Below are positions 1 through 64,000 of a DNA stretch of 64,000 nucleotides, in pieces. Origin of the DNA: Legionella sp. GTDB lineage: Bacteria; Pseudomonadota; Gammaproteobacteria; Legionellales; Legionellaceae. Location: positions 1-64,000 of the forward strand of contig PEQM01000039.1 of the NCBI GenBank assembly GCA_002786205.1. Reading direction: 5' to 3'. How positions within the stretch are numbered: position 1 is the first letter of the stretch; each line of letters starts with the position of its first letter. Both the position numbers and the translations under genes were made by a program. Under the pieces are notes generated by a model, which saw only the letters and a list, made by a program, of their open reading frames with translations, did no database searches and had not been told where the DNA came from.

Positions 1-282
1 ACTTTTTTTCATTTTTTTTGTTTTCATTTTTTCGCTATATAAAGGTATCTTTTTTGTTTTTTTTCGCTAAGCCTCTCATCATTGTCACTGGAGACAGCTC
101 GCCTTTGCTCATCTCACTGTGTTCGTTCGCTTCCTTGCAGCAGTACTGAACCTATTTCTCATGGCTGGTAATAAAACAAGTATAGTCTTACTTAGAAATT
201 TTGCCTCCGTAGATGACAAAAAAATTTTGTCCTTAGCACTGGAAGTCATCTTCTTTTTTTGTTAATCTCAGTTCTTCAACTA
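1..282. other. Intergenic stretch at window edge, no gene seen
   Basis: This stretch has several long T runs in the first 65 bases and no open frame of useful length with a ribosome binding site. It lies upstream of the 4.5S RNA gene and must hold that gene's promoter, but I could not pick out a convincing -35/-10 pair. Nothing else is recognisable. Confidence 0.5.
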
Positions 283-398
283 TGGTGGCTGTATTGGTCC
301 CCTCGCGGCGATAGATTACGAACCCCGTCAGGCCCGGAAGGGAGCAGCGGTAGTATTCGATTCGAGCGCCGAGGTGTGGCTCTTACAGCTGCCACCCA
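283..398 (+). ncRNA. ffs: 4.5S RNA, signal recognition particle RNA
   Basis: The RNA partner of Ffh in the bacterial signal recognition particle, which targets membrane proteins co-translationally. The segment shows the strongly conserved SRP domain IV: GTCAGGCCCGGAAGGGAGCA, with the GGAA tetraloop and the asymmetric internal loop that binds Ffh. The ends pair: GGTGGC near 284 with GCCACC near 391. The length of about 115 nt fits the short gammaproteobacterial form. Its position directly in front of dnaX is a gene order seen in relatives. The exact ends are estimated from the pairing and may be off by a few bases. Confidence 0.93.
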
Positions 399-416
399 AT
401 CGTAGTGATACTAATT

Positions 417-2093
417 ATGAGTTATCTGGCCTTAGCACGTAAATGGCGACCGAAAACTTTTTCTCAGTTAGTTGGGCAAGAACACATTAGCAAACCCTTA
501 ATCAATGCACTTCAAAACAACAGACTTCATCATGCGTATCTGTTTACAGGTACCCGAGGTGTTGGTAAAACAAGTGTGGCTCGTATTCTGGCAAAAGCAT
601 TCAATTGTGAACAAGGCATTAATGCAGACCCCTGCTTGAAATGCGATGCTTGTATTGCAATAGAACAAAATCGCTTTCTCGATCTCATTGAGATAGATGG
701 CGCCTCCAAAACCAAGGTCGAAGATACTCGTGAATTATTAGACAATGTGCAATACGCGCCCTCTCACGGACGTTTTAAAATTTATCTTATCGATGAAGTG
801 CACATGCTTTCACAGCACAGTTTTAATGCTTTATTAAAAACATTAGAAGAACCACCTGCTCACGTAAAATTTATTTTGGCAACAACAGATCCTCAAAAAG
901 TTCCTATTACGGTGCTGTCTCGTTGTTTACAATTCAACTTGAAACACTTATCAGAAGAACAAATCACCAAACATCTGCAATTCATTCTCACTGAAGAACA
1001 ACAACCTTTTGAAGAGGATGCTTTGTCTGTTTTGGCTTATGCTGCTCAAGGCAGTATGCGCGATGCCCTGAGTCTGCTCGATCAAGCCATTACTTCCGCT
1101 GGCGATACACTGCGGGCTTCGGATGTGAAAACTATCCTGGGCTACACTCAGCAAGATTATGCTTTACAAATACTGCAAGCATTAATACAGCAAGATGCGG
1201 CTACGCTGTATCATCTAAGTCAGCAAATTTTGGCTGAGGGCGGGCATTTTTATTATGTACTAGATGCCTTGCTACATTACTTGCATCAAATATGCCTCTG
1301 CCAGCATTTAGGAAATAATAACCCTATTCTTCATTTTCCTGACCTGTTAACCCAATTAAGCGCCCAATGTGCACCAGAGGATATACAGCTTTTTTATCAA
1401 ATTGCACTAAAAGGACGAGAGGAAATAGGATTGGCGCCTACGCTGATGATAGGTTTTAGTATGACGCTGTTTAGAATGCTGACTTTCAGGCCAGCAACTC
1501 CAGGCGAAGCGCCTCAACTGTCAGAGCCTTTTTCAGCGCCCAAGCCTAAGGCAGACCAGCCCGCGGAGACCATCACTACAGTAGCGTCGGGCCATCTTAA
1601 ACCAATCGAAGCGGCAACCACTACTATTACTCCGGAAAAACAAATCGTAAGTCCCACTCCTCTTGCGGTCACAACAGCGCCCTTGGCACAAAAACCTGAC
1701 CTGGCACTTACCAATTGGTCACAAATTATTACTCAATTACAATTGACCGGCTTGGCTTTGAATGCGATTGAAAATGCCCAATGGGTTACCAAAGAAGATC
1801 GAACTGTCATTCTGGGCGTAGCCAAGGGGTATGTCTCTTTATTTACCCCAGGAGTAATCAATAAAATAGAAGCAGGTTTAAGCCAATATTTCAATGAGAC
1901 CATTAAAATACAACTTAATCCTGAAAACCAAATACATGACTCCCCTGCGCAGCAAAAAGAGAAATCCAGTATGGAAAAGCTACAAAAAGCAACTCAGGCA
2001 CTGGCAGAGGATGAGCGCTTTCAACAGCTACAAAAAGATTTTTCGGCTGAACTGGTCAAAAATTCTATTGTCCCACTAAAAGATGACATATAA
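417..2093 (+). CDS. dnaX: DNA polymerase III tau/gamma subunit
   Basis: AAA+ clamp-loader subunit that assembles the beta sliding clamp and organises the replisome. The N-terminal third shows Walker A (GTRGVGKTS, residues about 46-54), a four-cysteine zinc module just after it, the DEVHML Walker B region and the SRC sensor motif, all typical of DnaX. A proline/threonine-rich linker near residues 370-430 leads into a C-terminal domain expected for tau. The ATG at 417 is chosen because MSYLALARKWRP is the family N-terminus; an in-frame ATA/ATG extension upstream runs into the 4.5S RNA. No A-AAA-AAG frameshift heptamer is present, so a gamma form made as in E. coli is not supported here. It heads the dnaX-ybaB-recR cluster. 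Confidence 0.96.
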   Translation: MSYLALARKWRPKTFSQLVGQEHISKPLINALQNNRLHHAYLFTGTRGVGKTSVARILAKAFNCEQGINADPCLKCDACIAIEQNRFLDLIEIDGASKTKVEDTRELLDNVQYAPSHGRFKIYLIDEVHMLSQHSFNALLKTLEEPPAHVKFILATTDPQKVPITVLSRCLQFNLKHLSEEQITKHLQFILTEEQQPFEEDALSVLAYAAQGSMRDALSLLDQAITSAGDTLRASDVKTILGYTQQDYALQILQALIQQDAATLYHLSQQILAEGGHFYYVLDALLHYLHQICLCQHLGNNNPILHFPDLLTQLSAQCAPEDIQLFYQIALKGREEIGLAPTLMIGFSMTLFRMLTFRPATPGEAPQLSEPFSAPKPKADQPAETITTVASGHLKPIEAATTTITPEKQIVSPTPLAVTTAPLAQKPDLALTNWSQIITQLQLTGLALNAIENAQWVTKEDRTVILGVAKGYVSLFTPGVINKIEAGLSQYFNETIKIQLNPENQIHDSPAQQKEKSSMEKLQKATQALAEDERFQQLQKDFSAELVKNSIVPLKDDI

Positions 2094-2127
2094 TGTAAAT
2101 TGAACGCTAATTTAACGAGGCTCTAAA

Positions 2128-2463
2128 ATGGATATGAATCAAAATCTTGGCAATTTAATGAAAGAAGCACAAAAAATGCAGCAACGCATGCAAGAAGCGC
2201 AAAAACAACTAAGTGAATTGGTTGTTACTGGTGAATCCGGCGGTGGTATGGTTGCTGTTAAAATGAATGGTCGCCATGATGTCACCGAAGTTAAAATCAA
2301 ACCGACCTTAATGGATGATGATGTAGAAATGCTAGAAGACCTGGTTGCAGCAGCAATTAATGATGCGGTTCGAAAAATAGAAAAAGTCTCAAAAGATAAA
2401 ATTTCTGAACTCACCGCAGGTCTTAATATCCCTACTGATTTAATGAATAAAACTGGCGAGTAA
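2128..2463 (+). CDS. ybaB: Nucleoid-associated protein, YbaB/EbfC family
   Basis: Small DNA-binding protein (111 residues) of the YbaB/EbfC family, thought to help compact the nucleoid and usually encoded between dnaX and recR, exactly as here. It begins with the charged, methionine- and glutamine-rich helix typical of the family (residues about 5-30), followed by the VKMNGRHDV strand region and a C-terminal helix. The start ATG at 2128 follows a purine-rich AACGAGG ribosome binding site. The gene lies 34 bases after dnaX and 7 bases before recR, so co-transcription is likely. Confidence 0.95.
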
Positions 2464-2470
2464 ATAGTCT

Positions 2471-3064
2471 ATGGACACTCTTGGTCACTTAGTAGAAGCC
2501 TTTCGCTGTCTGCCAGGAGTAGGCCCGAAATCAGCCCAACGCATGGCTTTTTATTTATTACAAAAGCAAAGGCAGCGAGGATTACATCTTGCTGCCTGTC
2601 TTGAAAAAGCAATGAATTGCATTACTCAATGCCAACAATGTAATAACTATACTGACTTCACTCTGTGCACTTTATGTCAAAATCCCAATAGAAACAGTAA
2701 GCTACTTTGTATTGTAGAAAGCCCTTCCGATGTTTTTGCTATTGAACAAAGCCTTGCTTTCCAGGGATACTACTATGTTTTAATGGGAAAAATTTCCCCT
2801 TTAGATGGAATAGGCCCGGATGAGATAGGACTGCCTAAATTAAAAGAACGGATACAATCTCAACACATTGAAGAAGTGATTATTGCATTAAGCCCCACCA
2901 TAGAAGGTCAAACTACAGCCCATTTCATCCAGCAATTACTACAAGAGCATCCGGTGCATATCAGCCAATTGGCTCATGGTATTCCCTCGGGTGGTGAGCT
3001 TGAATTTCTAGACAGTCAAACCATCAGTAATGCCTTACGGAATAGAGCGTTAATGCATGAATAA
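2471..3064 (+). CDS. recR: Recombination mediator protein RecR
   Basis: RecR acts with RecF and RecO to load RecA at gaps during recombinational repair. The 197-residue product has the expected order: N-terminal helix-hairpin-helix (LPGVGPKSAQRMA, near residues 14-26), a C4 zinc finger (CITQCQQC ... CTLC, about 57-72), then the Toprim domain beginning LLCIVESPSD, and the C-terminal SGGELEFLD motif. It ends eight bases inside the next gene, suggesting translational coupling. Confidence 0.96.
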   Translation: MDTLGHLVEAFRCLPGVGPKSAQRMAFYLLQKQRQRGLHLAACLEKAMNCITQCQQCNNYTDFTLCTLCQNPNRNSKLLCIVESPSDVFAIEQSLAFQGYYYVLMGKISPLDGIGPDEIGLPKLKERIQSQHIEEVIIALSPTIEGQTTAHFIQQLLQEHPVHISQLAHGIPSGGELEFLDSQTISNALRNRALMHE

Positions 3065-3899
3065 AAGACCATTTAAAAAAATCCATTCCTTTTTTTCACT
3101 GCTATTTTTTTTATTCTCGGCCACTGTAGCTGATGCAGCCTTACCCAAAGTAGCTTGGCCAATATGGGTTATCAATAATCCTTTATCTGAACAAGTAATT
3201 TCTCATGATTTATGGGAGCAATTTCTAGAACATAATGTCATTACCAACAATGAAATCATTAACTTAATTGATTATGCCCATGTATCTAAAAAAGATCGGG
3301 CTGCATTGAACGATTATATTATACAGATGTCTCATGTTAACATAGACCAGTATAATAGATCAGAACAGCTGGCATTCTGGATTAATTTATACAACGCATT
3401 AATAGTACAAACCGTTATTCATTACTACCCTGTCACTACCGTTCAAGAAATTCGTATTTCACCCGGGGTTTTTAATTTAGGCCCATGGAGCGCCAATTTG
3501 ATTACGGTAAAAGGCATTCCCTTGTCTTTGGATGACATCAAAAACCGCATTATTCGACCTATTTGGAATGATCAACGCACACTCTACGCACTCAATAATG
3601 CATCGATAGGTGCCCCCAATATAGGGAAGCATGCCTATACCGGACTTCATTTAGAAGAATTACTTAATGAAGCGGCCACCAATTATATTAACTCTTTAAG
3701 AGGTGTCCATGTCATTGAGGGGAAGCTCATTATTTCTAAAATTTATGATTGGTATGAAGAGGATTTTGGTGGAACAAAGCATGATGTGATTCAGCATATT
3801 ACATTATTTGCCAAAGAACCGTTATTAAGTCAGTTGAAACATATTAATACGGTAGACAGTTATACTTACAATTGGCATCTTAACCTTCCACCCGGCTGA
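3057..3899 (+). CDS. DUF547 domain protein, probably exported
   Basis: A 280-residue protein of the DUF547 family, whose biochemical role is not established. A basic start followed by a hydrophobic run and ADA-A at about residue 28 looks like a Sec signal peptide, so a periplasmic location is likely. The DUF547 core is visible in LAFWINLYNALIVQ (about residues 104-117) and the later IRPIWNDQRTLYALNNAS region. Its ATG overlaps the end of recR by eight bases. DUF547 proteins have been compared to papain-like folds, but I see no basis to assign catalysis here. Confidence 0.85.
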   Translation: MNKRPFKKIHSFFSLLFFLFSATVADAALPKVAWPIWVINNPLSEQVISHDLWEQFLEHNVITNNEIINLIDYAHVSKKDRAALNDYIIQMSHVNIDQYNRSEQLAFWINLYNALIVQTVIHYYPVTTVQEIRISPGVFNLGPWSANLITVKGIPLSLDDIKNRIIRPIWNDQRTLYALNNASIGAPNIGKHAYTGLHLEELLNEAATNYINSLRGVHVIEGKLIISKIYDWYEEDFGGTKHDVIQHITLFAKEPLLSQLKHINTVDSYTYNWHLNLPPG

Positions 3900-4059
3900 T
3901 TGGTGGTCTATTTTGCCTCATGGCAATCTTTTTATAGCAGTACAAGTCCTACCCTGAAGCTTATCCGATCCCATTTGAAGAAGATCAACCAACCCATTCT
4001 TTTTTCACCGCCTAAATAATCTATTAAATCATCAGCTTACTTTCTTATACTAGAGCGAG

Positions 4060-4091
4060 TTGACCATTGGTCGCTGGGGATCAATGGTCAA
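4060..4091 (+). terminator. Inverted repeat, possible terminator after the DUF547 gene
   Basis: A perfect 10-base inverted repeat (TTGACCATTG / CAATGGTCAA) with a 12-base spacer, followed about ten bases on by a T-rich run (ATTTTTTAT). It could end the dnaX operon transcript. The gap between stem and T-run is longer than usual, so an operator for the next gene is an alternative. Confidence 0.4.
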
Positions 4092-4263
4092 TACGCCCTA
4101 TTTTTTATCCGCAAATTTAGTTACACTAAAGGATACTTGTTAATGGTCTTCAGGATGAAGTCTGCTCTTTGTAAGGGATGTGCATTTTGCCTATAACTGT
4201 CTTATTATCGCCAAAAAAAGAGAAGGGCTACTCTCTTTTTTTCCTACTCAGCCCCATGACCTT

Positions 4264-5793
4264 ATGAAAAAAAACTGGCTTTCTCTTTTTGAGTCCTGGG
4301 TAAATCAACAAACTACTTTGTGTTGGTTGTTGTTTCTTTTTAGCTCGTTTATTTTGCATTTTCTATACATGCATCATGCAAATTTACTGGTTGAAGAAGC
4401 TTACTATTGGAATTATGCACAACATCTGGATTGGGGATATATCGATCACCCCCCCATGGTTGCGCTACTAATCAAGTGTTTTACTTTTTTATTGGGCACT
4501 AATGAATTTGCAGTAAGGGCAGCAAGCCTGGCATGCTGGTTAGTTAGTGCTTTTTTCACTTATAAATGGTCTGAACTAATCCATCCCCAATCAGGTCGCT
4601 ACGCACTATTATTGCTGGCTGTACTGCCTTTTTTCTTTGTACACTCTATTGTTATGACGCCTGATGTGCCTTTGATAAGCGCCTGGTCTGCTTGCCTTTA
4701 TTTTATTTATCGCGCACTGATACTGAATCAAAAGCACCAATGGTATTGGGCGGGCCTTTGGCTAGGCTTGGGATTACAATCAAAATATACGATTACGCTT
4801 ATTCCGCTAACCACTTTGTGTTTCATTATTTATTATGCGCCACTGCGTTTTTGGTTAACACGTAAAGAACCTTATTTGGCTTTCTGCATCAGTTTTCTCT
4901 TGTTTTCACCGGTTCTTTACTGGAATGCCCAGCACGAATGGATTTCCTTTATCTTTCAAAGCACTCGCCGCTTTCATGATACCAAAAGTACGTCCTTGCA
5001 CCAGCTTATCCTCGTCGTCCTGCTGTTTATTTCTCCTTTAGGTTTTTGGAGCTTATGGGAGTTAGGTAATAAAATACGCACCTTGCCTGCTATGACAATG
5101 AACGCTCTATCATTCATTCATTTTTTTACTTGGCTACCACTAGGTTTTTTCCTAATGTACAGTCTCAACCATCAAGTCAATTTTAATTGGTCAGGCCCAT
5201 TATTTCTCGCATTGATTCCATGGCTCGCAATAACCATACAAGAACACCCTATTAAAAAATCACTTTGGTTTATTTTGCTTACCATACTTTTAATGGTATA
5301 CAGTAGTATTTTTCTATGTATCACTTACAATAAACTGCCCTTAATTCAACAAAAAATTCTGCTTAAAGTCATTGATTGGGACAACTTAATTGAACAGTTT
5401 CATCATGTTGCAGTGCAAGCAGAAAAAGAATACCAGCAGCCTGTTGTTTTTGTACCTTTAGACAATTATCCCCTAAACAGTGAGCTGGCTTTTTACCAGG
5501 AAAAAATGTTAGGGCAAAAGCGCATCAACAATAAATATCCTTGTATGGGCGCCCATCTGTTTCAAAGAGAAAGCCTTATGTATCGTTATTGGTATCCTCA
5601 ACAAAAAACCAAGGCCCTGTTAATTTTACTGGCCAAAGAACCTTGGCGTTTTGCAGACCCCAATGTCGTCAATCATGTTCTCGTTAAATCGTCTTTAAAA
5701 ATGCTTTGGTCTCAAGGGCAGGGACAAAAAATTCAAAACATCCCTTATTACTACCAACTAGTCGAACTCAAGCCTCATCAGTCAAGCGCTTAA
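4264..5793 (+). CDS. GT39-family membrane glycosyltransferase (ArnT/PMT-like)
   Basis: An integral membrane protein of about 509 residues with many hydrophobic segments. Near the N-terminus is the acidic-aromatic signature of GT39 enzymes, EAYYWNYAQHLDWGYIDHPP (residues about 45-64), which use polyprenyl-phosphate sugars to modify lipid A or proteins. The ATG at 4264 is preferred; a GTG at 4180 in frame would add 28 residues without membrane character. It resembles ArnT-type lipid A pentosyltransferases in layout, but the acceptor cannot be read from sequence. Its 3' end overlaps the convergent phosphatase gene by 12 bases. The GT2-GtrA gene nearby could supply its lipid-linked donor; that is inference. 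Confidence 0.82.
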   Translation: MKKNWLSLFESWVNQQTTLCWLLFLFSSFILHFLYMHHANLLVEEAYYWNYAQHLDWGYIDHPPMVALLIKCFTFLLGTNEFAVRAASLACWLVSAFFTYKWSELIHPQSGRYALLLLAVLPFFFVHSIVMTPDVPLISAWSACLYFIYRALILNQKHQWYWAGLWLGLGLQSKYTITLIPLTTLCFIIYYAPLRFWLTRKEPYLAFCISFLLFSPVLYWNAQHEWISFIFQSTRRFHDTKSTSLHQLILVVLLFISPLGFWSLWELGNKIRTLPAMTMNALSFIHFFTWLPLGFFLMYSLNHQVNFNWSGPLFLALIPWLAITIQEHPIKKSLWFILLTILLMVYSSIFLCITYNKLPLIQQKILLKVIDWDNLIEQFHHVAVQAEKEYQQPVVFVPLDNYPLNSELAFYQEKMLGQKRINNKYPCMGAHLFQRESLMYRYWYPQQKTKALLILLAKEPWRFADPNVVNHVLVKSSLKMLWSQGQGQKIQNIPYYYQLVELKPHQSSA

Positions 5794-7389
5794 CTCAGTC
5801 TTTTCATGGTGTCCATTAGACTCATCGTTTAATTCATCTATCCCCTGTGCAAATTGGTCCAAAATGCTTTTAGATTCTGTTGGCGGTAATGAGAAAAATG
5901 TATTCCAGTAACCCTGTTTAGTAGCCACTAAAGCCAAGGGAACAATCAAGGTGAATGACACCACAATCCCTAGACATGCACGTAATACAGGATGTAATGA
6001 AAACCATAGGCCACGATGTTTTGTAAACGCATCATCGGCATGATGAATGGCGTCTTTTAATGCCCTATAAAAAACAGTCAAATTCTCTCTTGTCATAGAG
6101 GGCTGTGTAAAAAACTGATTTTTAGCTGCTGTAATTGCTTCACTTAAGGTCTTAGCCGCCAGGCAAACGCTAGCATGATGGCTATACTTCTCATGCAATT
6201 GGGCTATTTTTAAATTCAATTGATAGCAACATCCATTGAATTTTATCTCTTGTTGAAATCTGTCATTGTTTTGAATGGTCTTTTGGTATTGTTTTGCGGA
6301 CAGTTCTGAGGAATGTCGGGTCAGATGTTTGACCCCATTAACTATCTTCCCCTTCCCAAAAGAAGAGTCTAAATTCTGATGCGATGGCAATTTCTTTCCA
6401 TTTTTTCGTATGTCTTCATCACCGATATGACCATGTACAAAACGGACATTAAAAAAACCTTTAGGCTTCACTACTAATTCATCACCTACTTTTCTATTCC
6501 AGATCAGACGATTCCACGGGGTTTTCAGCTCAATCTTTTTATTGGTCAAGCATCCTGTTTGCCTTTCCTGTCCGATGAATTCAACCAATTGTCCATTATG
6601 CCATAAAGCCTTCACCGCTTTATTTAATTGTTCAATACACTCTATCAACTGAATTGCTGACAACGTACCGTACGTTATGGGACGCATGACACCTCGTTGG
6701 TTTATATCCTTTACTATTTGCTCAACAGTCTCCAATCCTACCGGCGCATGCGTAAATAAAGTCAAAGCGCCATCCAAATCCACAGCATAATCAATGGCTT
6801 TTACATAAGGCTGATATGCCTCGCGAATCATTGTTCGCACCTCTTCTTCATTGATTAGGTCGCGTACAATCAATTTTCTCATATTCGTCAAGGACAGGGC
6901 TTGTCCTGATAATAAAGTTGCTTTTCCTGTGAACTGCTTATTGGAAAAATCATTAATAAATTCAACGCCATGATTGGATAAAACAATGCTAAAATCCACA
7001 TTTTCTTTATGAAGTTTATTGAAAACTAATAAAGTGAAGTAATCATTACTCCCTCTATCGGCAAGCTCATCACCAATAATGACCAGTGCTTTATTATTTC
7101 TAACGATTGCACTGTCAATTAATTTGGCAAAGTGGTCACAGTCTTCTTGAGTGACATCATTAATCGGTTTTTTATATATTCGGAACAGCTGACGGTATTT
7201 TTCCGGCTCAATTTCAAATAAGCCTTCTTCTATAAGAACATAGATAAGCTTCATTGCATTGCCATGCAAGTCCCCTATGCTCACATGCGAAGCACTATGC
7301 TTGATAGGTTGCGGGCATCTCACCAAATTGGCATCCGCTCGTTCAACCAAAGCCACCTTGCTCAGAATCTGTTGCGCTTCATCAGACAT
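5782..7389 (-). CDS. WipA/WipB-like PPP-fold phosphatase, Dot/Icm effector candidate
   Basis: A 535-residue protein with the metal-binding motifs of PPP-type metallophosphatases in altered form: GDLHGN (39-44), GDELADRG (106-113), SNH in place of GNHE (138-140), then H214 and VHGH (318-321). The ADRG and SNH variants are those of the Legionella effectors WipA and WipB; WipA is known as a tyrosine phosphatase secreted by Dot/Icm. A hydrophobic segment near residues 470-490 could anchor it to a membrane, and the last 25 residues are rich in Glu, Asp and Ser, as in Dot/Icm signals. GAGGGA precedes the ATG. It follows the GT2-GtrA gene by 35 bases. Family assignment is firm; effector status and substrate are inferred. 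Confidence 0.85.
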   Translation of the reverse strand: MSDEAQQILSKVALVERADANLVRCPQPIKHSASHVSIGDLHGNAMKLIYVLIEEGLFEIEPEKYRQLFRIYKKPINDVTQEDCDHFAKLIDSAIVRNNKALVIIGDELADRGSNDYFTLLVFNKLHKENVDFSIVLSNHGVEFINDFSNKQFTGKATLLSGQALSLTNMRKLIVRDLINEEEVRTMIREAYQPYVKAIDYAVDLDGALTLFTHAPVGLETVEQIVKDINQRGVMRPITYGTLSAIQLIECIEQLNKAVKALWHNGQLVEFIGQERQTGCLTNKKIELKTPWNRLIWNRKVGDELVVKPKGFFNVRFVHGHIGDEDIRKNGKKLPSHQNLDSSFGKGKIVNGVKHLTRHSSELSAKQYQKTIQNNDRFQQEIKFNGCCYQLNLKIAQLHEKYSHHASVCLAAKTLSEAITAAKNQFFTQPSMTRENLTVFYRALKDAIHHADDAFTKHRGLWFSLHPVLRACLGIVVSFTLIVPLALVATKQGYWNTFFSLPPTESKSILDQFAQGIDELNDESNGHHEKTELSA

Positions 7390-7424
7390 AGTCCCTCGCT
7401 ATACGTTACTAACAGGAATTGAGT

Positions 7425-8552
7425 TCAAGACACCTCTTGCGCAGGTTCTTTTTTATTGCGCCAAATAATACGCGAATAAACCAAATAATTAAGTACCGAA
7501 CCTAAAACAATACCTGAAGCTAAAATAAGATTTTCTTTTAAAAAACCGGTCCCCCAATAATAAACGCCTACTTGAGTCCAACGACTTTGAAAGGCAATCA
7601 TAAAAAGAGAATAGGTTATAAAATAGGCCATTATTTTAAAATGATTTTTTTTGTTTCGCTGACGAAAAGTCACTTTATGATGTAAAACAAAATTATTAAT
7701 AATCGCAATAAACACCGCTATTTGAGCCGCTAAAAAAGGGGCGAATTTAAAACGCAATACGTTGTATGCAACACATTGCACCAATAAACCAATCAATCCC
7801 ACCGCACACATATTCAGATAGGGCTTTAGCTCTTGATAGCGTAAAAGTCCTAAGACTTTCAAGGAATCCATGACGCTATTCGCCGGCAATTTGCTCTGAC
7901 CTTGTTCTCTATCAACAAACTCAATCGGGTATTCCAATATCTTAGCCTTGGCTTTATGTAAGCGCCAGAGCAACTCCAGCTTGTATGCATAGTTTTGCGA
8001 AAGAAAGCAAGAAGGTAAGGCTTTTTTTAAGAGATTGGCATGAGTGACTCGAAAGCCGCTGGTAAAATCTTTATACCGCGGCGTTAATAAAGTCCTGGCG
8101 ACTACATTACCCAAAACAGACAGTACTTTTCTATGCCATCCCCAGTTGCCAGGAATACTACCGCCTCGCACATAACGACTTCCCATTACCACATCATAAG
8201 GCCCCAGATTCTTAATCATCTCCGGTAAATAATGCGGTTGATGAGACAAGTCTGCATCAAACTCTATAAGAACATCGGCACTCAATTCATGCAAAGCAAA
8301 GTTCATGGCTTGATGATAAGCTGATCCCAAGCCCGTTTTTTGTGGTTCGGTCAGTAAATGCAGCAAAGGATAAACAGTTTGCAATGCCTGTACTATTTGT
8401 TGGGTCTGGTCAGTAGAACAGCTATCAAAAATTAAAACATGCACATCCATAGCACTATCAGACATGGCATGAAACACTTCATGAATAGTTTTCTCTATAA
8501 CCAAGGCTTCATTATAAGTAGGAATGATCACTACCACTGTTTTTAAATTCAT
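7425..8552 (-). CDS. Polyprenyl-phosphate glycosyltransferase, GT2 domain fused to GtrA domain
   Basis: The first about 230 residues are a GT2 fold of the dolichol-phosphate mannosyltransferase type: IPTYNEALVI, FDSCSTDQT, then IEFDADLSHQP with the metal-binding DAD. The last about 130 residues hold four hydrophobic segments matching a GtrA-like flippase domain. Such fusions build a polyprenyl-phosphate sugar on the cytoplasmic face and help expose it outside. The ATG at 8552 is chosen over an upstream TTG because the GT2 strand starts right there. The gene lies upstream of the WipA-like gene on the same strand and near the GT39 gene, a plausible user of its product. Confidence 0.85.
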   Translation of the reverse strand: MNLKTVVVIIPTYNEALVIEKTIHEVFHAMSDSAMDVHVLIFDSCSTDQTQQIVQALQTVYPLLHLLTEPQKTGLGSAYHQAMNFALHELSADVLIEFDADLSHQPHYLPEMIKNLGPYDVVMGSRYVRGGSIPGNWGWHRKVLSVLGNVVARTLLTPRYKDFTSGFRVTHANLLKKALPSCFLSQNYAYKLELLWRLHKAKAKILEYPIEFVDREQGQSKLPANSVMDSLKVLGLLRYQELKPYLNMCAVGLIGLLVQCVAYNVLRFKFAPFLAAQIAVFIAIINNFVLHHKVTFRQRNKKNHFKIMAYFITYSLFMIAFQSRWTQVGVYYWGTGFLKENLILASGIVLGSVLNYLVYSRIIWRNKKEPAQEVS

Positions 8553-8607
8553 CTTGTTAATAGACTCCAATGAAATTTCAGTCCATAAAAACCTGCGATC
8601 CGTGATT

Positions 8608-9876
8608 TCATTTCTGGTGTTTTCGTTTTACTTTCACCATCCGGACACTTCTTATCATATTATCACTCACTCTTAAAATCTCTATTTGATATTGTTCCAG
8701 GCGAAGACAAGAATCTGCTGGTGGGATATACCCCAAATGCTCAATAATTAGTCCACTGAGCGTTTTCGGTCCAATCAAAGGCAAAGACCAATGCATCAGG
8801 CGGTTTAAATGGCGTAAAGTAAGGCCTGCATCAACGATAACCGACCCATCATGTTGTGGGGTAATATCCTGGCTTAAATCAGCAATGTCTGTAGTAAACT
8901 CCCCAACTATTTCTTCCAAAATGTCTTCCATAGTCACCAAGCCAAGAATATTGCCATATTCATCGACAACAAAGCCACTGCGACACTTCATTCTCCGAAA
9001 ATTAACAATTTGCGTATTTAAAGGCGTGGCTTCTGGAATAAAATAAGGTGCATCCGCAGCGGCAATCAAGGTTTCCAGGTTTAAATCATCCTCCAAGGCC
9101 AGATTCAGCACATCACGAACATGAATCATTCCTTCCAAGTGATCAATACCCCCTCTATACAGAGGCAAGCGAGTATGTTGTGCTGTTTCCAGTTGATCTA
9201 AAATTTGCAACCAGGGCTCATCCAAATCAATCCCGACTATATCGGCTTTGGGAACCATTATATCTTCCACTGTGGCTTGTTCCAAATCCAGTAAACTAAT
9301 CAGCATGCTTTTGTGTTCGACTGGCATCAACCCGCCCGCTTCATGCACTACTGAACGCAATTCTTCTCCGGTGAGCGTGTCTTTTTGAATGCGGTCAATA
9401 GAAATACCAAAAAGTCGCAAAATGCTATTGGAAATAAAACTGATGAGTTGTACTAGAGGCGCAAAAACAATCTGCATGATTTTGAGCGGAAAAGAACATA
9501 AAAACGCGGTCTGTTGCGGGTAGATAGCCGCCAAGGTCTTCGGGGTCATTTCTGCAAAAACCAAAATGACGACCGTCAGCAGCACCGTGATTACTGCCAC
9601 CCCCCATTCACCGTAGAAAAACTGCCCGATCAAAGTGGCAATAGTTGAGGCGACAATATTGGCTAAAGTATTGCCTATCAAGACCACACTAAGTAATCGG
9701 TCAGGTCTGGCCAGCATTTGACTTACCCGCAGGGCTTGTTTGTGCTTTTTTTTCACCAGGTATTTCAACTTGTAACGGTTGATAGACATCATGCCTATCT
9801 CGGAAGCGGAAAAAAATGCGGATAAAAAAATTAAACAAAGGAGGATAAGTAATAAACTGGTTGTATGCAATTGCAC
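8608..9876 (-). CDS. CNNM/CorB-type membrane protein with CBS and CorC domains
   Basis: A 422-residue protein with the standard three-part layout: a DUF21 (CNNM) transmembrane domain with about four segments over residues 1-180, including the FFSASEIGMMSINRYK signature; a CBS pair at roughly 195-320; and a CorC/HlyC C-terminal domain beginning around 330. Family members are linked to magnesium or cobalt efflux and ion homeostasis. The start is a GTG preceded by AAGGA at six-base spacing. An exact E. coli counterpart (YfjD-like) is likely but no symbol is assigned. Confidence 0.88.
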   Translation of the reverse strand: MQLHTTSLLLILLCLIFLSAFFSASEIGMMSINRYKLKYLVKKKHKQALRVSQMLARPDRLLSVVLIGNTLANIVASTIATLIGQFFYGEWGVAVITVLLTVVILVFAEMTPKTLAAIYPQQTAFLCSFPLKIMQIVFAPLVQLISFISNSILRLFGISIDRIQKDTLTGEELRSVVHEAGGLMPVEHKSMLISLLDLEQATVEDIMVPKADIVGIDLDEPWLQILDQLETAQHTRLPLYRGGIDHLEGMIHVRDVLNLALEDDLNLETLIAAADAPYFIPEATPLNTQIVNFRRMKCRSGFVVDEYGNILGLVTMEDILEEIVGEFTTDIADLSQDITPQHDGSVIVDAGLTLRHLNRLMHWSLPLIGPKTLSGLIIEHLGYIPPADSCLRLEQYQIEILRVSDNMIRSVRMVKVKRKHQK

Positions 9877-9980
9877 AAAGCATCCTTATTTAATGGGTGC
9901 AAGTCAAAGTCAAAGTATACGGTAATAATGAATAGAGTTGAACAGGCAGCCAAGGTCTTTCTACTTTAATTATACAAGTG

Positions 9981-10005
9981 CATTCTGCGCATAAGGCGCA
10001 GAATG
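9981..10005. repeat. Perfect inverted repeat downstream of ppa
   Basis: CATTCTGCGC and GCGCAGAATG form a ten-base perfect stem around a five-base loop. It sits between the ends/starts of the minus-strand ppa and corB genes and could act as a transcript end or processing stem, but no T run follows on either strand. Confidence 0.5.
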
Positions 10006-10057
10006 AAAGTCCTTTACGTTGACTATCTACTACATTTTGCATGCGTTAGAAGACAAG

Positions 10058-10609
10058 TTATGCTGTTTCTTCTTGATTATTTTGATCATTAAAACGAGCA
10101 ACACAATCTAAAATTTCCTGGCGTGCCTCTTCTGGGCCAGCCCAGCCTTCAATGGTCACCCACTTCCCTTCTTCCAAATCTTTATAATGACTAAAAAAAT
10201 GCTCTAAAGAAGACAATAAATAAGCAGGGAGATCCTGATGTGTCTCTACTGCTTGATACATTTTACTTAGCTTGGTCGTAGGAACTGCTAAAAGTTTTGC
10301 ATCAACACCCGATTCATCAGTCATTTTTAACATACCGACCACACGGCAAGGAATGACGGCACCACTAATCAATGGAGCGGGCGTCACCACCAATACATCC
10401 ACCGGGTCACCATCTTCCGACAAGGTATGAGGGATATAACCATAGTTGGCAGGATAAAACATCGCCGTTGCCATAAATCGGTCAACAAATAAAACACCTG
10501 AATCCTTGTCTACTTCATATTTAACAGGCGCACCATGCATAGGGATTTCAATAATGACATTGATCTCATTAGGAACATCTCGACCACTTTTAATTTGCTT
10601 TAAACTCAT
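10058..10609 (-). CDS. ppa: Inorganic pyrophosphatase
   Basis: Family I soluble pyrophosphatase of 183 residues; hydrolyses pyrophosphate and pulls biosynthetic reactions forward. The catalytic metal-binding motif DGDPVDVLV is at residues 66-74, preceded by the YPANYGYIP segment at about 52-60. Length is typical of the bacterial family I enzyme. A clear promoter lies upstream at 10642-10670 and the gene is divergent from hinT, so it is probably a single-gene transcript. Confidence 0.97.
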
Positions 10610-10641
10610 TGAAGTACCTTTCGATTCATAAAAAAAACGCT

Positions 10642-10670
10642 ATTATGCGAAAAAACGGTATAAAAGGCAA
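10642..10670 (-). promoter_or_regulatory. Candidate sigma-70 promoter of ppa
   Basis: On the minus strand TTGCCT (10670-10665) and CATAAT (10647-10642) are separated by 17 bases, placing a start site about 25-30 bases before the ppa ATG. Confidence 0.55.
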
Positions 10671-10718
10671 AGAGAAGCGCAAAAGACATCGAATCGAACA
10701 AAAGCTCGGGACAAAAAT

Positions 10719-10747
10719 AGCATTTTCTACTCTGTTGAGTATATAAT
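10719..10747 (+). promoter_or_regulatory. Candidate promoter of hinT-folE
   Basis: A perfect -10 hexamer TATAAT at 10742-10747 lies 33 bases before the hinT ATG. At 17 bases upstream stands only AGCATT, a weak -35. The -10 match carries most of the call. Confidence 0.45.
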
Positions 10748-10780
10748 ATCTTATAAAAAGATAAATCAGGATTGAAGCCA

Positions 10781-11122
10781 ATGGAATGCTTGTTTTGTCG
10801 TATTAGTGCAGGCCAAATACCTGCAACAATAGTCTATGAGGATGAGGATTTACTTGCCTTTCGTGATATCAAGCCGCAAGCACCTACTCATCTGTTAGTA
10901 ATACCCAAACGTCATATTGCAACGATCAATGATCTGCAACATGAAGAAACCTTGTTGGTCGGTAATATGATTGTATGCGCTAAAAATTTAGCAGCGCAGG
11001 AAAAATTAAGTCATGACGGCTATCGATTGGTGTTTAATGTCAACTCTGGTGGCGGGCAGGAAGTTTACCACATCCATTTACACGTACTGGGCGGACGTCA
11101 AATGACTTGGCCTCCAGGTTAG
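10781..11122 (+). CDS. hinT: HIT family purine nucleoside phosphoramidase HinT
   Basis: A 113-residue histidine-triad hydrolase that cleaves adenosine phosphoramidates. The catalytic HIHLHVL triad is at residues 97-103 and the N-terminal FCRI / DIKPQAPTH motifs are typical of the HinT branch. The ATG at 10781 is preferred to a TTG nine bases upstream because CAGGA stands at good spacing and MECLFCRI matches the family start. The gene ends 11 bases before folE, so the two are probably co-transcribed. Confidence 0.93.
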
Positions 11123-11133
11123 GATTCTTTACT

Positions 11134-11673
11134 ATGGAACAATTATTTGAAAAACTGATTACAGAATTAGGCGAAGATGTAACGCGAGAAGGCCTGAAAG
11201 ATACCCCTTCCCGAGCAGCGCAAGCCATGCGCTACCTGACCAAAGGCTATGAAGAGCGTCTTGATGACATTATTAATGATGCGCTGTTTGATTCCGACAT
11301 GAGTGAAATGGTCGTGGTCAAAGACATTGAAATGTATTCTATGTGCGAGCACCACCTGCTGCCTTTTATTGGCAAATGTCATGTTGGGTATTTACCTAAT
11401 AAAAAAGTCTTAGGTCTTTCTAAAATTGCACGTATTGTTGATTTTTTTGCAAGACGCTTGCAAATTCAAGAGAGAATGACCAGTGAAATAGCACATTGCA
11501 TACAAGACATTACTAATGCACGAGGCGTAGCGGTAGTCATTGAAGCCAAACATTTATGCATGATGATGCGTGGTGTCGAAAAACAAAATTCTATTATGAC
11601 GACCTCCGTCATGTTAGGAGATATCAAATCCAATTCCAGTAGTCGCATGGAATTTTTAAGTTTGACACGTTAA
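11134..11673 (+). CDS. folE: GTP cyclohydrolase I
   Basis: First enzyme of the tetrahydrofolate pathway, converting GTP to dihydroneopterin triphosphate. The 179-residue short form keeps the zinc ligands C71 and H74 (CEHHLLPF) and C142 (HLCMMMRG), and the substrate-binding region [14 protein letters not shown]. The ATG at 11134 follows AGGATT; an in-frame TTG at 11107 would overlap hinT and add residues unlike the family. Confidence 0.96.
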
Positions 11674-11698
11674 ACGACTTAAGGATTAATGTGCGGTG

Positions 11699-11731
11699 AT
11701 TTACCTGCCTTGCGGTTAACGGCAGGTAAAT
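11699..11731 (+). terminator. Hairpin after folE, probable terminator
   Basis: ATTTACCTGCC and GGCAGGTAAAT form an 11-base perfect stem with an 11-base loop, followed by a modest T-containing stretch (TTGCTTTGGG). It lies 26 bases after the folE stop. The weak T tract lowers certainty that it is Rho-independent. Confidence 0.5.
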
Positions 11732-11811
11732 TTGCTTTGGGTATATACAAATAGAACCCTTTATAGGTATCATGAAGTCATGCAAAGTGTATCCATATTT
11801 AGGGATAAAAC

Positions 11812-12930
11812 ATGTTACACTGCAACCCATTACAACTCTTCCATGTTAAGAAGAACCATTCCGTTGAAGATGTAGACAGGAAATTTCGTCTATTAAAAGC
11901 ACTTTCTATTGAATTGCTGGTATTCAATGGCCTGTTACTTACAATAAGCCTTGCTTCTCATCTGTGGCTCATCTCCTGTATTTTATCCCTTCATTCTGCC
12001 GCCCTTTTTTATCATTTAAAGTCAATTCAAAAAAAGAAACATCTCTTTGGAGTCTGCCATGGTCTTAATAGCCTCTATTTTGCCTTCGGCATGCTGATTA
12101 ATTGCTGTTTTATTGGCACACCCAATGTGACTTTAGATTGGTTTTATATTGTCCCGGTCATTGCGACTGTCACGACGGGATTTGAAGGGCTTATGCTTTA
12201 TGGTATTTTATCAGGCACTGGTTTGATTTTGTTTTTAACCAAACTCTTCGTACCCATTGCTTCGATATCAGCCCATATGGCACCCGTATTAAGCTGCGTA
12301 CATCCTATCTTTATTTTTCTTTTGATTTGTACTTTGCTGTATAATTTGTTATCAGAAAACAAACGCCATGAAATGCAACTGAAAGAACAGAATTTTCGCC
12401 TGTCAGCCGATAAAAGAAGACTACACTATCTTTCCCATCACGACCTGCTAACCAATTTACCCAATAAAGCATACTTTTTAGAACAGCTGCATACATTACT
12501 TAAAGAGGACCACCAACCTCCCTATGCGGTTACACTGTATTTTATGGATTTGAATGACTTTAAAAAGATTAATGATCAATACGGTCATGAAATCGGTGAT
12601 TTGCTGTTACTGCAAGTAAGCAAACGTTTGCAGTCTTGTTTTCGAGAAAATGACTTCATTGCCCGCTTTGGTGGTGACGAATTCACCGCACTGATTAAAC
12701 ATCAAGCGCAAGATACTATCCCCTCTTTGTTAACCAAACGCATTACTAAAGAATTTCAAAAATCATTCTTGATTAAAGAAATTAACTTGTCTTGCTCCAT
12801 TAGCATTGGCATGGCAACTTACCCTAAAGAAGCACAAACAGCAGAACAACTGCTGGTTTTTGCCGATCAATCCATGTACAAAAACAAGAAAAAATTCAAA
12901 AAACTGCGATGTTCTGCTGCTACGTCGTAA
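11812..12930 (+). CDS. Membrane-bound diguanylate cyclase (GGDEF)
   Basis: A 372-residue protein that should make cyclic di-GMP from two GTP. The first about 175 residues contain around six hydrophobic segments with no recognised sensor family. A short linker leads to a GGDEF domain with the intact active site RFGGDEF near residue 286. The inhibitory I-site RxxD (REND) stands exactly five residues before GGDEF, so product feedback is expected. No EAL domain is present. AGGGA precedes the ATG. It stands alone between folE and a convergent DUF2490 gene. Confidence 0.92.
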   Translation: MLHCNPLQLFHVKKNHSVEDVDRKFRLLKALSIELLVFNGLLLTISLASHLWLISCILSLHSAALFYHLKSIQKKKHLFGVCHGLNSLYFAFGMLINCCFIGTPNVTLDWFYIVPVIATVTTGFEGLMLYGILSGTGLILFLTKLFVPIASISAHMAPVLSCVHPIFIFLLICTLLYNLLSENKRHEMQLKEQNFRLSADKRRLHYLSHHDLLTNLPNKAYFLEQLHTLLKEDHQPPYAVTLYFMDLNDFKKINDQYGHEIGDLLLLQVSKRLQSCFRENDFIARFGGDEFTALIKHQAQDTIPSLLTKRITKEFQKSFLIKEINLSCSISIGMATYPKEAQTAEQLLVFADQSMYKNKKKFKKLRCSAATS

Positions 12931-12982
12931 ACAAAGTCCAAAGCAACTATTCACAACACGCACCGAAAAGCCAACATTCTAA

Positions 12983-13699
12983 TTATAAACTGACCGTAAA
13001 ATTAAATAAAATCACATTATTTGATTCTTTTTTTTCTGCATTGATGTATTGATTGAGATAACCTACATCCAAAAGAACAGCGGGATTGAGTTGGGCTGCC
13101 ATACCAATAAAAGCACGATTTTGTTCAAACCAGGATGGCGTATGCCAAACAGGATAATTCAAATTGACAAATACTTCATTGAAGCAAGACAAAGAAAAAG
13201 CTGAGCTAACCTGCAAGGGAACACGAAGCCATAACCTCTCGCGAAAACGGACACTGACTTGAGCAAAATCTTCACGCTCTCTTTCTTCCAAGCGAGTTCT
13301 ACTATGTAAATTAGCCTGAGGGGTGTTCCATACGGCCCAATTCACTTGCTGCCATAACCTTTTTTCGTAGTGCAATTTACCCAAAGCATCTTTCGAGACG
13401 ACCCATCCTGGACCGGCAAAAAAAACCACTTGATCTGTTAATCGATAGCCCGCACCCGCAAGCAATAGCCCTTGGTTAAAAACATAGGGATCATCGATTA
13501 AACGCAATTGAGGTTCGAGATAATACTTCCATGCACTGTCTTTTGAAAATGCGCCTACAATCGCCACCGGAGCCCAATATTTATTATAAGAAATAACCGC
13601 ATAAGCCAGCTGATTACAAAGAATAGTGAGTATTATTATCATCAATACCCATATCCTATGGGCATCCCACCGCTTGATTTTTTGTCTCTTGCTTGGCAT
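12983..13699 (-). CDS. DUF2490 family protein, probable outer-membrane-associated
   Basis: A 238-residue protein with a hydrophobic segment at residues about 17-33 ending QLAYA, likely a signal peptide, followed by alternating beta-type sequence and a final aromatic-containing strand (ILFNFTVSL) as in beta-barrel proteins. The pattern (YWAPVAIVG, YLEPQLRL, RTRLEEREREDF, RFRERL) fits DUF2490, an uncharacterised family. The ATG at 13699 is chosen; a GTG three codons earlier is possible, and neither has a strong ribosome binding site. Confidence 0.75.
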   Translation of the reverse strand: MPSKRQKIKRWDAHRIWVLMIIILTILCNQLAYAVISYNKYWAPVAIVGAFSKDSAWKYYLEPQLRLIDDPYVFNQGLLLAGAGYRLTDQVVFFAGPGWVVSKDALGKLHYEKRLWQQVNWAVWNTPQANLHSRTRLEEREREDFAQVSVRFRERLWLRVPLQVSSAFSLSCFNEVFVNLNYPVWHTPSWFEQNRAFIGMAAQLNPAVLLDVGYLNQYINAEKKESNNVILFNFTVSL

Positions 13700-13919
13700 A
13701 AATAACACTTATGATTCAGTGTGGATTGGTAGTTTCAATAGCGAGCCATGCTGTCGTGCTCTAATCGGTTCCAACAGCTCTTCTGCTTGCCAAGACGATT
13801 GCAGCAAAGAATGTAAATCAGACACAGCACTCTCCCTATAAATTGTACTGGCATCCTCTTGGAAAGAAAAATTCATACAGCGTAGGTATTTTTCGTATCA
13901 TTTGCTTTAACCCATCTGC

Positions 13920-13963
13920 TTTTTCCCTGTCTATTCACCGTAGGTTGAATAGGCAGGGAAAAA
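13920..13963. repeat. Long inverted repeat between the DUF2490 and heptosyltransferase genes
   Basis: Two 18-base arms (13920-13937 and 13946-13963) are complementary except for one position that can form G-U on one strand, with an eight-base loop. The stem is closed by five A-T pairs, so either strand's transcript forms a stable hairpin with A/U ends. It lies 24 bases beyond the heptosyltransferase stop and is probably where that operon's transcript ends, though no free T tract follows. Confidence 0.55.
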
Positions 13964-13986
13964 GTCAACGGTGCGCACCAAGTCTA

Positions 13987-15021
13987 TCAGGACAGACCGG
14001 ATTCCACGGCAAAAATTTTTTCTAACCGGTTTAAGACCTCTGCTACAGTAACCAAATGCATGGTTCGCTCACCATGAACATGAGTACCCCAAACATGTTC
14101 AGCATAAGAGCAATTTAAAAATTGGCCTAGTGCATCTGGATAGCGATTCACTACCAAATCCAAATAGGTATAAGGGCCAGAAACCTGAGGGTTAGTCACT
14201 GCATGCAAAGCAACCGTTGGCGTATTGACAGCAGCAGCCATATGTGAAGGCCCCGTATCAGGACATAACAAGGCCTGTGCACGGCTTAGCACGGCCAATA
14301 GCTGTTTGGGTTTGGTTCGCCCAACCAGATTGATTGCAGGCACTTTTTCCATAATTTGTGCGGCCAATTGCTGATCATAAGGACCAGGCCCACCCGTTAA
14401 AACCACATGCACCTGCCAACGACGCTGTGCTTCCAGCAATACCTCTATATAGCGCTCAACGAGCCAACTGCGTTCTGATTTACTGGCCGCAGGATTCACT
14501 ATCAGAATGAGCCCTTCCTTTGGCAACCTCTCTTTTGCCCAGAGAAAGTCTTCCTCGCCAATAGGCAAATCCCAGCGAATGATTTTTTTATCAATGCCTA
14601 AGGGCTCTGCAAACTTGAGAAAACCCTCTAGCGTATGCTCTTTTCCTGACGCTATTTGCTCTTTAATAAACCAACGATGACCATCATTGGCTCTGTGGTT
14701 GTCATAGCCAATTTTTCTTTTTGCTTTAATCAAGGGATAGAGCAAGTTGGTTCTAAAACTGGCTTGTGGCGCTAATAACACATCAAAAGAGCGGCCACTC
14801 ATTTGTTGTTTAAAGCGCCAAAAATCGCCCACTGTTTTTGGTTTATCAATCACAATAAACTCAACATTATCCATGCCCTCAACCAAATCATAGGCAGGTC
14901 GTGAGATAATCCAGGTCAACTGAGCTTCAGGCAAATAGGTTTGCAAGGTTCTAATCAAAGGAACCAGCATTAACACATCACCTAGAGCAGAAAGCCTGAC
15001 AATACAAATAGATTTAATCAT
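13987..15021 (-). CDS. GT9 family heptosyltransferase (WaaF/WaaC-like)
   Basis: A 344-residue ADP-heptose:LPS heptosyltransferase-type enzyme that adds heptose or a related sugar to the LPS inner core at the cytoplasmic membrane. It opens with the family motif ICIVRLSALGDVLMLVPL and later shows NPAASKSERSW, VLTGGPG and LLCPDTGPSHMAAA, the nucleotide-sugar binding region. The ATG at 15021 fits the family start; a TTG-type extension is less likely. It overlaps the zinc-finger gene upstream by eight bases and ends the nnr-to-miaA transcription unit. Which heptose position it serves is not determined. Confidence 0.87.
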   Translation of the reverse strand: MIKSICIVRLSALGDVLMLVPLIRTLQTYLPEAQLTWIISRPAYDLVEGMDNVEFIVIDKPKTVGDFWRFKQQMSGRSFDVLLAPQASFRTNLLYPLIKAKRKIGYDNHRANDGHRWFIKEQIASGKEHTLEGFLKFAEPLGIDKKIIRWDLPIGEEDFLWAKERLPKEGLILIVNPAASKSERSWLVERYIEVLLEAQRRWQVHVVLTGGPGPYDQQLAAQIMEKVPAINLVGRTKPKQLLAVLSRAQALLCPDTGPSHMAAAVNTPTVALHAVTNPQVSGPYTYLDLVVNRYPDALGQFLNCSYAEHVWGTHVHGERTMHLVTVAEVLNRLEKIFAVESGLS

Positions 15022-15208
15022 GTTGCAAAACAAAACGTGCGCTACAGTAAGGACAAACTTCAACTCCCGTTTTTTCTATCGGTAAATACACTTTCGGATG
15101 CGCACACCATAAAGCCATGGCATCAGTAGGACAGCTTAATGGCAATTCATCAGGATGCACTATATAATTCTTTTGCGCACAGGGCGCTTCTTTTTGTTCA
15201 TTTGACAT
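15014..15208 (-). CDS. Zinc-finger CHCC protein (NDUFS6-like)
   Basis: A 64-residue protein of the zf-CHCC family, related to the zinc-binding domain of mitochondrial complex I subunit NDUFS6. Putative ligands are seen in SCP, CAHPKVYLPIE and the closing CPYCSARFVL. Its exact job in bacteria is not settled. It lies 25 bases after miaA and overlaps the heptosyltransferase gene, so it belongs to the same transcript. In E. coli this position after miaA is occupied by hfq, which is not here. Confidence 0.85.
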   Translation of the reverse strand: MSNEQKEAPCAQKNYIVHPDELPLSCPTDAMALWCAHPKVYLPIEKTGVEVCPYCSARFVLQHD

Positions 15209-15233
15209 AAATTCCTCTGACGACTTTTTGTAA

Positions 15234-16172
15234 TTAAAGAAGATTATTATCTATTATTTCCTTAATTTTCGCTATCATTTCACGCTCAAAACCATGCTCT
15301 TCACTATTATAATAGCTTGCAGAAGGCCATTGTCTAAGCCAGGTTAATTGACGCTTTGCCAATTGACGGGTTGCCACAATCCCTTTTTCTCTCAATGTGG
15401 CGCGATCATAAACACCGGCCAAATATTCCAAGACTTGCCGATACCCGACACATCGCATCGACGGCAATTCTGGATTTAAAGCCCACTGCTGTTGTAAGTG
15501 AAGCACTTCCTCTATAAAACCTTGTTGCAACATGAGATCAAAACGTTTTTCAATGCGTTGATGCAAGCCTTGTCTTGGTTCAGGCATGAGTGCCAAATTG
15601 ACAAAAGAGTAAGCGGCATTGGCCTTTTGCTCTTTTAAGAAAATAGACAAAGGAATACCGGTTAATGCGTAGACTTCTAATGCCCGCTGAATCCTTTGTG
15701 TATCATGAACATGGATGCGAGCAGCCGCCTCTGGATCAACGATTGCCAATCGAGCATGTAAAACATGCCAACCCTTCAACGCAGCCTCTGCTTCCATTTG
15801 AGCACGCAATAGCGCATCAGCTTCAGGTAAAGTCGCTAAGCCTTGTTGTAAGGCATTAAAGTACATCATGGTTCCGCCAACCAACAACGGTATTTTTCCT
15901 GTCGCGATAATCCTCTCGCACTGTTGCTGGGCATCAGTACAAAATTGCGCTGCTGAATACGACTCCAAAGGGCTGATGAGATCAATGAGATGATGAGGGG
16001 CTTTTGTTAATTCTTCTGCAGACGGTTTTGCTGTCCCTATATCCATTCCGCGATAAATCATCGCCGAATCCACACTGACAATCTCAAAAGGAAACCGTTG
16101 TACCCAATCACAGGCCAAAGCTGTTTTACCTGATGCTGTAGGTCCCATCAAACAAAATACCAAATTAGACAT
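15234..16172 (-). CDS. miaA: tRNA dimethylallyltransferase
   Basis: Transfers the isopentenyl group to A37 of tRNAs reading UNN codons. The 312-residue protein begins with the P-loop GPTASGKTALA (residues 9-19), followed by VSVDSAMIYRGMDIGTAKP with the conserved Asp and the substrate-contacting region HHLIDLISP. The WLRQWP motif near the C-terminus is also characteristic. It overlaps mutL by eight bases. Confidence 0.97.
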   Translation of the reverse strand: MSNLVFCLMGPTASGKTALACDWVQRFPFEIVSVDSAMIYRGMDIGTAKPSAEELTKAPHHLIDLISPLESYSAAQFCTDAQQQCERIIATGKIPLLVGGTMMYFNALQQGLATLPEADALLRAQMEAEAALKGWHVLHARLAIVDPEAAARIHVHDTQRIQRALEVYALTGIPLSIFLKEQKANAAYSFVNLALMPEPRQGLHQRIEKRFDLMLQQGFIEEVLHLQQQWALNPELPSMRCVGYRQVLEYLAGVYDRATLREKGIVATRQLAKRQLTWLRQWPSASYYNSEEHGFEREMIAKIKEIIDNNLL

Positions 16173-17820
16173 TCCATACCTTCCGACACCAGGCTTCTGT
16201 CAGTGGCTTCACTATTCCAGCCTGAATTTTACTTTCTTTTTCTTGCACTAAAAAAGCATTGAGTTCAACCAATAACTCTTTGTCCAAGAGCGACATCACC
16301 ATTTGTTGTGAAGCAAACAGCTTTTCTTTGATAGTACCAGCATCCAAAACATCACACTCAGCCAGCTGATTAATAAACCATGCCAAATTCAAATAAGGTA
16401 ACATCACCGGAATGCTGCTTATCAGCAATTCATCCTGTGCCAGCTTGATCTCCAAGCCCAAAGAGTGCAGCAGTGACTGAACTAAAGAAAATTGAGTCAC
16501 TATTCTCTTGGGCGCTGGATAATGGACGGCAACCAATAAAGGCCGCTTAGCCCAAAAATCATCTTGATTGTTCTGCTGTTCTTGTAACCACAATTGATAT
16601 AAAGCATGGACATCAATCAAATAGGCTGTCTCGTCCAGCCAGGCGAGCGCATACATTTCATTCACCAACACCCAAGAAGAACCGTCCTTTGTCGACGGTT
16701 CTTGTTTGAGTCCGATGCAATCAAGGCGACGAAAAGAAGGCGCTTTTGCTTTGGGGACAGCAGCCCATTCCGGCGATGATTCATGCACCGCAGCATAATG
16801 AGTTGTTTCTTTGATTACATGAGGTGCTGTTTGTAATGCCTGCGTGAGCTGAGAAACAAAAAAATCATGTACAAGCCGTGGTTGCTGAAATCGTACTTCA
16901 TGCTTGGTCGGATGCACATTCACATCGACTTCCTCGGTATTCAACGTGAAATACAATAAACAAGAAGGAAATCGTCCTGCATGCAAGCGATCGTCATAGG
17001 ATTGTTTGATGGCATGGTACAAGAGCTTGTCTTTTACCATACGTTGATTAATATAAACCCATTGTCTATCATTTTGACTGCGTTGGTAGGTCTGATTACT
17101 TATCCAGCCCCAAAGCCGCATGGATGCATGTTCTGCATCCAGGTAAATAGTATTTTGCATAAACTGACTGCCAAAAATCTTAGCCATTCGCTGACTGGTC
17201 AGACTGTCGTTAGTTGCTGCTGGCAACGTCAATACTACTTTTTTATTGTGTACTAAAGTTAAGGCAATCTGTGGTGCACTAAAAGCAAAACGTCTTACTA
17301 CCGCATCGATAGCCTGAAATTCCAAGCGTTCACTTTTCAAAAAGCGCTTACGCACTGGTGCATTATAAAACAAATCACTCACTTCAATAGTCGTTCCCAC
17401 CGCACGCGCACAAGCCATGATACTTTGCTGTTTGCCTTCATGAGTCAGACACATCGCATGCGCTTGACTGACAGGCTTTGAAGTCAACTTGATTTTTGCA
17501 ACCGAAGCAATACTCGCCAAAGCCTCACCTCTAAAACCCATACTCTGAATGGCATACAAATCATTTAAAGTAGCTATTTTACTGGTTGCATGGGCCGCAA
17601 GAGCCAAAGGCAGATCTTCGGCTAAAATACCTGTACCATTGTCGCTGATTTTTATTTCATTCAAGCCGCCATACCCTACCTCAATGTCAATCCGGGTAGC
17701 CCCTGCATCCATCGCATTTTCTAGTAACTCTTTTACTACTGAAGCAGGACGCTCAATAACCTCTCCGGCAGCAATTTGATTGGCAACAATGGATGACAAA
17801 GGCACTATACGCTGCGTCAT
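16165..17820 (-). CDS. mutL: DNA mismatch repair protein MutL
   Basis: GHKL ATPase that links MutS to downstream repair steps. The N-terminal 330 residues contain IAAGEVIERPASVVKELLEN (motif I), DNGTGI, the GFRGEAL motif and the VDVNVHPTKHEVRF segment. The C-terminal dimerisation half is shorter and lacks the DQHAAxER(x)4E endonuclease motif, as expected for species that use MutH-type or other incision. Length 551 is slightly short compared with E. coli (615). It is embedded between amiC and miaA with overlapping ends. Confidence 0.96.
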   Translation of the reverse strand: MTQRIVPLSSIVANQIAAGEVIERPASVVKELLENAMDAGATRIDIEVGYGGLNEIKISDNGTGILAEDLPLALAAHATSKIATLNDLYAIQSMGFRGEALASIASVAKIKLTSKPVSQAHAMCLTHEGKQQSIMACARAVGTTIEVSDLFYNAPVRKRFLKSERLEFQAIDAVVRRFAFSAPQIALTLVHNKKVVLTLPAATNDSLTSQRMAKIFGSQFMQNTIYLDAEHASMRLWGWISNQTYQRSQNDRQWVYINQRMVKDKLLYHAIKQSYDDRLHAGRFPSCLLYFTLNTEEVDVNVHPTKHEVRFQQPRLVHDFFVSQLTQALQTAPHVIKETTHYAAVHESSPEWAAVPKAKAPSFRRLDCIGLKQEPSTKDGSSWVLVNEMYALAWLDETAYLIDVHALYQLWLQEQQNNQDDFWAKRPLLVAVHYPAPKRIVTQFSLVQSLLHSLGLEIKLAQDELLISSIPVMLPYLNLAWFINQLAECDVLDAGTIKEKLFASQQMVMSLLDKELLVELNAFLVQEKESKIQAGIVKPLTEAWCRKVWNV

Positions 17821-19226
17821 ACCACTATCTCAAGTCTTTGCCCAGGCCTAATCACCGATTGGGTGGTTAAATGATTTTTTCTTAATAAAGCCGCGGTGGA
17901 TATTTTGTATCTGGCGGCTATTGCAGGCAATGTTTCGCCTTTTTGGACTCGATGGTAACGAGGCACAAGCTGCGCTTCTATACGTGAACCAGAGGGTGGA
18001 TTATCCCAAAAGTACCCTTTAATCCCGGCAAAAATAGCCTGACATAAACGATTTTGATACGCTGGATTATTCAAGTTTCGTTCTTCAACGGGATTAGAAA
18101 TAAATCCTGTTTCCACTAAAATAGACGGAATATCTGGCGATTTTAATACCATAAATCGCGCTTGTTCTACATGCTGGTTGTGCAGACGAGTAATGCGATT
18201 TAATTGATTTAAAACACGCCCCCCCATCTCTAGGCTGGCATTAATTGTTGCTGTTTGAGACAAATCTATCAGTACCGAGCGCACGACCCCATTGCGATCA
18301 TCTAATCCTTCAAGATTAACCCCTCCCAATTCAGAATAGTTTTCTTTTTCAGCAATCCAGCGTGCGGCTTCACTGGTCGCTCCACTTTGCGATAAAGCAA
18401 AAACCGACACCCCATTAGAATGGGGGTTATTAAAAGCATCCGCATGAATAGAGACAAAAATATCACCATTATACTGGCGCGCAATATCGAGACGCTCTCT
18501 GAGGCCAACATAGTAATCACCAGAACGAGTCAATACCGCTCTCATCCCTGGCTGTTGATTAATTAACTGTTTTAATTTCAAAGTAATAGCCAAAACCACT
18601 TGCTTTTCCTGGCTCTTTTTAGGTCCTCTTGCCCCCGGATCTTTCCCGCCATGTCCTGCATCCAAAACAACAATCACATCACGTAAGGCAGTAGGCTTTG
18701 ACCCCTTGGTTTTGCGCATGGGCAAAGAGTGTTGTGCCTTGTTAGCGGCGGTTACCTTATGCAACAATACAGGATTGCTTTGTTTTTTTGTTTTCACCTC
18801 AGCCCAATCAGGGGCTGGCCGCTTCGCAGGGGCTGGCAAACCATTTTGCGCTTGTAAATCGACTTTAATGCCTTTTAAAATGCCCTGTGATGACCAAGCA
18901 CTGCTACTAACCTGTACTCGTTGAGCGACATCAAAAACAATGCGTAATGTGTGACCATTGATTGTGGCGCTTCGTGCTTGCTTTATCAACTGATTGTTTT
19001 TTGTTAGTCCGGATACTGTCGCCATTGGTTGCACAGAATTCAAATCCAACACGACGCGCTCAGGATAGGCTAAAGTAAACACCTTGTGTGTAAAGGGACC
19101 TTGGACGGCAAAATACAAAGACACTTTGTTTTTGGTTTGCTCTAATGAAACCGCAGTCAGCTGTGCAGCACCCAGCCACTGAGTCATCAAAAAAAGTACC
19201 AGCCATAGACTTGATTGTCTTTTCAT
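17817..19226 (-). CDS. amiC: N-acetylmuramoyl-L-alanine amidase, AMIN-amidase_3-LysM
   Basis: A secreted zinc amidase that splits septal peptidoglycan during daughter-cell separation. Order of parts in 469 residues: signal peptide (1-21), AMIN targeting domain (about 24-120), linker, amidase_3 domain (about 185-405) with VIVLDAGHGGKDPGARG carrying the first zinc His and the later SILVETGFISNPVEE carrying the catalytic Glu, then one LysM domain (about 425-468). The symbol amiC or amiB is interchangeable here; the tsaE-amidase-mutL order is as for E. coli amiB. Confidence 0.92.
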   Translation of the reverse strand: MKRQSSLWLVLFLMTQWLGAAQLTAVSLEQTKNKVSLYFAVQGPFTHKVFTLAYPERVVLDLNSVQPMATVSGLTKNNQLIKQARSATINGHTLRIVFDVAQRVQVSSSAWSSQGILKGIKVDLQAQNGLPAPAKRPAPDWAEVKTKKQSNPVLLHKVTAANKAQHSLPMRKTKGSKPTALRDVIVVLDAGHGGKDPGARGPKKSQEKQVVLAITLKLKQLINQQPGMRAVLTRSGDYYVGLRERLDIARQYNGDIFVSIHADAFNNPHSNGVSVFALSQSGATSEAARWIAEKENYSELGGVNLEGLDDRNGVVRSVLIDLSQTATINASLEMGGRVLNQLNRITRLHNQHVEQARFMVLKSPDIPSILVETGFISNPVEERNLNNPAYQNRLCQAIFAGIKGYFWDNPPSGSRIEAQLVPRYHRVQKGETLPAIAARYKISTAALLRKNHLTTQSVIRPGQRLEIVV

Positions 19227-19738
19227 GTGTCACCTTGCTCGATAGTAGGGTCTAATGCATCACTCCATGCCAGAATAGATTGTCCTTTTAAGCTGAAGGC
19301 GGTAACTATTAAGCGTCGCCCATCTTTTTCAAGCCTCAATTCACTATGTAAATCAGCCTTAGGCAATAGTGAGCCTGCATGTTCTGGCCATTCAATACAA
19401 CAAAGCGCATGAGGAGAAAAAAATTCTCGAAAGCCCATATACTCTAATTCGTCCTCTTGATGAATACGGTATAAATCAAAGTGATGAATGGTAAGCTCAT
19501 GGCAGACATAACTTTCAACTAAAGAAAAAGTCGGACTTTTAATCGCACCTTGCACCCCCAAAGCACGCAGCATCGCTCTAATTAGCGTTGTTTTTCCTGC
19601 GCCAATCTCACCACTAAAAGTCATTACCAAAGGCGCAGACAACTGTTGCGCCCATTGAGAAGCCCATCGATTACTGGCTTCTTCATCTTGCAAAAAAAAG
19701 CTTACTGATTGATCACTAGAATTCATGTGCTTAACCAT
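19223..19738 (-). CDS. tsaE: tRNA threonylcarbamoyladenosine biosynthesis protein TsaE
   Basis: ATPase that works with TsaB and TsaD in making t6A37 of ANN-decoding tRNAs. The Walker A motif GEIGAGKTTL is at about residues 43-52, followed by KSPTFSLVESY and HHFDLYRI, both TsaE signatures, and CIEWPEHAG. The start at 19738 overlaps the end of nnr by eight bases; an ATG at 19726 is also possible and neither has a clear ribosome binding site. Confidence 0.95.
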   Translation of the reverse strand: MVKHMNSSDQSVSFFLQDEEASNRWASQWAQQLSAPLVMTFSGEIGAGKTTLIRAMLRALGVQGAIKSPTFSLVESYVCHELTIHHFDLYRIHQEDELEYMGFREFFSPHALCCIEWPEHAGSLLPKADLHSELRLEKDGRRLIVTAFSLKGQSILAWSDALDPTIEQGDT

Positions 19739-21212
19739 TTAAAATGAGAGGAATCATCTTTAATAAATCACTCGCCAAGAGACTGTGCCTTCTTTGTTGC
19801 TGCACCAGAATATCCGCAGCCAAAGCATGAACCCAGACACCGAGCAAGGCAGCATCAGACAAAGACAATCCTTGTACACTAAGCCCTGCAATCACACCGC
19901 TTAGTACATCTCCCATGCCTGCACTCGCCATAGCGGGATTTCCTTTAGTACAAACCCATGCATCCTTGGCCAAAGTATGAATTATACTGCCTGCTCCTTT
20001 TAACACAACCACGCCACCATATTTTTGCTGAATTAATGCAGCTGAACGGTAACGATCACTTTGCACGTCTTTTACAGGACAAGACAGCAAAGCGGCTGCT
20101 TCACCAGGATGAGGAGTTAGAATCCAATTGTCATCTGTCTGAGGATAACATCCCAGCCATCTTAAGCCTGAGGCGTCTATTAGCATCGGCAGTTGTGATC
20201 CTATTGCAACGGCAAACAATTGTTGCGCCCAGTCGCTGTCGCCTAGACCTGGACCAATAATACAAAAAGTTGCTTTTTCCAGTAAAGCCGTCAATTCCTC
20301 GCTTTTTTCTATGCCCCAAACCATGGCCTCTGGTACTAGAGGTACCACAGCAGCCACATGCTCGGGTAAAGTAGCAATACTCACCGCCCCCGCACCGGTG
20401 TACAATGCCGCTTTTGCAGCCAAAGCAACTGCCCCAGGCATTCCTTTTCCGCCGCCGAGAATCAGAATATGACCATAACAGCCTTTATGAGAATTTTTTT
20501 TCCTTGGCAACAACGGCAAGGGGAGTGCTTCTTGATGTAATTGATGTGCCTCCGGTTTCATTTGCCCTAAAAACCACTGAAGTCCCAAGTCATGGCAATC
20601 AACTATTCCACAATAATCAGGGCCATCCATGGTAAAAAGACCCGTTTTAAGTCCTAACAAGGTCAAGGTTCTTGTTGCATGCACACACAAATTGGCTACC
20701 ATGCCCGTATCAGCATCCAAACCAGAAGGTAAGTCAATGGCCAAAACCGGTAGATCACTGGCATTTATTTGCTCAATGGCAACGGCTATTAAGCCATAAA
20801 TAACACCCTGACTACCGGTACCTAACAAGGCATCGACAATTAATTCAATGTCCGCATCAATAGGCTCATCGGCAGATTGAAATTCAACGCCACTGCTTTG
20901 AGCAGCCAATGCCGCTTGTCTGGCCGGCTCAGGAAGAGCCTGCTCTTCTTTGCATTGATAAACAGTGACATCAAGACCATGCTCTTGTGCTAAACGAGCA
21001 ACCACATACCCATCGCCACCATTATTACCAGCGCCGCAAAAAACGGCAAGACGTCGCACTGATGGAAAGAACTCAAGCAGATAAGCAAATACTGCCGTTC
21101 CTGCTTGAATCATTAGCTGATAACTACTGATATGTTGTTTTTTTTGAGCCCACTGCTCACAAGCTTTCAAGGACGCACTGCGATACAAAGGATACTGTAA
21201 TTGAGACATCAA
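19731..21212 (-). CDS. nnr: Bifunctional NAD(P)HX epimerase/dehydratase
   Basis: Repairs hydrated NADH and NADPH. The 493-residue protein has an N-terminal YjeF_N epimerase domain (about 1-215, with FCGAGNNGGDGYVVAR) and a C-terminal ADP/ATP-dependent dehydratase domain (about 225-490) with HILILGGGKGMPGA and the closing NPAMASAGMGDVLSGVIAGL motif. It is the first gene of the overlapping nnr-tsaE-amiC-mutL-miaA run. Confidence 0.95.
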   Translation of the reverse strand: MMSQLQYPLYRSASLKACEQWAQKKQHISSYQLMIQAGTAVFAYLLEFFPSVRRLAVFCGAGNNGGDGYVVARLAQEHGLDVTVYQCKEEQALPEPARQAALAAQSSGVEFQSADEPIDADIELIVDALLGTGSQGVIYGLIAVAIEQINASDLPVLAIDLPSGLDADTGMVANLCVHATRTLTLLGLKTGLFTMDGPDYCGIVDCHDLGLQWFLGQMKPEAHQLHQEALPLPLLPRKKNSHKGCYGHILILGGGKGMPGAVALAAKAALYTGAGAVSIATLPEHVAAVVPLVPEAMVWGIEKSEELTALLEKATFCIIGPGLGDSDWAQQLFAVAIGSQLPMLIDASGLRWLGCYPQTDDNWILTPHPGEAAALLSCPVKDVQSDRYRSAALIQQKYGGVVVLKGAGSIIHTLAKDAWVCTKGNPAMASAGMGDVLSGVIAGLSVQGLSLSDAALLGVWVHALAADILVQQQRRHSLLASDLLKMIPLILNG

Positions 21213-21333
21213 TAAACTCCGTGTGCTGTTTTCTCTTTATCTTGTCTTTATGCTACTAGAGAATGGTCTTTTTTTACAGCCATGAATTACGGCTTGGTCT
21301 GCCCATCAAGGCATACCAAGCATGAAGGCAAAG

Positions 21334-21735
21334 CTATTTTACAAGCTTTAAAGAAGGCTTATTTTTTGCAGTACTGGCAGCATCACTAGCTGGGGTAACG
21401 GGAGGTAATGGCTCTTCTTCATCGGGAAAAGCAATCCCTCTGCCATTTTCTTTTGCGTATATTTCCAACACTGCATTAGGTGAAAAAACAACCTGCTGTG
21501 CTTGACCTGAAAAACGAGCGGTAAACACAATGCGATCATTTTCTAATAGCAACCCCCGTGTTGCAGTAGGAGAGATATTCAGCACAATTCTGTCATGTTG
21601 AATGTGTTCTTTGGGCACCTGAGCATTGGGATAAGTCGCATTAACCAGCATATAAGGCGTTAATTGATTGTCAACTATCCAATCATAAAAGGCACGAATC
21701 AAGTAAGGTTTATTCGATGTCATCATCATATTCAT
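21334..21735 (-). CDS. sspB: ClpXP protease specificity-enhancing factor SspB
   Basis: Adaptor that delivers ssrA-tagged proteins to ClpXP. The globular tag-binding domain covers about residues 6-105 (YLIRAFYDWIVDNQLTPY ... SPTATRGLLLENDRIVFTARF), followed by an acidic/proline linker and the short basic tail PSLKLVK that docks on ClpX. The ATG overlaps the sspA stop in an ATGA arrangement. Several Met codons open the frame; MTSNKPYLIRAF is the likely true start or close to it. Confidence 0.95.
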   Translation of the reverse strand: MNMMMTSNKPYLIRAFYDWIVDNQLTPYMLVNATYPNAQVPKEHIQHDRIVLNISPTATRGLLLENDRIVFTARFSGQAQQVVFSPNAVLEIYAKENGRGIAFPDEEEPLPPVTPASDAASTAKNKPSLKLVK

Positions 21736-22352
21736 GCCGCTCTTATTTGTCGCTCTGCATCAGTCAAACTGGCTTGAAAAGAGTCTCGTTTAAATACTTT
21801 TTGCATATACGCATGCAAGCCTTTATGGTTGGGGGCTAATTCGATACCCAATTGAGGAAGACGCCATAACAAAGGTGCTACCGCACAATCAAGCAAAGAG
21901 AACTCATCGCTTAAGAAATAAGGTTTATCCAAAAAGACCGGGTCAAGACTAGTCAAGCTTTCAAATAAATGGGCACGGGCTTGCTCTACATTGGTTTCAT
22001 TCCGAATGTCATTCATCAATGAATACCAGTCTTGTTCAACACGATGCATCATTTTACGTGTTTCTGCTCGCGCTACAGGATAAACGGGCAATAAAGGAGG
22101 ATGTGGAAAGCGTTCGTCTAAATACTCCATGATTATGCGAGCTTCATAAAGCACCAATTCACGATCAATCAAGGTAGGAACTGTTCCATAGGGGTTTAAG
22201 GCTAATAAATCAGCACTTGGCTCATTTTGTTTTGCTGGGAGAATTTCTACATTAACCCCTTTCTCAGCTAAAACGATCCGGACTTGATGACTATAAACAT
22301 CATCAATATCAGAAAATAAAGACATTATGGTACGTTTTGCTACTATAGCCAT
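21732..22352 (-). CDS. sspA: Stringent starvation protein A
   Basis: A GST-fold protein of 206 residues that binds RNA polymerase and helps reprogram transcription in stress. The N-terminal thioredoxin-like part has LFSDIDDVYSHQVRIVLAEKGV, and the C-terminal helical domain contains LLDCAVAPLLWRLPQLGI. AGGAG precedes the ATG at good spacing. It is coupled to sspB. A long non-coding stretch of about 310 bases separates it from the rpsI terminator, so it should have its own promoter. Confidence 0.96.
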   Translation of the reverse strand: MAIVAKRTIMSLFSDIDDVYSHQVRIVLAEKGVNVEILPAKQNEPSADLLALNPYGTVPTLIDRELVLYEARIIMEYLDERFPHPPLLPVYPVARAETRKMMHRVEQDWYSLMNDIRNETNVEQARAHLFESLTSLDPVFLDKPYFLSDEFSLLDCAVAPLLWRLPQLGIELAPNHKGLHAYMQKVFKRDSFQASLTDAERQIRAA

Positions 22353-22665
22353 TAGCCACTCCTAAAATTGAGTTAAACAGAGCATACAACCCACTTATTA
22401 ATTTAACTGATAGTACAACTTGTGAATTGGCTACCCGCATTCCAGACGCAAAACGCTTATTCTATCACATTTTTACCTTTTTAGGTGAATTTAACCCATG
22501 CCAATGATAAATAATTAACCCGTTTGGGTTTTGACTTACTACTTAGCAGTCAGACTTCGCCTAATAATATCGCTTCGTGAAGCGCAAAATCTGGCGGAGA
22601 TAAAAATGATCTGGGGCCTTATAAAAGGAGAACAAAGCCGGTAGGGCAACCTGCAGAGCAGGCAT
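22353..22665. other. Non-coding gap between rpsI terminator and sspA
   Basis: No gene is visible on either strand. It contains a GAAGCG/CGCTTC inverted repeat near 22571 and, on the minus strand, a TAGAAT hexamer near 22467 that could be the -10 of sspA, with no good -35. In many gammaproteobacteria petABC (cytochrome bc1) occupies this position; no remnant of those genes is recognisable. Confidence 0.5.
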
Positions 22666-22692
22666 AAAAAAACCCCGAGCATGCGGGGTTTT
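22666..22692 (-). terminator. Rho-independent terminator of rplM-rpsI
   Basis: On the minus strand AACCCCGCATGCTCGGGGTT forms a GC-rich stem directly followed by seven T residues, 18 bases beyond the rpsI stop. A textbook intrinsic terminator. Confidence 0.9.
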
Positions 22693-22709
22693 GATAGAGC
22701 AGAAAAAAA

Positions 22710-23141
22710 TTAACGCTTCGAGTATTGAGTCGCACGACGTGCTTTGTGCAAGCCGACTTTTTTACGTTCAACACGACGCGAGTCACGAGTTAACAAACCA
22801 CGTGCACGCAATTTTCTTCTGAAAGAATCAGGATTAGGTTCTGCATCTTTGTCTATTCCTTGCTCATCATAAGCAACCAATGCTCTGGCAATACCTAAAC
22901 GAACAGCGCCTGCCTGACCGGAAATACCGCCACCAGTAACAGTGACATAGATATCAAATTTATTTACCAAGTCTACAGTTTCTAAAGGCTGCATGACGAC
23001 CATACAAGATGTTTCTCGACAAAAATACTCTTTTAAAGTACGATTGTTGATTTTAATGTCGCCTTTACCAGGACGCAAAAACACGCGAGCTGTTGAACTT
23101 TTTCTACGGCCGGTGCCATAGTGTTGCTTCATTTCAGCCAT
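22710..23141 (-). CDS. rpsI: 30S ribosomal protein S9
   Basis: Small-subunit protein whose C-terminal tail reaches the P-site tRNA. The sequence ends with the invariant [10 protein letters not shown] tail and contains [18 protein letters not shown] at the start and [12 protein letters not shown] in the middle. At 143 residues it is longer than E. coli S9 because of a segment around [12 protein letters not shown]. It lies three bases after rplM. Confidence 0.98.
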
Positions 23142-23144
23142 AAC

Positions 23145-23579
23145 TTATTCCTCAATCTCAAGTTTCTTGGGTTGTTGTGCAGCATGTGGATGCTCATTAC
23201 CAGCATACACTTTTAACTTGCGATACATTTCTCTACCCAATGGATTTTTTGGTAACATCCCTTTAACAGCAATTTCGATAATTCTGATAGGATTTTTTGC
23301 CTGCAATTTTTCAAAATTTACTGATTTGATACCACCAGGAAAACCGGTGTGGTGATGATACATTTTGTTTTTAAATTTACGACCGGTTACTTTTACTTTT
23401 TCTGCGTTAGTAACAACGATGTAATCGCCAGTATCGACATGGGGGGTATACTCAGCTTTGTGTTTGCCACGTAAACGATGTGCAATCTCAGTAGCTAAGC
23501 GACCTAAAACTTTATCGCTGGCATCAACGATTAACCACTCGCGCTTGACTTCATGGCCTTTGGCACTAATTGTCTTCAT
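23145..23579 (-). CDS. rplM: 50S ribosomal protein L13
   Basis: A 144-residue early-assembling 50S protein. Family hallmarks are [19 protein letters not shown], the [19 protein letters not shown] segment and [20 protein letters not shown]. It starts the rplM-rpsI transcript, which has a leader of about 130 bases and ends at the terminator at 22666-22692. Confidence 0.98.
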
Positions 23580-23717
23580 TAATTAAACTCCGAACCGCCT
23601 AAATTGGTACTCTTTCTATCATGGACGGGCGATTTTAACCAAAACAGAAAGATCCTACAAGTAAAAAGGGAAAATTTTTACAAACTATCGCCAAATTTTA
23701 TAAAAAGTTACAACTCT

Positions 23718-23746
23718 ATCACAAAATAATGCTGCACGGATGTCAA
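23718..23746 (-). promoter_or_regulatory. Candidate promoter of rplM-rpsI
   Basis: On the minus strand a perfect TTGACA (23746-23741) is followed after 17 bases by TGTGAT (23723-23718). The -35 lies inside one arm of the perfect inverted repeat at 23738-23772. Confidence 0.5.
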
Positions 23747-23772
23747 TCACATGCTTTTTTTGATTGACATCC
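23738..23772. repeat. Perfect 12-base inverted repeat upstream of rplM
   Basis: GGATGTCAATCA (23738-23749) and TGATTGACATCC (23761-23772) are exact reverse complements around an 11-base T-rich spacer. It ends eight bases past the ferredoxin gene stop and one arm includes the likely rplM -35 box. It could be a transcript-ending stem for the ferredoxin gene, a repressor site for rplM, or both. Confidence 0.6.
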
Positions 23773-23779
23773 ATTATAA

Positions 23780-24097
23780 TCATGTATTAGAAATTAACAA
23801 ATCCTCTACCAGCTTTTTCTCTAATACATAATGATTGATTATCCTGTCTATATCCTCAATCGAAGTGTAAGAATACCACACTCCCTCAGGATAAATCACC
23901 AGACAAGGACCAGAATGACATCGCCCCAAACAACCTGACTTACTGACTCTTATCTTTCCGGGGCCATGCAGGCCAAGCTCCGTGAGCTTTTTTTTCATAT
24001 AAAGAAAAAAAGATTCGCCCCCTAAATGAGCACAACAAACCTTTCCCTCTTCTTTTTGATTGGTACATAAAATAACATGTTGTTTATAATAGTTCAA
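23780..24097 (-). CDS. Thioredoxin-like [2Fe-2S] ferredoxin domain protein
   Basis: A 105-residue protein of the thioredoxin-like 2Fe-2S ferredoxin type, related to the NuoE/Shethna fold. Candidate cluster ligands are C11, C21 or C22, C56 and C60 (GCLGRC), with C65 nearby. Such proteins occur as small stand-alone electron carriers; the partner is unknown. The start is a TTG at 24097: the frame is closed just upstream by a stop, no ATG is available, and AGGA of the ihfA end stands at workable spacing. It follows ihfA by three bases. Confidence 0.8.
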   Translation of the reverse strand: MNYYKQHVILCTNQKEEGKVCCAHLGGESFFLYMKKKLTELGLHGPGKIRVSKSGCLGRCHSGPCLVIYPEGVWYSYTSIEDIDRIINHYVLEKKLVEDLLISNT

Positions 24098-24100
24098 AAA

Positions 24101-24394
24101 TTAAATTCCTATTTCTTCAATTTTATTTTTCAACTTCAATCCAGGTCTAAACGTCACCACACGACGCGCCAAAACAGGAATGTCTTCTCCTGTTTTAGGA
24201 TTACGCCCGGGCCGTTGAGGTTTGTCTCTTAACGTGAAATTGCCAAAACCTGATAATTTCACATGCTGTCCATGCTCCAAAGCTTGACGCACTTCTTCGA
24301 AGAACAACTCAACCATCTCCTTGGCTGCCGGTTTAGCCAACTTCAATTGTTCACATAAAGTTTCAGCGATTAAAGCCTTGCTCAATGCGTTCAT
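24101..24394 (-). CDS. ihfA: Integration host factor subunit alpha
   Basis: HU/IHF-family DNA-bending protein of 97 residues. The DNA-binding arm is seen in [25 protein letters not shown] and the body in [19 protein letters not shown]-alpha rather than HU is supported by position directly after pheT, three bases on, as in E. coli. Confidence 0.96.
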
Positions 24395-24397
24395 AAT

Positions 24398-26779
24398 TTA
24401 TTCCCTCAAAAGGATTGAAAAATGATGCTCTAGTGATTTGATTATAGCACTAATTAACAAATTGATTTCATTATCAACTAAAGTCCGCGATGTATCTTGC
24501 AAGGTAATCGCTATCGCTACACTTTTCTTTCCTTCAGGAATTCCTTTGCCCATGTAGACATCAAAGACATCGATGTCTTTCAACCAGTTAGTGTCTGACG
24601 CATTCCGTACTGTGTCTATTATTTGGCTGGCTGTAATTTCCTTATTGATTAAAAATGACAAATCTCTACGAATTTGCGGATATCTGGAAATGGTTTTATA
24701 ACGTACTGATTCGCCTTGAGCCAAACCAGCCAAGGCCAATTCAAATAACAAGACATCCTGCTGTACTCCCAAAACATCGGCAATACGCGGGTGCAATACG
24801 CCTATCCAACCTACAGGTTGTCCTTGTACCATGATCTGCGCTGCCTGACCAGGATGAAGCGCATCATGTGCGCCAGCAACAAAGGAAACGTCTTGCAAAT
24901 GTAAAAAAGCAAATAAGGCTTGCAGATCACCTTTCAAGTCATAAAAATCATATGCCCTTGTGGTTTCACTCCAATTGCAAGCACCTAAGGAACCGGTTAA
25001 CAGTCCTGCAATACTGGGTTGCTCTTTAACTTCATCATCTTCAATTTTAAACGTGACACCTGTCTCAAAAAATCGCAAGGTAGGCTGCTGGCGATGCATA
25101 TTGTGTATCATCGCAGCAATTAAACCCGGCCAAATACTGGCGCGCATTTGTGCCAGCTCAGCAGAAATAGGATTAACCAGCTGCATGAATTTTTGTTGTG
25201 GAAATAAGGTTTCTTGCAATTGAGGGTCCACAAAACTGTAGCTGATGGTTTCATGATAGCCTTTACTCTGAAACCAATGACTTAATTTTGTTGTTAAAGC
25301 CGCAACAGGCGAAGACTTTCCGGCGTGGACAGTACAATTCATCGGCTGTGCTTGCAATGTATCATAACCTTGCAAACGAATAATCTCTTCAACCAAGTCG
25401 ACATCCAGCTGCAAATCAAACCGATGCGAAGGCATGGTTACCTGGAATTGTCCTTTTGCTACGGAATGCACACTCAAACCTATTCCTTTGAGTAACCTCT
25501 CTTGTTGCTCTACAGGAATAGTAACCCCGGTCAACTTTTCAACTTTAGCGGTATCAAATAACAAGGTCACTGGTTGGGGTAAACACTCTTGTGCCACTAC
25601 TTCACTAATAGGGCCTGGTATACCGCCTGCTATAGAAAGGATTAAAGCCGTTGCACGCTCTAATGCAAGACACTGCAACATGGGATCAACGCCACGCTCA
25701 AATCGTTGTGATGAATCACTGAATAGATTGTATTTTCTAGCCACACCAGCAATCGTTACCGGATGGAAAAAGGCACTTTCTAAAAAAATGTCCTGCGTTT
25801 CGGCTTCAACCGCACTCTCTGCGCCTCCCATCACGCCAGCCAATGCCAATGGTTTGCTTTCATCCGCAACAACCAAGACTCGCTCGGCCAAGGTTATTTC
25901 TTGACCATTAAGTAATTTCAATTGCTCTGTTGCCGTCGCATAGCGCACTTCGATACCGCCTTGGACGTGAGCCAAATCAAAAGCATGCATAGGCTGACCC
26001 AGCTCTATCATCACATAATTCATAATGTCGACGACAGGATGCTGCAATCGGATGCCGCTACGACGCAATCGCTCGGCCAACCAGACAGGAGTCTTTGCTG
26101 TCGTATTGATTTGCTTGATGATGCGTCCACAATAACGAGAACAGGCCTCTTTCGCTTTTATTTCTACTTTTAAAGCATCATCTATCGCAGAAGGAACAGC
26201 GGTGATTGGTGGTTTGTTTAAAGGCAAGTTATTTAAGGCCGCCACTTCGCGAGCGATTCCTAAAGCACTAAAACAATCGGCTCGATTAGGGGTTAAATCC
26301 ACATCCAATACCTGATCATCTAACAAAAGATATTGACGTAAATCCATTCCTACTGGAGCATCTTCAGCCAATTCAATAATACCTTCGGAATGATCGTCAA
26401 GCCCTAGCTCAGTAACTGAGCACAGCATGCCTTCTGACAATTGTCCACGGAGTTTGGATACTTTAATTTTAAAATCACCTGGCAAGGTAGCGCCTGCCAA
26501 AGCAACTGCAACCTTTAAACCAGCTCTTACATTAGCCGCACCACAGACGATGGATAACAATTTACCCGTGTTCGCCTCTACTTCACAAAGCGTTAACTTG
26601 TCCGCATCCGGATGAGGTTTTGTACTGATCACGTGACCTACTACAACATGAGTAAAGGCCCCTGAGACCGGAGTGATGGCATCAACTTCGAGACCAGCCA
26701 TGGTTAATTGTTTCGCTAATTCTTGCTCTGTTAGAGAATAATTGACCCATTCACGCAACCATAACGTACTTAATTTCAT
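24398..26779 (-). CDS. pheT: Phenylalanyl-tRNA synthetase beta subunit
   Basis: The 793-residue beta chain of the alpha2beta2 enzyme. It contains the N-terminal tRNA-binding OB domain ([21 protein letters not shown], near residues 45-65), B3/B4 editing region, B5 domain, the catalytic-like core and the C-terminal FDX-ACB anticodon-binding domain beginning near [14 protein letters not shown]. Length matches the family. It follows pheS by 31 bases and precedes ihfA by three. Confidence 0.98.
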
Positions 26780-26810
26780 TACAAAACCTCAACTAGGTAA
26801 CTCATTATTT

Positions 26811-27869
<1,059 letters not shown>

Positions 27870-27968
27870 TTATCCAGGAACAGAGTATTCACTCAAAACA
27901 GCTAATGCAATCGGATAAAAACTCTGTCTTGCCTGTGTAACACCTTACTCCATTGATTGTATAGACAA

Positions 27969-28328
27969 TCAACTGGCAAGGGCTGCTTTAGCTTGTTCTG
28001 CTATTGCAGCGAATGCTGTTTTATCGTGTACTGCCAAATGAGCAAGTACTTTTCTATCCAGTTCGATAGAGGCTTTTTTCAAACCATCAATCAAACGGCT
28101 ATAAGACAAACCACATTCACGAGCTTGCGCATTAATACGGACAATCCACAATGCACGAAATTGACGTTTTTTCTGACGTCGGTCACGGTATGCATATTGA
28201 CCCGCTTTAATCACTGCTTGTCTGGCAACACGATAGGTTCTACTACGAGCACCGTAATAGCCTTTTGCTTGTGCTAAAATTTTCTTGTGACGCGCTTTGG
28301 CGGTCACACCACGTTTAACTCTTGGCAT
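27969..28328 (-). CDS. rplT: 50S ribosomal protein L20
   Basis: A 119-residue RNA-binding 50S assembly protein, repressor of its own operon in E. coli. The basic N-terminal extension ([30 protein letters not shown] is characteristic in pattern, cited only by its first residues MPRVKRGV) leads to the globular domain with [16 protein letters not shown]. It follows rpmI by 15 bases. Confidence 0.98.
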
Positions 28329-28343
28329 TTTTTAAATCTCCCC

Positions 28344-28544
28344 TTAACTACCGTGCAACATGCGTTCTGCTAAACGAGCATCGCATGGCTTCAAAGTACT
28401 CGCGCCAACGCGTAAATGACGTTTTTGCTTTGTTGACTTTTTAGTCAGGATGTGATTTCTGTAAGCGCCGCGACGTTTAATCGCACCACTTGCTGTCTTA
28501 CGGAAGCGTTTTGCTGCTCCACGATGTGACTTTAACTTAGGCAT
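28344..28544 (-). CDS. rpmI: 50S ribosomal protein L35
   Basis: A 66-residue basic 50S protein: [20 protein letters not shown] at the N-terminus and [14 protein letters not shown] in the middle are L35 signatures. It lies between infC and rplT in the universally conserved order. Confidence 0.98.
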
Positions 28545-28569
28545 TAGATGTTACTCCGCATTCATTAGG

Positions 28570-29106
28570 CTACTTGGTTTTTTTCGGTGATAAAACCATC
28601 AGCAATTGTCTCCCTTCCCGTTTTGCATGCTGCTCAACCACACCAAACTCGGCAGTGTCTTGCTGCAAACGCTCCAGAATTTTCATACCCAATTCCTGAT
28701 GCGCCATTTCACGACCACGAAAACGCAGTGTTACTTTAACTTTATCACCATGATTAAGGAAACGTATCAGGTTGCGTAGCTTGACCTGATAATCCCCATC
28801 TTCCGTCGTTGGACGGAATTTTAGTTCTTTGACCTGAATCTGCTTTTGCTTTTTACGTGCTTCAGCTTGTTTTTTACTCAGCTCAAAGAGAAACTTGCCG
28901 TAGTCCATGATACGGCATACCGGAGGTTTTGCTGTAGGCGATATTTCAACCAAATCCAGCCCACTTTCCTCTGCTGCTCGCAAAGCTTCCCGTGTGGATA
29001 TAATCCCTGCTTGATTACCATCAACATCAATTAAGCGTACTTCGGGTACATTAATTTGTTCATTAATTCGTGCGCGATCTTGATCACGCTTAGTTGGTGC
29101 ACTAAT
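28570..29106 (-). CDS. infC: Translation initiation factor IF-3, ATT start
   Basis: IF-3 keeps ribosomal subunits apart and checks the initiator tRNA. The first ATG-type codons in the frame would give a truncated protein, but the reading frame continues upstream as [20 protein letters not shown], the true IF-3 N-terminus, to an ATT at 29106-29104 standing seven bases after GGAGGA. That gives 178 residues. A non-canonical AUU start is known for E. coli infC and lets IF-3 repress its own translation; the same control is likely here. The C-terminal domain has the [17 protein letters not shown] motif. Confidence 0.95.
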
Positions 29107-29140
29107 GGTATCATCCTCCAGTTTGTTTTTTATTTGAGAT

Positions 29141-31114
29141 CTAGAGTGCTACCGAGATCTCATGTTTTTCGACTGCGCCAGCAGAACAGGCGTCTATAGT
29201 CTCTTTTCTACCTTTACTTCGTATTTCTTGTTCTAATGTATCACAAAGTGCGTCTATTGTCATCACGCCCAAATCAAGTCCTTCTCGCGAACGAACTGCG
29301 ACTTGACCGGATTCCATTTCTTTATCCCCTATCACTAATAAATAGGGTACTTTTTGCAAGGTATGTTCGCGAATTTTAAAGCCAATCTTCTCATTTCTCA
29401 AGTCAAAATGAGCGCGCAGTCCTCTTTTTTGTAGGGTTTGCTGCACTTTTTGTGCATAATCGTTCTGTTTTTCGCTAATGGTCAGCACGGCTGCCTGCAC
29501 AGGCGCCAGCCAAAGTGGAAACTTGCCGGCATAATGCTCGATCAAAATACCCATGAAGCGCTCAAGAGATCCTAAAATGGCTCTATGTAACATGACCGGT
29601 ATGTGTTTAGATCCATCTTCAGCAATATAACTGGCATCCAGGCGTTCAGGCATAGAGAAGTCAACTTGAATAGTACCACATTGCCAGATACGCCCTAAGC
29701 AATCCGACAAAGAACATTCAATTTTAGGACCATAAAAAGCCCCTTCACCTGGTGCATCAACCCAAGTGATTCCTTGTTCTGCCATGGCATGTTGCAAAGC
29801 ACTCTCTGCTTTGTCCCATACTTCATCAGAACCGACACGTTTTTCCGGACGCAGCGCCAAGCGGTATTTGATGGTCTCAAAACCAAAATCAGCATAAACA
29901 GACTGAACAAGCTGCAATAAATGAGAAACTTCTGATTGAATTTGACTTTCTGTGCAAAATATATGGCCATCGTCTTGTACCATATTACGTACGCGCATCA
30001 ATCCATGCAAGGAGCCTGAAGGCTCACAACGATGACAACTGCCAAATTCAGACAATCGCAAAGGCAAATCTCTATAACTTTTTAAACCATGGTTATAAAC
30101 TTGCACATGACAAGGACAATTCATCGGCTTGACTGCATAGTGACGATTTTCTGTTTCTGTCACAAACATTTCTTCTCTAAAATTAGCCCAGTGTCCTGAT
30201 TTTTCCCACAATATTTTATCCACCAATTGTGGCGTTTTAATTTCTTGATAATTAAAATCTACCAACCGGGCGCGCATATAACGCTCTAATTCCTGATAAA
30301 TAGTCCAGCCTTTCGCATGCCAAAAAACCATGCCTGGTGCGATGTCTTGAAAATGAAATAAATCCAGTGCCTTACCTAATTTACGATGATCTCTTTTTTC
30401 TGCTTCTTCTATACGGAACAGATAGGCAGCCAGAGACTTTTTATCCGCCCAGGCGGTACCATAAATACGCTGCAACATCTCATTATTAGAGTCACCACGC
30501 CAATAAGCACCCGCAACTTTGGTTAATTTAAAGGCTTTAAGGAATCCGGTTGCTGGCACATGCGGACCTCGGCATAAATCTTCAAAATTCCCCTGCTTGT
30601 ACAGTGAAAGGATTTCAGAGGCAGGAATATCCGCAATAATCCGTGCCTTATACTCTTCACCTATGCTTTTGAAATACGCAATGGCTTCATCTCTTGGCAA
30701 TTCGCGGCGTGATATGGGAAAGTTTTCTTTTACCAACTCCTGCATTTTGCTTTCTATGGCCAGCAAATCATCCGGCGTAAAGGGACGAGCAAAAGCAAAA
30801 TCATAGTAAAACCCATCCTCTATGACAGGACCGATAGTCACTTGTGCTGTCGGAAATAATAATTTAACCGCCTGCGCTAATAAATGCGCGGTGGAATGAC
30901 GAATTACCTCCAGACTTTCTTCTTGCTTTTCTGTAATAATGACCAAAGACGCATCGGTCTGGATAGAATAAGAGGTATCAACCAGTTTTCCATTCACACG
31001 ACCGGCCAAAGCGGCTTTAGCAAGCCCCGGACTGATCTGATGTGCTACATCATATACTGTTACCGGTACTTCAAACTGTTTGATACTTCCATCAGGCAAT
31101 GTAATAGTAGGCAT
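29141..31114 (-). CDS. thrS: Threonyl-tRNA synthetase
   Basis: Class II synthetase of 657 residues with TGS domain (about 1-62), SAD editing domain ([12 protein letters not shown] near residue 73 and the later PHVPATG region), catalytic core with motif 2 ([20 protein letters not shown]) and the C-terminal anticodon-binding domain. The ATG at 31114 has GGTGA at good spacing and gives the family start [10 protein letters not shown]. The C-terminus is about 15 residues longer than in E. coli. A terminator-like hairpin is 38 bases upstream. Confidence 0.98.
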
Positions 31115-31151
31115 AATAGTCACCGCTTTGTCCATCAAGCACTTGATAAAG

Positions 31152-31177
31152 AAAAAAAAGCCCTGCAAAGCAGGGCT
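31152..31177 (-). terminator. Intrinsic terminator after tRNA-Val, in the thrS leader
   Basis: On the minus strand AGCCCTG and CAGGGCT form a stem around a five-base loop, followed by eight T residues. It lies 35 bases after the tRNA-Val gene and ends only 38 bases before the thrS ATG. It may simply end the tRNA transcript, but with so little space for a thrS promoter it may also act as an attenuator. Confidence 0.85.
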
Positions 31178-31211
31178 AAAACTATAATACTAGAAAAGCA
31201 TTATCTACGTA

Positions 31212-31286
31212 TGGTAGGCACGAGTGGGTTCGAACCACCGACCACCACCATGTCAAGGTGGTGCTCTACCACTGAGCTACGTGCCT
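31212..31286 (-). tRNA. tRNA-Val (anticodon GAC)
   Basis: The minus strand folds as a cloverleaf: acceptor AGGCACG with CGTGCCT, D arm GCTCAGTGGTAGAGC, anticodon stem CCACC/GGTGG around the loop TTGACAT (anticodon GAC), T arm with GGTTCGAACCC-type loop, discriminator A and an encoded CCA end. GAC reads the valine codon GUC and by wobble GUU. Confidence 0.95.
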
Positions 31287-31315
31287 ATATTTCGAGCTTA
31301 ACACACAATAATGAA

Positions 31316-31343
31316 ATTATTATATATGCAAAAAGAGCGTCAA
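31316..31343 (-). promoter_or_regulatory. Candidate promoter of tRNA-Val
   Basis: On the minus strand TTGACG (31343-31338) is followed after 16 bases by AATAAT (31321-31316) within a very AT-rich stretch, giving a start about 20 bases before the tRNA. The remaining bases up to 31580 hold no supported gene. Confidence 0.5.
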
Positions 31344-31580
31344 CGCAATCTTTATTTTCATCTCTTGGTCACAAAAGACCAAAATAAATCATCCCCTGCA
31401 GAACATGGGCAATACCCTCCCTGATGACAGCGCATGACCAAAAAACAATCCTGCTTCTTTCTTCACTCACCTGAACTTACTCCAGGGCATGTTGCCAACC
31501 GATGGCACACAAGAAACGAGCACCAAAATACGAATCTGGGCCTGGCTGTGTTTGAGCAATAATTTCACTTTCGATTTCAC

Positions 31581-33509
31581 TTACTTTTGATAATAAGTCC
31601 GTTGTAATAACAAAACATCGCGGACTATCGATTTTCTTAACAAGGAAAGAGACAAAGGCATTAGATACTGATCCGTCATACTGATAGCGCCTGAGGTATG
31701 TATCGTAGTTAATCGATCGGGTTCAATAATACCTGTCGTTGCGTAACTGCCAGCGATGATAAAAGGCTTTCTGTCGGTCGCAGTTAACAGGTCTTGTCCT
31801 ATGCTGTAATCTGAGCGCGGGTTAGTGCAGTGAAATAAACGTGTTGCTAAAGTAGGCATCAGATCATAACTGCTGGTGCGGTATGCTATTTTGCGCGAAG
31901 ATTGCTTGGGCCAATGAATCAATAAGGGGATCTTCGTTTGATAAACCGAGTAATTGCTGGCATGTCCCCAATAGTTTTGATGGTTTTCATTGAACTCTTG
32001 CCCATGATCTGAAGTGATAATAACAATGCTATTATCCCAATAGCCCTCGTCTTTAATGGCTTTTAACAGCAGCTGCAATTGCTCATCGATGAAATGTACC
32101 GTATTTAAATAATTATTGTAATAAGGCTCTCTATCAACGCGATTGTCCATTCCTATTCGAGAACAAACTCTCTGGTAAGGCTGGTAGACAATAGGAATTT
32201 TAGCCAAATTACAATAGGCATGAGGCGCATTATAAAAAACATTCAAGAACAAGGCTTGATGTTGTTTTTTTTCTTGTCTTAAAAATTGCAAGGCCTGGTC
32301 TGTACTGTCTCTATCCCAATCGCTCTCTATTTTTTTTAAAGAACCATCAGCCGCCAGATCCGGTACTCTTTGATAAATGGTTTTGTCCAATGGCGGATTA
32401 CGCATTTCCGCAGAATAAATCACTCGCATTTTATACTGATATTGCGTCAACCAATCAAAAAGAACCGGTGCCACATGCTGCTCTAGCGCGGCATTCCAAT
32501 AAGTACCAGGAATAGAATAAAATAAAGAGAACAAGCCTGCCTGAGTTGAGTTCCCGCCGCTGTAATGATGCAAAAATTGCCAGCTTTCATTCGCAAAAGA
32601 CTGGAGATAAGGCATGTATTGCAAACTGTCAAAACGCAAAGAATCAACCATAATCAAAAAAATATTATAAGGCCGTTTGGCATCAGGTCGTTGGCAATTT
32701 AACGGGTGTAATGGATATTGGATGGTTTCATGTGAATAAGGGGCCTGCATGTAATGCGCCTCACTGAAATCATTGAGTAGTTCTTCGGCATTTTTTTGTG
32801 GGATAAGTAATCCAAGCAATTGATTATACAGTGGAAGATTAGAAGCTTGCTGGATGAGTAGGTTATTATGATGTACCGCCAGACTCAGCATCATAATAAA
32901 ATAGCTTAATACCGCAAGACTACTCCAGCCCCAAACAAGAAATCGGCCTATCATCAAGCGTTTTGGTAAAATAATGCCATACCAGACGCCATAAGCAAGC
33001 CCCCATTCTACCAATAAAATCAACATGGCCACGCCATAAATAATCAATTGCTCTACCGAGCTTAAATTAAATACTCGATGTGCCTCTTTACTGAATATAA
33101 ATCCAAAGATGGTTTGATTTAAATGAAATTTGAACAAAGCATAAACTTGCACATCAATGATCAACAGCAACAAAGACAAGGTAGCCAGAATCCAGCTTAA
33201 ACCCATCACCATAGTTTTCTTTGGATAAAACAGCGCAACCAGAGCCGGCACTATAGCCGGAATAAAGGCCAGCACGGTCATATAACTGATAAAATTGATT
33301 CCGGTAAAAAAAAGAATCAAGACTTGGCCTGCGGGACTTGAATAATCAGCCATCATGTTTTTAAACAGCGTCGGGCTATGTAAAATGCTATGCAAGTAGC
33401 TCAAGCCAGCTAGCCAAAAGAAAAGCGCATTAAAGAAAAAAAACCAACCGACAAAGCGCAAGCAGGGATTGGTTTTTATTTTTAAAAATAAAGATGAAGT
33501 CGTCAGCAT
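31581..33509 (-). CDS. YejM/PbgA-like inner membrane protein, sulfatase fold
   Basis: A 642-residue protein with about five N-terminal membrane segments (residues 20-215) in the DUF3413 pattern and a large periplasmic sulfatase/alkaline-phosphatase-fold domain. The latter opens IFLIMVDSLRFDSL and has HYSGGNSTQAGLFSLFYSIPG and ITSDHGQEFNENH. E. coli YejM (PbgA/LapC) senses periplasmic LPS and controls LpxC breakdown and lacks sulfatase activity. The same LPS-homeostasis role is likely but inferred. It is a single gene, divergent from the regulator at 33943. Confidence 0.85.
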   Translation of the reverse strand: MLTTSSLFLKIKTNPCLRFVGWFFFFNALFFWLAGLSYLHSILHSPTLFKNMMADYSSPAGQVLILFFTGINFISYMTVLAFIPAIVPALVALFYPKKTMVMGLSWILATLSLLLLIIDVQVYALFKFHLNQTIFGFIFSKEAHRVFNLSSVEQLIIYGVAMLILLVEWGLAYGVWYGIILPKRLMIGRFLVWGWSSLAVLSYFIMMLSLAVHHNNLLIQQASNLPLYNQLLGLLIPQKNAEELLNDFSEAHYMQAPYSHETIQYPLHPLNCQRPDAKRPYNIFLIMVDSLRFDSLQYMPYLQSFANESWQFLHHYSGGNSTQAGLFSLFYSIPGTYWNAALEQHVAPVLFDWLTQYQYKMRVIYSAEMRNPPLDKTIYQRVPDLAADGSLKKIESDWDRDSTDQALQFLRQEKKQHQALFLNVFYNAPHAYCNLAKIPIVYQPYQRVCSRIGMDNRVDREPYYNNYLNTVHFIDEQLQLLLKAIKDEGYWDNSIVIITSDHGQEFNENHQNYWGHASNYSVYQTKIPLLIHWPKQSSRKIAYRTSSYDLMPTLATRLFHCTNPRSDYSIGQDLLTATDRKPFIIAGSYATTGIIEPDRLTTIHTSGAISMTDQYLMPLSLSLLRKSIVRDVLLLQRTYYQK

Positions 33510-33659
33510 AGTAAATCAGCCTAGCACACCTGATGCCTCAATAAAAGCCATCGCCAGCACGCCCTAAATGACGACAACATCATGCCATACGAAAAATCGT
33601 GCACAACAGCCCGCTACCACTGTTTTTAGCTGCAAAAGACTACTCTCCCTATCATCAAT

Positions 33660-33805
33660 AAAAAAGGCCCGAATAGGGGAGAGCTATTCAGGCCTGGGTT
33701 GCGAGGCAAAACCAACTATGGCAGCCCACTCTTGCATCCTTGTCTGTTGGACAAAAGAAAATGTTCCATCGTTTTTCTTTTATGAAACCATCCTTTACTG
33801 TTTCG
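33660..33805 (-). ncRNA. Candidate small regulatory RNA, about 146 nt
   Basis: A minus-strand unit bounded by a good promoter (33812-33839) and a strong intrinsic terminator: arms 33665-33676 and 33684-33695, 12 base pairs with one G-U, followed by six T residues. No gene on the minus strand runs into this terminator. The predicted RNA has three GGA motifs: AAAGGATG, ACAAGGATGC (close to the CsrA consensus ACARGGAUG), and GATGGAAC held in the loop of a hairpin with a perfect nine-base AAAAGAAAA/TTTTCTTTT stem (33753-33761 with 33773-33781). This pattern resembles Rsm-type CsrA-titrating RNAs. A 61-codon open frame overlaps but begins upstream of the promoter. The 33510-33659 stretch beside it shows nothing. 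Confidence 0.5.
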
Positions 33806-33811
33806 CCGCTC

Positions 33812-33839
33812 ATTTTACTAATAAACCCAATAAAGTCAA
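33812..33839 (-). promoter_or_regulatory. Sigma-70 promoter driving the candidate small RNA
   Basis: Minus-strand TTGACT (33839-33834) and TAAAAT (33817-33812) with a 16-base spacer; five of six consensus bases in each box. Expected start near 33805. Confidence 0.6.
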
Positions 33840-33852
33840 CCATTAATTTCAA

Positions 33853-33873
33853 ATGGAAACCAATAGTTTCCAT
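33853..33873. promoter_or_regulatory. Palindromic operator candidate between divergent promoters
   Basis: ATGGAAAC and GTTTCCAT form a perfect eight-base palindrome with a five-base centre. It lies 13 bases upstream of the -35 of the HTH gene promoter and 14 bases upstream of the -35 of the small RNA promoter, an ideal place for a dimeric regulator to act on both. The HTH protein encoded at 33943 is the obvious candidate binder. Confidence 0.55.
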
Positions 33874-33885
33874 ATTTTCTTTTCA

Positions 33886-33914
33886 TTGAATAAAATCACT
33901 GCTTTTGTTACACT
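33886..33914 (+). promoter_or_regulatory. Sigma-70 promoter of the HTH-MFS operon
   Basis: TTGAAT (33886-33891) and TACACT (33909-33914) are 17 bases apart, giving a start near 33921 and a leader of about 22 bases before the ATG at 33943. Confidence 0.6.
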
Positions 33915-33942
33915 TTCTAATCCTCTTCCTTAACCTGACTCC

Positions 33943-34416
33943 ATGGAAAAAGTTGATTTAACCAAACAGTTTTCTTATCGCTTACGTGATGCCATGATCC
34001 ATGCAGGATTTAACTCTCAACGTTCGGCCACGGGAGTTTGTATTGATAAATTGGTAGAAATTACCGGCTATTCCATGCAAATTTGCCGTAAATATTTGAG
34101 AGGCCAAGCCATTCCAGAACCTGTCAAATTAATAGAAATTGCGAAACAACTCAATGTTTCTCCTGGATGGCTTTTATTTGGGGATGCCCATAATGACACC
34201 AACAAAGAACAGGATGCGGTGGTCATTAACAAAAATTTACTTCACTATATTTTCACTAAAGCCTCATCCCTGTATACTACTTTGCATATGGAACATGAAG
34301 TACCAAGCTTTCTTATGGAATTAATTCGCGACATCAGCTTGATTAATGCCAATGAAGAACAATCCAAAAAAATTATAGACTTGGCTATTTCATCAATAAA
34401 ACATTTTAATTCTTAA
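33943..34416 (+). CDS. Helix-turn-helix transcriptional regulator, XRE-like
   Basis: A 157-residue protein whose first about 85 residues fit an XRE/lambda-repressor HTH: LVEITGYSMQICRKYLRGQAIPEP is the HTH core (cited in part: ITGYSMQICRKYLRG), followed by LIEIAKQLNVSPGWLLFG, a motif seen in many phage-repressor-like regulators. The C-terminal half is helical and without a known effector domain. There is no strong ribosome binding site. It starts a three-gene operon with an unknown protein and an MFS transporter, and probably regulates them and itself through the nearby palindrome. Confidence 0.8.
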   Translation: MEKVDLTKQFSYRLRDAMIHAGFNSQRSATGVCIDKLVEITGYSMQICRKYLRGQAIPEPVKLIEIAKQLNVSPGWLLFGDAHNDTNKEQDAVVINKNLLHYIFTKASSLYTTLHMEHEVPSFLMELIRDISLINANEEQSKKIIDLAISSIKHFNS

Positions 34417-34422
34417 ACATGG

Positions 34423-34989
34423 ATGTACTCAGAGATTATGGATACTTGTTGTAATAAAGTGACTCCCCACCCTGCTTTTCTTGATTTTTTGTTTGCATTT
34501 AAAAAAAAGACATCCAGTGTTTTTCGCGATATTCTAGGCATACATGATCTGGCTCATTTAGCCATTACTCAAGTTAGTACGGGCAATCATTTATTAACGC
34601 TGTCATCTACTCCGTCATTGGAATTTAATTTATTTAGCAGCCCCTTATGGCATTATGATCGCTCTTATGATCCAGCGTGGTTTAGCTCATCTATTCCTTG
34701 CTATTGGCATCAGCTATATCATCCAGAACGCTATGATGAACTGTACTATTTAAAACAAATCAAACATCAATATGCACTTGGTTTGTCTTTAGCAACAGCG
34801 CTTGCTGATAAAAAAATAATCTATTCTCTGGCAATCCAGCACGATACGCCTCAAGCGCGTGAATTATTTTCTTGCATGCATGATGATTTTTATAAAATTG
34901 GACAATACTGCTTTAATCTGCTGGAGCCCTTATTCACTCAAACATTGCAAGTACCTTTTTCAAAAGGCTCACAGGATATAAGCTCATGA
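34423..34989 (+). CDS. Unknown protein between regulator and transporter genes
   Basis: A 188-residue soluble protein I cannot place in a family. It is rich in aromatic residues (SPLWHYDRSYDPAWF near residue 75-90, CYWHQLYHPERYDELYYLK) and has no signal peptide or membrane segment. The aromatic pattern and predicted alpha/beta layout recall the ligand-sensing half of LuxR-type or PAS-like regulators, but no DNA-binding domain follows. It begins 7 bases after the HTH gene (an ATG at 34438 is an alternative start) and its stop overlaps the transporter ATG. A role as ligand sensor or partner of the HTH protein is a guess from context. Confidence 0.65.
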   Translation: MYSEIMDTCCNKVTPHPAFLDFLFAFKKKTSSVFRDILGIHDLAHLAITQVSTGNHLLTLSSTPSLEFNLFSSPLWHYDRSYDPAWFSSSIPCYWHQLYHPERYDELYYLKQIKHQYALGLSLATALADKKIIYSLAIQHDTPQARELFSCMHDDFYKIGQYCFNLLEPLFTQTLQVPFSKGSQDISS

Positions 34990-36272
34990 ACTATCAAAAA
35001 AAAGTAATTACCGGCGGCTTTATCGGCAACCTGGTCGAAGCCTATGACTTGTCTATTTGCTATTTTTTATCTGCTGAATTATCAAAAGCACTACTAGGTG
35101 ACAGCAAAGGAAAACCCACCGTTATCTTTTCTTTAATTTTTATCGCCTACCTTGCCAAGCCCCTAGGCTCACTCATATTAGGAATTCTATCTGACCGTTA
35201 TGGACGAAAAAATGTATTGGTCTCCTCTTTAATCATTATGGGCAGTGCGACTGCACTCATGGGATTAATCCCCAATTACCATTCTATAGGCTTATGGGCG
35301 GCCGGATTTTTTTTACTTTTACGCATTATACAAAGCATGGCGCTGGGATCTGAATTTCTCAATTCATCCTCCTTGCTGGTAGAAAGTGGCAGTGAAAAAC
35401 AACGCGGCTTTCGGGGCTGCTGGTCTTCTGTCGGGGTCAAAGCAGGCTATTTGATGGCTTGTTTACTTGTTGAGTCCATTCACTATTACAGTCCTGAGTC
35501 GCCCTCTTTATGGCGTCTTCCTTTCTTTTTGGCTTTGGCATTTACCAGCTTAGGTTATGTCATCCGGATAAAAATGCCAGAAAGCCTGGCTTATATTCGA
35601 TATTATTCCGAGAGAAGCAAGCCCTCCACCATGCAAATTTACAAACAAGCCTTGCATTTTACTAAAACCCATCCTTTTTTAATTCATTTTGCTTTTTTTA
35701 CCAGTTTTCTGTCTGTTGCAACCGGTTATTTTTTCTACTTGTATATTCCTATCCATGCCATGGAATATAATGCGTTGTCTCATCGTTTTGTGATGTTTTC
35801 TACCATTTGTTCTTTGCTGCTTGTGATTCTATTGATACCTTTCTTTGGCTGGCTCTCAGACAAAACCAATCGCTTGTTTTTATTGGCTCTCGCCAGCAGC
35901 GGTTTATTAGTATTAAGCTATCCTTTTATGCAGGCGATTAATTACGGCAATATGGCCTATTTTTTAAGCATGCAATTACTCATCTCTATTCCCTGTGCTT
36001 GCTATTACAGCGTAGCCACCGTCAGTTTGACGGATCTTTTTCCTATGCCTATTCGCTGTACCACTTTGTCTTTGGTTTATTCTGTTTCAGCCAGTCTGGC
36101 ATCAGGGATTCCGCCATTATTATCGGATTTTTTGGTGCGTACCACCCATTGGGTAAGTTCGCCTGCTCTTATTATCTGTACTTTAGCCAGCGTGGTGCTA
36201 ATCAACCTTGCGCTGCTCATTAAAAAGCAGGTGTCATTAGCAGGTCAGCCACTAGCCCCTGAGGGGAGCTAG
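34986..36272 (+). CDS. MFS transporter, metabolite:H+ symporter type
   Basis: A 428-residue permease with about 12 membrane segments. The motif between segments 2 and 3 is GILSDRYGRKNV (MFS motif A), and the start GGFIGNLVEAYDLSICYFL fits the MHS/ProP branch, which imports organic acids, betaines or amino-acid-like solutes with protons. Substrate cannot be read from sequence. ATGA overlap with the preceding gene shows translational coupling, so the HTH gene, the unknown protein and the transporter form one functional unit. Its stop codon lies inside a hairpin. Confidence 0.88.
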   Translation: MNYQKKVITGGFIGNLVEAYDLSICYFLSAELSKALLGDSKGKPTVIFSLIFIAYLAKPLGSLILGILSDRYGRKNVLVSSLIIMGSATALMGLIPNYHSIGLWAAGFFLLLRIIQSMALGSEFLNSSSLLVESGSEKQRGFRGCWSSVGVKAGYLMACLLVESIHYYSPESPSLWRLPFFLALAFTSLGYVIRIKMPESLAYIRYYSERSKPSTMQIYKQALHFTKTHPFLIHFAFFTSFLSVATGYFFYLYIPIHAMEYNALSHRFVMFSTICSLLLVILLIPFFGWLSDKTNRLFLLALASSGLLVLSYPFMQAINYGNMAYFLSMQLLISIPCACYYSVATVSLTDLFPMPIRCTTLSLVYSVSASLASGIPPLLSDFLVRTTHWVSSPALIICTLASVVLINLALLIKKQVSLAGQPLAPEGS

Positions 36273-36274
36273 TG
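36250..36274. terminator. Hairpin at the MFS gene end
   Basis: CACTAGC and GCTAGTG flank CCCTGAGGGG, giving a strong stem that includes the stop codon of the transporter gene. ppiB ends only eight bases further on the other strand. There is no clear T tract, so it may work as a shared transcript end with help from Rho. Confidence 0.45.
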
Positions 36275-36282
36275 TGGTGTTC

Positions 36283-36780
36283 TTATTGTACTTCTTTGAT
36301 TTCAAGAATGTGAATGTCTTCTGCAGGCACATCACCATGGCCTAAGCGTTGGCCAGTTTTTACTTTTGCAATGGCATCTACGATATCCATCCCGTCTACC
36401 ACATGACCAAAAACACAATACCCAAACCCTTGCATGGAATCACTACTGTAATTTAAAAATCCATTATCCGCTACATTAATAAAAAACTGGGCGGTGGCTG
36501 AATGAGGGTCCATGGTACGAGCCATAGCGATAGTGCCGCGCTTGTTAGGCTGGGCTTTTTGTGCTTCATTTTGCACTGGCTGTTGTGTTTTTTTCTGCTC
36601 CATATCAGCAGTCAAGCCACCACCTTGAATCATAAAGCCATCAATAACCCGATGAAAAATAGTGTCATTATAAAATCCTGAACGCACATAGCTCAAAAAA
36701 TTATCTGCGGTTTTAGGGGTATTTTCGTGATCCAGCTCTAGGTGAATATCACCTTTGGATGTACTGATAACAACCATCAT
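36283..36780 (-). CDS. ppiB: Peptidyl-prolyl cis-trans isomerase B (cyclophilin)
   Basis: A 165-residue cytoplasmic cyclophilin that speeds prolyl isomerisation in folding. The active-site segments [14 protein letters not shown] (near residues 42-55), [22 protein letters not shown] and [14 protein letters not shown] are conserved. No signal peptide is present, matching PpiB rather than PpiA. It lies 16 bases after tgt on the same strand. Confidence 0.95.
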
Positions 36781-36796
36781 CTCTCCTGTTTAACTG

Positions 36797-37948
36797 CTAT
36801 GAATTAAGAATTAACGCACGCATTTTATCACAAACATCATGCAATACATGAATATTATGAATACTGGCCAATGCGGTAAATACATTGGCTTTTTGTTTAA
36901 ATAAATGATGCAGGTGGGCCCGTGAATAGTGTTTGCAGGTCGTACAGGCACAGTCCTCCATAATCGGATTCAAATCGTCGGCAAAGCAGGCTTTCTTAAT
37001 TTGAATGCGTTCTTGATCAAAATCACTTTTAAAACGCAGCCAATGGCCTTCTTGCACTATTTTTCCACAATACAAGGCGCCATGGCGAGCATTCCTTGTG
37101 GGGGCAACACAGTCAAACATGTCAATGCCTTCAGCCACTACTTCGATCAAATCTTGTGGCGACATACCAAGCCCCATGGTATAGCGTGGTTTGTTCTCAG
37201 GCAACAATGGCGCTACCCAACGAATGACTTCCAAGGTTTTAGGCATATCAAACCCAATCGTCTCGCCCCCTATTGCCAGCCCATCAGTCTCCATTGAGGC
37301 AACAAATTGAGCGCTTTCCTGACGCAGATCAGCGAAAATACCACCTTGAATAATACCAAACAGCGCCTGTTGATACCCATAACGCGAACAAGGATGCTCT
37401 TGATGGTAAGTTATCGATTGTTGTAGCCATCGATGGGTCCTCTTCATGATATGAGCTACCTCATCCTTACTACAGCTATCTGGCGTGCATTGATCAAAGG
37501 CCATGATAATGTCTGCGCCAATAATTTTTTGTGTTTCTAAAGACATTTCTGGCGTCATATGAATGAGTTGATGACTGCCGGGTAATTTGAAATGAGCGCC
37601 TTCTTCATCGATAGTGCAAATTTCTTTATTTTTAGACAGACTAAATACTTGAAAACCGCCACTATCCGTCAGCATAGGACCATGCCAGCCCATAAAGGGA
37701 TGCATGCCTCCTGCTCTTTCAATGACACTGGTGCCTGGTGCACAAAGCATATGATAAGTATTACCGCCTAGAATAATTTGACTGCCACTGCTTTGTAACT
37801 CCCACGGCGTCATATTATTCACCCCAGCACGGGTACCTACAGGCATAAAAACTGGCGTAATAAAATCACCATGTGCAGTAGTTACTTGCATCACACGGGC
37901 ATTATTGTGCGGATAACGTTGTAAAATACGACAGGAGAATGAACTCAT
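36797..37948 (-). CDS. tgt: Queuine tRNA-ribosyltransferase
   Basis: Exchanges guanine 34 for preQ1 in tRNAs for Asp, Asn, His and Tyr. The 383-residue TIM-barrel enzyme has DSGGFQVFSL (substrate pocket and the catalytic Asp region), IMAFDQCTP, GGLAIGGE-type loop and the zinc site CACTTCKHYSRAHLHH near the C-terminus. It forms a two-gene unit with ppiB. Confidence 0.97.
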   Translation of the reverse strand: MSSFSCRILQRYPHNNARVMQVTTAHGDFITPVFMPVGTRAGVNNMTPWELQSSGSQIILGGNTYHMLCAPGTSVIERAGGMHPFMGWHGPMLTDSGGFQVFSLSKNKEICTIDEEGAHFKLPGSHQLIHMTPEMSLETQKIIGADIIMAFDQCTPDSCSKDEVAHIMKRTHRWLQQSITYHQEHPCSRYGYQQALFGIIQGGIFADLRQESAQFVASMETDGLAIGGETIGFDMPKTLEVIRWVAPLLPENKPRYTMGLGMSPQDLIEVVAEGIDMFDCVAPTRNARHGALYCGKIVQEGHWLRFKSDFDQERIQIKKACFADDLNPIMEDCACTTCKHYSRAHLHHLFKQKANVFTALASIHNIHVLHDVCDKMRALILNS

Positions 37949-37998
37949 AAGTAAAAAATAGCAAAAAGACCATCATACTCAAATCGGCTGCAGATTAC

Positions 37999-38031
37999 CA
38001 GACAACACACAGGAAAACCTGCGCTTGTCTG
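37999..38031. repeat. Nested inverted repeat between tgt and the orphan gene
   Basis: CAGACAA/TTGTCTG enclose CAGG-AAAA-CCTG, a two-step stem. It lies downstream of the 926-residue gene on the minus strand and upstream of tgt. No T tract follows; transcript end or leader structure are both possible. Confidence 0.45.
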
Positions 38032-38106
38032 ATTAAAGCAGATGGCATACCGAAACCGACTTTTTAGCGCTGCGCCCAATTGTATGCACAGCCCCATCCC
38101 TTCGCC

Positions 38107-40887
38107 TCAAAAAGCCAATAGGTTATTTTCAGGCTTATGGTCAAACGCATCGATTAATACTTTAGTCGACGGCGTAGGCCGGAAAAAAAAGGAATGTTCG
38201 GATGCATTCTCCAACGTAAAATCATGCTGATTGAGTCGTCGCTTGGCTGCAATCTCGGCAAAAGAGACTTTATATTGCTGGTTTTGATGCCAGACGGGGT
38301 ACTTTTGCTCAATTGACTCTTTGAAAGTACATTTTTGTTCTTGCACATCGGCTTTCATTTGCGACAACAATTCACGCAAAACATCACTTTTTTTATGCGC
38401 TGAGGCATCACTCATACTGTCTAAGCGTACTATTGCTTTATCACAGGTATCTTCCAATGTAGATGAGAGATTTTCATTTTGCTTAAAACAAGACAGCATG
38501 GCATCGAATGCAATCAGGACAATCGAAACTGCAGCATGAAGGACATGATAGCTCTGATAGCTGGCAGCAAAGGGGATAAATATTAATTGAGCCATACACA
38601 AAAAATAGAGTTCCCAGTCCAAAAACAGTATTCGCCAAAGGAGCTCATTGCCCGTTCCTACCAGTGGATTCTGCCAATATTGGCGATTGAGTTGACCCAC
38701 CAGAAGACAACCTATAAGCCCATACCAGAAAAAAGGGCTTATGGCGGCCGTTAAATACGGAAGGAGTGTCAAAGCAACAAAGGACAAACTGATTTTTAAC
38801 AGTGAAAGAGCCAGTCGGTATAATGCATTCATCAACTTTATCCACTGAGTCCATATTGCTTGCGAGAAACTTAAACTATTTTGATAGGACTTAAATCCGG
38901 CAAACCAATTGTCTGTCTGGGCTAAAAAGAGCGAAATCTTATCAGGGTCTTGTTGCCGGCAAGCCATTTGCCGTATAGACCAATACTCATCACTCCAATC
39001 GACATTCAATTGCGTTTTAATCTGTCGGTTGAATTGTTGCAAAGTAGCCATCGCGTCCTTGTCCTCGAAAAAAGGCAGAGGCGAGTATGCATTTTTTTGT
39101 CGGTACTCGATGACTTTCACTAATAACTCAGGATTAAGTTGACCAACGACTTGAAGAAAGTCACTGGCGCTTATCTGGGCTGGTGTTATTAAGCGATGAA
39201 ACGCTTTAATTCGGAGAAAAGAAGTCAAGGCCTGCTGGTAAGAAACAGGCTTGACAGGACAAAGCAAGAAAGGTTCTTTCTGATACTCCTTGGGAAGATG
39301 CCATAGGAGATAGGAATGTTGAGAGAGGACCTGCGTCATCCAATCTTTGATGCTACCGCTAATCGGAGTTTCATTAAAAGATGCAGCTTGACTCGCTTGC
39401 AAAAACAGCTCGCTCTGGTTTTGCAAAGAGGGGTCCAAATAGCCAAAAAACAGCGGATTATTATCCAACAGCACCTTCGCTATATGAGCATTCTTCAACA
39501 AGGGGGCAGACAGCGTTTGCAACAAATGGTGCTCTGTGCCGATTAAACTCAGCATTTGGGTGATAATAAGGTTCATTTTCGCTGGATCATGGTCTGTGCT
39601 TGCTTCACATAGCATCAGATCAAGAATAATCATCGCTGCTTCAATAAAACGGGTGTCTGTTTTTAACTGCCGAGGAACCATCATTAACACATCTAGGCAG
39701 GTTTCGATATGGCTTAACAGGAGTTCAGGATACTGTATCAGCAACTGCACATTTTGACTTAATACATGATGAGTAGCATGATTATGCTGCTGTAAGCTTT
39801 CATTGACATGAAGCAGCTGCTCCAAAGAAATACCTTTTTTTAACCATACATCAGGTACGTGATCCGGCTTATTTTTTAAGGCATGCAAGCTAAGCCAATA
39901 CTGATCAACCACTAATTTTTCGCTAACCAACCGCTTGATGATTGGTTGAATTTCCTTTTTTGATTTTAAGGTAAACTCAAGATAGTCTTCTGACATATCA
40001 CCTACAGAATGGACTATCTCGGTCATCTTAACGCCGTTAAAATCAGCATCAATAGATCGCTGCAAAAGAACTGTTTTATCTGCTGAAAACGTCACCGAAC
40101 TCTTTTCCCAGAGGGTCTTATCAAGCTGTAGTGTAGAAATCAGTTCATCTAAATAATAATGGGTTAGGTTATCTGTGGCTTGTTGCTCATACTGTTCAAA
40201 AAAGGCAGGATAGTGCTTATTAAAAAATGATTGCAAAGCAGTCGTATCAATCATGCTGACATGCACATCCCAAATTTTTTCTGCCGTAGTGATCCCCAAA
40301 TGTTCTTTATTCGCCAATTCAACCAGTTTATTGTAAGTATGGACATCTGAACTACCATAGGCTTGGTGTAGCAGATGCATCACCTGATTGCGTGCTTTAG
40401 CCAATTCGGTTTGTATCCAGTCGCCGTCTTTGCGATGATCTTGTAAGGTGGTATAAAATCGACCATTAATTCCAGTCTCACAGGTGCCTAGAGCATCCAG
40501 GATAGCCTTTAACAGGGTTTTTCTTTCAAAGGAATTGAGCTGATAACGTGCATCGGTATTGGTGTATAAAAAAAGAAATTCTTCAAAATAATTAACGCAT
40601 TGTTGTAATGACAAATTATAGTAACTGACTGCCGTTTCCTTTCGCTTGCTGGTAAATGCTGATAACTCCTGGCGAAAGTGTTTTAACTCTTCACAAGACA
40701 TGTCATTTTCTTGCAATGAGTCTTTAAATGCTTCCATCAAGACAGTCCATTTTTCCTGCGTACTCATGCCCTGATAATTGGAAAATTGAGACTCTAGCGT
40801 ATCTTTTTTTGCTTGCAGATAATCTTTATAAGCAGGGACAGCATAAAATTTATTACTCGGCAGATAAAAGTTATTTTGATACAGCAT
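38107..40887 (-). CDS. Large orphan protein with C-terminal membrane segments, effector candidate
   Basis: A 926-residue protein that I do not recognise. The first about 670 residues are largely helical and soluble with no known motif. Residues about 680-810 contain three or four hydrophobic segments (LLKISLSFVALTLLPYLTAA, WYGLIGCLLVGQL, FLCMAQLIFIPFAA, VSIVLIAFDAML). A charged 115-residue tail follows and the protein ends ENNLLAF, with leucines near the -3/-4 positions favoured in Dot/Icm signals. No signal peptide. AGGTGG precedes the ATG, and a promoter with a palindrome over the start site is present upstream. Size, orphan nature and membrane segments fit a Legionella effector; this is inference only. 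Confidence 0.7.
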   Translation of the reverse strand: MLYQNNFYLPSNKFYAVPAYKDYLQAKKDTLESQFSNYQGMSTQEKWTVLMEAFKDSLQENDMSCEELKHFRQELSAFTSKRKETAVSYYNLSLQQCVNYFEEFLFLYTNTDARYQLNSFERKTLLKAILDALGTCETGINGRFYTTLQDHRKDGDWIQTELAKARNQVMHLLHQAYGSSDVHTYNKLVELANKEHLGITTAEKIWDVHVSMIDTTALQSFFNKHYPAFFEQYEQQATDNLTHYYLDELISTLQLDKTLWEKSSVTFSADKTVLLQRSIDADFNGVKMTEIVHSVGDMSEDYLEFTLKSKKEIQPIIKRLVSEKLVVDQYWLSLHALKNKPDHVPDVWLKKGISLEQLLHVNESLQQHNHATHHVLSQNVQLLIQYPELLLSHIETCLDVLMMVPRQLKTDTRFIEAAMIILDLMLCEASTDHDPAKMNLIITQMLSLIGTEHHLLQTLSAPLLKNAHIAKVLLDNNPLFFGYLDPSLQNQSELFLQASQAASFNETPISGSIKDWMTQVLSQHSYLLWHLPKEYQKEPFLLCPVKPVSYQQALTSFLRIKAFHRLITPAQISASDFLQVVGQLNPELLVKVIEYRQKNAYSPLPFFEDKDAMATLQQFNRQIKTQLNVDWSDEYWSIRQMACRQQDPDKISLFLAQTDNWFAGFKSYQNSLSFSQAIWTQWIKLMNALYRLALSLLKISLSFVALTLLPYLTAAISPFFWYGLIGCLLVGQLNRQYWQNPLVGTGNELLWRILFLDWELYFLCMAQLIFIPFAASYQSYHVLHAAVSIVLIAFDAMLSCFKQNENLSSTLEDTCDKAIVRLDSMSDASAHKKSDVLRELLSQMKADVQEQKCTFKESIEQKYPVWHQNQQYKVSFAEIAAKRRLNQHDFTLENASEHSFFFRPTPSTKVLIDAFDHKPENNLLAF

Positions 40888-40902
40888 GCGCCACCTGTAG
40901 AT

Positions 40903-40953
40903 GCTATCTAAATCAGATAGCGAATGGTATCACCCCACAAACGAAGGTGTCAA
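40903..40953 (-). promoter_or_regulatory. Promoter and palindrome of the orphan effector candidate
   Basis: Minus-strand TTGACA (40953-40948), 18-base spacer, TACCAT (40929-40924). A perfect seven-base palindrome GCTATCT-N5-AGATAGC (40903-40921) begins three bases after the -10 and covers the expected start site. It could be a repressor site or a 5'-end mRNA hairpin just before the ribosome binding site. Confidence 0.55.
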
Positions 40954-41018
40954 ATAAAAGGCCAACCTGATATTTGTGTAATCTTTCTCGATCACTCCTG
41001 CGGCCTTGAAACCTTGTG

Positions 41019-41510
41019 TTAATCTACAGTTTGAGTCCGAACAAATAAATAAATACTGCCTAGAATCATCACGAAAAAATACAAGGCAGACCAGGCTGGT
41101 AAAGAAAGCCCTAACCATTGGCCACTGACTTCTGCACAATCTCCCGACCCCCAAAGCAAAGCATGGGCGACATCTTGCCATGGAAAATAATGCATTAAAA
41201 TATTCAAGCCAGGCATACAAGCCGGTGCCGTGCCTGGAGGCAAAGATTGCAGCCATAATTGTCTTAGGGCAAAAAAGAGTCCTGCCGTCGCAATAAAAAC
41301 CTGCAATAAACTGATAACATGCGCTTTTTTCAAAGTCCCCAAAGACAAACTCATAAAACCCAATAAAATAAAAACACAAATTCGCTGAGTGATGCAAAGA
41401 GGGCAAGGCTCCAAACCAAGAACATACTGACTGTATAAAGAGAAAAACAAAGCCAATGCGGTTAAGACCACCAGAAGATACTGTATTTTTTTATAATGTA
41501 ATTTAGTCAT
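41019..41510 (-). CDS. dsbB: Disulfide bond formation protein DsbB
   Basis: Inner-membrane quinone-linked oxidase that recharges DsbA. The 163-residue protein has four membrane segments, the first periplasmic redox pair in EPCPLC (about residues 35-39), and a second pair at Cys of PACMPG and GDCAEV in the second loop. The N-terminus overlaps the cytochrome gene end by eight bases. Confidence 0.93.
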   Translation of the reverse strand: MTKLHYKKIQYLLVVLTALALFFSLYSQYVLGLEPCPLCITQRICVFILLGFMSLSLGTLKKAHVISLLQVFIATAGLFFALRQLWLQSLPPGTAPACMPGLNILMHYFPWQDVAHALLWGSGDCAEVSGQWLGLSLPAWSALYFFVMILGSIYLFVRTQTVD

Positions 41511-41877
41511 GATGAGGTAACATGTATTCCACTGCTGATTTTAAATCATCCTCAGTACACTCATAACAAGTTCCTTTAGCAGGCATTGCATTTTTACCTT
41601 TTAAGGCTGAGGCTACCAATTCGTCTATCTCACGTCCTGACAAACGTTTTTCCCATTGAGAAAGTTCACGAAATTTAGGTGCACCAACCAACCCATCTCG
41701 ATGGCAAACAACACAAAAACGTTCATATATTTTTTGTCCAGTCGATTCAGTTGCGTTGGGATTGGATTCAATTGCTTGAGACCTGTTATCTATAGAAGCT
41801 GTAGCAGCTAATGAATTGGCGTTTGTTACCATAACACCAAAAAACAATCCCCATACTATCTGAATCACCCAACGCAT
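41503..41877 (-). CDS. Cytochrome c5-like monoheme c-type cytochrome
   Basis: A 124-residue exported protein: hydrophobic signal segment (about 3-22), a low-complexity linker, then the heme-binding CVVCH at about residues 56-60 and a Met ligand in KNAMPAKG. A Cys pair in GTCYEC is typical of cytochrome c5. It probably carries electrons in the periplasm; the partner oxidase is unknown. The ATG at 41877 is chosen over a TTG six codons earlier. It is divergent from hemC and coupled to dsbB. Confidence 0.85.
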   Translation of the reverse strand: MRWVIQIVWGLFFGVMVTNANSLAATASIDNRSQAIESNPNATESTGQKIYERFCVVCHRDGLVGAPKFRELSQWEKRLSGREIDELVASALKGKNAMPAKGTCYECTEDDLKSAVEYMLPHHD

Positions 41878-42023
41878 AACCAACTCACAGAACAATACAA
41901 AGCATTATTGTTTCAGAAAGACGTAAAAAATACTAGAGTCTGTTGGCAATTGCCTGCTCTTAAGAAACCTGCATTGGCTTAAAATCAATGATATGATAAG
42001 TAAAATTATTTACCTTTTATGCT

Positions 42024-42947
42024 ATGAACTCAAAAACAATCCGTATCGCAACAAGAAGTAGCCCTCTTGCTTTATGGCAAGCACATTTTATTCAACAGCA
42101 ACTGCAGTCTTATTGGCCTGGCGTACAAGTAGAATTGCTCCCCCTGATTACCTCAGGCGATCGATTTTTAAAAGACAAGCTTGCACGCGAAGGGGGAAAA
42201 GGATTGTTTGTGAAAGAGCTGGAAGAGGCCTTATTGGATGGTCGTGCTGATTTGGCGGTACATTCAACCAAAGACATGCCAGCTTTCTTGCCAAAGGGGC
42301 TGGAATTGTCAGCTATTTGCCGAAGAGACAATCCTTTTGATGCTTTGGTGAGTCCATTATATGCACGTTTGGATGCCCTGCCGCCTCATGCCATTGTGGG
42401 GACTGCAAGCCTAAGAAGGCAATCACAATTACTAGCCTATCGACCCGATTTACAAATCAAATTATTAAGAGGCAATATTCAAACGCGATTGAATAAACTA
42501 GAGGCCAAAGAATACGATGCCATTATTCTCGCAGCGGCAGGACTTGAACGGATGGGACTTCATGACCGTATTTCAGAACTGCTGGCCGCCCATATCATGT
42601 TGCCTTCTTGTGGCCAGGGAGCATTGTGCATTGAAACGCGAACACAAGATCTCGTGATGCAGCAATTGATCCAGCCACTTCACGACAGCAGCACCGCACT
42701 TTGTGTGCAAACAGAACGCCAAGTCAATGCGCAATTGGGTGGCAATTGCCATACCCCACTGGCTGTTTTTTGTACTATAGAACAAGACCTCTTATTCCTG
42801 AGGGCACGTTTATTCAGCAATGATGGCACCACCATGCTTGCTTATGCCGACAAAAAACCCTTGCACCAAGCCGCACTTTTGGCCACAGCATGCAGCCAGG
42901 CACTCTTTGAGCAAGGAGCTGCTGCTTTGCTTGAGACTTCCAACTAA
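42024..42947 (+). CDS. hemC: Porphobilinogen deaminase
   Basis: Makes hydroxymethylbilane from four porphobilinogens. The 307-residue protein opens IRIATRSSPLALWQA and contains KDMP, GTASLRRQSQL and the cofactor-attachment cysteine in LGGNCHTPLAVF (near residue 238). It starts the hemC-hemD-hemX-hemY operon; the intergenic space to the divergent cytochrome gene holds no clear promoter. Confidence 0.97.
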   Translation: MNSKTIRIATRSSPLALWQAHFIQQQLQSYWPGVQVELLPLITSGDRFLKDKLAREGGKGLFVKELEEALLDGRADLAVHSTKDMPAFLPKGLELSAICRRDNPFDALVSPLYARLDALPPHAIVGTASLRRQSQLLAYRPDLQIKLLRGNIQTRLNKLEAKEYDAIILAAAGLERMGLHDRISELLAAHIMLPSCGQGALCIETRTQDLVMQQLIQPLHDSSTALCVQTERQVNAQLGGNCHTPLAVFCTIEQDLLFLRARLFSNDGTTMLAYADKKPLHQAALLATACSQALFEQGAAALLETSN

Positions 42948-43687
42948 TGCGTACTTTAAATGGACTTCGCATTTTAAATACTCGCCCTTTAGAGCAAGGA
43001 CTGGTCTTGAGCGAGCAAATTCATCAAGCAGGCGGCATTGCAATTTCTTGTCCATTAATAGCAATTAACTCCTTGAGCAATACGCTATTGCCTGATTTGC
43101 ACCAGCTCAACCTGGCCATTTTTATCAGCGCCAATGCGGTTGAGTTATGTTGCCAACAACTAACAAGACAAAAGCTCATCTGGCCAGAACACATACATGT
43201 TATTGCTATCGGACAAGGAACGGCCAATAGTTTAGCAAAACATCATATCCACGTGCATGAGCTACCTGATTCACCGCAAAGCGAGCATTTGTTAACCCTA
43301 CTGGAGTCCCAATCCTGGCAACAAAAACAAGTCGCGCTGTTTAAAGGCGAAGGAGGACGGCCGGTAATTGAAGAGTACTTACACAAGCAACAAGCCAAGC
43401 TCCATGTTGTAACACTCTACCAGCGTGTGCTTCCAGCATTAGATCGGCAATTTTTACATTCTTTATGGCGAGATGATGCGGTTGATATTATACTGTTAAC
43501 GAGCGCACAAGCGATACAGCATCTGTTTTTACTCTTTGACCCCAGTGAGCATCCGTGGTTAACCAGTAAAACCGGACTGGTTTTAAGTGAACGCCTTGCA
43601 CAGATTGCAAAAGCAGCAGGGTTTAAAAAGATCATCATCAGCCATCCGAATCAGATTATTGATTCATTATTTGACTACAAGGACTAA
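42947..43687 (+). CDS. hemD: Uroporphyrinogen-III synthase
   Basis: Closes hydroxymethylbilane with D-ring inversion. Sequence conservation in this family is low, but ILNTRPLEQGLVLSEQI, FISANAVEL, AIGQGTA and LFKGEGGRPVIEEYL are recognisable, and the 246-residue length is typical. Its ATG overlaps the hemC stop by one base. Confidence 0.93.
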   Translation: MRTLNGLRILNTRPLEQGLVLSEQIHQAGGIAISCPLIAINSLSNTLLPDLHQLNLAIFISANAVELCCQQLTRQKLIWPEHIHVIAIGQGTANSLAKHHIHVHELPDSPQSEHLLTLLESQSWQQKQVALFKGEGGRPVIEEYLHKQQAKLHVVTLYQRVLPALDRQFLHSLWRDDAVDIILLTSAQAIQHLFLLFDPSEHPWLTSKTGLVLSERLAQIAKAAGFKKIIISHPNQIIDSLFDYKD

Positions 43688-43690
43688 CTC

Positions 43691-44779
43691 ATGGCGAACC
43701 ATACCTCTTCGACAGAACTCATAGAAAAAGAAGATGCGGCGCCCACTCCACCGCTTAAAAACCATTGCAAGACCACAAGCTGCCATAAAATACTCACCCT
43801 CATGAGTACTTGTGCTCTAATCATGGCAGGCTATACCTATTATGCCGTTTACCAAATCCAACAAAAAACAGCACAATCCAATCAATTGCTTGCGTCTTCT
43901 CTACAGCAATTCACGCAGCAGCAAGACCGCTTTCAACATCAAAACAGCCACTCAATAAATCAGCTTGAGGTGGCGAATGCTGCGCTAAAAGACCAAATTC
44001 AACGATTAAAGCAGCAGCAAGAACAGCTTCAGGGAAAAATTCCGGTACTGTCTCAAGACTGGTTGTTATTGAAAGCAAAACATTATATAGAATTGGCACA
44101 GATTAACGCTCATTGGAACACGCGCTTTAATGATACCTCAACCACCATGCTTCTTGAACAAGCAGACCAGATTTTGGCATCTATTCATTCTGAACAGCTG
44201 TTTCAGATCCGAGACATTTTAGCCCAAGAAATCCTTGCCAGCAAAGCAGCACAGCAACAAGACCTCTCCGGCTTACTCCATCAATTGGCCGCTATCCAAC
44301 AGCAAGTAGATGCCTTAACGCTCGCAACACCACTCACAAAACAGAGCACCCCAGTTGCCAGCGCCAAACCCTTAATGCCAGCCTGGAAATTTCATTTTGA
44401 CAACAGTTTGGATGTCTTAAAGCAATTGATCATCATTCGTCACGTCGAGCAAGATACGGCTCCCTTACTTTCTCCCATGCTGGAATCTCTGTTTAAAGAA
44501 AGCATGCGTATTAGCTTGCAAGAGGCACAATGGGCGCTCATTCATGCCAATCCAGAAGTTTATCTACAGGCTTTAACGCAAGCAATAAATACACTAAAAA
44601 AATACGGACCCACTTACCAAAACACTGCATTTTTATTACAACAACTTACTGATTTGTCTCATGTAAATGTCAGACCTGAACCTTTATCAGTAGGAAAAGC
44701 CTTGCCATTACTTCATGCGCTTATTGCCAATCGCCAAGCAGAGAATGCAAAAAATCCCCTTCAAAAAACAGGAGAATAA
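43691..44779 (+). CDS. hemX: HemX-like membrane protein
   Basis: A 362-residue protein with a cytoplasmic N-terminus, one membrane segment (about residues 36-54) and a long glutamine-rich coiled coil (about 60-120) leading to a helical periplasmic domain. This is the gammaproteobacterial HemX that follows hemD; the frequent label uroporphyrin-III methyltransferase is not supported by any SAM-binding motif. A scaffold role in heme synthesis is often proposed. It lies three bases after hemD. Confidence 0.9.
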   Translation: MANHTSSTELIEKEDAAPTPPLKNHCKTTSCHKILTLMSTCALIMAGYTYYAVYQIQQKTAQSNQLLASSLQQFTQQQDRFQHQNSHSINQLEVANAALKDQIQRLKQQQEQLQGKIPVLSQDWLLLKAKHYIELAQINAHWNTRFNDTSTTMLLEQADQILASIHSEQLFQIRDILAQEILASKAAQQQDLSGLLHQLAAIQQQVDALTLATPLTKQSTPVASAKPLMPAWKFHFDNSLDVLKQLIIIRHVEQDTAPLLSPMLESLFKESMRISLQEAQWALIHANPEVYLQALTQAINTLKKYGPTYQNTAFLLQQLTDLSHVNVRPEPLSVGKALPLLHALIANRQAENAKNPLQKTGE

Positions 44780-44784
44780 ATATC

Positions 44785-46005
44785 ATGCTTAGAATTATAT
44801 CTATTTTCCTTGTGTTATTAGGCTCTGTCTTTTTGGGTATTCAGTTACATAATGACCCAGGCTACGTGCTTATTGGTTTGAAGCACTGGACTTTAGAAAC
44901 CACTTTATGGGTTGCTCTGTTTGCTTTGCTTGTGTTCTTTGGCTTGCTGCATTTGATCCTGTATGCACTATTCAAAATCATAAAAACACCAGGAACTTTA
45001 CAACACTGGAATGCCCGTCGCCTGGCTCATAAAGCCCAGCGCATCACACGAAAAGGGTTAATAGAATACAGTGAAGGCTACTGGGATAAGGCTAAAAAAC
45101 ATTTAATTCAAGCCATACCCAATACAGACATGCCCCTACTCAATTACCTTACTGCAGCGCGTGCAGCACAAAAAATGGGCGATAGCCAATTAAGGGATCA
45201 CTATCTGCGACAAGCTCAACAAGCCATGCCCGAAGCGAAAATTGCGGTTGAACTCACTCAGGCCCAACTGCAACTGGCTAATGAGCAATGGGAACAAGCC
45301 TTGGCTACTTTAAGACATTTACACGATTTAGCACCACACCATCCTTATGTTTTGAAGCTCCTCGTGAAGTTATATCAACATGTTCGCGATTGGTCACAGC
45401 TTATTGCGCTGTTACCTGCTTTAAAAAAGCATAACGTCCTGCACTCACGTGAACTAGATGACCTAGAACGCCAGGCTTATTTAAATGCATTACAAGAAAC
45501 ACAAAAACAAAATCAGCCACAAGAAGTCATCGCCTTTTTTGATAGCATGCCTAAATCGCTGCAACATCATATCGATTTAATCATTGCCCATGGCCACTAT
45601 CTGCTAAACCATCGTTATAACAGTCAAACTGAAACCTTACTAAGAAATGCATTACGTAAAGAATTTCATCCTCGGTTGATTGAATTGTATAGTCACATTC
45701 CGGCTAATGAGCAACAGGTTGCGTTTATTGAGTCCCTGCTGAAGAAAAATTCGCATTGCGCACCTTTATTGCTCTGCCTTGCCCAACAAGCCATGACCAA
45801 ACAATTATGGGGCCAAGCCAAAACGTATCTAGAGCAATCCATTGCTGTTTATCCTACACCGCAAGCTTATGAAGCACTAGGTATTCTCGATGAGCAGCTC
45901 GGCAATGCTATAGCCGCCTGTGCCCATTATAAAACAGGACTACAATTAACCACTCAAAACAGATTTCATTCTCTTGAGTCGAGTCAAGAGTCAAAAGATT
46001 GGTGA
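44785..46005 (+). CDS. hemY: HemY-like TPR membrane protein
   Basis: A 406-residue protein with two N-terminal membrane segments (about 4-22 and 42-62) and a C-terminal domain of TPR-type helical repeats. It matches the gammaproteobacterial HemY encoded after hemX, which is unrelated to the Bacillus protoporphyrinogen oxidase of the same name. It starts five bases after hemX. The first 60 residues carry IFLVLLGSVFLGIQLHNDPGYV, typical of the family. Confidence 0.92.
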   Translation: MLRIISIFLVLLGSVFLGIQLHNDPGYVLIGLKHWTLETTLWVALFALLVFFGLLHLILYALFKIIKTPGTLQHWNARRLAHKAQRITRKGLIEYSEGYWDKAKKHLIQAIPNTDMPLLNYLTAARAAQKMGDSQLRDHYLRQAQQAMPEAKIAVELTQAQLQLANEQWEQALATLRHLHDLAPHHPYVLKLLVKLYQHVRDWSQLIALLPALKKHNVLHSRELDDLERQAYLNALQETQKQNQPQEVIAFFDSMPKSLQHHIDLIIAHGHYLLNHRYNSQTETLLRNALRKEFHPRLIELYSHIPANEQQVAFIESLLKKNSHCAPLLLCLAQQAMTKQLWGQAKTYLEQSIAVYPTPQAYEALGILDEQLGNAIAACAHYKTGLQLTTQNRFHSLESSQESKDW

Positions 46006-46120
46006 TTACTTTGTAATGATTCGCCACGTTCAACAAAAAGCCATATTAAATGGATCTTTGGCATGGCGGTCGCAAAGCTGACTTATCGCAAACGTATTCA
46101 AAATGCGATGAATAAATGCA

Positions 46121-47404
46121 CTACCGGAATAATAAATGGGTGGTCTCTAAATTTAATGGATTGTCTTCTGCTCTCTGCTGAATCTCATCCAATTTTTTTA
46201 TTTTTTGTATTTGTTGCTTCATATCTTTTATTTTTTGATATGGATCAGGGCTAATATAATCTGCTGTTAAATAATTGAGTATCGTCCTGATATAAGCTTT
46301 TATCGAATAAGCTTTTTTAGATGATATTGGAATTGACTCTAACTGTTTTTGCGTTTCGTTAATACAATCATTTATCCGTTTATTTTGCTGATTTAATGTT
46401 TCTTCATCTACTATGTTTCCTTTATAATGATTTAAATAGTCTGCATTCACTCTTTCAAGATTGCCTCTTCCTATGGATATGATTTGTTTTACTTGAGAAA
46501 TATCTGAGGACAAGCCAGATTGACTTTGACTTTCTTGTTCTAGTCCGTGCAATTGTCTAAGTAATTCATCATAACAACTTAACGCCTCGGTTATTTTTAT
46601 TTTAACTGAATAAAAATGCTTTTCAGCAGGTTGAAACTGATCCAAATGCAATCTAGAGCTTATTATGGGCGATGTTTTCCAATAAAACTCTTGATCCTTT
46701 AATGCATTGATTCGATTGTTCAATTGTTCCAGATCTGTATGCATGTGCGAATACTCAGGATCAAATTTTAATCGAATGATTAACGCCGTTAAGTTCACTG
46801 AGTTATCAAATCCTATTTTATTTAATCGACTTTTTACTCTATTAATTTCCACAACTAACTCTTCATCGGTAGGCGGCTTGTTCTCTACTGACTTTAATAA
46901 AGTTGCTAATGTTGTATCAATATTATTTATTAACTCGTCTTTAATCGGGCACTCAAGCTCATCTTTTTTAATAGCACTGAGTAAATTATCCGTACTTCCT
47001 GGTCTTTGTATAAAATAGTTGCCTAACTCTTTTCCATCAAAAATACCGACTTCTCTAAATAAATTCATCACATAGGTTTTACAATTGTAATTCATCAGAT
47101 TATAAGTATGCTGCTCTTTTTTATCTTTTTCTAATTTACTTTTAATTTGATTAAATTCTTTTTCAGATATTAAATAAGTTCTGTGTTTGGCTTGTGACTT
47201 AGAGCCATAAAGCAGGCGAGTGGCAAAGTTTTCTGTTGTCAGTTTTCCTGGCTTATCGAATATATCAAAAAAAGAATTTGATGGTGACAGCTTGCCAAAA
47301 CCAACTTGCTCTACAATTTTAGTTGACTCTCCAGGGCTTGCCTGTTGCGACAAGATAAGGCCTGCATGCCCTTTCATTTCAATATAGCCAACATGGAAGA
47401 TCAT
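46121..47404 (-). CDS. Effector candidate: possible permuted papain-like N-domain plus coiled coil
   Basis: A 427-residue protein that I do not recognise as a named family. Near the N-terminus GHAGLIL (about residues 12-18) and, about 90 residues later, NYNCKTYVMNLFREVGIF supply a His-then-Cys order as in circularly permuted NlpC/P60 or LRAT-like folds, where such proteins act as peptidases or acyltransferases. The remaining about 280 residues are charged, heptad-like and probably coiled coil. The end ETTHLLFR follows an acidic run, as in Dot/Icm signals. The gene is more AT-rich than its neighbours, has TATAAT upstream, no clear ribosome binding site, and stands alone between hemY and pnp, suggesting acquisition. 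Function is inferred only. Confidence 0.65.
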   Translation of the reverse strand: MIFHVGYIEMKGHAGLILSQQASPGESTKIVEQVGFGKLSPSNSFFDIFDKPGKLTTENFATRLLYGSKSQAKHRTYLISEKEFNQIKSKLEKDKKEQHTYNLMNYNCKTYVMNLFREVGIFDGKELGNYFIQRPGSTDNLLSAIKKDELECPIKDELINNIDTTLATLLKSVENKPPTDEELVVEINRVKSRLNKIGFDNSVNLTALIIRLKFDPEYSHMHTDLEQLNNRINALKDQEFYWKTSPIISSRLHLDQFQPAEKHFYSVKIKITEALSCYDELLRQLHGLEQESQSQSGLSSDISQVKQIISIGRGNLERVNADYLNHYKGNIVDEETLNQQNKRINDCINETQKQLESIPISSKKAYSIKAYIRTILNYLTADYISPDPYQKIKDMKQQIQKIKKLDEIQQRAEDNPLNLETTHLLFR

Positions 47405-47444
47405 AAAATTATCATTGTGATTTTATTATAATCATAATAGCATA

Positions 47445-47660
47445 TTAAATACAGAGAGGGCAATAAGCAATCAAATATGGATTGATTGTATTTATAACCT
47501 CTTGATAATAGTTGCGCGGAAAAATTAGAATTGCATTTGGGTGCAAAGAGTGCACAGAGAACCAAGTACTACCGACAGGGATAGGTGAGCTTTTTTTGCA
47601 GTGACGTTCTTCAACAGGCGCCCAATACGGTAACTTGAGAAGTGTTGCGAATAGTTTCAA
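47445..47660 (-). CDS. Doubtful small open frame, possible remnant
   Basis: A 71-codon frame with a TTG start and no ribosome binding site. Its translation (for example SSPIPVGSTWFSVHS, YLIAYCPLCI) looks protein-like but matches nothing I know. It lies between the pnp terminator and the effector candidate and could be the eroded end of a lost gene. Otherwise the 47405-47762 gap holds only the terminator at 47674. Confidence 0.2.
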   Translation of the reverse strand: MKLFATLLKLPYWAPVEERHCKKSSPIPVGSTWFSVHSLHPNAILIFPRNYYQEVINTINPYLIAYCPLCI

Positions 47661-47673
47661 TAGATTTTAAAGT

Positions 47674-47707
47674 GAATAAAAGGAGGACAACAGCGCTCCT
47701 TTTATTC
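47674..47707 (-). terminator. Terminator-like hairpin after pnp
   Basis: GAATAAAAGGAG and CTCCTTTTATTC are perfect 12-base complements around a ten-base loop, 56 bases past the pnp stop. The T-rich side lies inside the 3' arm. Confidence 0.65.
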
Positions 47708-47762
47708 AATGATGGTGCGTATCGGTTCACCGCATTTTAAGTGCTGCAGGTGAAATTGACGA

Positions 47763-49919
47763 TTATTCTTCTTCGGAAGCATCCATAGGCTCGACTGCTT
47801 CTTTACTCTCATTTACAATAGCCGCCACCGATTCAGTCGCTTGCGGTTTGTCTTTCCATTCCAACTTGACACGACCTTGTTTGTCAATGCCGGCGACAAA
47901 AACTTCTATTTCTTGTCCTTCTTGCAACACTTCTTCTACTTTTTGTGAGCGGTCATTACAAATCTGTGAAATATGAAGCAAGCCATCTTTACCTGGCAAC
48001 AAATTAATAAAGGCACCAAAATCAACGATTTTGCTTACTTTACCTTGGTAGGTCACTCCTACTTCAATTTCAGCAATTAGTAGTTTAATTTGTTTTTGTG
48101 CTTCTTCCAAAGCGTCTGCATCAGGGGAAAACAACTGAACAACACCCGTATCATCAATGTCTATAGAAACGCCTGTACTTTCAATCAGTCCTTTGATTGT
48201 TGCACCACCTTTTCCAATGATCGTACGAATTTTGTCTTCTGCCACTTTCATAGTAGTAATCCGTGGTGCATGCTGAGACAATTCAGTGCGGTGCTCTGCC
48301 AAGGCATTATTCATCACGCCCAGAATATGCAGGCGGCCTGCCAATGCTTGCTCTAAAGCCTGTTCGATAATTTCATTGGTTATCCCTGTGATTTTCATAT
48401 CCATTTGTAAAGCAGTAATACCTTGCTCTGTACCGGCTACTTTGAAATCCATATCGCCTAAATGATCTTCATCACCTAAAATATCAGTCAAAACGGCAAA
48501 ACGATCTTGCTCTTTAATCAATCCCATCGCCACACCTGCCACAGGCGCTTTCATCGGCACACCAGCATCCATTAAGGCAAGGCTCGTACCGCACACGGTA
48601 GCCATAGAACTGGAACCATTAGATTCTGTAATCTCAGAAACCACACGGAGTACATATGGAAATTCACTGGCTTGTGGCAATACCGCCATTAATGCACGTT
48701 TTGCCAAACGACCATGACCGATTTCACGTCGCTTGGGACTACCGACCATGCCGGTTTCACCTACAGAATAGGGAGGGAAGTTGTAATGAAGCATGAAGCG
48801 ATCTTTAGCATCGCCATTGATGGTATCTAATAGCTGTGCATCCCTGTCATTGCCCAACGTAGCAACCACTATGGCCTGTGTTTCACCACGAGTAAACAAG
48901 GCAGAACCATGTGTTCTTTCAAGGAATTTAGTACGAATGGCAATCGGTCTTACCGTTTTTTGATCGCGACCATCAATACGTGGCTCACCATCTAAAATAC
49001 GATTACGAACAATACTGCTTTCCAAATCAGAAAATAAATTAGCCAGTACATCAGCAGACAACTCATTATTTTCAGCCAGCAAAGCGGCAATGACTTGCTC
49101 TTTCAATTCGGCTAAACGCTGATGACGTTGTTGTTTGTCCTTAATTAAATAAGCTGCCTCCACCTCTGGCTTGGCCACATCAGCCATCCGCGCGCGCAAG
49201 GCTGCATCCACAGCAACAGGTTGCCACTGCCAAGGCGCCTTGCCACCTTCTTCTGCCAGACTATTAATGGCTTTAATCACATTTTGCATCATTTCATGAC
49301 CAAACATAATGGCGCCGCGCATAATGTCTTCGCTTAACTCTTTGGCTTCAGATTCCACCATCAAAATGGCATCTTTGGTACCTGCAACCACTAAATCAAG
49401 AGCTGACTGCTCTAATGCTTTTTTGCTGGGGTTTAATAAATAAATCCCGTCTTTATATCCTACACGCGCAGCGCCAATGGGACCTGCAAAAGGAACACCG
49501 GCAAGACACAATGCCGCGGAAGCACCTATCATGGCTAAAATATCAGCAGACACTTCAGGATTAAATGATAAAACCGTTGCAATCACTTGTATTTCATTGT
49601 GAAAGCCTTCAGGAAACAAAGGGCGTATGGGTCGGTCAATCAAACGAGAAACTAATGTTTCATGATCACTAGGGCGTCCCTCTCTTTTGGTATAACCACC
49701 AGGAATTTTGCCTATGGCATAAAACTTTTCAATATAGTTTACCGTCAGCGGAAAAAAACTGTTTTGCTCTGCTCCGTCTTTTTTAGCAACCGCCGTAACC
49801 AATACCTGGGTGCCGTTCATACTCACCAACACGGCGCCATCTGCCTGACGGGCAATTTCACCTGTTTCTAACCTTAATGTGTGTTCACCAAATGCTACTT
49901 CTTTAATAATTTTAGCCAC
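47763..49919 (-). CDS. pnp: Polyribonucleotide nucleotidyltransferase
   Basis: Phosphorolytic 3'-5' exonuclease of the RNA degradosome. The 718-residue protein has two RNase PH domains ([14 protein letters not shown] in the first; [20 protein letters not shown], cited in part as [14 protein letters not shown], in the second), a KH domain ([13 protein letters not shown] near residue 565) and an S1 domain ([11 protein letters not shown] near 645). It lies after rpsO with a terminator hairpin between them. Confidence 0.98.
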
Positions 49920-49947
49920 GAGTAGTTCCTTATTAGCAATGATAACG

Positions 49948-49976
49948 AAAAAAGGCGCAGATAGACTGCGCCTTTT
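49948..49976 (-). terminator. rpsO terminator in the pnp leader
   Basis: AAAAGGCGCAG/CTGCGCCTTTT with a five-base loop, followed on the minus strand by a six-T run. It ends 28 bases before the pnp ATG. In E. coli the same interval carries a terminator and an RNase III site by which PNPase controls its own mRNA; a similar arrangement is likely. Confidence 0.85.
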
Positions 49977-50030
49977 CTTTTTAAATCAGTATTGAATACC
50001 ATGCTGCTCTCAAGAGCAATGCCCTGGTTA

Positions 50031-50306
50031 TCAATAAGAATCTCTTAAGCCAAGAGATTGAATTAATGTCTGATAGCGCCCACTGTCGTTACGCTTCAAA
50101 TATTTTAACAATTTACGGCGCTTGTTAACCAATGTTTGCAAGCCACGTCGAGAGTGGAAATCTTTCTTATTGGCTTTGAAATGATCAGTTAAATACTTAA
50201 TGCGACCGGTCATTAAAGAAACCTGGACTTCAGGGGAACCAGTGTCTTTATCGGCACGTTGGTATTCATTAATAATTGCTGCTTTATCTGCGCTGTTTAG
50301 CGACAT
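50031..50306 (-). CDS. rpsO: 30S ribosomal protein S15
   Basis: A 91-residue 16S-rRNA-binding protein with the invariant [15 protein letters not shown] and [20 protein letters not shown] segments. It stands between truB and pnp in the conserved order with 150 bases of non-coding leader toward truB. Confidence 0.98.
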
Positions 50307-50458
50307 TATACACTCCTGGAACTACTAAATGTTCATTTAAAGGCGGACATTCTACCAAGGCATTTCTAGCGAAACAAGATCTGAAAATTAATTTGTTTAA
50401 AATAATTTCATATTTGCATTAATAAAAAGCAAATATGAAACTATTTAAGCAATATTAA

Positions 50459-51352
50459 TTAAAAAGACAACAAGCGTTTTGCTTTTAAATCCCCATTGTA
50501 TTGCTGTTCACCTAACCCTATAAATTGATTCTGCTCATCATACAAACGAACACATTCAACCTGATCTTCCAATTTTTTACCTGCAATGACTCTTCCTTGA
50601 CGCAATAGTAAGACCTCTTCATCAGAAAGAGATATAGCAGGCAAATAAGTCACCGCTTTATCCATGGGAATAAGGCAAGCTTGCTGCTCTTCTTCCGACA
50701 TCAACTGTAGCTGTTCCAGACTAAACATAGGCTCTTGTTCAAAGCCTGCTGTGTAGACGCGATGTAATTGTGTGACATGAGCACCTACTTGTAAGGCATC
50801 GCCAATATCTTCTACCAAATTTCTAATATAAGTCCCTTTGCTACAAACCACTCGCAGAGAAAAATGATGGTCCTGAAAAGCAATCAATTCTAATTGTTTA
50901 ATTACTATATCCCGTGCAGGACGAACCACTTCTTTTCCTGCCCTGGCTAGCTTATACAAAGGCACACCCTGATGCTTTAGTGCAGAAAACATCGAGGGGA
51001 CTTGTTTTAAATGGCCTGTATACTGACTTAAAACCTCTTCCAACTGTTGAGTCGTTATATTGACTTGCTCTGCACGGGCAATAATCTCACCCATAGCATC
51101 TGCCGTTGTCGTTTTAAATCCTAACAGCCCGGTACTAGCATAACATTTGTCAGCATCTAACAAATACTGGCATATTTTAGTAGCCTCACCAAAACAAATC
51201 GGTAACATCCCTGTTGCCAAGGGATCCAGACTGCCTGTATGACCAGCTTTTTGCGCTTGGAAAATTTTTTTTGCTTTTTGCAAGGCACTATTTGAACTAA
51301 TGCCTTGCGGCTTATTCAACAACAAAATTCCATTGACTTTTTTTTTATTCAT
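50459..51352 (-). CDS. truB: tRNA pseudouridine-55 synthase
   Basis: Makes the pseudouridine in the T loop of tRNAs. The 297-residue protein shows [17 protein letters not shown] and the catalytic [15 protein letters not shown] with Asp43. The ATG at 51352 gives the normal N-terminus and overlaps rbfA by eight bases; longer frames run back into rbfA. A short PUA-like C-terminus is present. Confidence 0.97.
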
Positions 51353-51722
51353 GATCATCAGAACCAAGACCATCTGCATCACTGGCATTGGCATTGTCTA
51401 TCAAGCGGCTTAAACGCTCGCCATATTCAATAGATTCATCATAAACAAAATGCAACTGCGGGATAGTACGTAAACTGATACTGCGTGCCAGCACGCTACG
51501 CAAATACCCTGCGGCTGCATTTAAAATGCTCGCAACTAATTCTTTATCATCATTAAATACCGTAAAATAGATCTTGGCATGACCTAGATCCGCGGCAACT
51601 TTTACCGCAGACAAAGTAATAAAACCCTTTAAACGCGGATCTCTTACTTCTTGCGGAATGATCTGCGCCAGCTTGCGTTGGATCATTCCTGCGATGCGGT
51701 CTGTTCTTTTAAAATTACTCAT
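51345..51722 (-). CDS. rbfA: Ribosome-binding factor A
   Basis: A 125-residue KH-fold factor for 16S rRNA 5' end maturation and cold adaptation. [17 protein letters not shown] at the start and the segment [27 protein letters not shown] (cited in part: [15 protein letters not shown]) are family hallmarks. It shares one base with the infB stop and is followed with overlap by truB. Confidence 0.96.
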
Positions 51723-54289
51723 TAGACATCACGCTTAATTTCAACGATTTCATAGACTTCAATTAAATCGCCTACTCTAACATCATTATAGTTTTTCACC
51801 CCAATACCACACTCAAAGCCTTGTCTGACTTCTAATACATCGTCTTTAAAACGACGCAAGGACTCTAGAGTTCCTTCATAAATAACAACGTTAGAGCGCA
51901 ATACGCGAATAGGATTATTACGTTTAATAACCCCTTCTATGACCATCGTTCCAGCAATAGCACCAATCTTGGGAGACTTAAACACATCGCGGACTTCTGC
52001 CGTTCCTGTAATTTCTTCTTTAAATTGCGGTGCCAGCATACCACTTAAAGCGCCTTTAATCTGATCAACAATGTCATAAATAACACTATAGTAATGCAAG
52101 GAGACTGATTCTTGTTCTGCCAAGCGTTTTCCAGCATTATCTGCCCTGACATTAAAGCCGATTAACAACGCATTAGAAGCAATAGCCAAGTGTACATCCG
52201 ATTCAGTAATTCCGCCTACGCCATTAGAAATTACTTGTACCGTCACTTCATCATTAGACAGTTTTACCAAAGCATCGGAGATGGCTTCAAGAGATCCTTG
52301 TACATCCGCTTTTAATACGATATTAAGAATTTTGGATTCCGCAGCAGTCATGTTTTCCATGATACCTTCCAAAGAAGATTTCTGACGACGTGCCAGCTTC
52401 ACATCTCTGAATTTGCCTTGACGGAATAAAGCCACTTCACGCGCTTTTTTCTCATCAGCAACAACGACGGCTTCGTCTCCTGCATGAGGAATAGCGGATA
52501 AACCCAATACTTCAACTGGCATGGAAGGACCAGCACTATCAACCAAATCACCATTATCACTGACCAAAGCTCTAACGCGGCCATATTGGAATCCAGCTAA
52601 TAAAATGTCTCCCTTGCGCAAAGTACCACTTTGCACCAAAACAGTGGCCACCGGGCCTCGTCCTTTATCCAGTCGAGACTCAATCACTACCCCTTTGGCC
52701 GAACCATCAGTTGGTGCTTGTAATTCAAGTACTTCCGATTGTAATAAAATGGCATCCAATAATTCATCTATACCTAAACCTGACTTGGCAGAGATATTAA
52801 CAAACATGGTGTCACCACCCCAGGCTTCAGGAATCACTTCATAAACTGACAATTCATTCATTACCCGTTCTGGATCAGCGCCATGCTTATCCATTTTGTT
52901 AATAGCAACAATCATTGGCACTTTAGCGGCTTTGGCATGTTGAATGGCTTCGATAGTTTGTGGCTTTACACCATCATCAGCAGCAACAATAAGTACGACG
53001 ATATCAGTAGCCTGAGCCCCCCTGGCTCTCATTGCAGTAAATGCAGCATGGCCTGGTGTATCAAGAAAGGTAATATCACCTTTAGGTGTGCTCACATGAT
53101 AAGCACCGATATGCTGAGTAATTCCGCCTGCTTCACCCGCGGCCACCTTGGCGCGTCGTATGTAATCTAAAAGGGAAGTTTTACCATGGTCTACATGCCC
53201 CATAATGGTAACAACTGGCGCACGCGATTGCGTGTCTGTTCCCGTAGCAAGGGCTTCGCCTAAATTGGTTTCAATGGCATCTTCTTTCAAGGCAACCGCT
53301 TTATGCCCCATTTCTTCAACTACAATAACAGCCGTTTCCTGATCGATAACCTGATTAATGGTTGCCATGGCACCCATAGACATCATGATCTTAATCACTT
53401 CCGCAGCTTTTACAGACATGCGCTTGGCCAAATCAGCGACAGTAATCGTTTCTGGAACCAGCACTTCTCTGATTACAGGTGTTGTTGGCAAAGCAAAACC
53501 ATGAGTTAATGACTCTTCTGCTTCACGATATTTATCTGATTTTTCAGAGCCCTTACGCTTTTTAAACTTATTGCGACCGGCACGTCTAGGAGCATCTTGA
53601 TCGTCTTCCTCACGCTCAAAAGTTTGATACTTGGGCTTCTTTTTGCCTTTTTTAAATTCACTGGTTTCTGTTTCGTTTGTGCTGGTTTCTGTGTGCTTTT
53701 TCTTGGCGACTTTGGCCTCTTCTTTTTTTGCCAACGCCACTTCATCAGTCGGCGCATCAGCGACTTCTACGGAAACAGCTTCTGCCGTATCAGATGCCGT
53801 CGCCTCAGGCGCAATCGCGTCTGTATCCGTAATCTCTTGTTTTATCTCTGCTTCAATAGATACAACAGCGTCTTCAGTGATTATGGCTTCCTCTGCTACA
53901 GCAGGATGCAGATCTGCATCCTGCTCGGTTATTTCATTGATCGATTCAGTCACCTCTTGTTCTTCAACAGGGGCATCCACCACAACGCTACGCTTAACAA
54001 AAGTTTTCTTTTTACGCACTTCAACGCTCACTGTTTTTCCACTGTGCACATCATGGCCAACAGTCACTTGAGACACGCTCTTTTTTCGTAGAGTAATTCG
54101 CTCAGGAGCCGTGCTGGCTACCCGATCAGAATTACCTTTCAAAAAATTAAGCAAAACTCTTTTTTGCTCTTCATTCACAGTTTGATGTTCATCAGAAAAA
54201 GACAAACCTGCTTCTTGCAACTGGTTTAATAAGCGCTCAACCGGGATACCAACTACTTGAGCTAATTGCTTCACCGTTACATCCGCCAT
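51722..54289 (-). CDS. infB: Translation initiation factor IF-2
   Basis: GTPase that brings initiator tRNA to the 30S subunit. The 855-residue protein has an IF2_N helical domain, a long charged low-complexity linker (about 70-270), then the G domain with [22 protein letters not shown] and the IF-2 domains II-IV. Its place after nusA is conserved. Stretches of acidic and basic repeats in the linker are normal for the family. Confidence 0.98.
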
Positions 54290-54372
54290 ATTTTAATCCC
54301 CTTTCAGCTATAGTATACGCTGCATCTATTTTTATACTGTATACACCTAACAGGTGCAAGTTTGAATTCAAT

Positions 54373-55851
54373 CTATAAAAACCAAGGCTCTCTTGCTTTC
54401 ATAATTAAAGCCCCTGCCTGTTCTTCTGTCATCGTATCTACATCTAATAAATCATCAACAGAAAGCTCAGCCAAATCTTCCATTGTTCTTATTCCTTTGC
54501 TTGCTAATTTATGCGCTAACTGTTCCGTCATGCCATCCATTTCCAATAAGGACTGATCTGGTGAATTATTGACATTCTTATCGGAAGACAAAGCCATTGT
54601 TAACAACGTATCATTGGCTCTATTCCGCAACTCTTCTACGATTTCATCATCAAATTCTTCAATGGCTAACAACTCTTCTTTAGGAACATAAGCCACTTCT
54701 TCCAAAGAAGAAAAGCCTTGTGAAACCAGTAAGGCAGCAATTTCTTCGTCAATTTCCAAAGCGTCAGTAAATAATTTGATTATTTTTCCTGATTCTTCCT
54801 GATTTTTATTGTCAAATTCATCAGTGGTCATGACATTTAATGTCCAGCCAGTTAACTGACTTGCTAATCTGACATTTTGCCCATTTCTTCCTATGGCCTG
54901 AGACAACTGCTCTTTAGTTACCGCCAAATCCATGGTGTTGGTGTCTTCGTCAACGACAATAGAGGTAATATCAGCAGGAGCCATAGAGTTAATCACTAAC
55001 TGCGCAGGATTATCATCCCATAGAACGATATCGACACGCTCACCACCTAATTCGGTAGAAACGGCCTGTACTCGGGCACCACGCATTCCCACACAGGCGC
55101 CAATGGGATCAATCCGTCCATCATTGGTTTTAACCGCAATTTTAGATCGATTACCAGGATCTCTGGCTGCCGCTTTAATGTCAATGATGTTTTCACCAAT
55201 TTCCGGCACTTCAATGCGAAACAGCTCGATAAGCATTTCATTTCGTGTCCGACTCACAAAAAGCTGTGGCCCTCTGGACTGTGGTGTAATCTCATACAAA
55301 TAAGCTCGGACTCTATCATTAACCCTAAACATTTCATGTGGCAACATTTCGGTACGCGGAAGAAAAGCTTCTGCTTTGCCGCCCAAATCGATGATGACAT
55401 TGTCTCTGGTTACTTTCTTAACTGTACCATAAACCAGCTGACCTAACTTACCTCGAAATTGCTCTATGACCAGATCACGTTCAGCTTCACGAACTTTTTG
55501 CATGATAACCTGACGGGCAGTCTGCGCTTCGATACGACCAAATTCAACCGAGGGAATACTTTCTTCTATTCGCTCATTCAATTCTATAGCGGGATTACGT
55601 TCTCGAGCTTGAGCTAAAGTCAACTCTCTGTCCGGAAATTCAAGGGCATCGTCTTCTACTACATCCCAATAACGAAACGTTTCATACTCCCCTGTATGAG
55701 GATCCAATTTGATACGAACACCAACGTCCATTCCTAAAATTTTACGAGCAGCAGACTCCAAAGCGGCCTGAATGGCTAATAAAATAACTTCTTTACTAAC
55801 CCCTTTTTCATTTGATAATGCTTCAGCAATTAATAATAACTGTTTGCTCAT
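54373..55851 (-). CDS. nusA: Transcription termination/antitermination protein NusA
   Basis: A 492-residue RNA polymerase factor. Domains in order: NTD binding polymerase, S1 ([25 protein letters not shown] region at about 130), two KH domains ([20 protein letters not shown] near 290, then [18 protein letters not shown]), and two acidic C-terminal helix-hairpin-helix repeats as in E. coli. It lies 11 bases after rimP. Confidence 0.98.
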
Positions 55852-55862
55852 TGTTCGCCTCT

Positions 55863-56306
55863 CTAGATTGCCAAACTGGCTTTTACAATATTTGAATAAA
55901 GCAATTCTTGATGTTCATCGTTTATGTCCAGCACCACGGAGTTATCAGAGGCAGAGACAATCATCCCTTTTAACTTACGCTTCCCATTCACTGGCTTAAA
56001 CACTTTAACGTCAACCTCTTGCCCAATGTAGCGTTGGTACTGCCAACTGTAAAATAAAGGCTTGGGAATACCTGGAGAAGATATTTCCAAGCTGTAATTA
56101 CCCGATATCGGATCTTCTACATCAAGGACGGCACTGATTTGACGGCTCACTAGCTGACAATCATCAATGCTGATTCCATCTTCTTTATCAATATAAATAC
56201 GTAACAGGGCGTGTTTGCCTTGAGACAGGTATTCACAACCCCACAACTCATATCCCATGCTATTAACCGTAGGTAATAGCAACGTCACTAATTCATCTCG
56301 TATCAT
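55863..56306 (-). CDS. rimP: Ribosome maturation factor RimP
   Basis: A 147-residue 30S maturation factor. [26 protein letters not shown] and the [10 protein letters not shown] motif ([12 protein letters not shown]) are typical of RimP. It starts the protein-coding part of the metY-rimP-nusA-infB operon and follows a 260-base leader after the tRNA terminator. Confidence 0.96.
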
Positions 56307-56570
56307 ACGTTTAATTATTTAATAAGGGTTAATGCACTTAATTCAGCAACTGATACGCAAAAACACGATAACAGTCCGAATGTATCATGGATTGAAATTC
56401 CAGGAAATTTAAAACAAATGAAAGAAAAAACTATTATCCCATAAGTGGTAAAGGATACATTCGTTCAACCATTACATGGTGACTGTAGCGGTTTTCCCTG
56501 GCTCTGCAACCTCTATTGACGGTTCATTCTTTATTGCGTCTGAACGCACAGATGCTTTATTCAGCATAAT
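56307..56570 (-). other. rimP leader region without a gene
   Basis: No coding region is visible. On the minus strand a weak stem TATCC/GGATA (56453-56457 with 56435-56439) followed after four bases by six T residues could be an attenuator, and GTGCG/CGCAC-type dyads occur near 56535-56550. I could not identify a good promoter, so rimP may depend on read-through from the tRNA promoter. Confidence 0.4.
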
Positions 56571-56592
56571 AAAAAACCCCATAAATGGGGTT
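56571..56592 (-). terminator. Terminator between tRNA-fMet and rimP
   Basis: Minus-strand AACCCC-ATTTAT-GGGGTT followed by a T run (56574-56571). It lies ten bases past the tRNA CCA end and should end or attenuate the tRNA transcript. Confidence 0.8.
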
Positions 56593-56601
56593 CTAATAAA
56601 G

Positions 56602-56678
<77 letters not shown>

Positions 56679-56691
56679 TCAACTGAAAGAA

Positions 56692-56720
56692 AGTATACTA
56701 AAAAGTTCCTCTTCTAGCAA
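56692..56720 (-). promoter_or_regulatory. Promoter of initiator tRNA operon
   Basis: Minus-strand TTGCTA (56720-56715), exactly 17 bases, TATACT (56697-56692); start expected about seven bases before the tRNA 5' end region. Confidence 0.65.
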
Positions 56721-56744
56721 GCCTTTTTCAAGAAAGTTTATAAA

Positions 56745-58187
56745 TTAATTTGCAAAAGCATTAATACACCAGGTAATTAATACCCCAGGGAACAAGCCTA
56801 GTGCTAGCAATGCCAAGCAATTGATTGAATAGACTATACTGCCTGTCTTGCCTACCAAGACCGGTGCCTCTGTCTCTGGTTTGTCAAAATACATGACTTT
56901 AACGATGCGTAAATAATAATATGCACCAATCACCGTAAAGAGTAATCCCAGCACCGCAACCCAGATCAAATGCGCATCAACCAAAGCCTTCAGAACCAAT
57001 AGCTTGGTGAAAAAACCAACTGTAGGCGGTACACCAGCCATAGAGAACATGACGATGAGCATTAAGAAAGCAAACCAGGGATTTCTTTTACTTAAGCCTT
57101 TCAGATCATCAACGGATTCAATTTCCATGCCATGGGAAGAAAGCAAAACCACCAAGCCAAAGGCCGCGGCAGACATCAAGGCATAAATGACAATATAATA
57201 TAAGGCAGCAGAATAGCCTTCTGGTGTCGCGGTTAATAAGCCAAATAAAGTATAACCTATGTGCGAGACAGCAGAGTAAGCAAACAGACGCTTAATATTT
57301 GATTGAACAACAGCCAATAGATTACCCAATCCAGCAGACAACAAAGCCATCACTACCAATACTTGCTGCCATTGTGCAGTAATGTCTATCAAACCTGTAT
57401 TCAATAGGCGATAGGCCATGCCTAGAGCCGCAATTTTGGGGGCAGTACTGATGAACAGAGTCACAGAACTAGGCGCACCTTGATAAGCATCAGGCGCCCA
57501 CATATGAAAAGGAACTGCGGCCAATTTGAAACCTATTCCTGCTAAAATAAACACCACAGCAAAGGACAATAGCAAATTGTCATGATATCCGTTTGCAGCA
57601 ATGGCGTTGGCAACTTCCAATAAATCCAGTTTTCCAGTGGCGCCATAAACCAGAGAAATTCCATACAATAGCATCCCTGAAGCAATCCCACCCATAACAA
57701 AGTACTTAATTGCAGCCTCAGTAGAATCACCATGAGTTCTTCTTATTGCCGTCAAGGCATAAAGAGGTAAAGACATCAATTCCAAGCCCAAATAGACCGT
57801 TAGCATAGAATGTGCCGAAACGAGCACCATCATACCCAGTGTGGCAAAGAGACCCAATACATAATAGTCACCACCAGGCATTTTACGCTCACCAATATAG
57901 GGTTTTGCGTAAATAAAGCTCAGTAGTACGGTCAAGTAAATAAACAACTTCATAATGATGCTGGCATCATCACTGACAAACATGCCATGAAAAGTTAGAG
58001 TAGCATAACTACCCAAGGCCATAAAACTTAAAGCAAAGGCCACCATAAGTCCTAAACAAGCAATCGCATACGCAACACACTTGCATTTATGCTGCAAAAA
58101 TAAATCAGCAAGCAAGGCAAGGCATGCGGTTATTAGCACCACCAATTCAGGAAGTGCTATGGGAAAATTTTGTAGTAATGAGTTCAT
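56745..58187 (-). CDS. nuoN: NADH-quinone oxidoreductase subunit N
   Basis: Antiporter-like proton channel subunit of complex I with about 14 membrane segments in 480 residues. The conserved TM7 lysine region ([21 protein letters not shown]) and the [16 protein letters not shown] motif are present. Last gene of the nuo operon, 19 bases after nuoM. Confidence 0.97.
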
Positions 58188-58205
58188 ATTCGTAACCTTG
58201 CAGTA

Positions 58206-59711
58206 TTAGAGTTTAGAGTGGCCAGCAAGCACTAAAGTATGGCTTACCGTTTGATGGATATACTCCAACATAGGTTTAGGGTAAACCCCCATAGCAATAA
58301 CCATGAATGCAAGTAAAACATAGGCACTTAATTCATAACCTGAAATGTCTTTCAATTGCGCCACTTTTTGGTTCGCAATGGCACCAAAAATCACTCGCTT
58401 GTACATCCATAAGGTATAGCCTGCACCGATAATTAATGTGCTTGCAGCCCAAAAAGCAACCCAAAAACCTGCCTTGATACTGCCTAAAATAACCATAAAC
58501 TCACCAACAAAGCCAGAGGTTCCTGGCAGTCCTGCATTGGCCATAGCAAATAGCATATAGAACGAAGCAAATACCGGCATGGTATTCACTACCCCACCAA
58601 AGTCACTGAGCATTCTGGTGTGCATTCGGTCATAAATATAACCAACTCCTGCAAACATGGCGCTAGAAACAAAAGCATGTGAAATCATCACCACAATAGC
58701 ACCTTCCAATACCAAACCGGCATTGGTTAATCCGCTTTTATTGGCGATGGCAAAAATAGTAAAACAACCTAAAGTGACAAAGCCCATATGCGAAATTGAA
58801 GAATAGGCAATCAAACGCTTCATGTCTTTTTGTACTATGGCAACCAATCCTATGTACACTACCGCTATCAGTGATAAGGCAACCATCACGCCTGAATACT
58901 GAGCACTGGCATCGGGGACGATAGGAAGAGTAAATCGAATAAAGCCATAACCGCCAAGTTTTAATAAAATAGCCGCCAGTACAATGGAGCCACCTGCCGG
59001 TGCTTCGGTATGCGCATCAGGCAGCCAGGTATGCACAGGAAACATAGGAATCTTGATTGCAAAACCAAGAAAGAAAGCGATAAAAATCAATGTTTGCGCT
59101 GTCATGCTTAATTTTAATGCATAAAAAGTTTCTATCTTAAAGGTTCCTGCTAAATAGCCCATAAATAAAAAGCTGGCCAGCATTAAAACCGAACCCAAAA
59201 AGGTATATAAAAAGAATTTAATTGCCGCATAAACTCTGTTATCAGAACCCCATATACCGATAATGAGGTACATTGGAATCAAGGTGGCTTCCCAGAAAAT
59301 ATAGAAAACAATGGCATCTAGCGCTGAAAAAACGCCTACCAGCAAACCTTGCATCATTAAAAAAGCGCATAAATACTGCGATACACGTTTTGTGATACTA
59401 GTCCAGGTTGCCAGAATCACAACGAGGTTAGTAAAGATGCTTAAAACGATAAGCAATAAAGACAATCCATCTATGCCTAAACTATAGCTTATCCCTACAG
59501 ATGGCATCCAGGACATTTCTTCTATGAATTGCATACCAGTCAGCGCCGTATCAAAGCCAGCGACCAATGGGATACAAAGAAGCAAGCTTAATACGACCGT
59601 AAATAAAGCCAGGTAACGGGCAATATTAGGCGTGTCATCATCTCCTGTCAGAAGAACAAAAACCCCACCAAGAATGGGTAACCAAATTAATAAATTAAGC
59701 AAATGATGCAT
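58206..59711 (-). CDS. nuoM: NADH-quinone oxidoreductase subunit M
   Basis: Second antiporter-like subunit of complex I, 501 residues. It has IFWEATLIPMYLIIG with the conserved Glu, AIKIPMFPVHTWLPDAHTEAP and DMKRLIAYSSISHMGF. It lies between nuoL and nuoN with short gaps of 16 and 18 bases. Confidence 0.97.
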   Translation of the reverse strand: MHHLLNLLIWLPILGGVFVLLTGDDDTPNIARYLALFTVVLSLLLCIPLVAGFDTALTGMQFIEEMSWMPSVGISYSLGIDGLSLLLIVLSIFTNLVVILATWTSITKRVSQYLCAFLMMQGLLVGVFSALDAIVFYIFWEATLIPMYLIIGIWGSDNRVYAAIKFFLYTFLGSVLMLASFLFMGYLAGTFKIETFYALKLSMTAQTLIFIAFFLGFAIKIPMFPVHTWLPDAHTEAPAGGSIVLAAILLKLGGYGFIRFTLPIVPDASAQYSGVMVALSLIAVVYIGLVAIVQKDMKRLIAYSSISHMGFVTLGCFTIFAIANKSGLTNAGLVLEGAIVVMISHAFVSSAMFAGVGYIYDRMHTRMLSDFGGVVNTMPVFASFYMLFAMANAGLPGTSGFVGEFMVILGSIKAGFWVAFWAASTLIIGAGYTLWMYKRVIFGAIANQKVAQLKDISGYELSAYVLLAFMVIAMGVYPKPMLEYIHQTVSHTLVLAGHSKL

Positions 59712-59726
59712 ATCCTCACCTTCTCT

Positions 59727-61700
59727 TTAGCGCGCTATAAGCCAGTATAAAAAACCCAATAAGGCCAATACCATAACGGTTACGTAATGATATAGATAGC
59801 CGCTTTGTACGGCGCGCCCTTTACTAGAAAACCACTTCACTAATTTCCCACTGCCATTAACTACCAAGCCATCAATTAGTTTTTGATCACCTACTTTATA
59901 AAAAAGTGCGCCAAACAATTTTGATCCTTTCACAAAGACCAGGTCATTAAGGCAATCAAACCCATATTTATTCAGCATGAGTTTGTAAATCAGCGAAAAT
60001 CGCTGTGCTAATATCACAGGAATAGCGGGAACAGCCATATAGCATACCCAGGCCACAAACGCACCGGCAACCGTCAACCAAAAAGTTAAGGAGGTGACTG
60101 AATGCAATGCACTGTTTAAAGGAGACACCACCTCATGGGCCAGTTTAGCCAATACATTATGCTGCGGTAATATAAACAAGGAATCACTTAGCAATACAGG
60201 CTTGCTAAACAGCATCGGCATGTAAAGGACATAACCTAATATTACCGAAGGAATCGCCAAAATAACCAAAGGCAACCAAACCACCCAAGGGGACTCATGC
60301 AAATGACTCCAGGTGTGTTCATCCATTCGAGGCTTGCCATGGAAGGTCATGAATAAAGAACGGAAGGTATAAAGTGCGGTAACCATGGCTCCGATTAGTA
60401 CACAATAATACGCATAACTACTACCAGGGATGGCCGACAGCTGCGCCGCTTCAATAATAGTATCTTTTGAATAAAAGCCAGCAAAAGGAGGAAAGGCACA
60501 CAAAGCCAGACTGCCGATCAGGGAGGTGACGTAAGTGATGGGCATTTTTTTCCACAGCCCCCCCATTTTACGCATGTCCTGCTCATGATGCATGCCAATA
60601 ATAACTGAGCCTGCGCCTAAAAATAATAAAGCCTTAAAGCAAGCATGCGTTAATAAATGAAAAATACCCGCGCTATAAGCCGAGGCCCCCATAGCAACCA
60701 TCATATAACCCAGCTGCGACAAAGTAGAATAGGCCACCACTCGTTTGATGTCATTCATAACGAGAGCCAAAAGACCGGTAAATAAAGCGCCTGTTGCGCC
60801 TATCACCAAAATGAAGCTTAATGCGGTTGTCGACAGCTCCATTAAAGGAGAAATTCTTGCCACCATGAAGACACCAGCAGTCACCATCGTTGCGGCATGA
60901 ATTAAAGCAGAAATAGGTGTAGGACCTTCCATAGACTCAGGCAGCCAGACATGAAGCGGGACTTGAGCTGATTTACCCATTGCGCCAACAAACAGCAGAA
61001 TGCAAATGACCGTCATCAAAGACCATGGATGCCCACTGAATAGCTCGATGCTTTGACTGGCCAGATACTGAGCATGCTTGAATACCGTGCTGTACTCCAC
61101 ACTCCCCGTATAGGCAAAAACCAATCCTATGCCCAGGATAAAACCAAAATCACCTACTCTATTAACCAGGAAAGCTTTTAAATTCCCTTCAATCGCGGAT
61201 TCTTTCTGATACCAAAAACCGATTAACAGGTAAGACACCAATCCTACCCCTTCCCAGCCAAAAAACAATTGCAAGAAATTATTGGCAGTCACTAACATCA
61301 GCATCATAAAAGTAAACAAAGAGATATAGCTAAAAAAGCGCTGATAGCCCTCATCATCTGCCATATAACCGATACTGTATAGATGCACCAGCAAAGAAAC
61401 AAAGTTGACTATTACCAGCATGACAACCGTCAGTGAGTCAATCAACAGGCCAATGTTAAACTCAAACGGTAATAAACCGCCACCGGTTGCCCAATGATAA
61501 ACCAGTTCATTGGAAGCAGGTAAGGCTCCAGAAAACAAAGCATAGGCAACATACAAAGAGCCTAGCAAGGATACCGTTACTAAAGCGATAGTAACCGTAT
61601 GCGCACCTTGACGACCTATTTGCTTGCGAAAGAAACCCGAAACCACAGAGCCCAACAACGGCGCCAGAATAATTATTAAACAAAGTTGATGTATACTCAC
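59727..61700 (-). CDS. nuoL: NADH-quinone oxidoreductase subunit L
   Basis: Distal antiporter-like subunit, 657 residues, with the long lateral helix region at the C-terminus. FFGWEGVGLVSYLLIGFW, KSAQVPLHVWLPESMEGPTP and DIKRVVAYSTLSQLGYMM are characteristic. It starts four bases after nuoK. Confidence 0.97.
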   Translation of the reverse strand: MSIHQLCLIIILAPLLGSVVSGFFRKQIGRQGAHTVTIALVTVSLLGSLYVAYALFSGALPASNELVYHWATGGGLLPFEFNIGLLIDSLTVVMLVIVNFVSLLVHLYSIGYMADDEGYQRFFSYISLFTFMMLMLVTANNFLQLFFGWEGVGLVSYLLIGFWYQKESAIEGNLKAFLVNRVGDFGFILGIGLVFAYTGSVEYSTVFKHAQYLASQSIELFSGHPWSLMTVICILLFVGAMGKSAQVPLHVWLPESMEGPTPISALIHAATMVTAGVFMVARISPLMELSTTALSFILVIGATGALFTGLLALVMNDIKRVVAYSTLSQLGYMMVAMGASAYSAGIFHLLTHACFKALLFLGAGSVIIGMHHEQDMRKMGGLWKKMPITYVTSLIGSLALCAFPPFAGFYSKDTIIEAAQLSAIPGSSYAYYCVLIGAMVTALYTFRSLFMTFHGKPRMDEHTWSHLHESPWVVWLPLVILAIPSVILGYVLYMPMLFSKPVLLSDSLFILPQHNVLAKLAHEVVSPLNSALHSVTSLTFWLTVAGAFVAWVCYMAVPAIPVILAQRFSLIYKLMLNKYGFDCLNDLVFVKGSKLFGALFYKVGDQKLIDGLVVNGSGKLVKWFSSKGRAVQSGYLYHYVTVMVLALLGFLYWLIAR

Positions 61701-61704
61701 AGTC

Positions 61705-62010
61705 TTAGCCCTTTAAATGATTCATTTTATCGACGTCGATAGTACCGCGATTTCTAAAAAGCAACATGACTATTGCTAGCCCAATAGCCGCTTCTGCAGC
61801 AGCTACCGTTAAGATAAAGAAAACAAAAATTTGGCCACTTATATCGTGATAAAAATGAGAAAAGGCTACAAAATTAGTGTTTACAGCAAGCAGGATAAGC
61901 TCAATGCAAACAAGCAATAAAATGATATTTTTGCGATTTAGCATAATGCCTACCAAGCCTAAGCCAAATAAAATCACACTTAATATCAGATAATAGTTAA
62001 CAGGTATCAT
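61705..62010 (-). CDS. nuoK: NADH-quinone oxidoreductase subunit K
   Basis: A 101-residue three-helix membrane subunit related to MrpC. The conserved membrane Glu residues lie in [10 protein letters not shown] and [11 protein letters not shown]. The ATG at 62010 follows GGGGAA at eight bases and gives the standard length; a longer frame from 62025 overlaps nuoJ. Confidence 0.97.
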
Positions 62011-62027
62011 GAATAAGTTCCCCAAGG

Positions 62028-62660
62028 TTATTTCTCTGATTTCAAACTAACTAAAGAGACCCTGTCTTCACTGCGAGTCCTTATTTGTTTCACTACATTT
62101 TGTCTTCTGGAATGAGACGCCCCACTGTGTACCAGGGTGATCGCTGAAATGATAGCAACCAGCAAAATAACTGCTGCCAGCTCAAAAGCCAATAAATAGT
62201 CAGTATATAAAACGAGACCCAAAGCTTCTGTATTAGACACCACTGCATTACTCGCATGGGTTGCCGATACATCCAGTTGGGACGTGGTTGTTACTGGCAA
62301 ACTGGGAGACTTGGTCTGCTCTGGCAATGCCATGATTAATAAGCCCGTTAAAAAGGCAACCAGCATTAAACCCAGTGGCATATAACGTAAAAAATGACCT
62401 TTTAAACTTTCTACGTCGATATTGAGCATCATGACCACGAATAAAAACAAAGTCATCACCGCACCAACATAAACCAATACCAGAATCAAAGACAAAAACT
62501 CCGCTTCTGCTAATAGCCACAAGCCTGCACTGGCAAAAAAAGTCACCACCAGAAACAGCACGCAGCGCACTGGATTATTTTGACTAATTACCATGACCGC
62601 AGATCCTATTGCCAATGCGGCAAGCAGGTAAAAAATTACTTCTATTAACAATTGATTCAT
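62028..62660 (-). CDS. nuoJ: NADH-quinone oxidoreductase subunit J
   Basis: A 210-residue membrane subunit with five segments; [22 protein letters not shown] (cited in part: [11 protein letters not shown]) and [19 protein letters not shown] are family motifs. A hydrophilic loop of about 35 residues rich in Ser and Thr separates the last segments. Confidence 0.96.
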
Positions 62661-62670
62661 AGCTCACCCA

Positions 62671-63171
62671 TTACCTGTATTTTTCATCAGCTTGACGATC
62701 TGCTGCCAACCGTGGCTCCATCATATCGCCTATAGCCAGCAATTTGTCCTTGGTCATAATATTCTGACCGCGCTCGGTATAGTGATAATGATGAATTGGA
62801 GTTACGACAATGGAATCCACCGGACAGGATTCTTCACATAAACCACAGTAAATGCACTTAAAAGTATCGACATCATAACGAGTAGTACGACGCGATCCAT
62901 CTTCTCGCTCTTCCGAATCAATGGTGATGGCCAAAGCAGGGCAAACTGCTTCGCATAATTTGCAAGCGATACAGCGTTCCTCACCATTGGCATAACGTCG
63001 TAGAGCCAATAATCCACGAAATCGAGGAGACAAAGGCGTTTGCTCTTCAGGGAATTGCACGGTCGTTTTTTTCTTGAAAAAGTACTTGCCTGTTAGTTTT
63101 AAACCAGACAAAAGCTCTAACAGAAGAAAACTGCGTACATAATGTTTTATAAATTGGTATGCTTTTTTCAT
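62671..63171 (-). CDS. nuoI: NADH-quinone oxidoreductase subunit I
   Basis: The 8-iron ferredoxin subunit carrying clusters N6a and N6b. Two full motifs are visible: [13 protein letters not shown] and [14 protein letters not shown] (about residues 67-80 and 109-121). Length 166 is typical. It follows nuoH by 18 bases. Confidence 0.98.
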
Positions 63172-63189
63172 CGGCTTCTCGTTAGACTA

Positions 63190-64000
63190 TCAAAACCAAG
63201 GCTTCAGGTGACAAAGAACCATCAAAGCCGTTACTATTACCCAGACAATGGTGACCGGAATCAACACCTTCCATCCCAAGCGCATGAGCTGATCATATCT
63301 ATAACGAGGAAAGGTCGCCCTAACCCACAAATAGACGAATAAAAAGAAACTAATCTTTAATAAAAGCCAAGCTATTCCAGGGACGACATAAAATACGTCT
63401 TGCAAGAAAGGCACGCCTTCAAACGGAGAAAGCCAGCCACCAAGGAATACTATAGCCAATACCGTAGAGATTAATATCATACTTACGTATTCAGCCAAGA
63501 AGAACAAGGTAAAGCCTATTCCTGAGTATTCAACATGAAAACCGGCGACAATTTCAGACTCCCCTTCTGCCATATCAAAAGGCGCTCTATTGGTCTCGGC
63601 AATACCCGCTATCCAAAATACCAAAAATAAAGGAAATAAGGGCACAAACCACCAGTGCCATAATCCGCCTTTTTGGGAAAGGACTATGTCAGTCAAATTC
63701 ATGCTGCCAGCAGCGATTAAGGCACCTACGAAAGCAAACCCCATGGCAATTTCATAAGAAACGGTCTGCGCCGCACTACGTAAAGAACCAAACATCGCAT
63801 ATTTGGAATTTGATGCCCAGCCCGCAATCAATACCCCATAGACACCGAGCGAACTCATGGCAAAAAGATAAAGCATTCCCGCATTGATATTGGCTAAAAC
63901 CATGCCTTGATCAAAGGGAATTACCGCCCAACCTATCAATGCGGGAACCATAGAAAATAATGGCGCCACTATAAACAAATACTTGTTTGATTTTGTCGGG
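63190..64000 (-). CDS. nuoH: NADH-quinone oxidoreductase subunit H, 5' end outside window
   Basis: Membrane subunit at the quinone site. About 269 C-terminal residues are inside the window and the frame continues through the edge as [13 protein letters not shown]; full-length NuoH has about 340 residues, so roughly 70 are missing. [21 protein letters not shown] and [13 protein letters not shown] are invariant motifs. The upstream nuo genes are expected just beyond the window. Confidence 0.97.

What the first reader, a model, noticed from the sequence alone, without database searches (positions are those of the whole stretch)
33660..33839. Promoter-to-terminator small RNA with CsrA-type GGA motifs
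Seen: minus-strand TTGACT-16-TAAAAT, about 146 nt without a gene, then a 12-pair terminator with six T. The RNA would carry three GGA motifs: one close to the CsrA consensus (ACAAGGATGC) and one presented in the loop of a perfect nine-base hairpin. Known: Legionella uses Rsm-type RNAs of this design to titrate CsrA and switch between replication and transmission. Inference: this may be an additional Rsm-like RNA or another regulatory RNA. No convincing LetA palindrome was found upstream.
Basis: partly seen in the sequence, partly recalled or inferred. Interest (0 to 1): 0.7.

Follow-up and report, generated by a model that had tools for sequence, protein, structure and literature searches.

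The report
Conserved Legionella small RNA and repressor
The spot looks like a real small regulatory RNA gene that is shared by most of the Legionella family, usually beside a repressor-like gene; it has loops that could hold the regulator CsrA, but it is not one of the two known CsrA-trapping RNAs.

Summary
In detail: promoter, gene-free stretch, three GGA motifs, nine-pair hairpin and terminator are there. Conservation makes it real. The same RNA lies divergently from an orthologous HTH gene in 45 of 45 genomes of the genus and 29 of 30 loci from named records; a covariance model finds it in 109 of 143 genomes of the order; a model built without the window's sequence still finds it, 63.6 bits. 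No Rfam family reaches threshold. It is not RsmY or RsmZ: G000 has two GGA-rich LetA-box loci elsewhere, which the model does not hit. Hairpins present GGA in loops more than chance (1.81 per RNA against 0.27 in shuffles), which suits CsrA binding; but GGA number ranges from 1 to 6, and the steadiest part is a 3' core that CsrA titration does not explain. The promoter carries half-sites every 10 bp, a pattern found mostly at this locus, pointing to local control by the HTH protein rather than LetA. Best reading: an HTH-controlled trans-acting sRNA with partial CsrA-binding architecture. No transcript or binding was tested.

The parts
33658..33806 (-). small RNA gene, about 148 nt, extent given by the covariance models
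   Evidence: R2 (built without this genome) 33806-33658, 63.6 bits; R1 (includes it) 33805-33658, 74.9 bits
33834..33839 (-). -35 box TTGACT
   Evidence: TTGACA in 41 of 45 genus genomes
33812..33817 (-). -10 box TAAAAT, spacer 16
   Evidence: spacer 16 in 43 of 45
33846..33870 (-). operator-like GAAAC-N5-GTTTC-N5-GAAAT: half-sites every 10 bp, alternating in direction, running on into the -35 box
33784..33804 (-). hairpin 1, GAAAC/GTTTC, loop with GGA at 33793-33791
   Evidence: its stem resembles the operator half-sites, so part of its conservation may be at the DNA level
33753..33781 (-). hairpin 2, nine pairs, loop ACGATGGAACA with GGA at 33767-33765
33747..33752 (-). conserved GTCCAA
33737..33739 (-). 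third GGA, in ACAAGGATGC ahead of the 3' core
33700..33729 (-). 3' core GTGG...CCATAG...CCTCGCA, with a short GTGG/CCAT hairpin; steadiest part of the family besides the terminator
33665..33695 (-). intrinsic terminator, 12 pairs; T run 33665-33660
   Evidence: in the family 9 of 11 counted pairs have changes on both sides
33943..34416 (+). HTH (Cro/CI-type) regulator gene, divergent, 157 aa; likely controls the sRNA promoter
   Evidence: ortholog in 45 of 45 genus genomes; HTH_3 match 22.9 bits, cut-off 23; weak fold matches to repressors
33886..33914 (+). likely promoter of the HTH gene, TTGAAT-17-TACACT
   Evidence: a related box found in 60 of 62 by a loose pattern, 57 of these 60 at 71-78 bp from the sRNA -35

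Best explanation
It is a standalone trans-acting small RNA of the Legionella family. Shown by comparison: a conserved sigma-70-type promoter, two hairpins that can offer GGA in their loops, conserved AGUCCAA, a conserved 3' core (GUGG-CCAUAGC-ACCUCGCA) and a terminator. Inferred (fairly likely): the divergently encoded HTH protein binds the 10-bp-spaced half-sites that run through the -35 box and represses the RNA, releasing it on a signal still unknown. Inferred (about even odds): the two loop GGAs bind one CsrA dimer. Inferred (more likely than not): the 3' core and the often C-rich terminator loop pair with mRNA leaders, so that the RNA regulates mRNAs directly and touches the CsrA system rather than being a pure CsrA trap.
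For: Family-wide conservation, one copy in 107 of the 109 matching genomes of the order; covariation score 0.266 against 0.145 in shuffles and at most 0.092 when slid, mainly from hairpin 2 and the terminator; GGA in hairpin loops 1.81 per RNA against 0.27 in shuffles, 47 of 62 with two or more (last 45 nt left out); hairpin-2 GGA mean unpaired probability 0.78 over 59 sequences, hairpin-1 GGA 0.73 over 51, body average 0.48; half-sites at -31, -21 and -11 of the -35 box in 55 of 62 each; the triple site in 42 of 45 genomes, 41 of its 52 places at this locus, 4 places in the 45 genomes for the reversed control pattern; near-consensus promoter, which suits repression; HTH fold matches led by repressors DdrO, 434 and P22, weak profile matches to DicA and RstR; the most distant HTH ortholog found (43%) goes with a symmetrically changed dyad CAAAC-N5-GTTTG.
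Against: No transcript was seen, and no HTH-DNA, CsrA-RNA or mRNA pairing evidence exists here. In the window copy the lowest-energy fold hides the hairpin-2 GGA; over the family it is unpaired in the lowest-energy fold of 42 of 59. Hairpin 1 is only 66.7% paired in the alignment and its stem looks like the DNA half-sites. Two loci (L141, L148) have the array but no HTH hit in the DNA fetched, and L135 has the HTH but no dyad seen. In 10 of 45 genomes the triple site has a second place, in G017 only another place, in 3 none. The position of the sites would also allow activation. GGA number is not held. The HTH fold matches are weak (best E 0.036). No mRNA target was searched for.
Confidence: 0.55

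Rival explanations
1. A true extra Rsm-type RNA whose main job is to sequester CsrA, under a control other than LetA.
For: GGA in hairpin loops far above shuffles; hairpin-2 stems differ widely while the loop keeps a GATGGAAC-like form, 38 of 59 exactly that; all three GGA of the window copy have the form A-N-GGA; CsrA present in G000, two matches over the family cut-off. PMC5338858 (passages read) counts five small RNAs among 479 CsrA RIP-seq targets; which ones is in a supplement I could not read.
Against: Only 1 GGA in 5 and 2 in 8 of 62 homologues, while the GGA-rich sides of nine LetA-pattern loci carry 4-7 in the 200 nt examined; 3' core steadier than GGA; no LetA box.
Confidence: 0.2
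2. An mRNA for a small protein started at the ATGGAA of hairpin 2, or the 61-codon or 92-codon frame.
For: The ATG of GATGGAA is widely kept, with AAGGAAG upstream in many; the distance from it to the 3' core favours one phase somewhat (30, 17 and 14 of 61).
Against: No ATGGA frame in 4 of 62 (G005, G032, G033, L076); frame lengths run from 2 to 39 or more codons; the phase is not held; 61- and 92-codon frames not conserved; hairpin-2 stem covaries.
Confidence: 0.04
3. A leader or attenuator of the gene downstream.
For: In G000 the next gene lies on the same strand.
Against: The downstream context differs: a tRNA gene begins 59-687 nt after the terminator in 22 of 45, not in the 696-1251 nt available in the other 23; the sulfatase gene only in G000; strong conserved terminator.
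Confidence: 0.03
4. Chance promoter and terminator with nothing transcribed.
For: Promoter-like sites no more frequent than in shuffles.
Against: Match of an independent model at E 5e-12 and order-wide conservation.
Confidence: 0.01

Closest known systems
RsmY and RsmZ of Legionella (CsrB/RsmZ class)
   Same: short standalone RNA, GGA in hairpin loops
   Different: no LetA palindrome, fewer and variable GGA, no hit of the model on the LetA-pattern loci, a conserved 3' core of its own, own HTH neighbour
Divergent regulator-sRNA pairs such as GcvA/GcvB, OxyR/OxyS, SgrR/SgrS (recalled, no call)
   Same: sRNA gene divergent from a regulator gene with shared control DNA
   Different: regulator is Cro/CI-like and probably a repressor; no sequence relation was tested
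DicA-type repressors (NCBIfam NF007257) and DdrO
   Same: weak HTH-domain match and fold match of the neighbouring protein
   Different: 25 bits against a curated cut-off of 101; best Foldseek E 0.036
CyaR (RF00112)
   Same: weak matches over the 3' part, 23.6 bits here and 33 in one relative, helped by a terminator with a C-rich loop
   Different: gathering score 47 not reached
McaS of E. coli (recalled, no call)
   Same: idea of an sRNA with GGA sites for CsrA that also pairs with mRNAs
   Different: no relation tested

Membership tests
Rsm/CsrB-type CsrA-sequestering RNA | standalone RNA with promoter and terminator | tested here: met
   by sequence and conservation; no transcript seen
Rsm/CsrB-type CsrA-sequestering RNA | GGA presented in hairpin loops | tested here: met
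   by stem score: 3 of 3 in the window copy, 55 of 62 homologues at least one, 47 of 62 two or more; but the window copy's lowest-energy fold pairs one of them
Rsm/CsrB-type CsrA-sequestering RNA | many GGA motifs, kept across the family | tested here: not met
   3 here; 1:5, 2:8, 3:18, 4:20, 5:9, 6:2 of 62
Rsm/CsrB-type CsrA-sequestering RNA | GacA/LetA box upstream | tested here: not met
   the exact LetA pattern (recalled) occurs only at two other places of G000
Rsm/CsrB-type CsrA-sequestering RNA | match to an Rfam Csr/Rsm family or kinship with the RsmY/RsmZ candidates | tested here: not met
   0 of 10 LetA-pattern loci hit by R1
Rsm/CsrB-type CsrA-sequestering RNA | binds and titrates CsrA | not testable with these tools
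   no binding data; supplement of PMC5338858 could not be read
Divergent regulator-sRNA module | regulator gene divergent and adjacent across species | tested here: met
   45 of 45 genus genomes; 14 of 20 loci from other genera
Divergent regulator-sRNA module | operator-like sites at the sRNA promoter | tested here: met
   (sequence only)
Divergent regulator-sRNA module | regulator controls the sRNA | not testable with these tools
   needs experiment or published expression data
CyaR (RF00112) | gathering score of 47 bits | tested here: not met
   23.6 bits; 33 bits in a relative

The most novel reading that the evidence does not exclude
Legionella has a second entry into the CsrA switch that does not pass through LetA: a Cro/CI-like repressor, acting on a phased operator used almost only here, releases a GGA-hairpin RNA that both binds CsrA and pairs with mRNAs. 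The module is spread much more widely than RsmX, which PMC5928044 (passage read) says is absent from L. pneumophila Philadelphia-1 and L. longbeachae.
Probability: 0.3. Interest if true: 0.72.

Novelty: new member of a known kind. Interest (0 to 1): 0.55.

Why it matters
An RNA kept in 109 of 143 genomes of the order, usually beside the same regulator gene, probably does something central in these amoeba-dwelling bacteria, yet no Rfam family reaches threshold for it. If it touches CsrA, it adds an input to the switch between growth and transmission that does not depend on LetA. The covariance model makes its place findable in species that already have published RNA-seq.

Tried and rejected
Rejected: kinship with the RsmY/RsmZ candidates; coding frames; attenuator of one downstream gene; CyaR; the idea that HTH paralogs (36-43% identical) have a similar sRNA: 12 fetched loci, 0 model hits, other sequence upstream. 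Plasmid search gave nothing. PDB sequence search with the HTH profile gave nothing. RNAalifold on A1 found only the terminator and the short core hairpin; hairpins 1 and 2 were set from one sequence (G034) and counted, so the counts lean towards it; hairpin 1 is 66.7% paired there, partly through misalignment. The family scan and the order scan share nearly all their genomes and are not independent; both and the class scan used stricter filters, and the class scan scored 7 candidates per genome and also missed the two further members of the family it lists, as the family scan had. Two of the 7 genomes searched have no exact LetA pattern, and one of the 10 pattern loci (L094) has no GGA-rich side. 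Literature: Sahr 2009, Sahr 2012 and Kulkarni 2006 are not held; supplements could not be read, so I cannot say whether the L. pneumophila ortholog is already listed as an lpr or lppnc RNA. The titles and abstract openings listed by eight paper searches name no such RNA family; most of those papers were not opened. In one search my extraction was wrong for loci whose match lay on the minus strand; redone, and its sulfatase search redone. The promoter pattern failed on nearly all rows; one search replaced it. Of the 62 sequences L081 and L083 were left out of A1 and only 25 were used for A2; L084 has no copy.

Full report
What was checked. The window is part of G000, a 2.10 Mb assembly in 63 contigs, 87% complete. 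Of the 45 genomes of its genus, 12 could be matched to named records, which are titled Legionella or Legionellaceae. On the minus strand lie TTGACT-16-TAAAAT, an RNA-sized stretch of about 148 nt, and a 12-pair terminator with a run of six T whose first T belongs to the stem. Taken alone, promoter-like sites are not above chance here (7 against 8.5 in shuffles) and the single fold is only mildly stable (z -1.65).

Conservation. The HTH gene to the right (33943-34416 plus) has an ortholog in 45 of 45 genomes. Upstream of it, on the opposite strand, each of the 45 has the same arrangement: TTGACA in 41 of 45, spacer 16 in 43 of 45, then an RNA-like region ending in a terminator. Of 30 loci from named records fetched with the HTH protein, 29 carry it by covariance model; L084 does not. 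Twelve of those 30 repeat a G genome over the 400 bases compared, so the working set is 45 + 17 = 62 sequences.

Is the window copy really a member? Model R1 includes it, so its 74.9 bits are not independent. Model R2 was built from 25 relatives without it and finds 33806-33658 minus at 63.6 bits, E 5e-12; the next match in 64 kb has E 0.4. R1 finds the RNA in 109 of 143 genomes of the order, in 24 of 33 genera, once per genome except for G110 (two) and G075 (three); the family scan, 106 of 140, covers nearly the same genomes. In 369 genomes of the class the only two matches at E 0.001 are in the window's own genus; two further members of the family in that sample had none. No Rfam family reaches its threshold in the region, nor in six relatives' loci apart from tRNA; the sub-threshold CyaR scores lean on a similar terminator.

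Anatomy. On alignment A1 (60 of the 62) hairpin 2 is 90.1% paired with changes on both sides at all 7 pairs, the terminator 96.4% with 9 of 11 such pairs, the short GTGG/CCAT hairpin 93.8% with none, hairpin 1 66.7% with 3 of 5; over the whole structure covariation is 0.266 against 0.145 (sd 0.006) in shuffles and at most 0.092 when slid. Outside the last 45 nt, GGA in a loop closed by a stem score of at least 5 occurs 1.81 times per RNA against 0.27 in shuffles; 55 of 62 have one or more, 47 of 62 two or more. By my site rules GGA lies in the hairpin-2 region in 59 of 62, in the hairpin-1 region in 51, between or beside them in 41, and just ahead of the 3' core in 31. The hairpin-2 GGA has mean unpaired probability 0.78 (59 sequences) and the hairpin-1 GGA 0.73 (51), against 0.48 over the bodies; the hairpin-2 GGA is unpaired in the lowest-energy fold of 42 of 59. 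The window copy is one of the awkward ones: its lowest-energy fold pairs the hairpin-2 GGA, and the form with both hairpins is 1.7 kcal/mol worse. The number of GGA is 1 in 5 sequences, 2 in 8, 3 in 18, 4 in 20, 5 in 9 and 6 in 2. The 3' core GTGG..CCATAGC..AACCTCGCA is the steadiest part besides the terminator, and in one distant genome (G075) three copies keep little more than these two.

Not RsmY or RsmZ. The LetA pattern (recalled) was searched in 7 genomes: it occurs at exactly two places in G000 and two in G033, at none in G002 and G035. Of 10 pattern loci, 9 have a GGA-rich stretch on one side, 4 to 7 GGA in the 200 nt examined; L094 has not. In G033 one of these places is base 6,566 of the first contig; the RsmY of L. 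pneumophila Paris bears the label lppnc0001 (PMC8828724, passages read), which fits an RNA near the start of the chromosome; that G033 is close to L. pneumophila, and that these loci are rsmY and rsmZ, is my inference. R1 hits none of the 10.

Control. Counted from the -35 box (set from the -10 box assuming spacer 16), half-sites GAAAY, RTTTC and GAAAY stand at -31, -21 and -11 in 55 of 62 sequences each, GTTGAC itself continues the period, and GAAAY follows at +9 in 26 of 62; the window copy has the first three and not the last. The triple site exists in 42 of 45 genomes, 52 places in all, 41 of them here and 11 elsewhere; G017 has it only elsewhere; the reversed pattern has 4 places. The sites overlap the sRNA promoter and lie upstream of the likely HTH promoter, whose box is 71-78 bp from the sRNA -35 in 57 of the 60 sequences where a loose pattern found it. 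The HTH protein is predicted with a confident N-terminal domain (mean pLDDT 81.2, pTM 0.51); its first solved-structure matches are repressors such as DdrO and 434, with P22 further down, none with E below 0.001. In 20 loci from other genera of the family, some of which repeat named loci, the HTH ortholog is found near 14; L144-L146 (G075) have neither HTH nor a real array; L141 and L148 have the array without a detected HTH; L135 has the HTH without a dyad seen; L136 ends at a contig end. In L143, with the most distant HTH (43%), both half-sites are changed symmetrically. I take this as good but indirect evidence that the HTH protein is the regulator, most likely a repressor.

Function. CsrA exists in G000, two matches over the family cut-off. 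The loop GGAs make CsrA binding plausible; the published RIP-seq counts five small RNAs among 479 CsrA targets (PMC5338858, passages read), but which five is in a supplement I could not read. The conserved AGUCCAA and ACCUCGC and the often C-rich terminator loop look like pairing regions; this is inference from conservation, and no target was searched. The coding rivals fail, though one phase is somewhat favoured (30, 17 and 14 of 61).

Verdict. Observation confirmed; Rsm-like reading partly supported. A family-wide sRNA without an Rfam family, usually beside one HTH gene, of a known general kind; its link to CsrA is open.

Noticed in passing
L103-L112: A second HTH gene, about 40% identical, has a different conserved repeat array upstream and a divergent small protein gene; no copy of this sRNA by model.
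   Followed up: partly
window 31581-33509 minus: A YejM-like sulfatase/DUF3413 gene lies next to the sRNA only in G000 among 45 genomes, within the 0.7-1.25 kb examined; 22 of 45 have a tRNA gene there.
   Followed up: partly
L144, L145, L146 (genome G075): Three copies that keep mainly the 3' core and terminator, with no HTH ortholog in the DNA fetched.
   Followed up: partly
window 34423-34989 plus: 188-aa protein after the HTH gene, no Pfam or NCBIfam match; similar reading frames seem to follow the HTH gene in relatives, seen by eye.
   Followed up: no
G000 C10:38541 and C12:35434 (L096, L100): Likely RsmY and RsmZ genes of this genome, each beside an exact LetA palindrome.
   Followed up: partly
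G000 C22:4024-4164 (L116): A second CsrA-family match besides the main one at C1:48525.
   Followed up: no
window 38107-40887 minus: 926-aa protein with no Pfam match.
   Followed up: no
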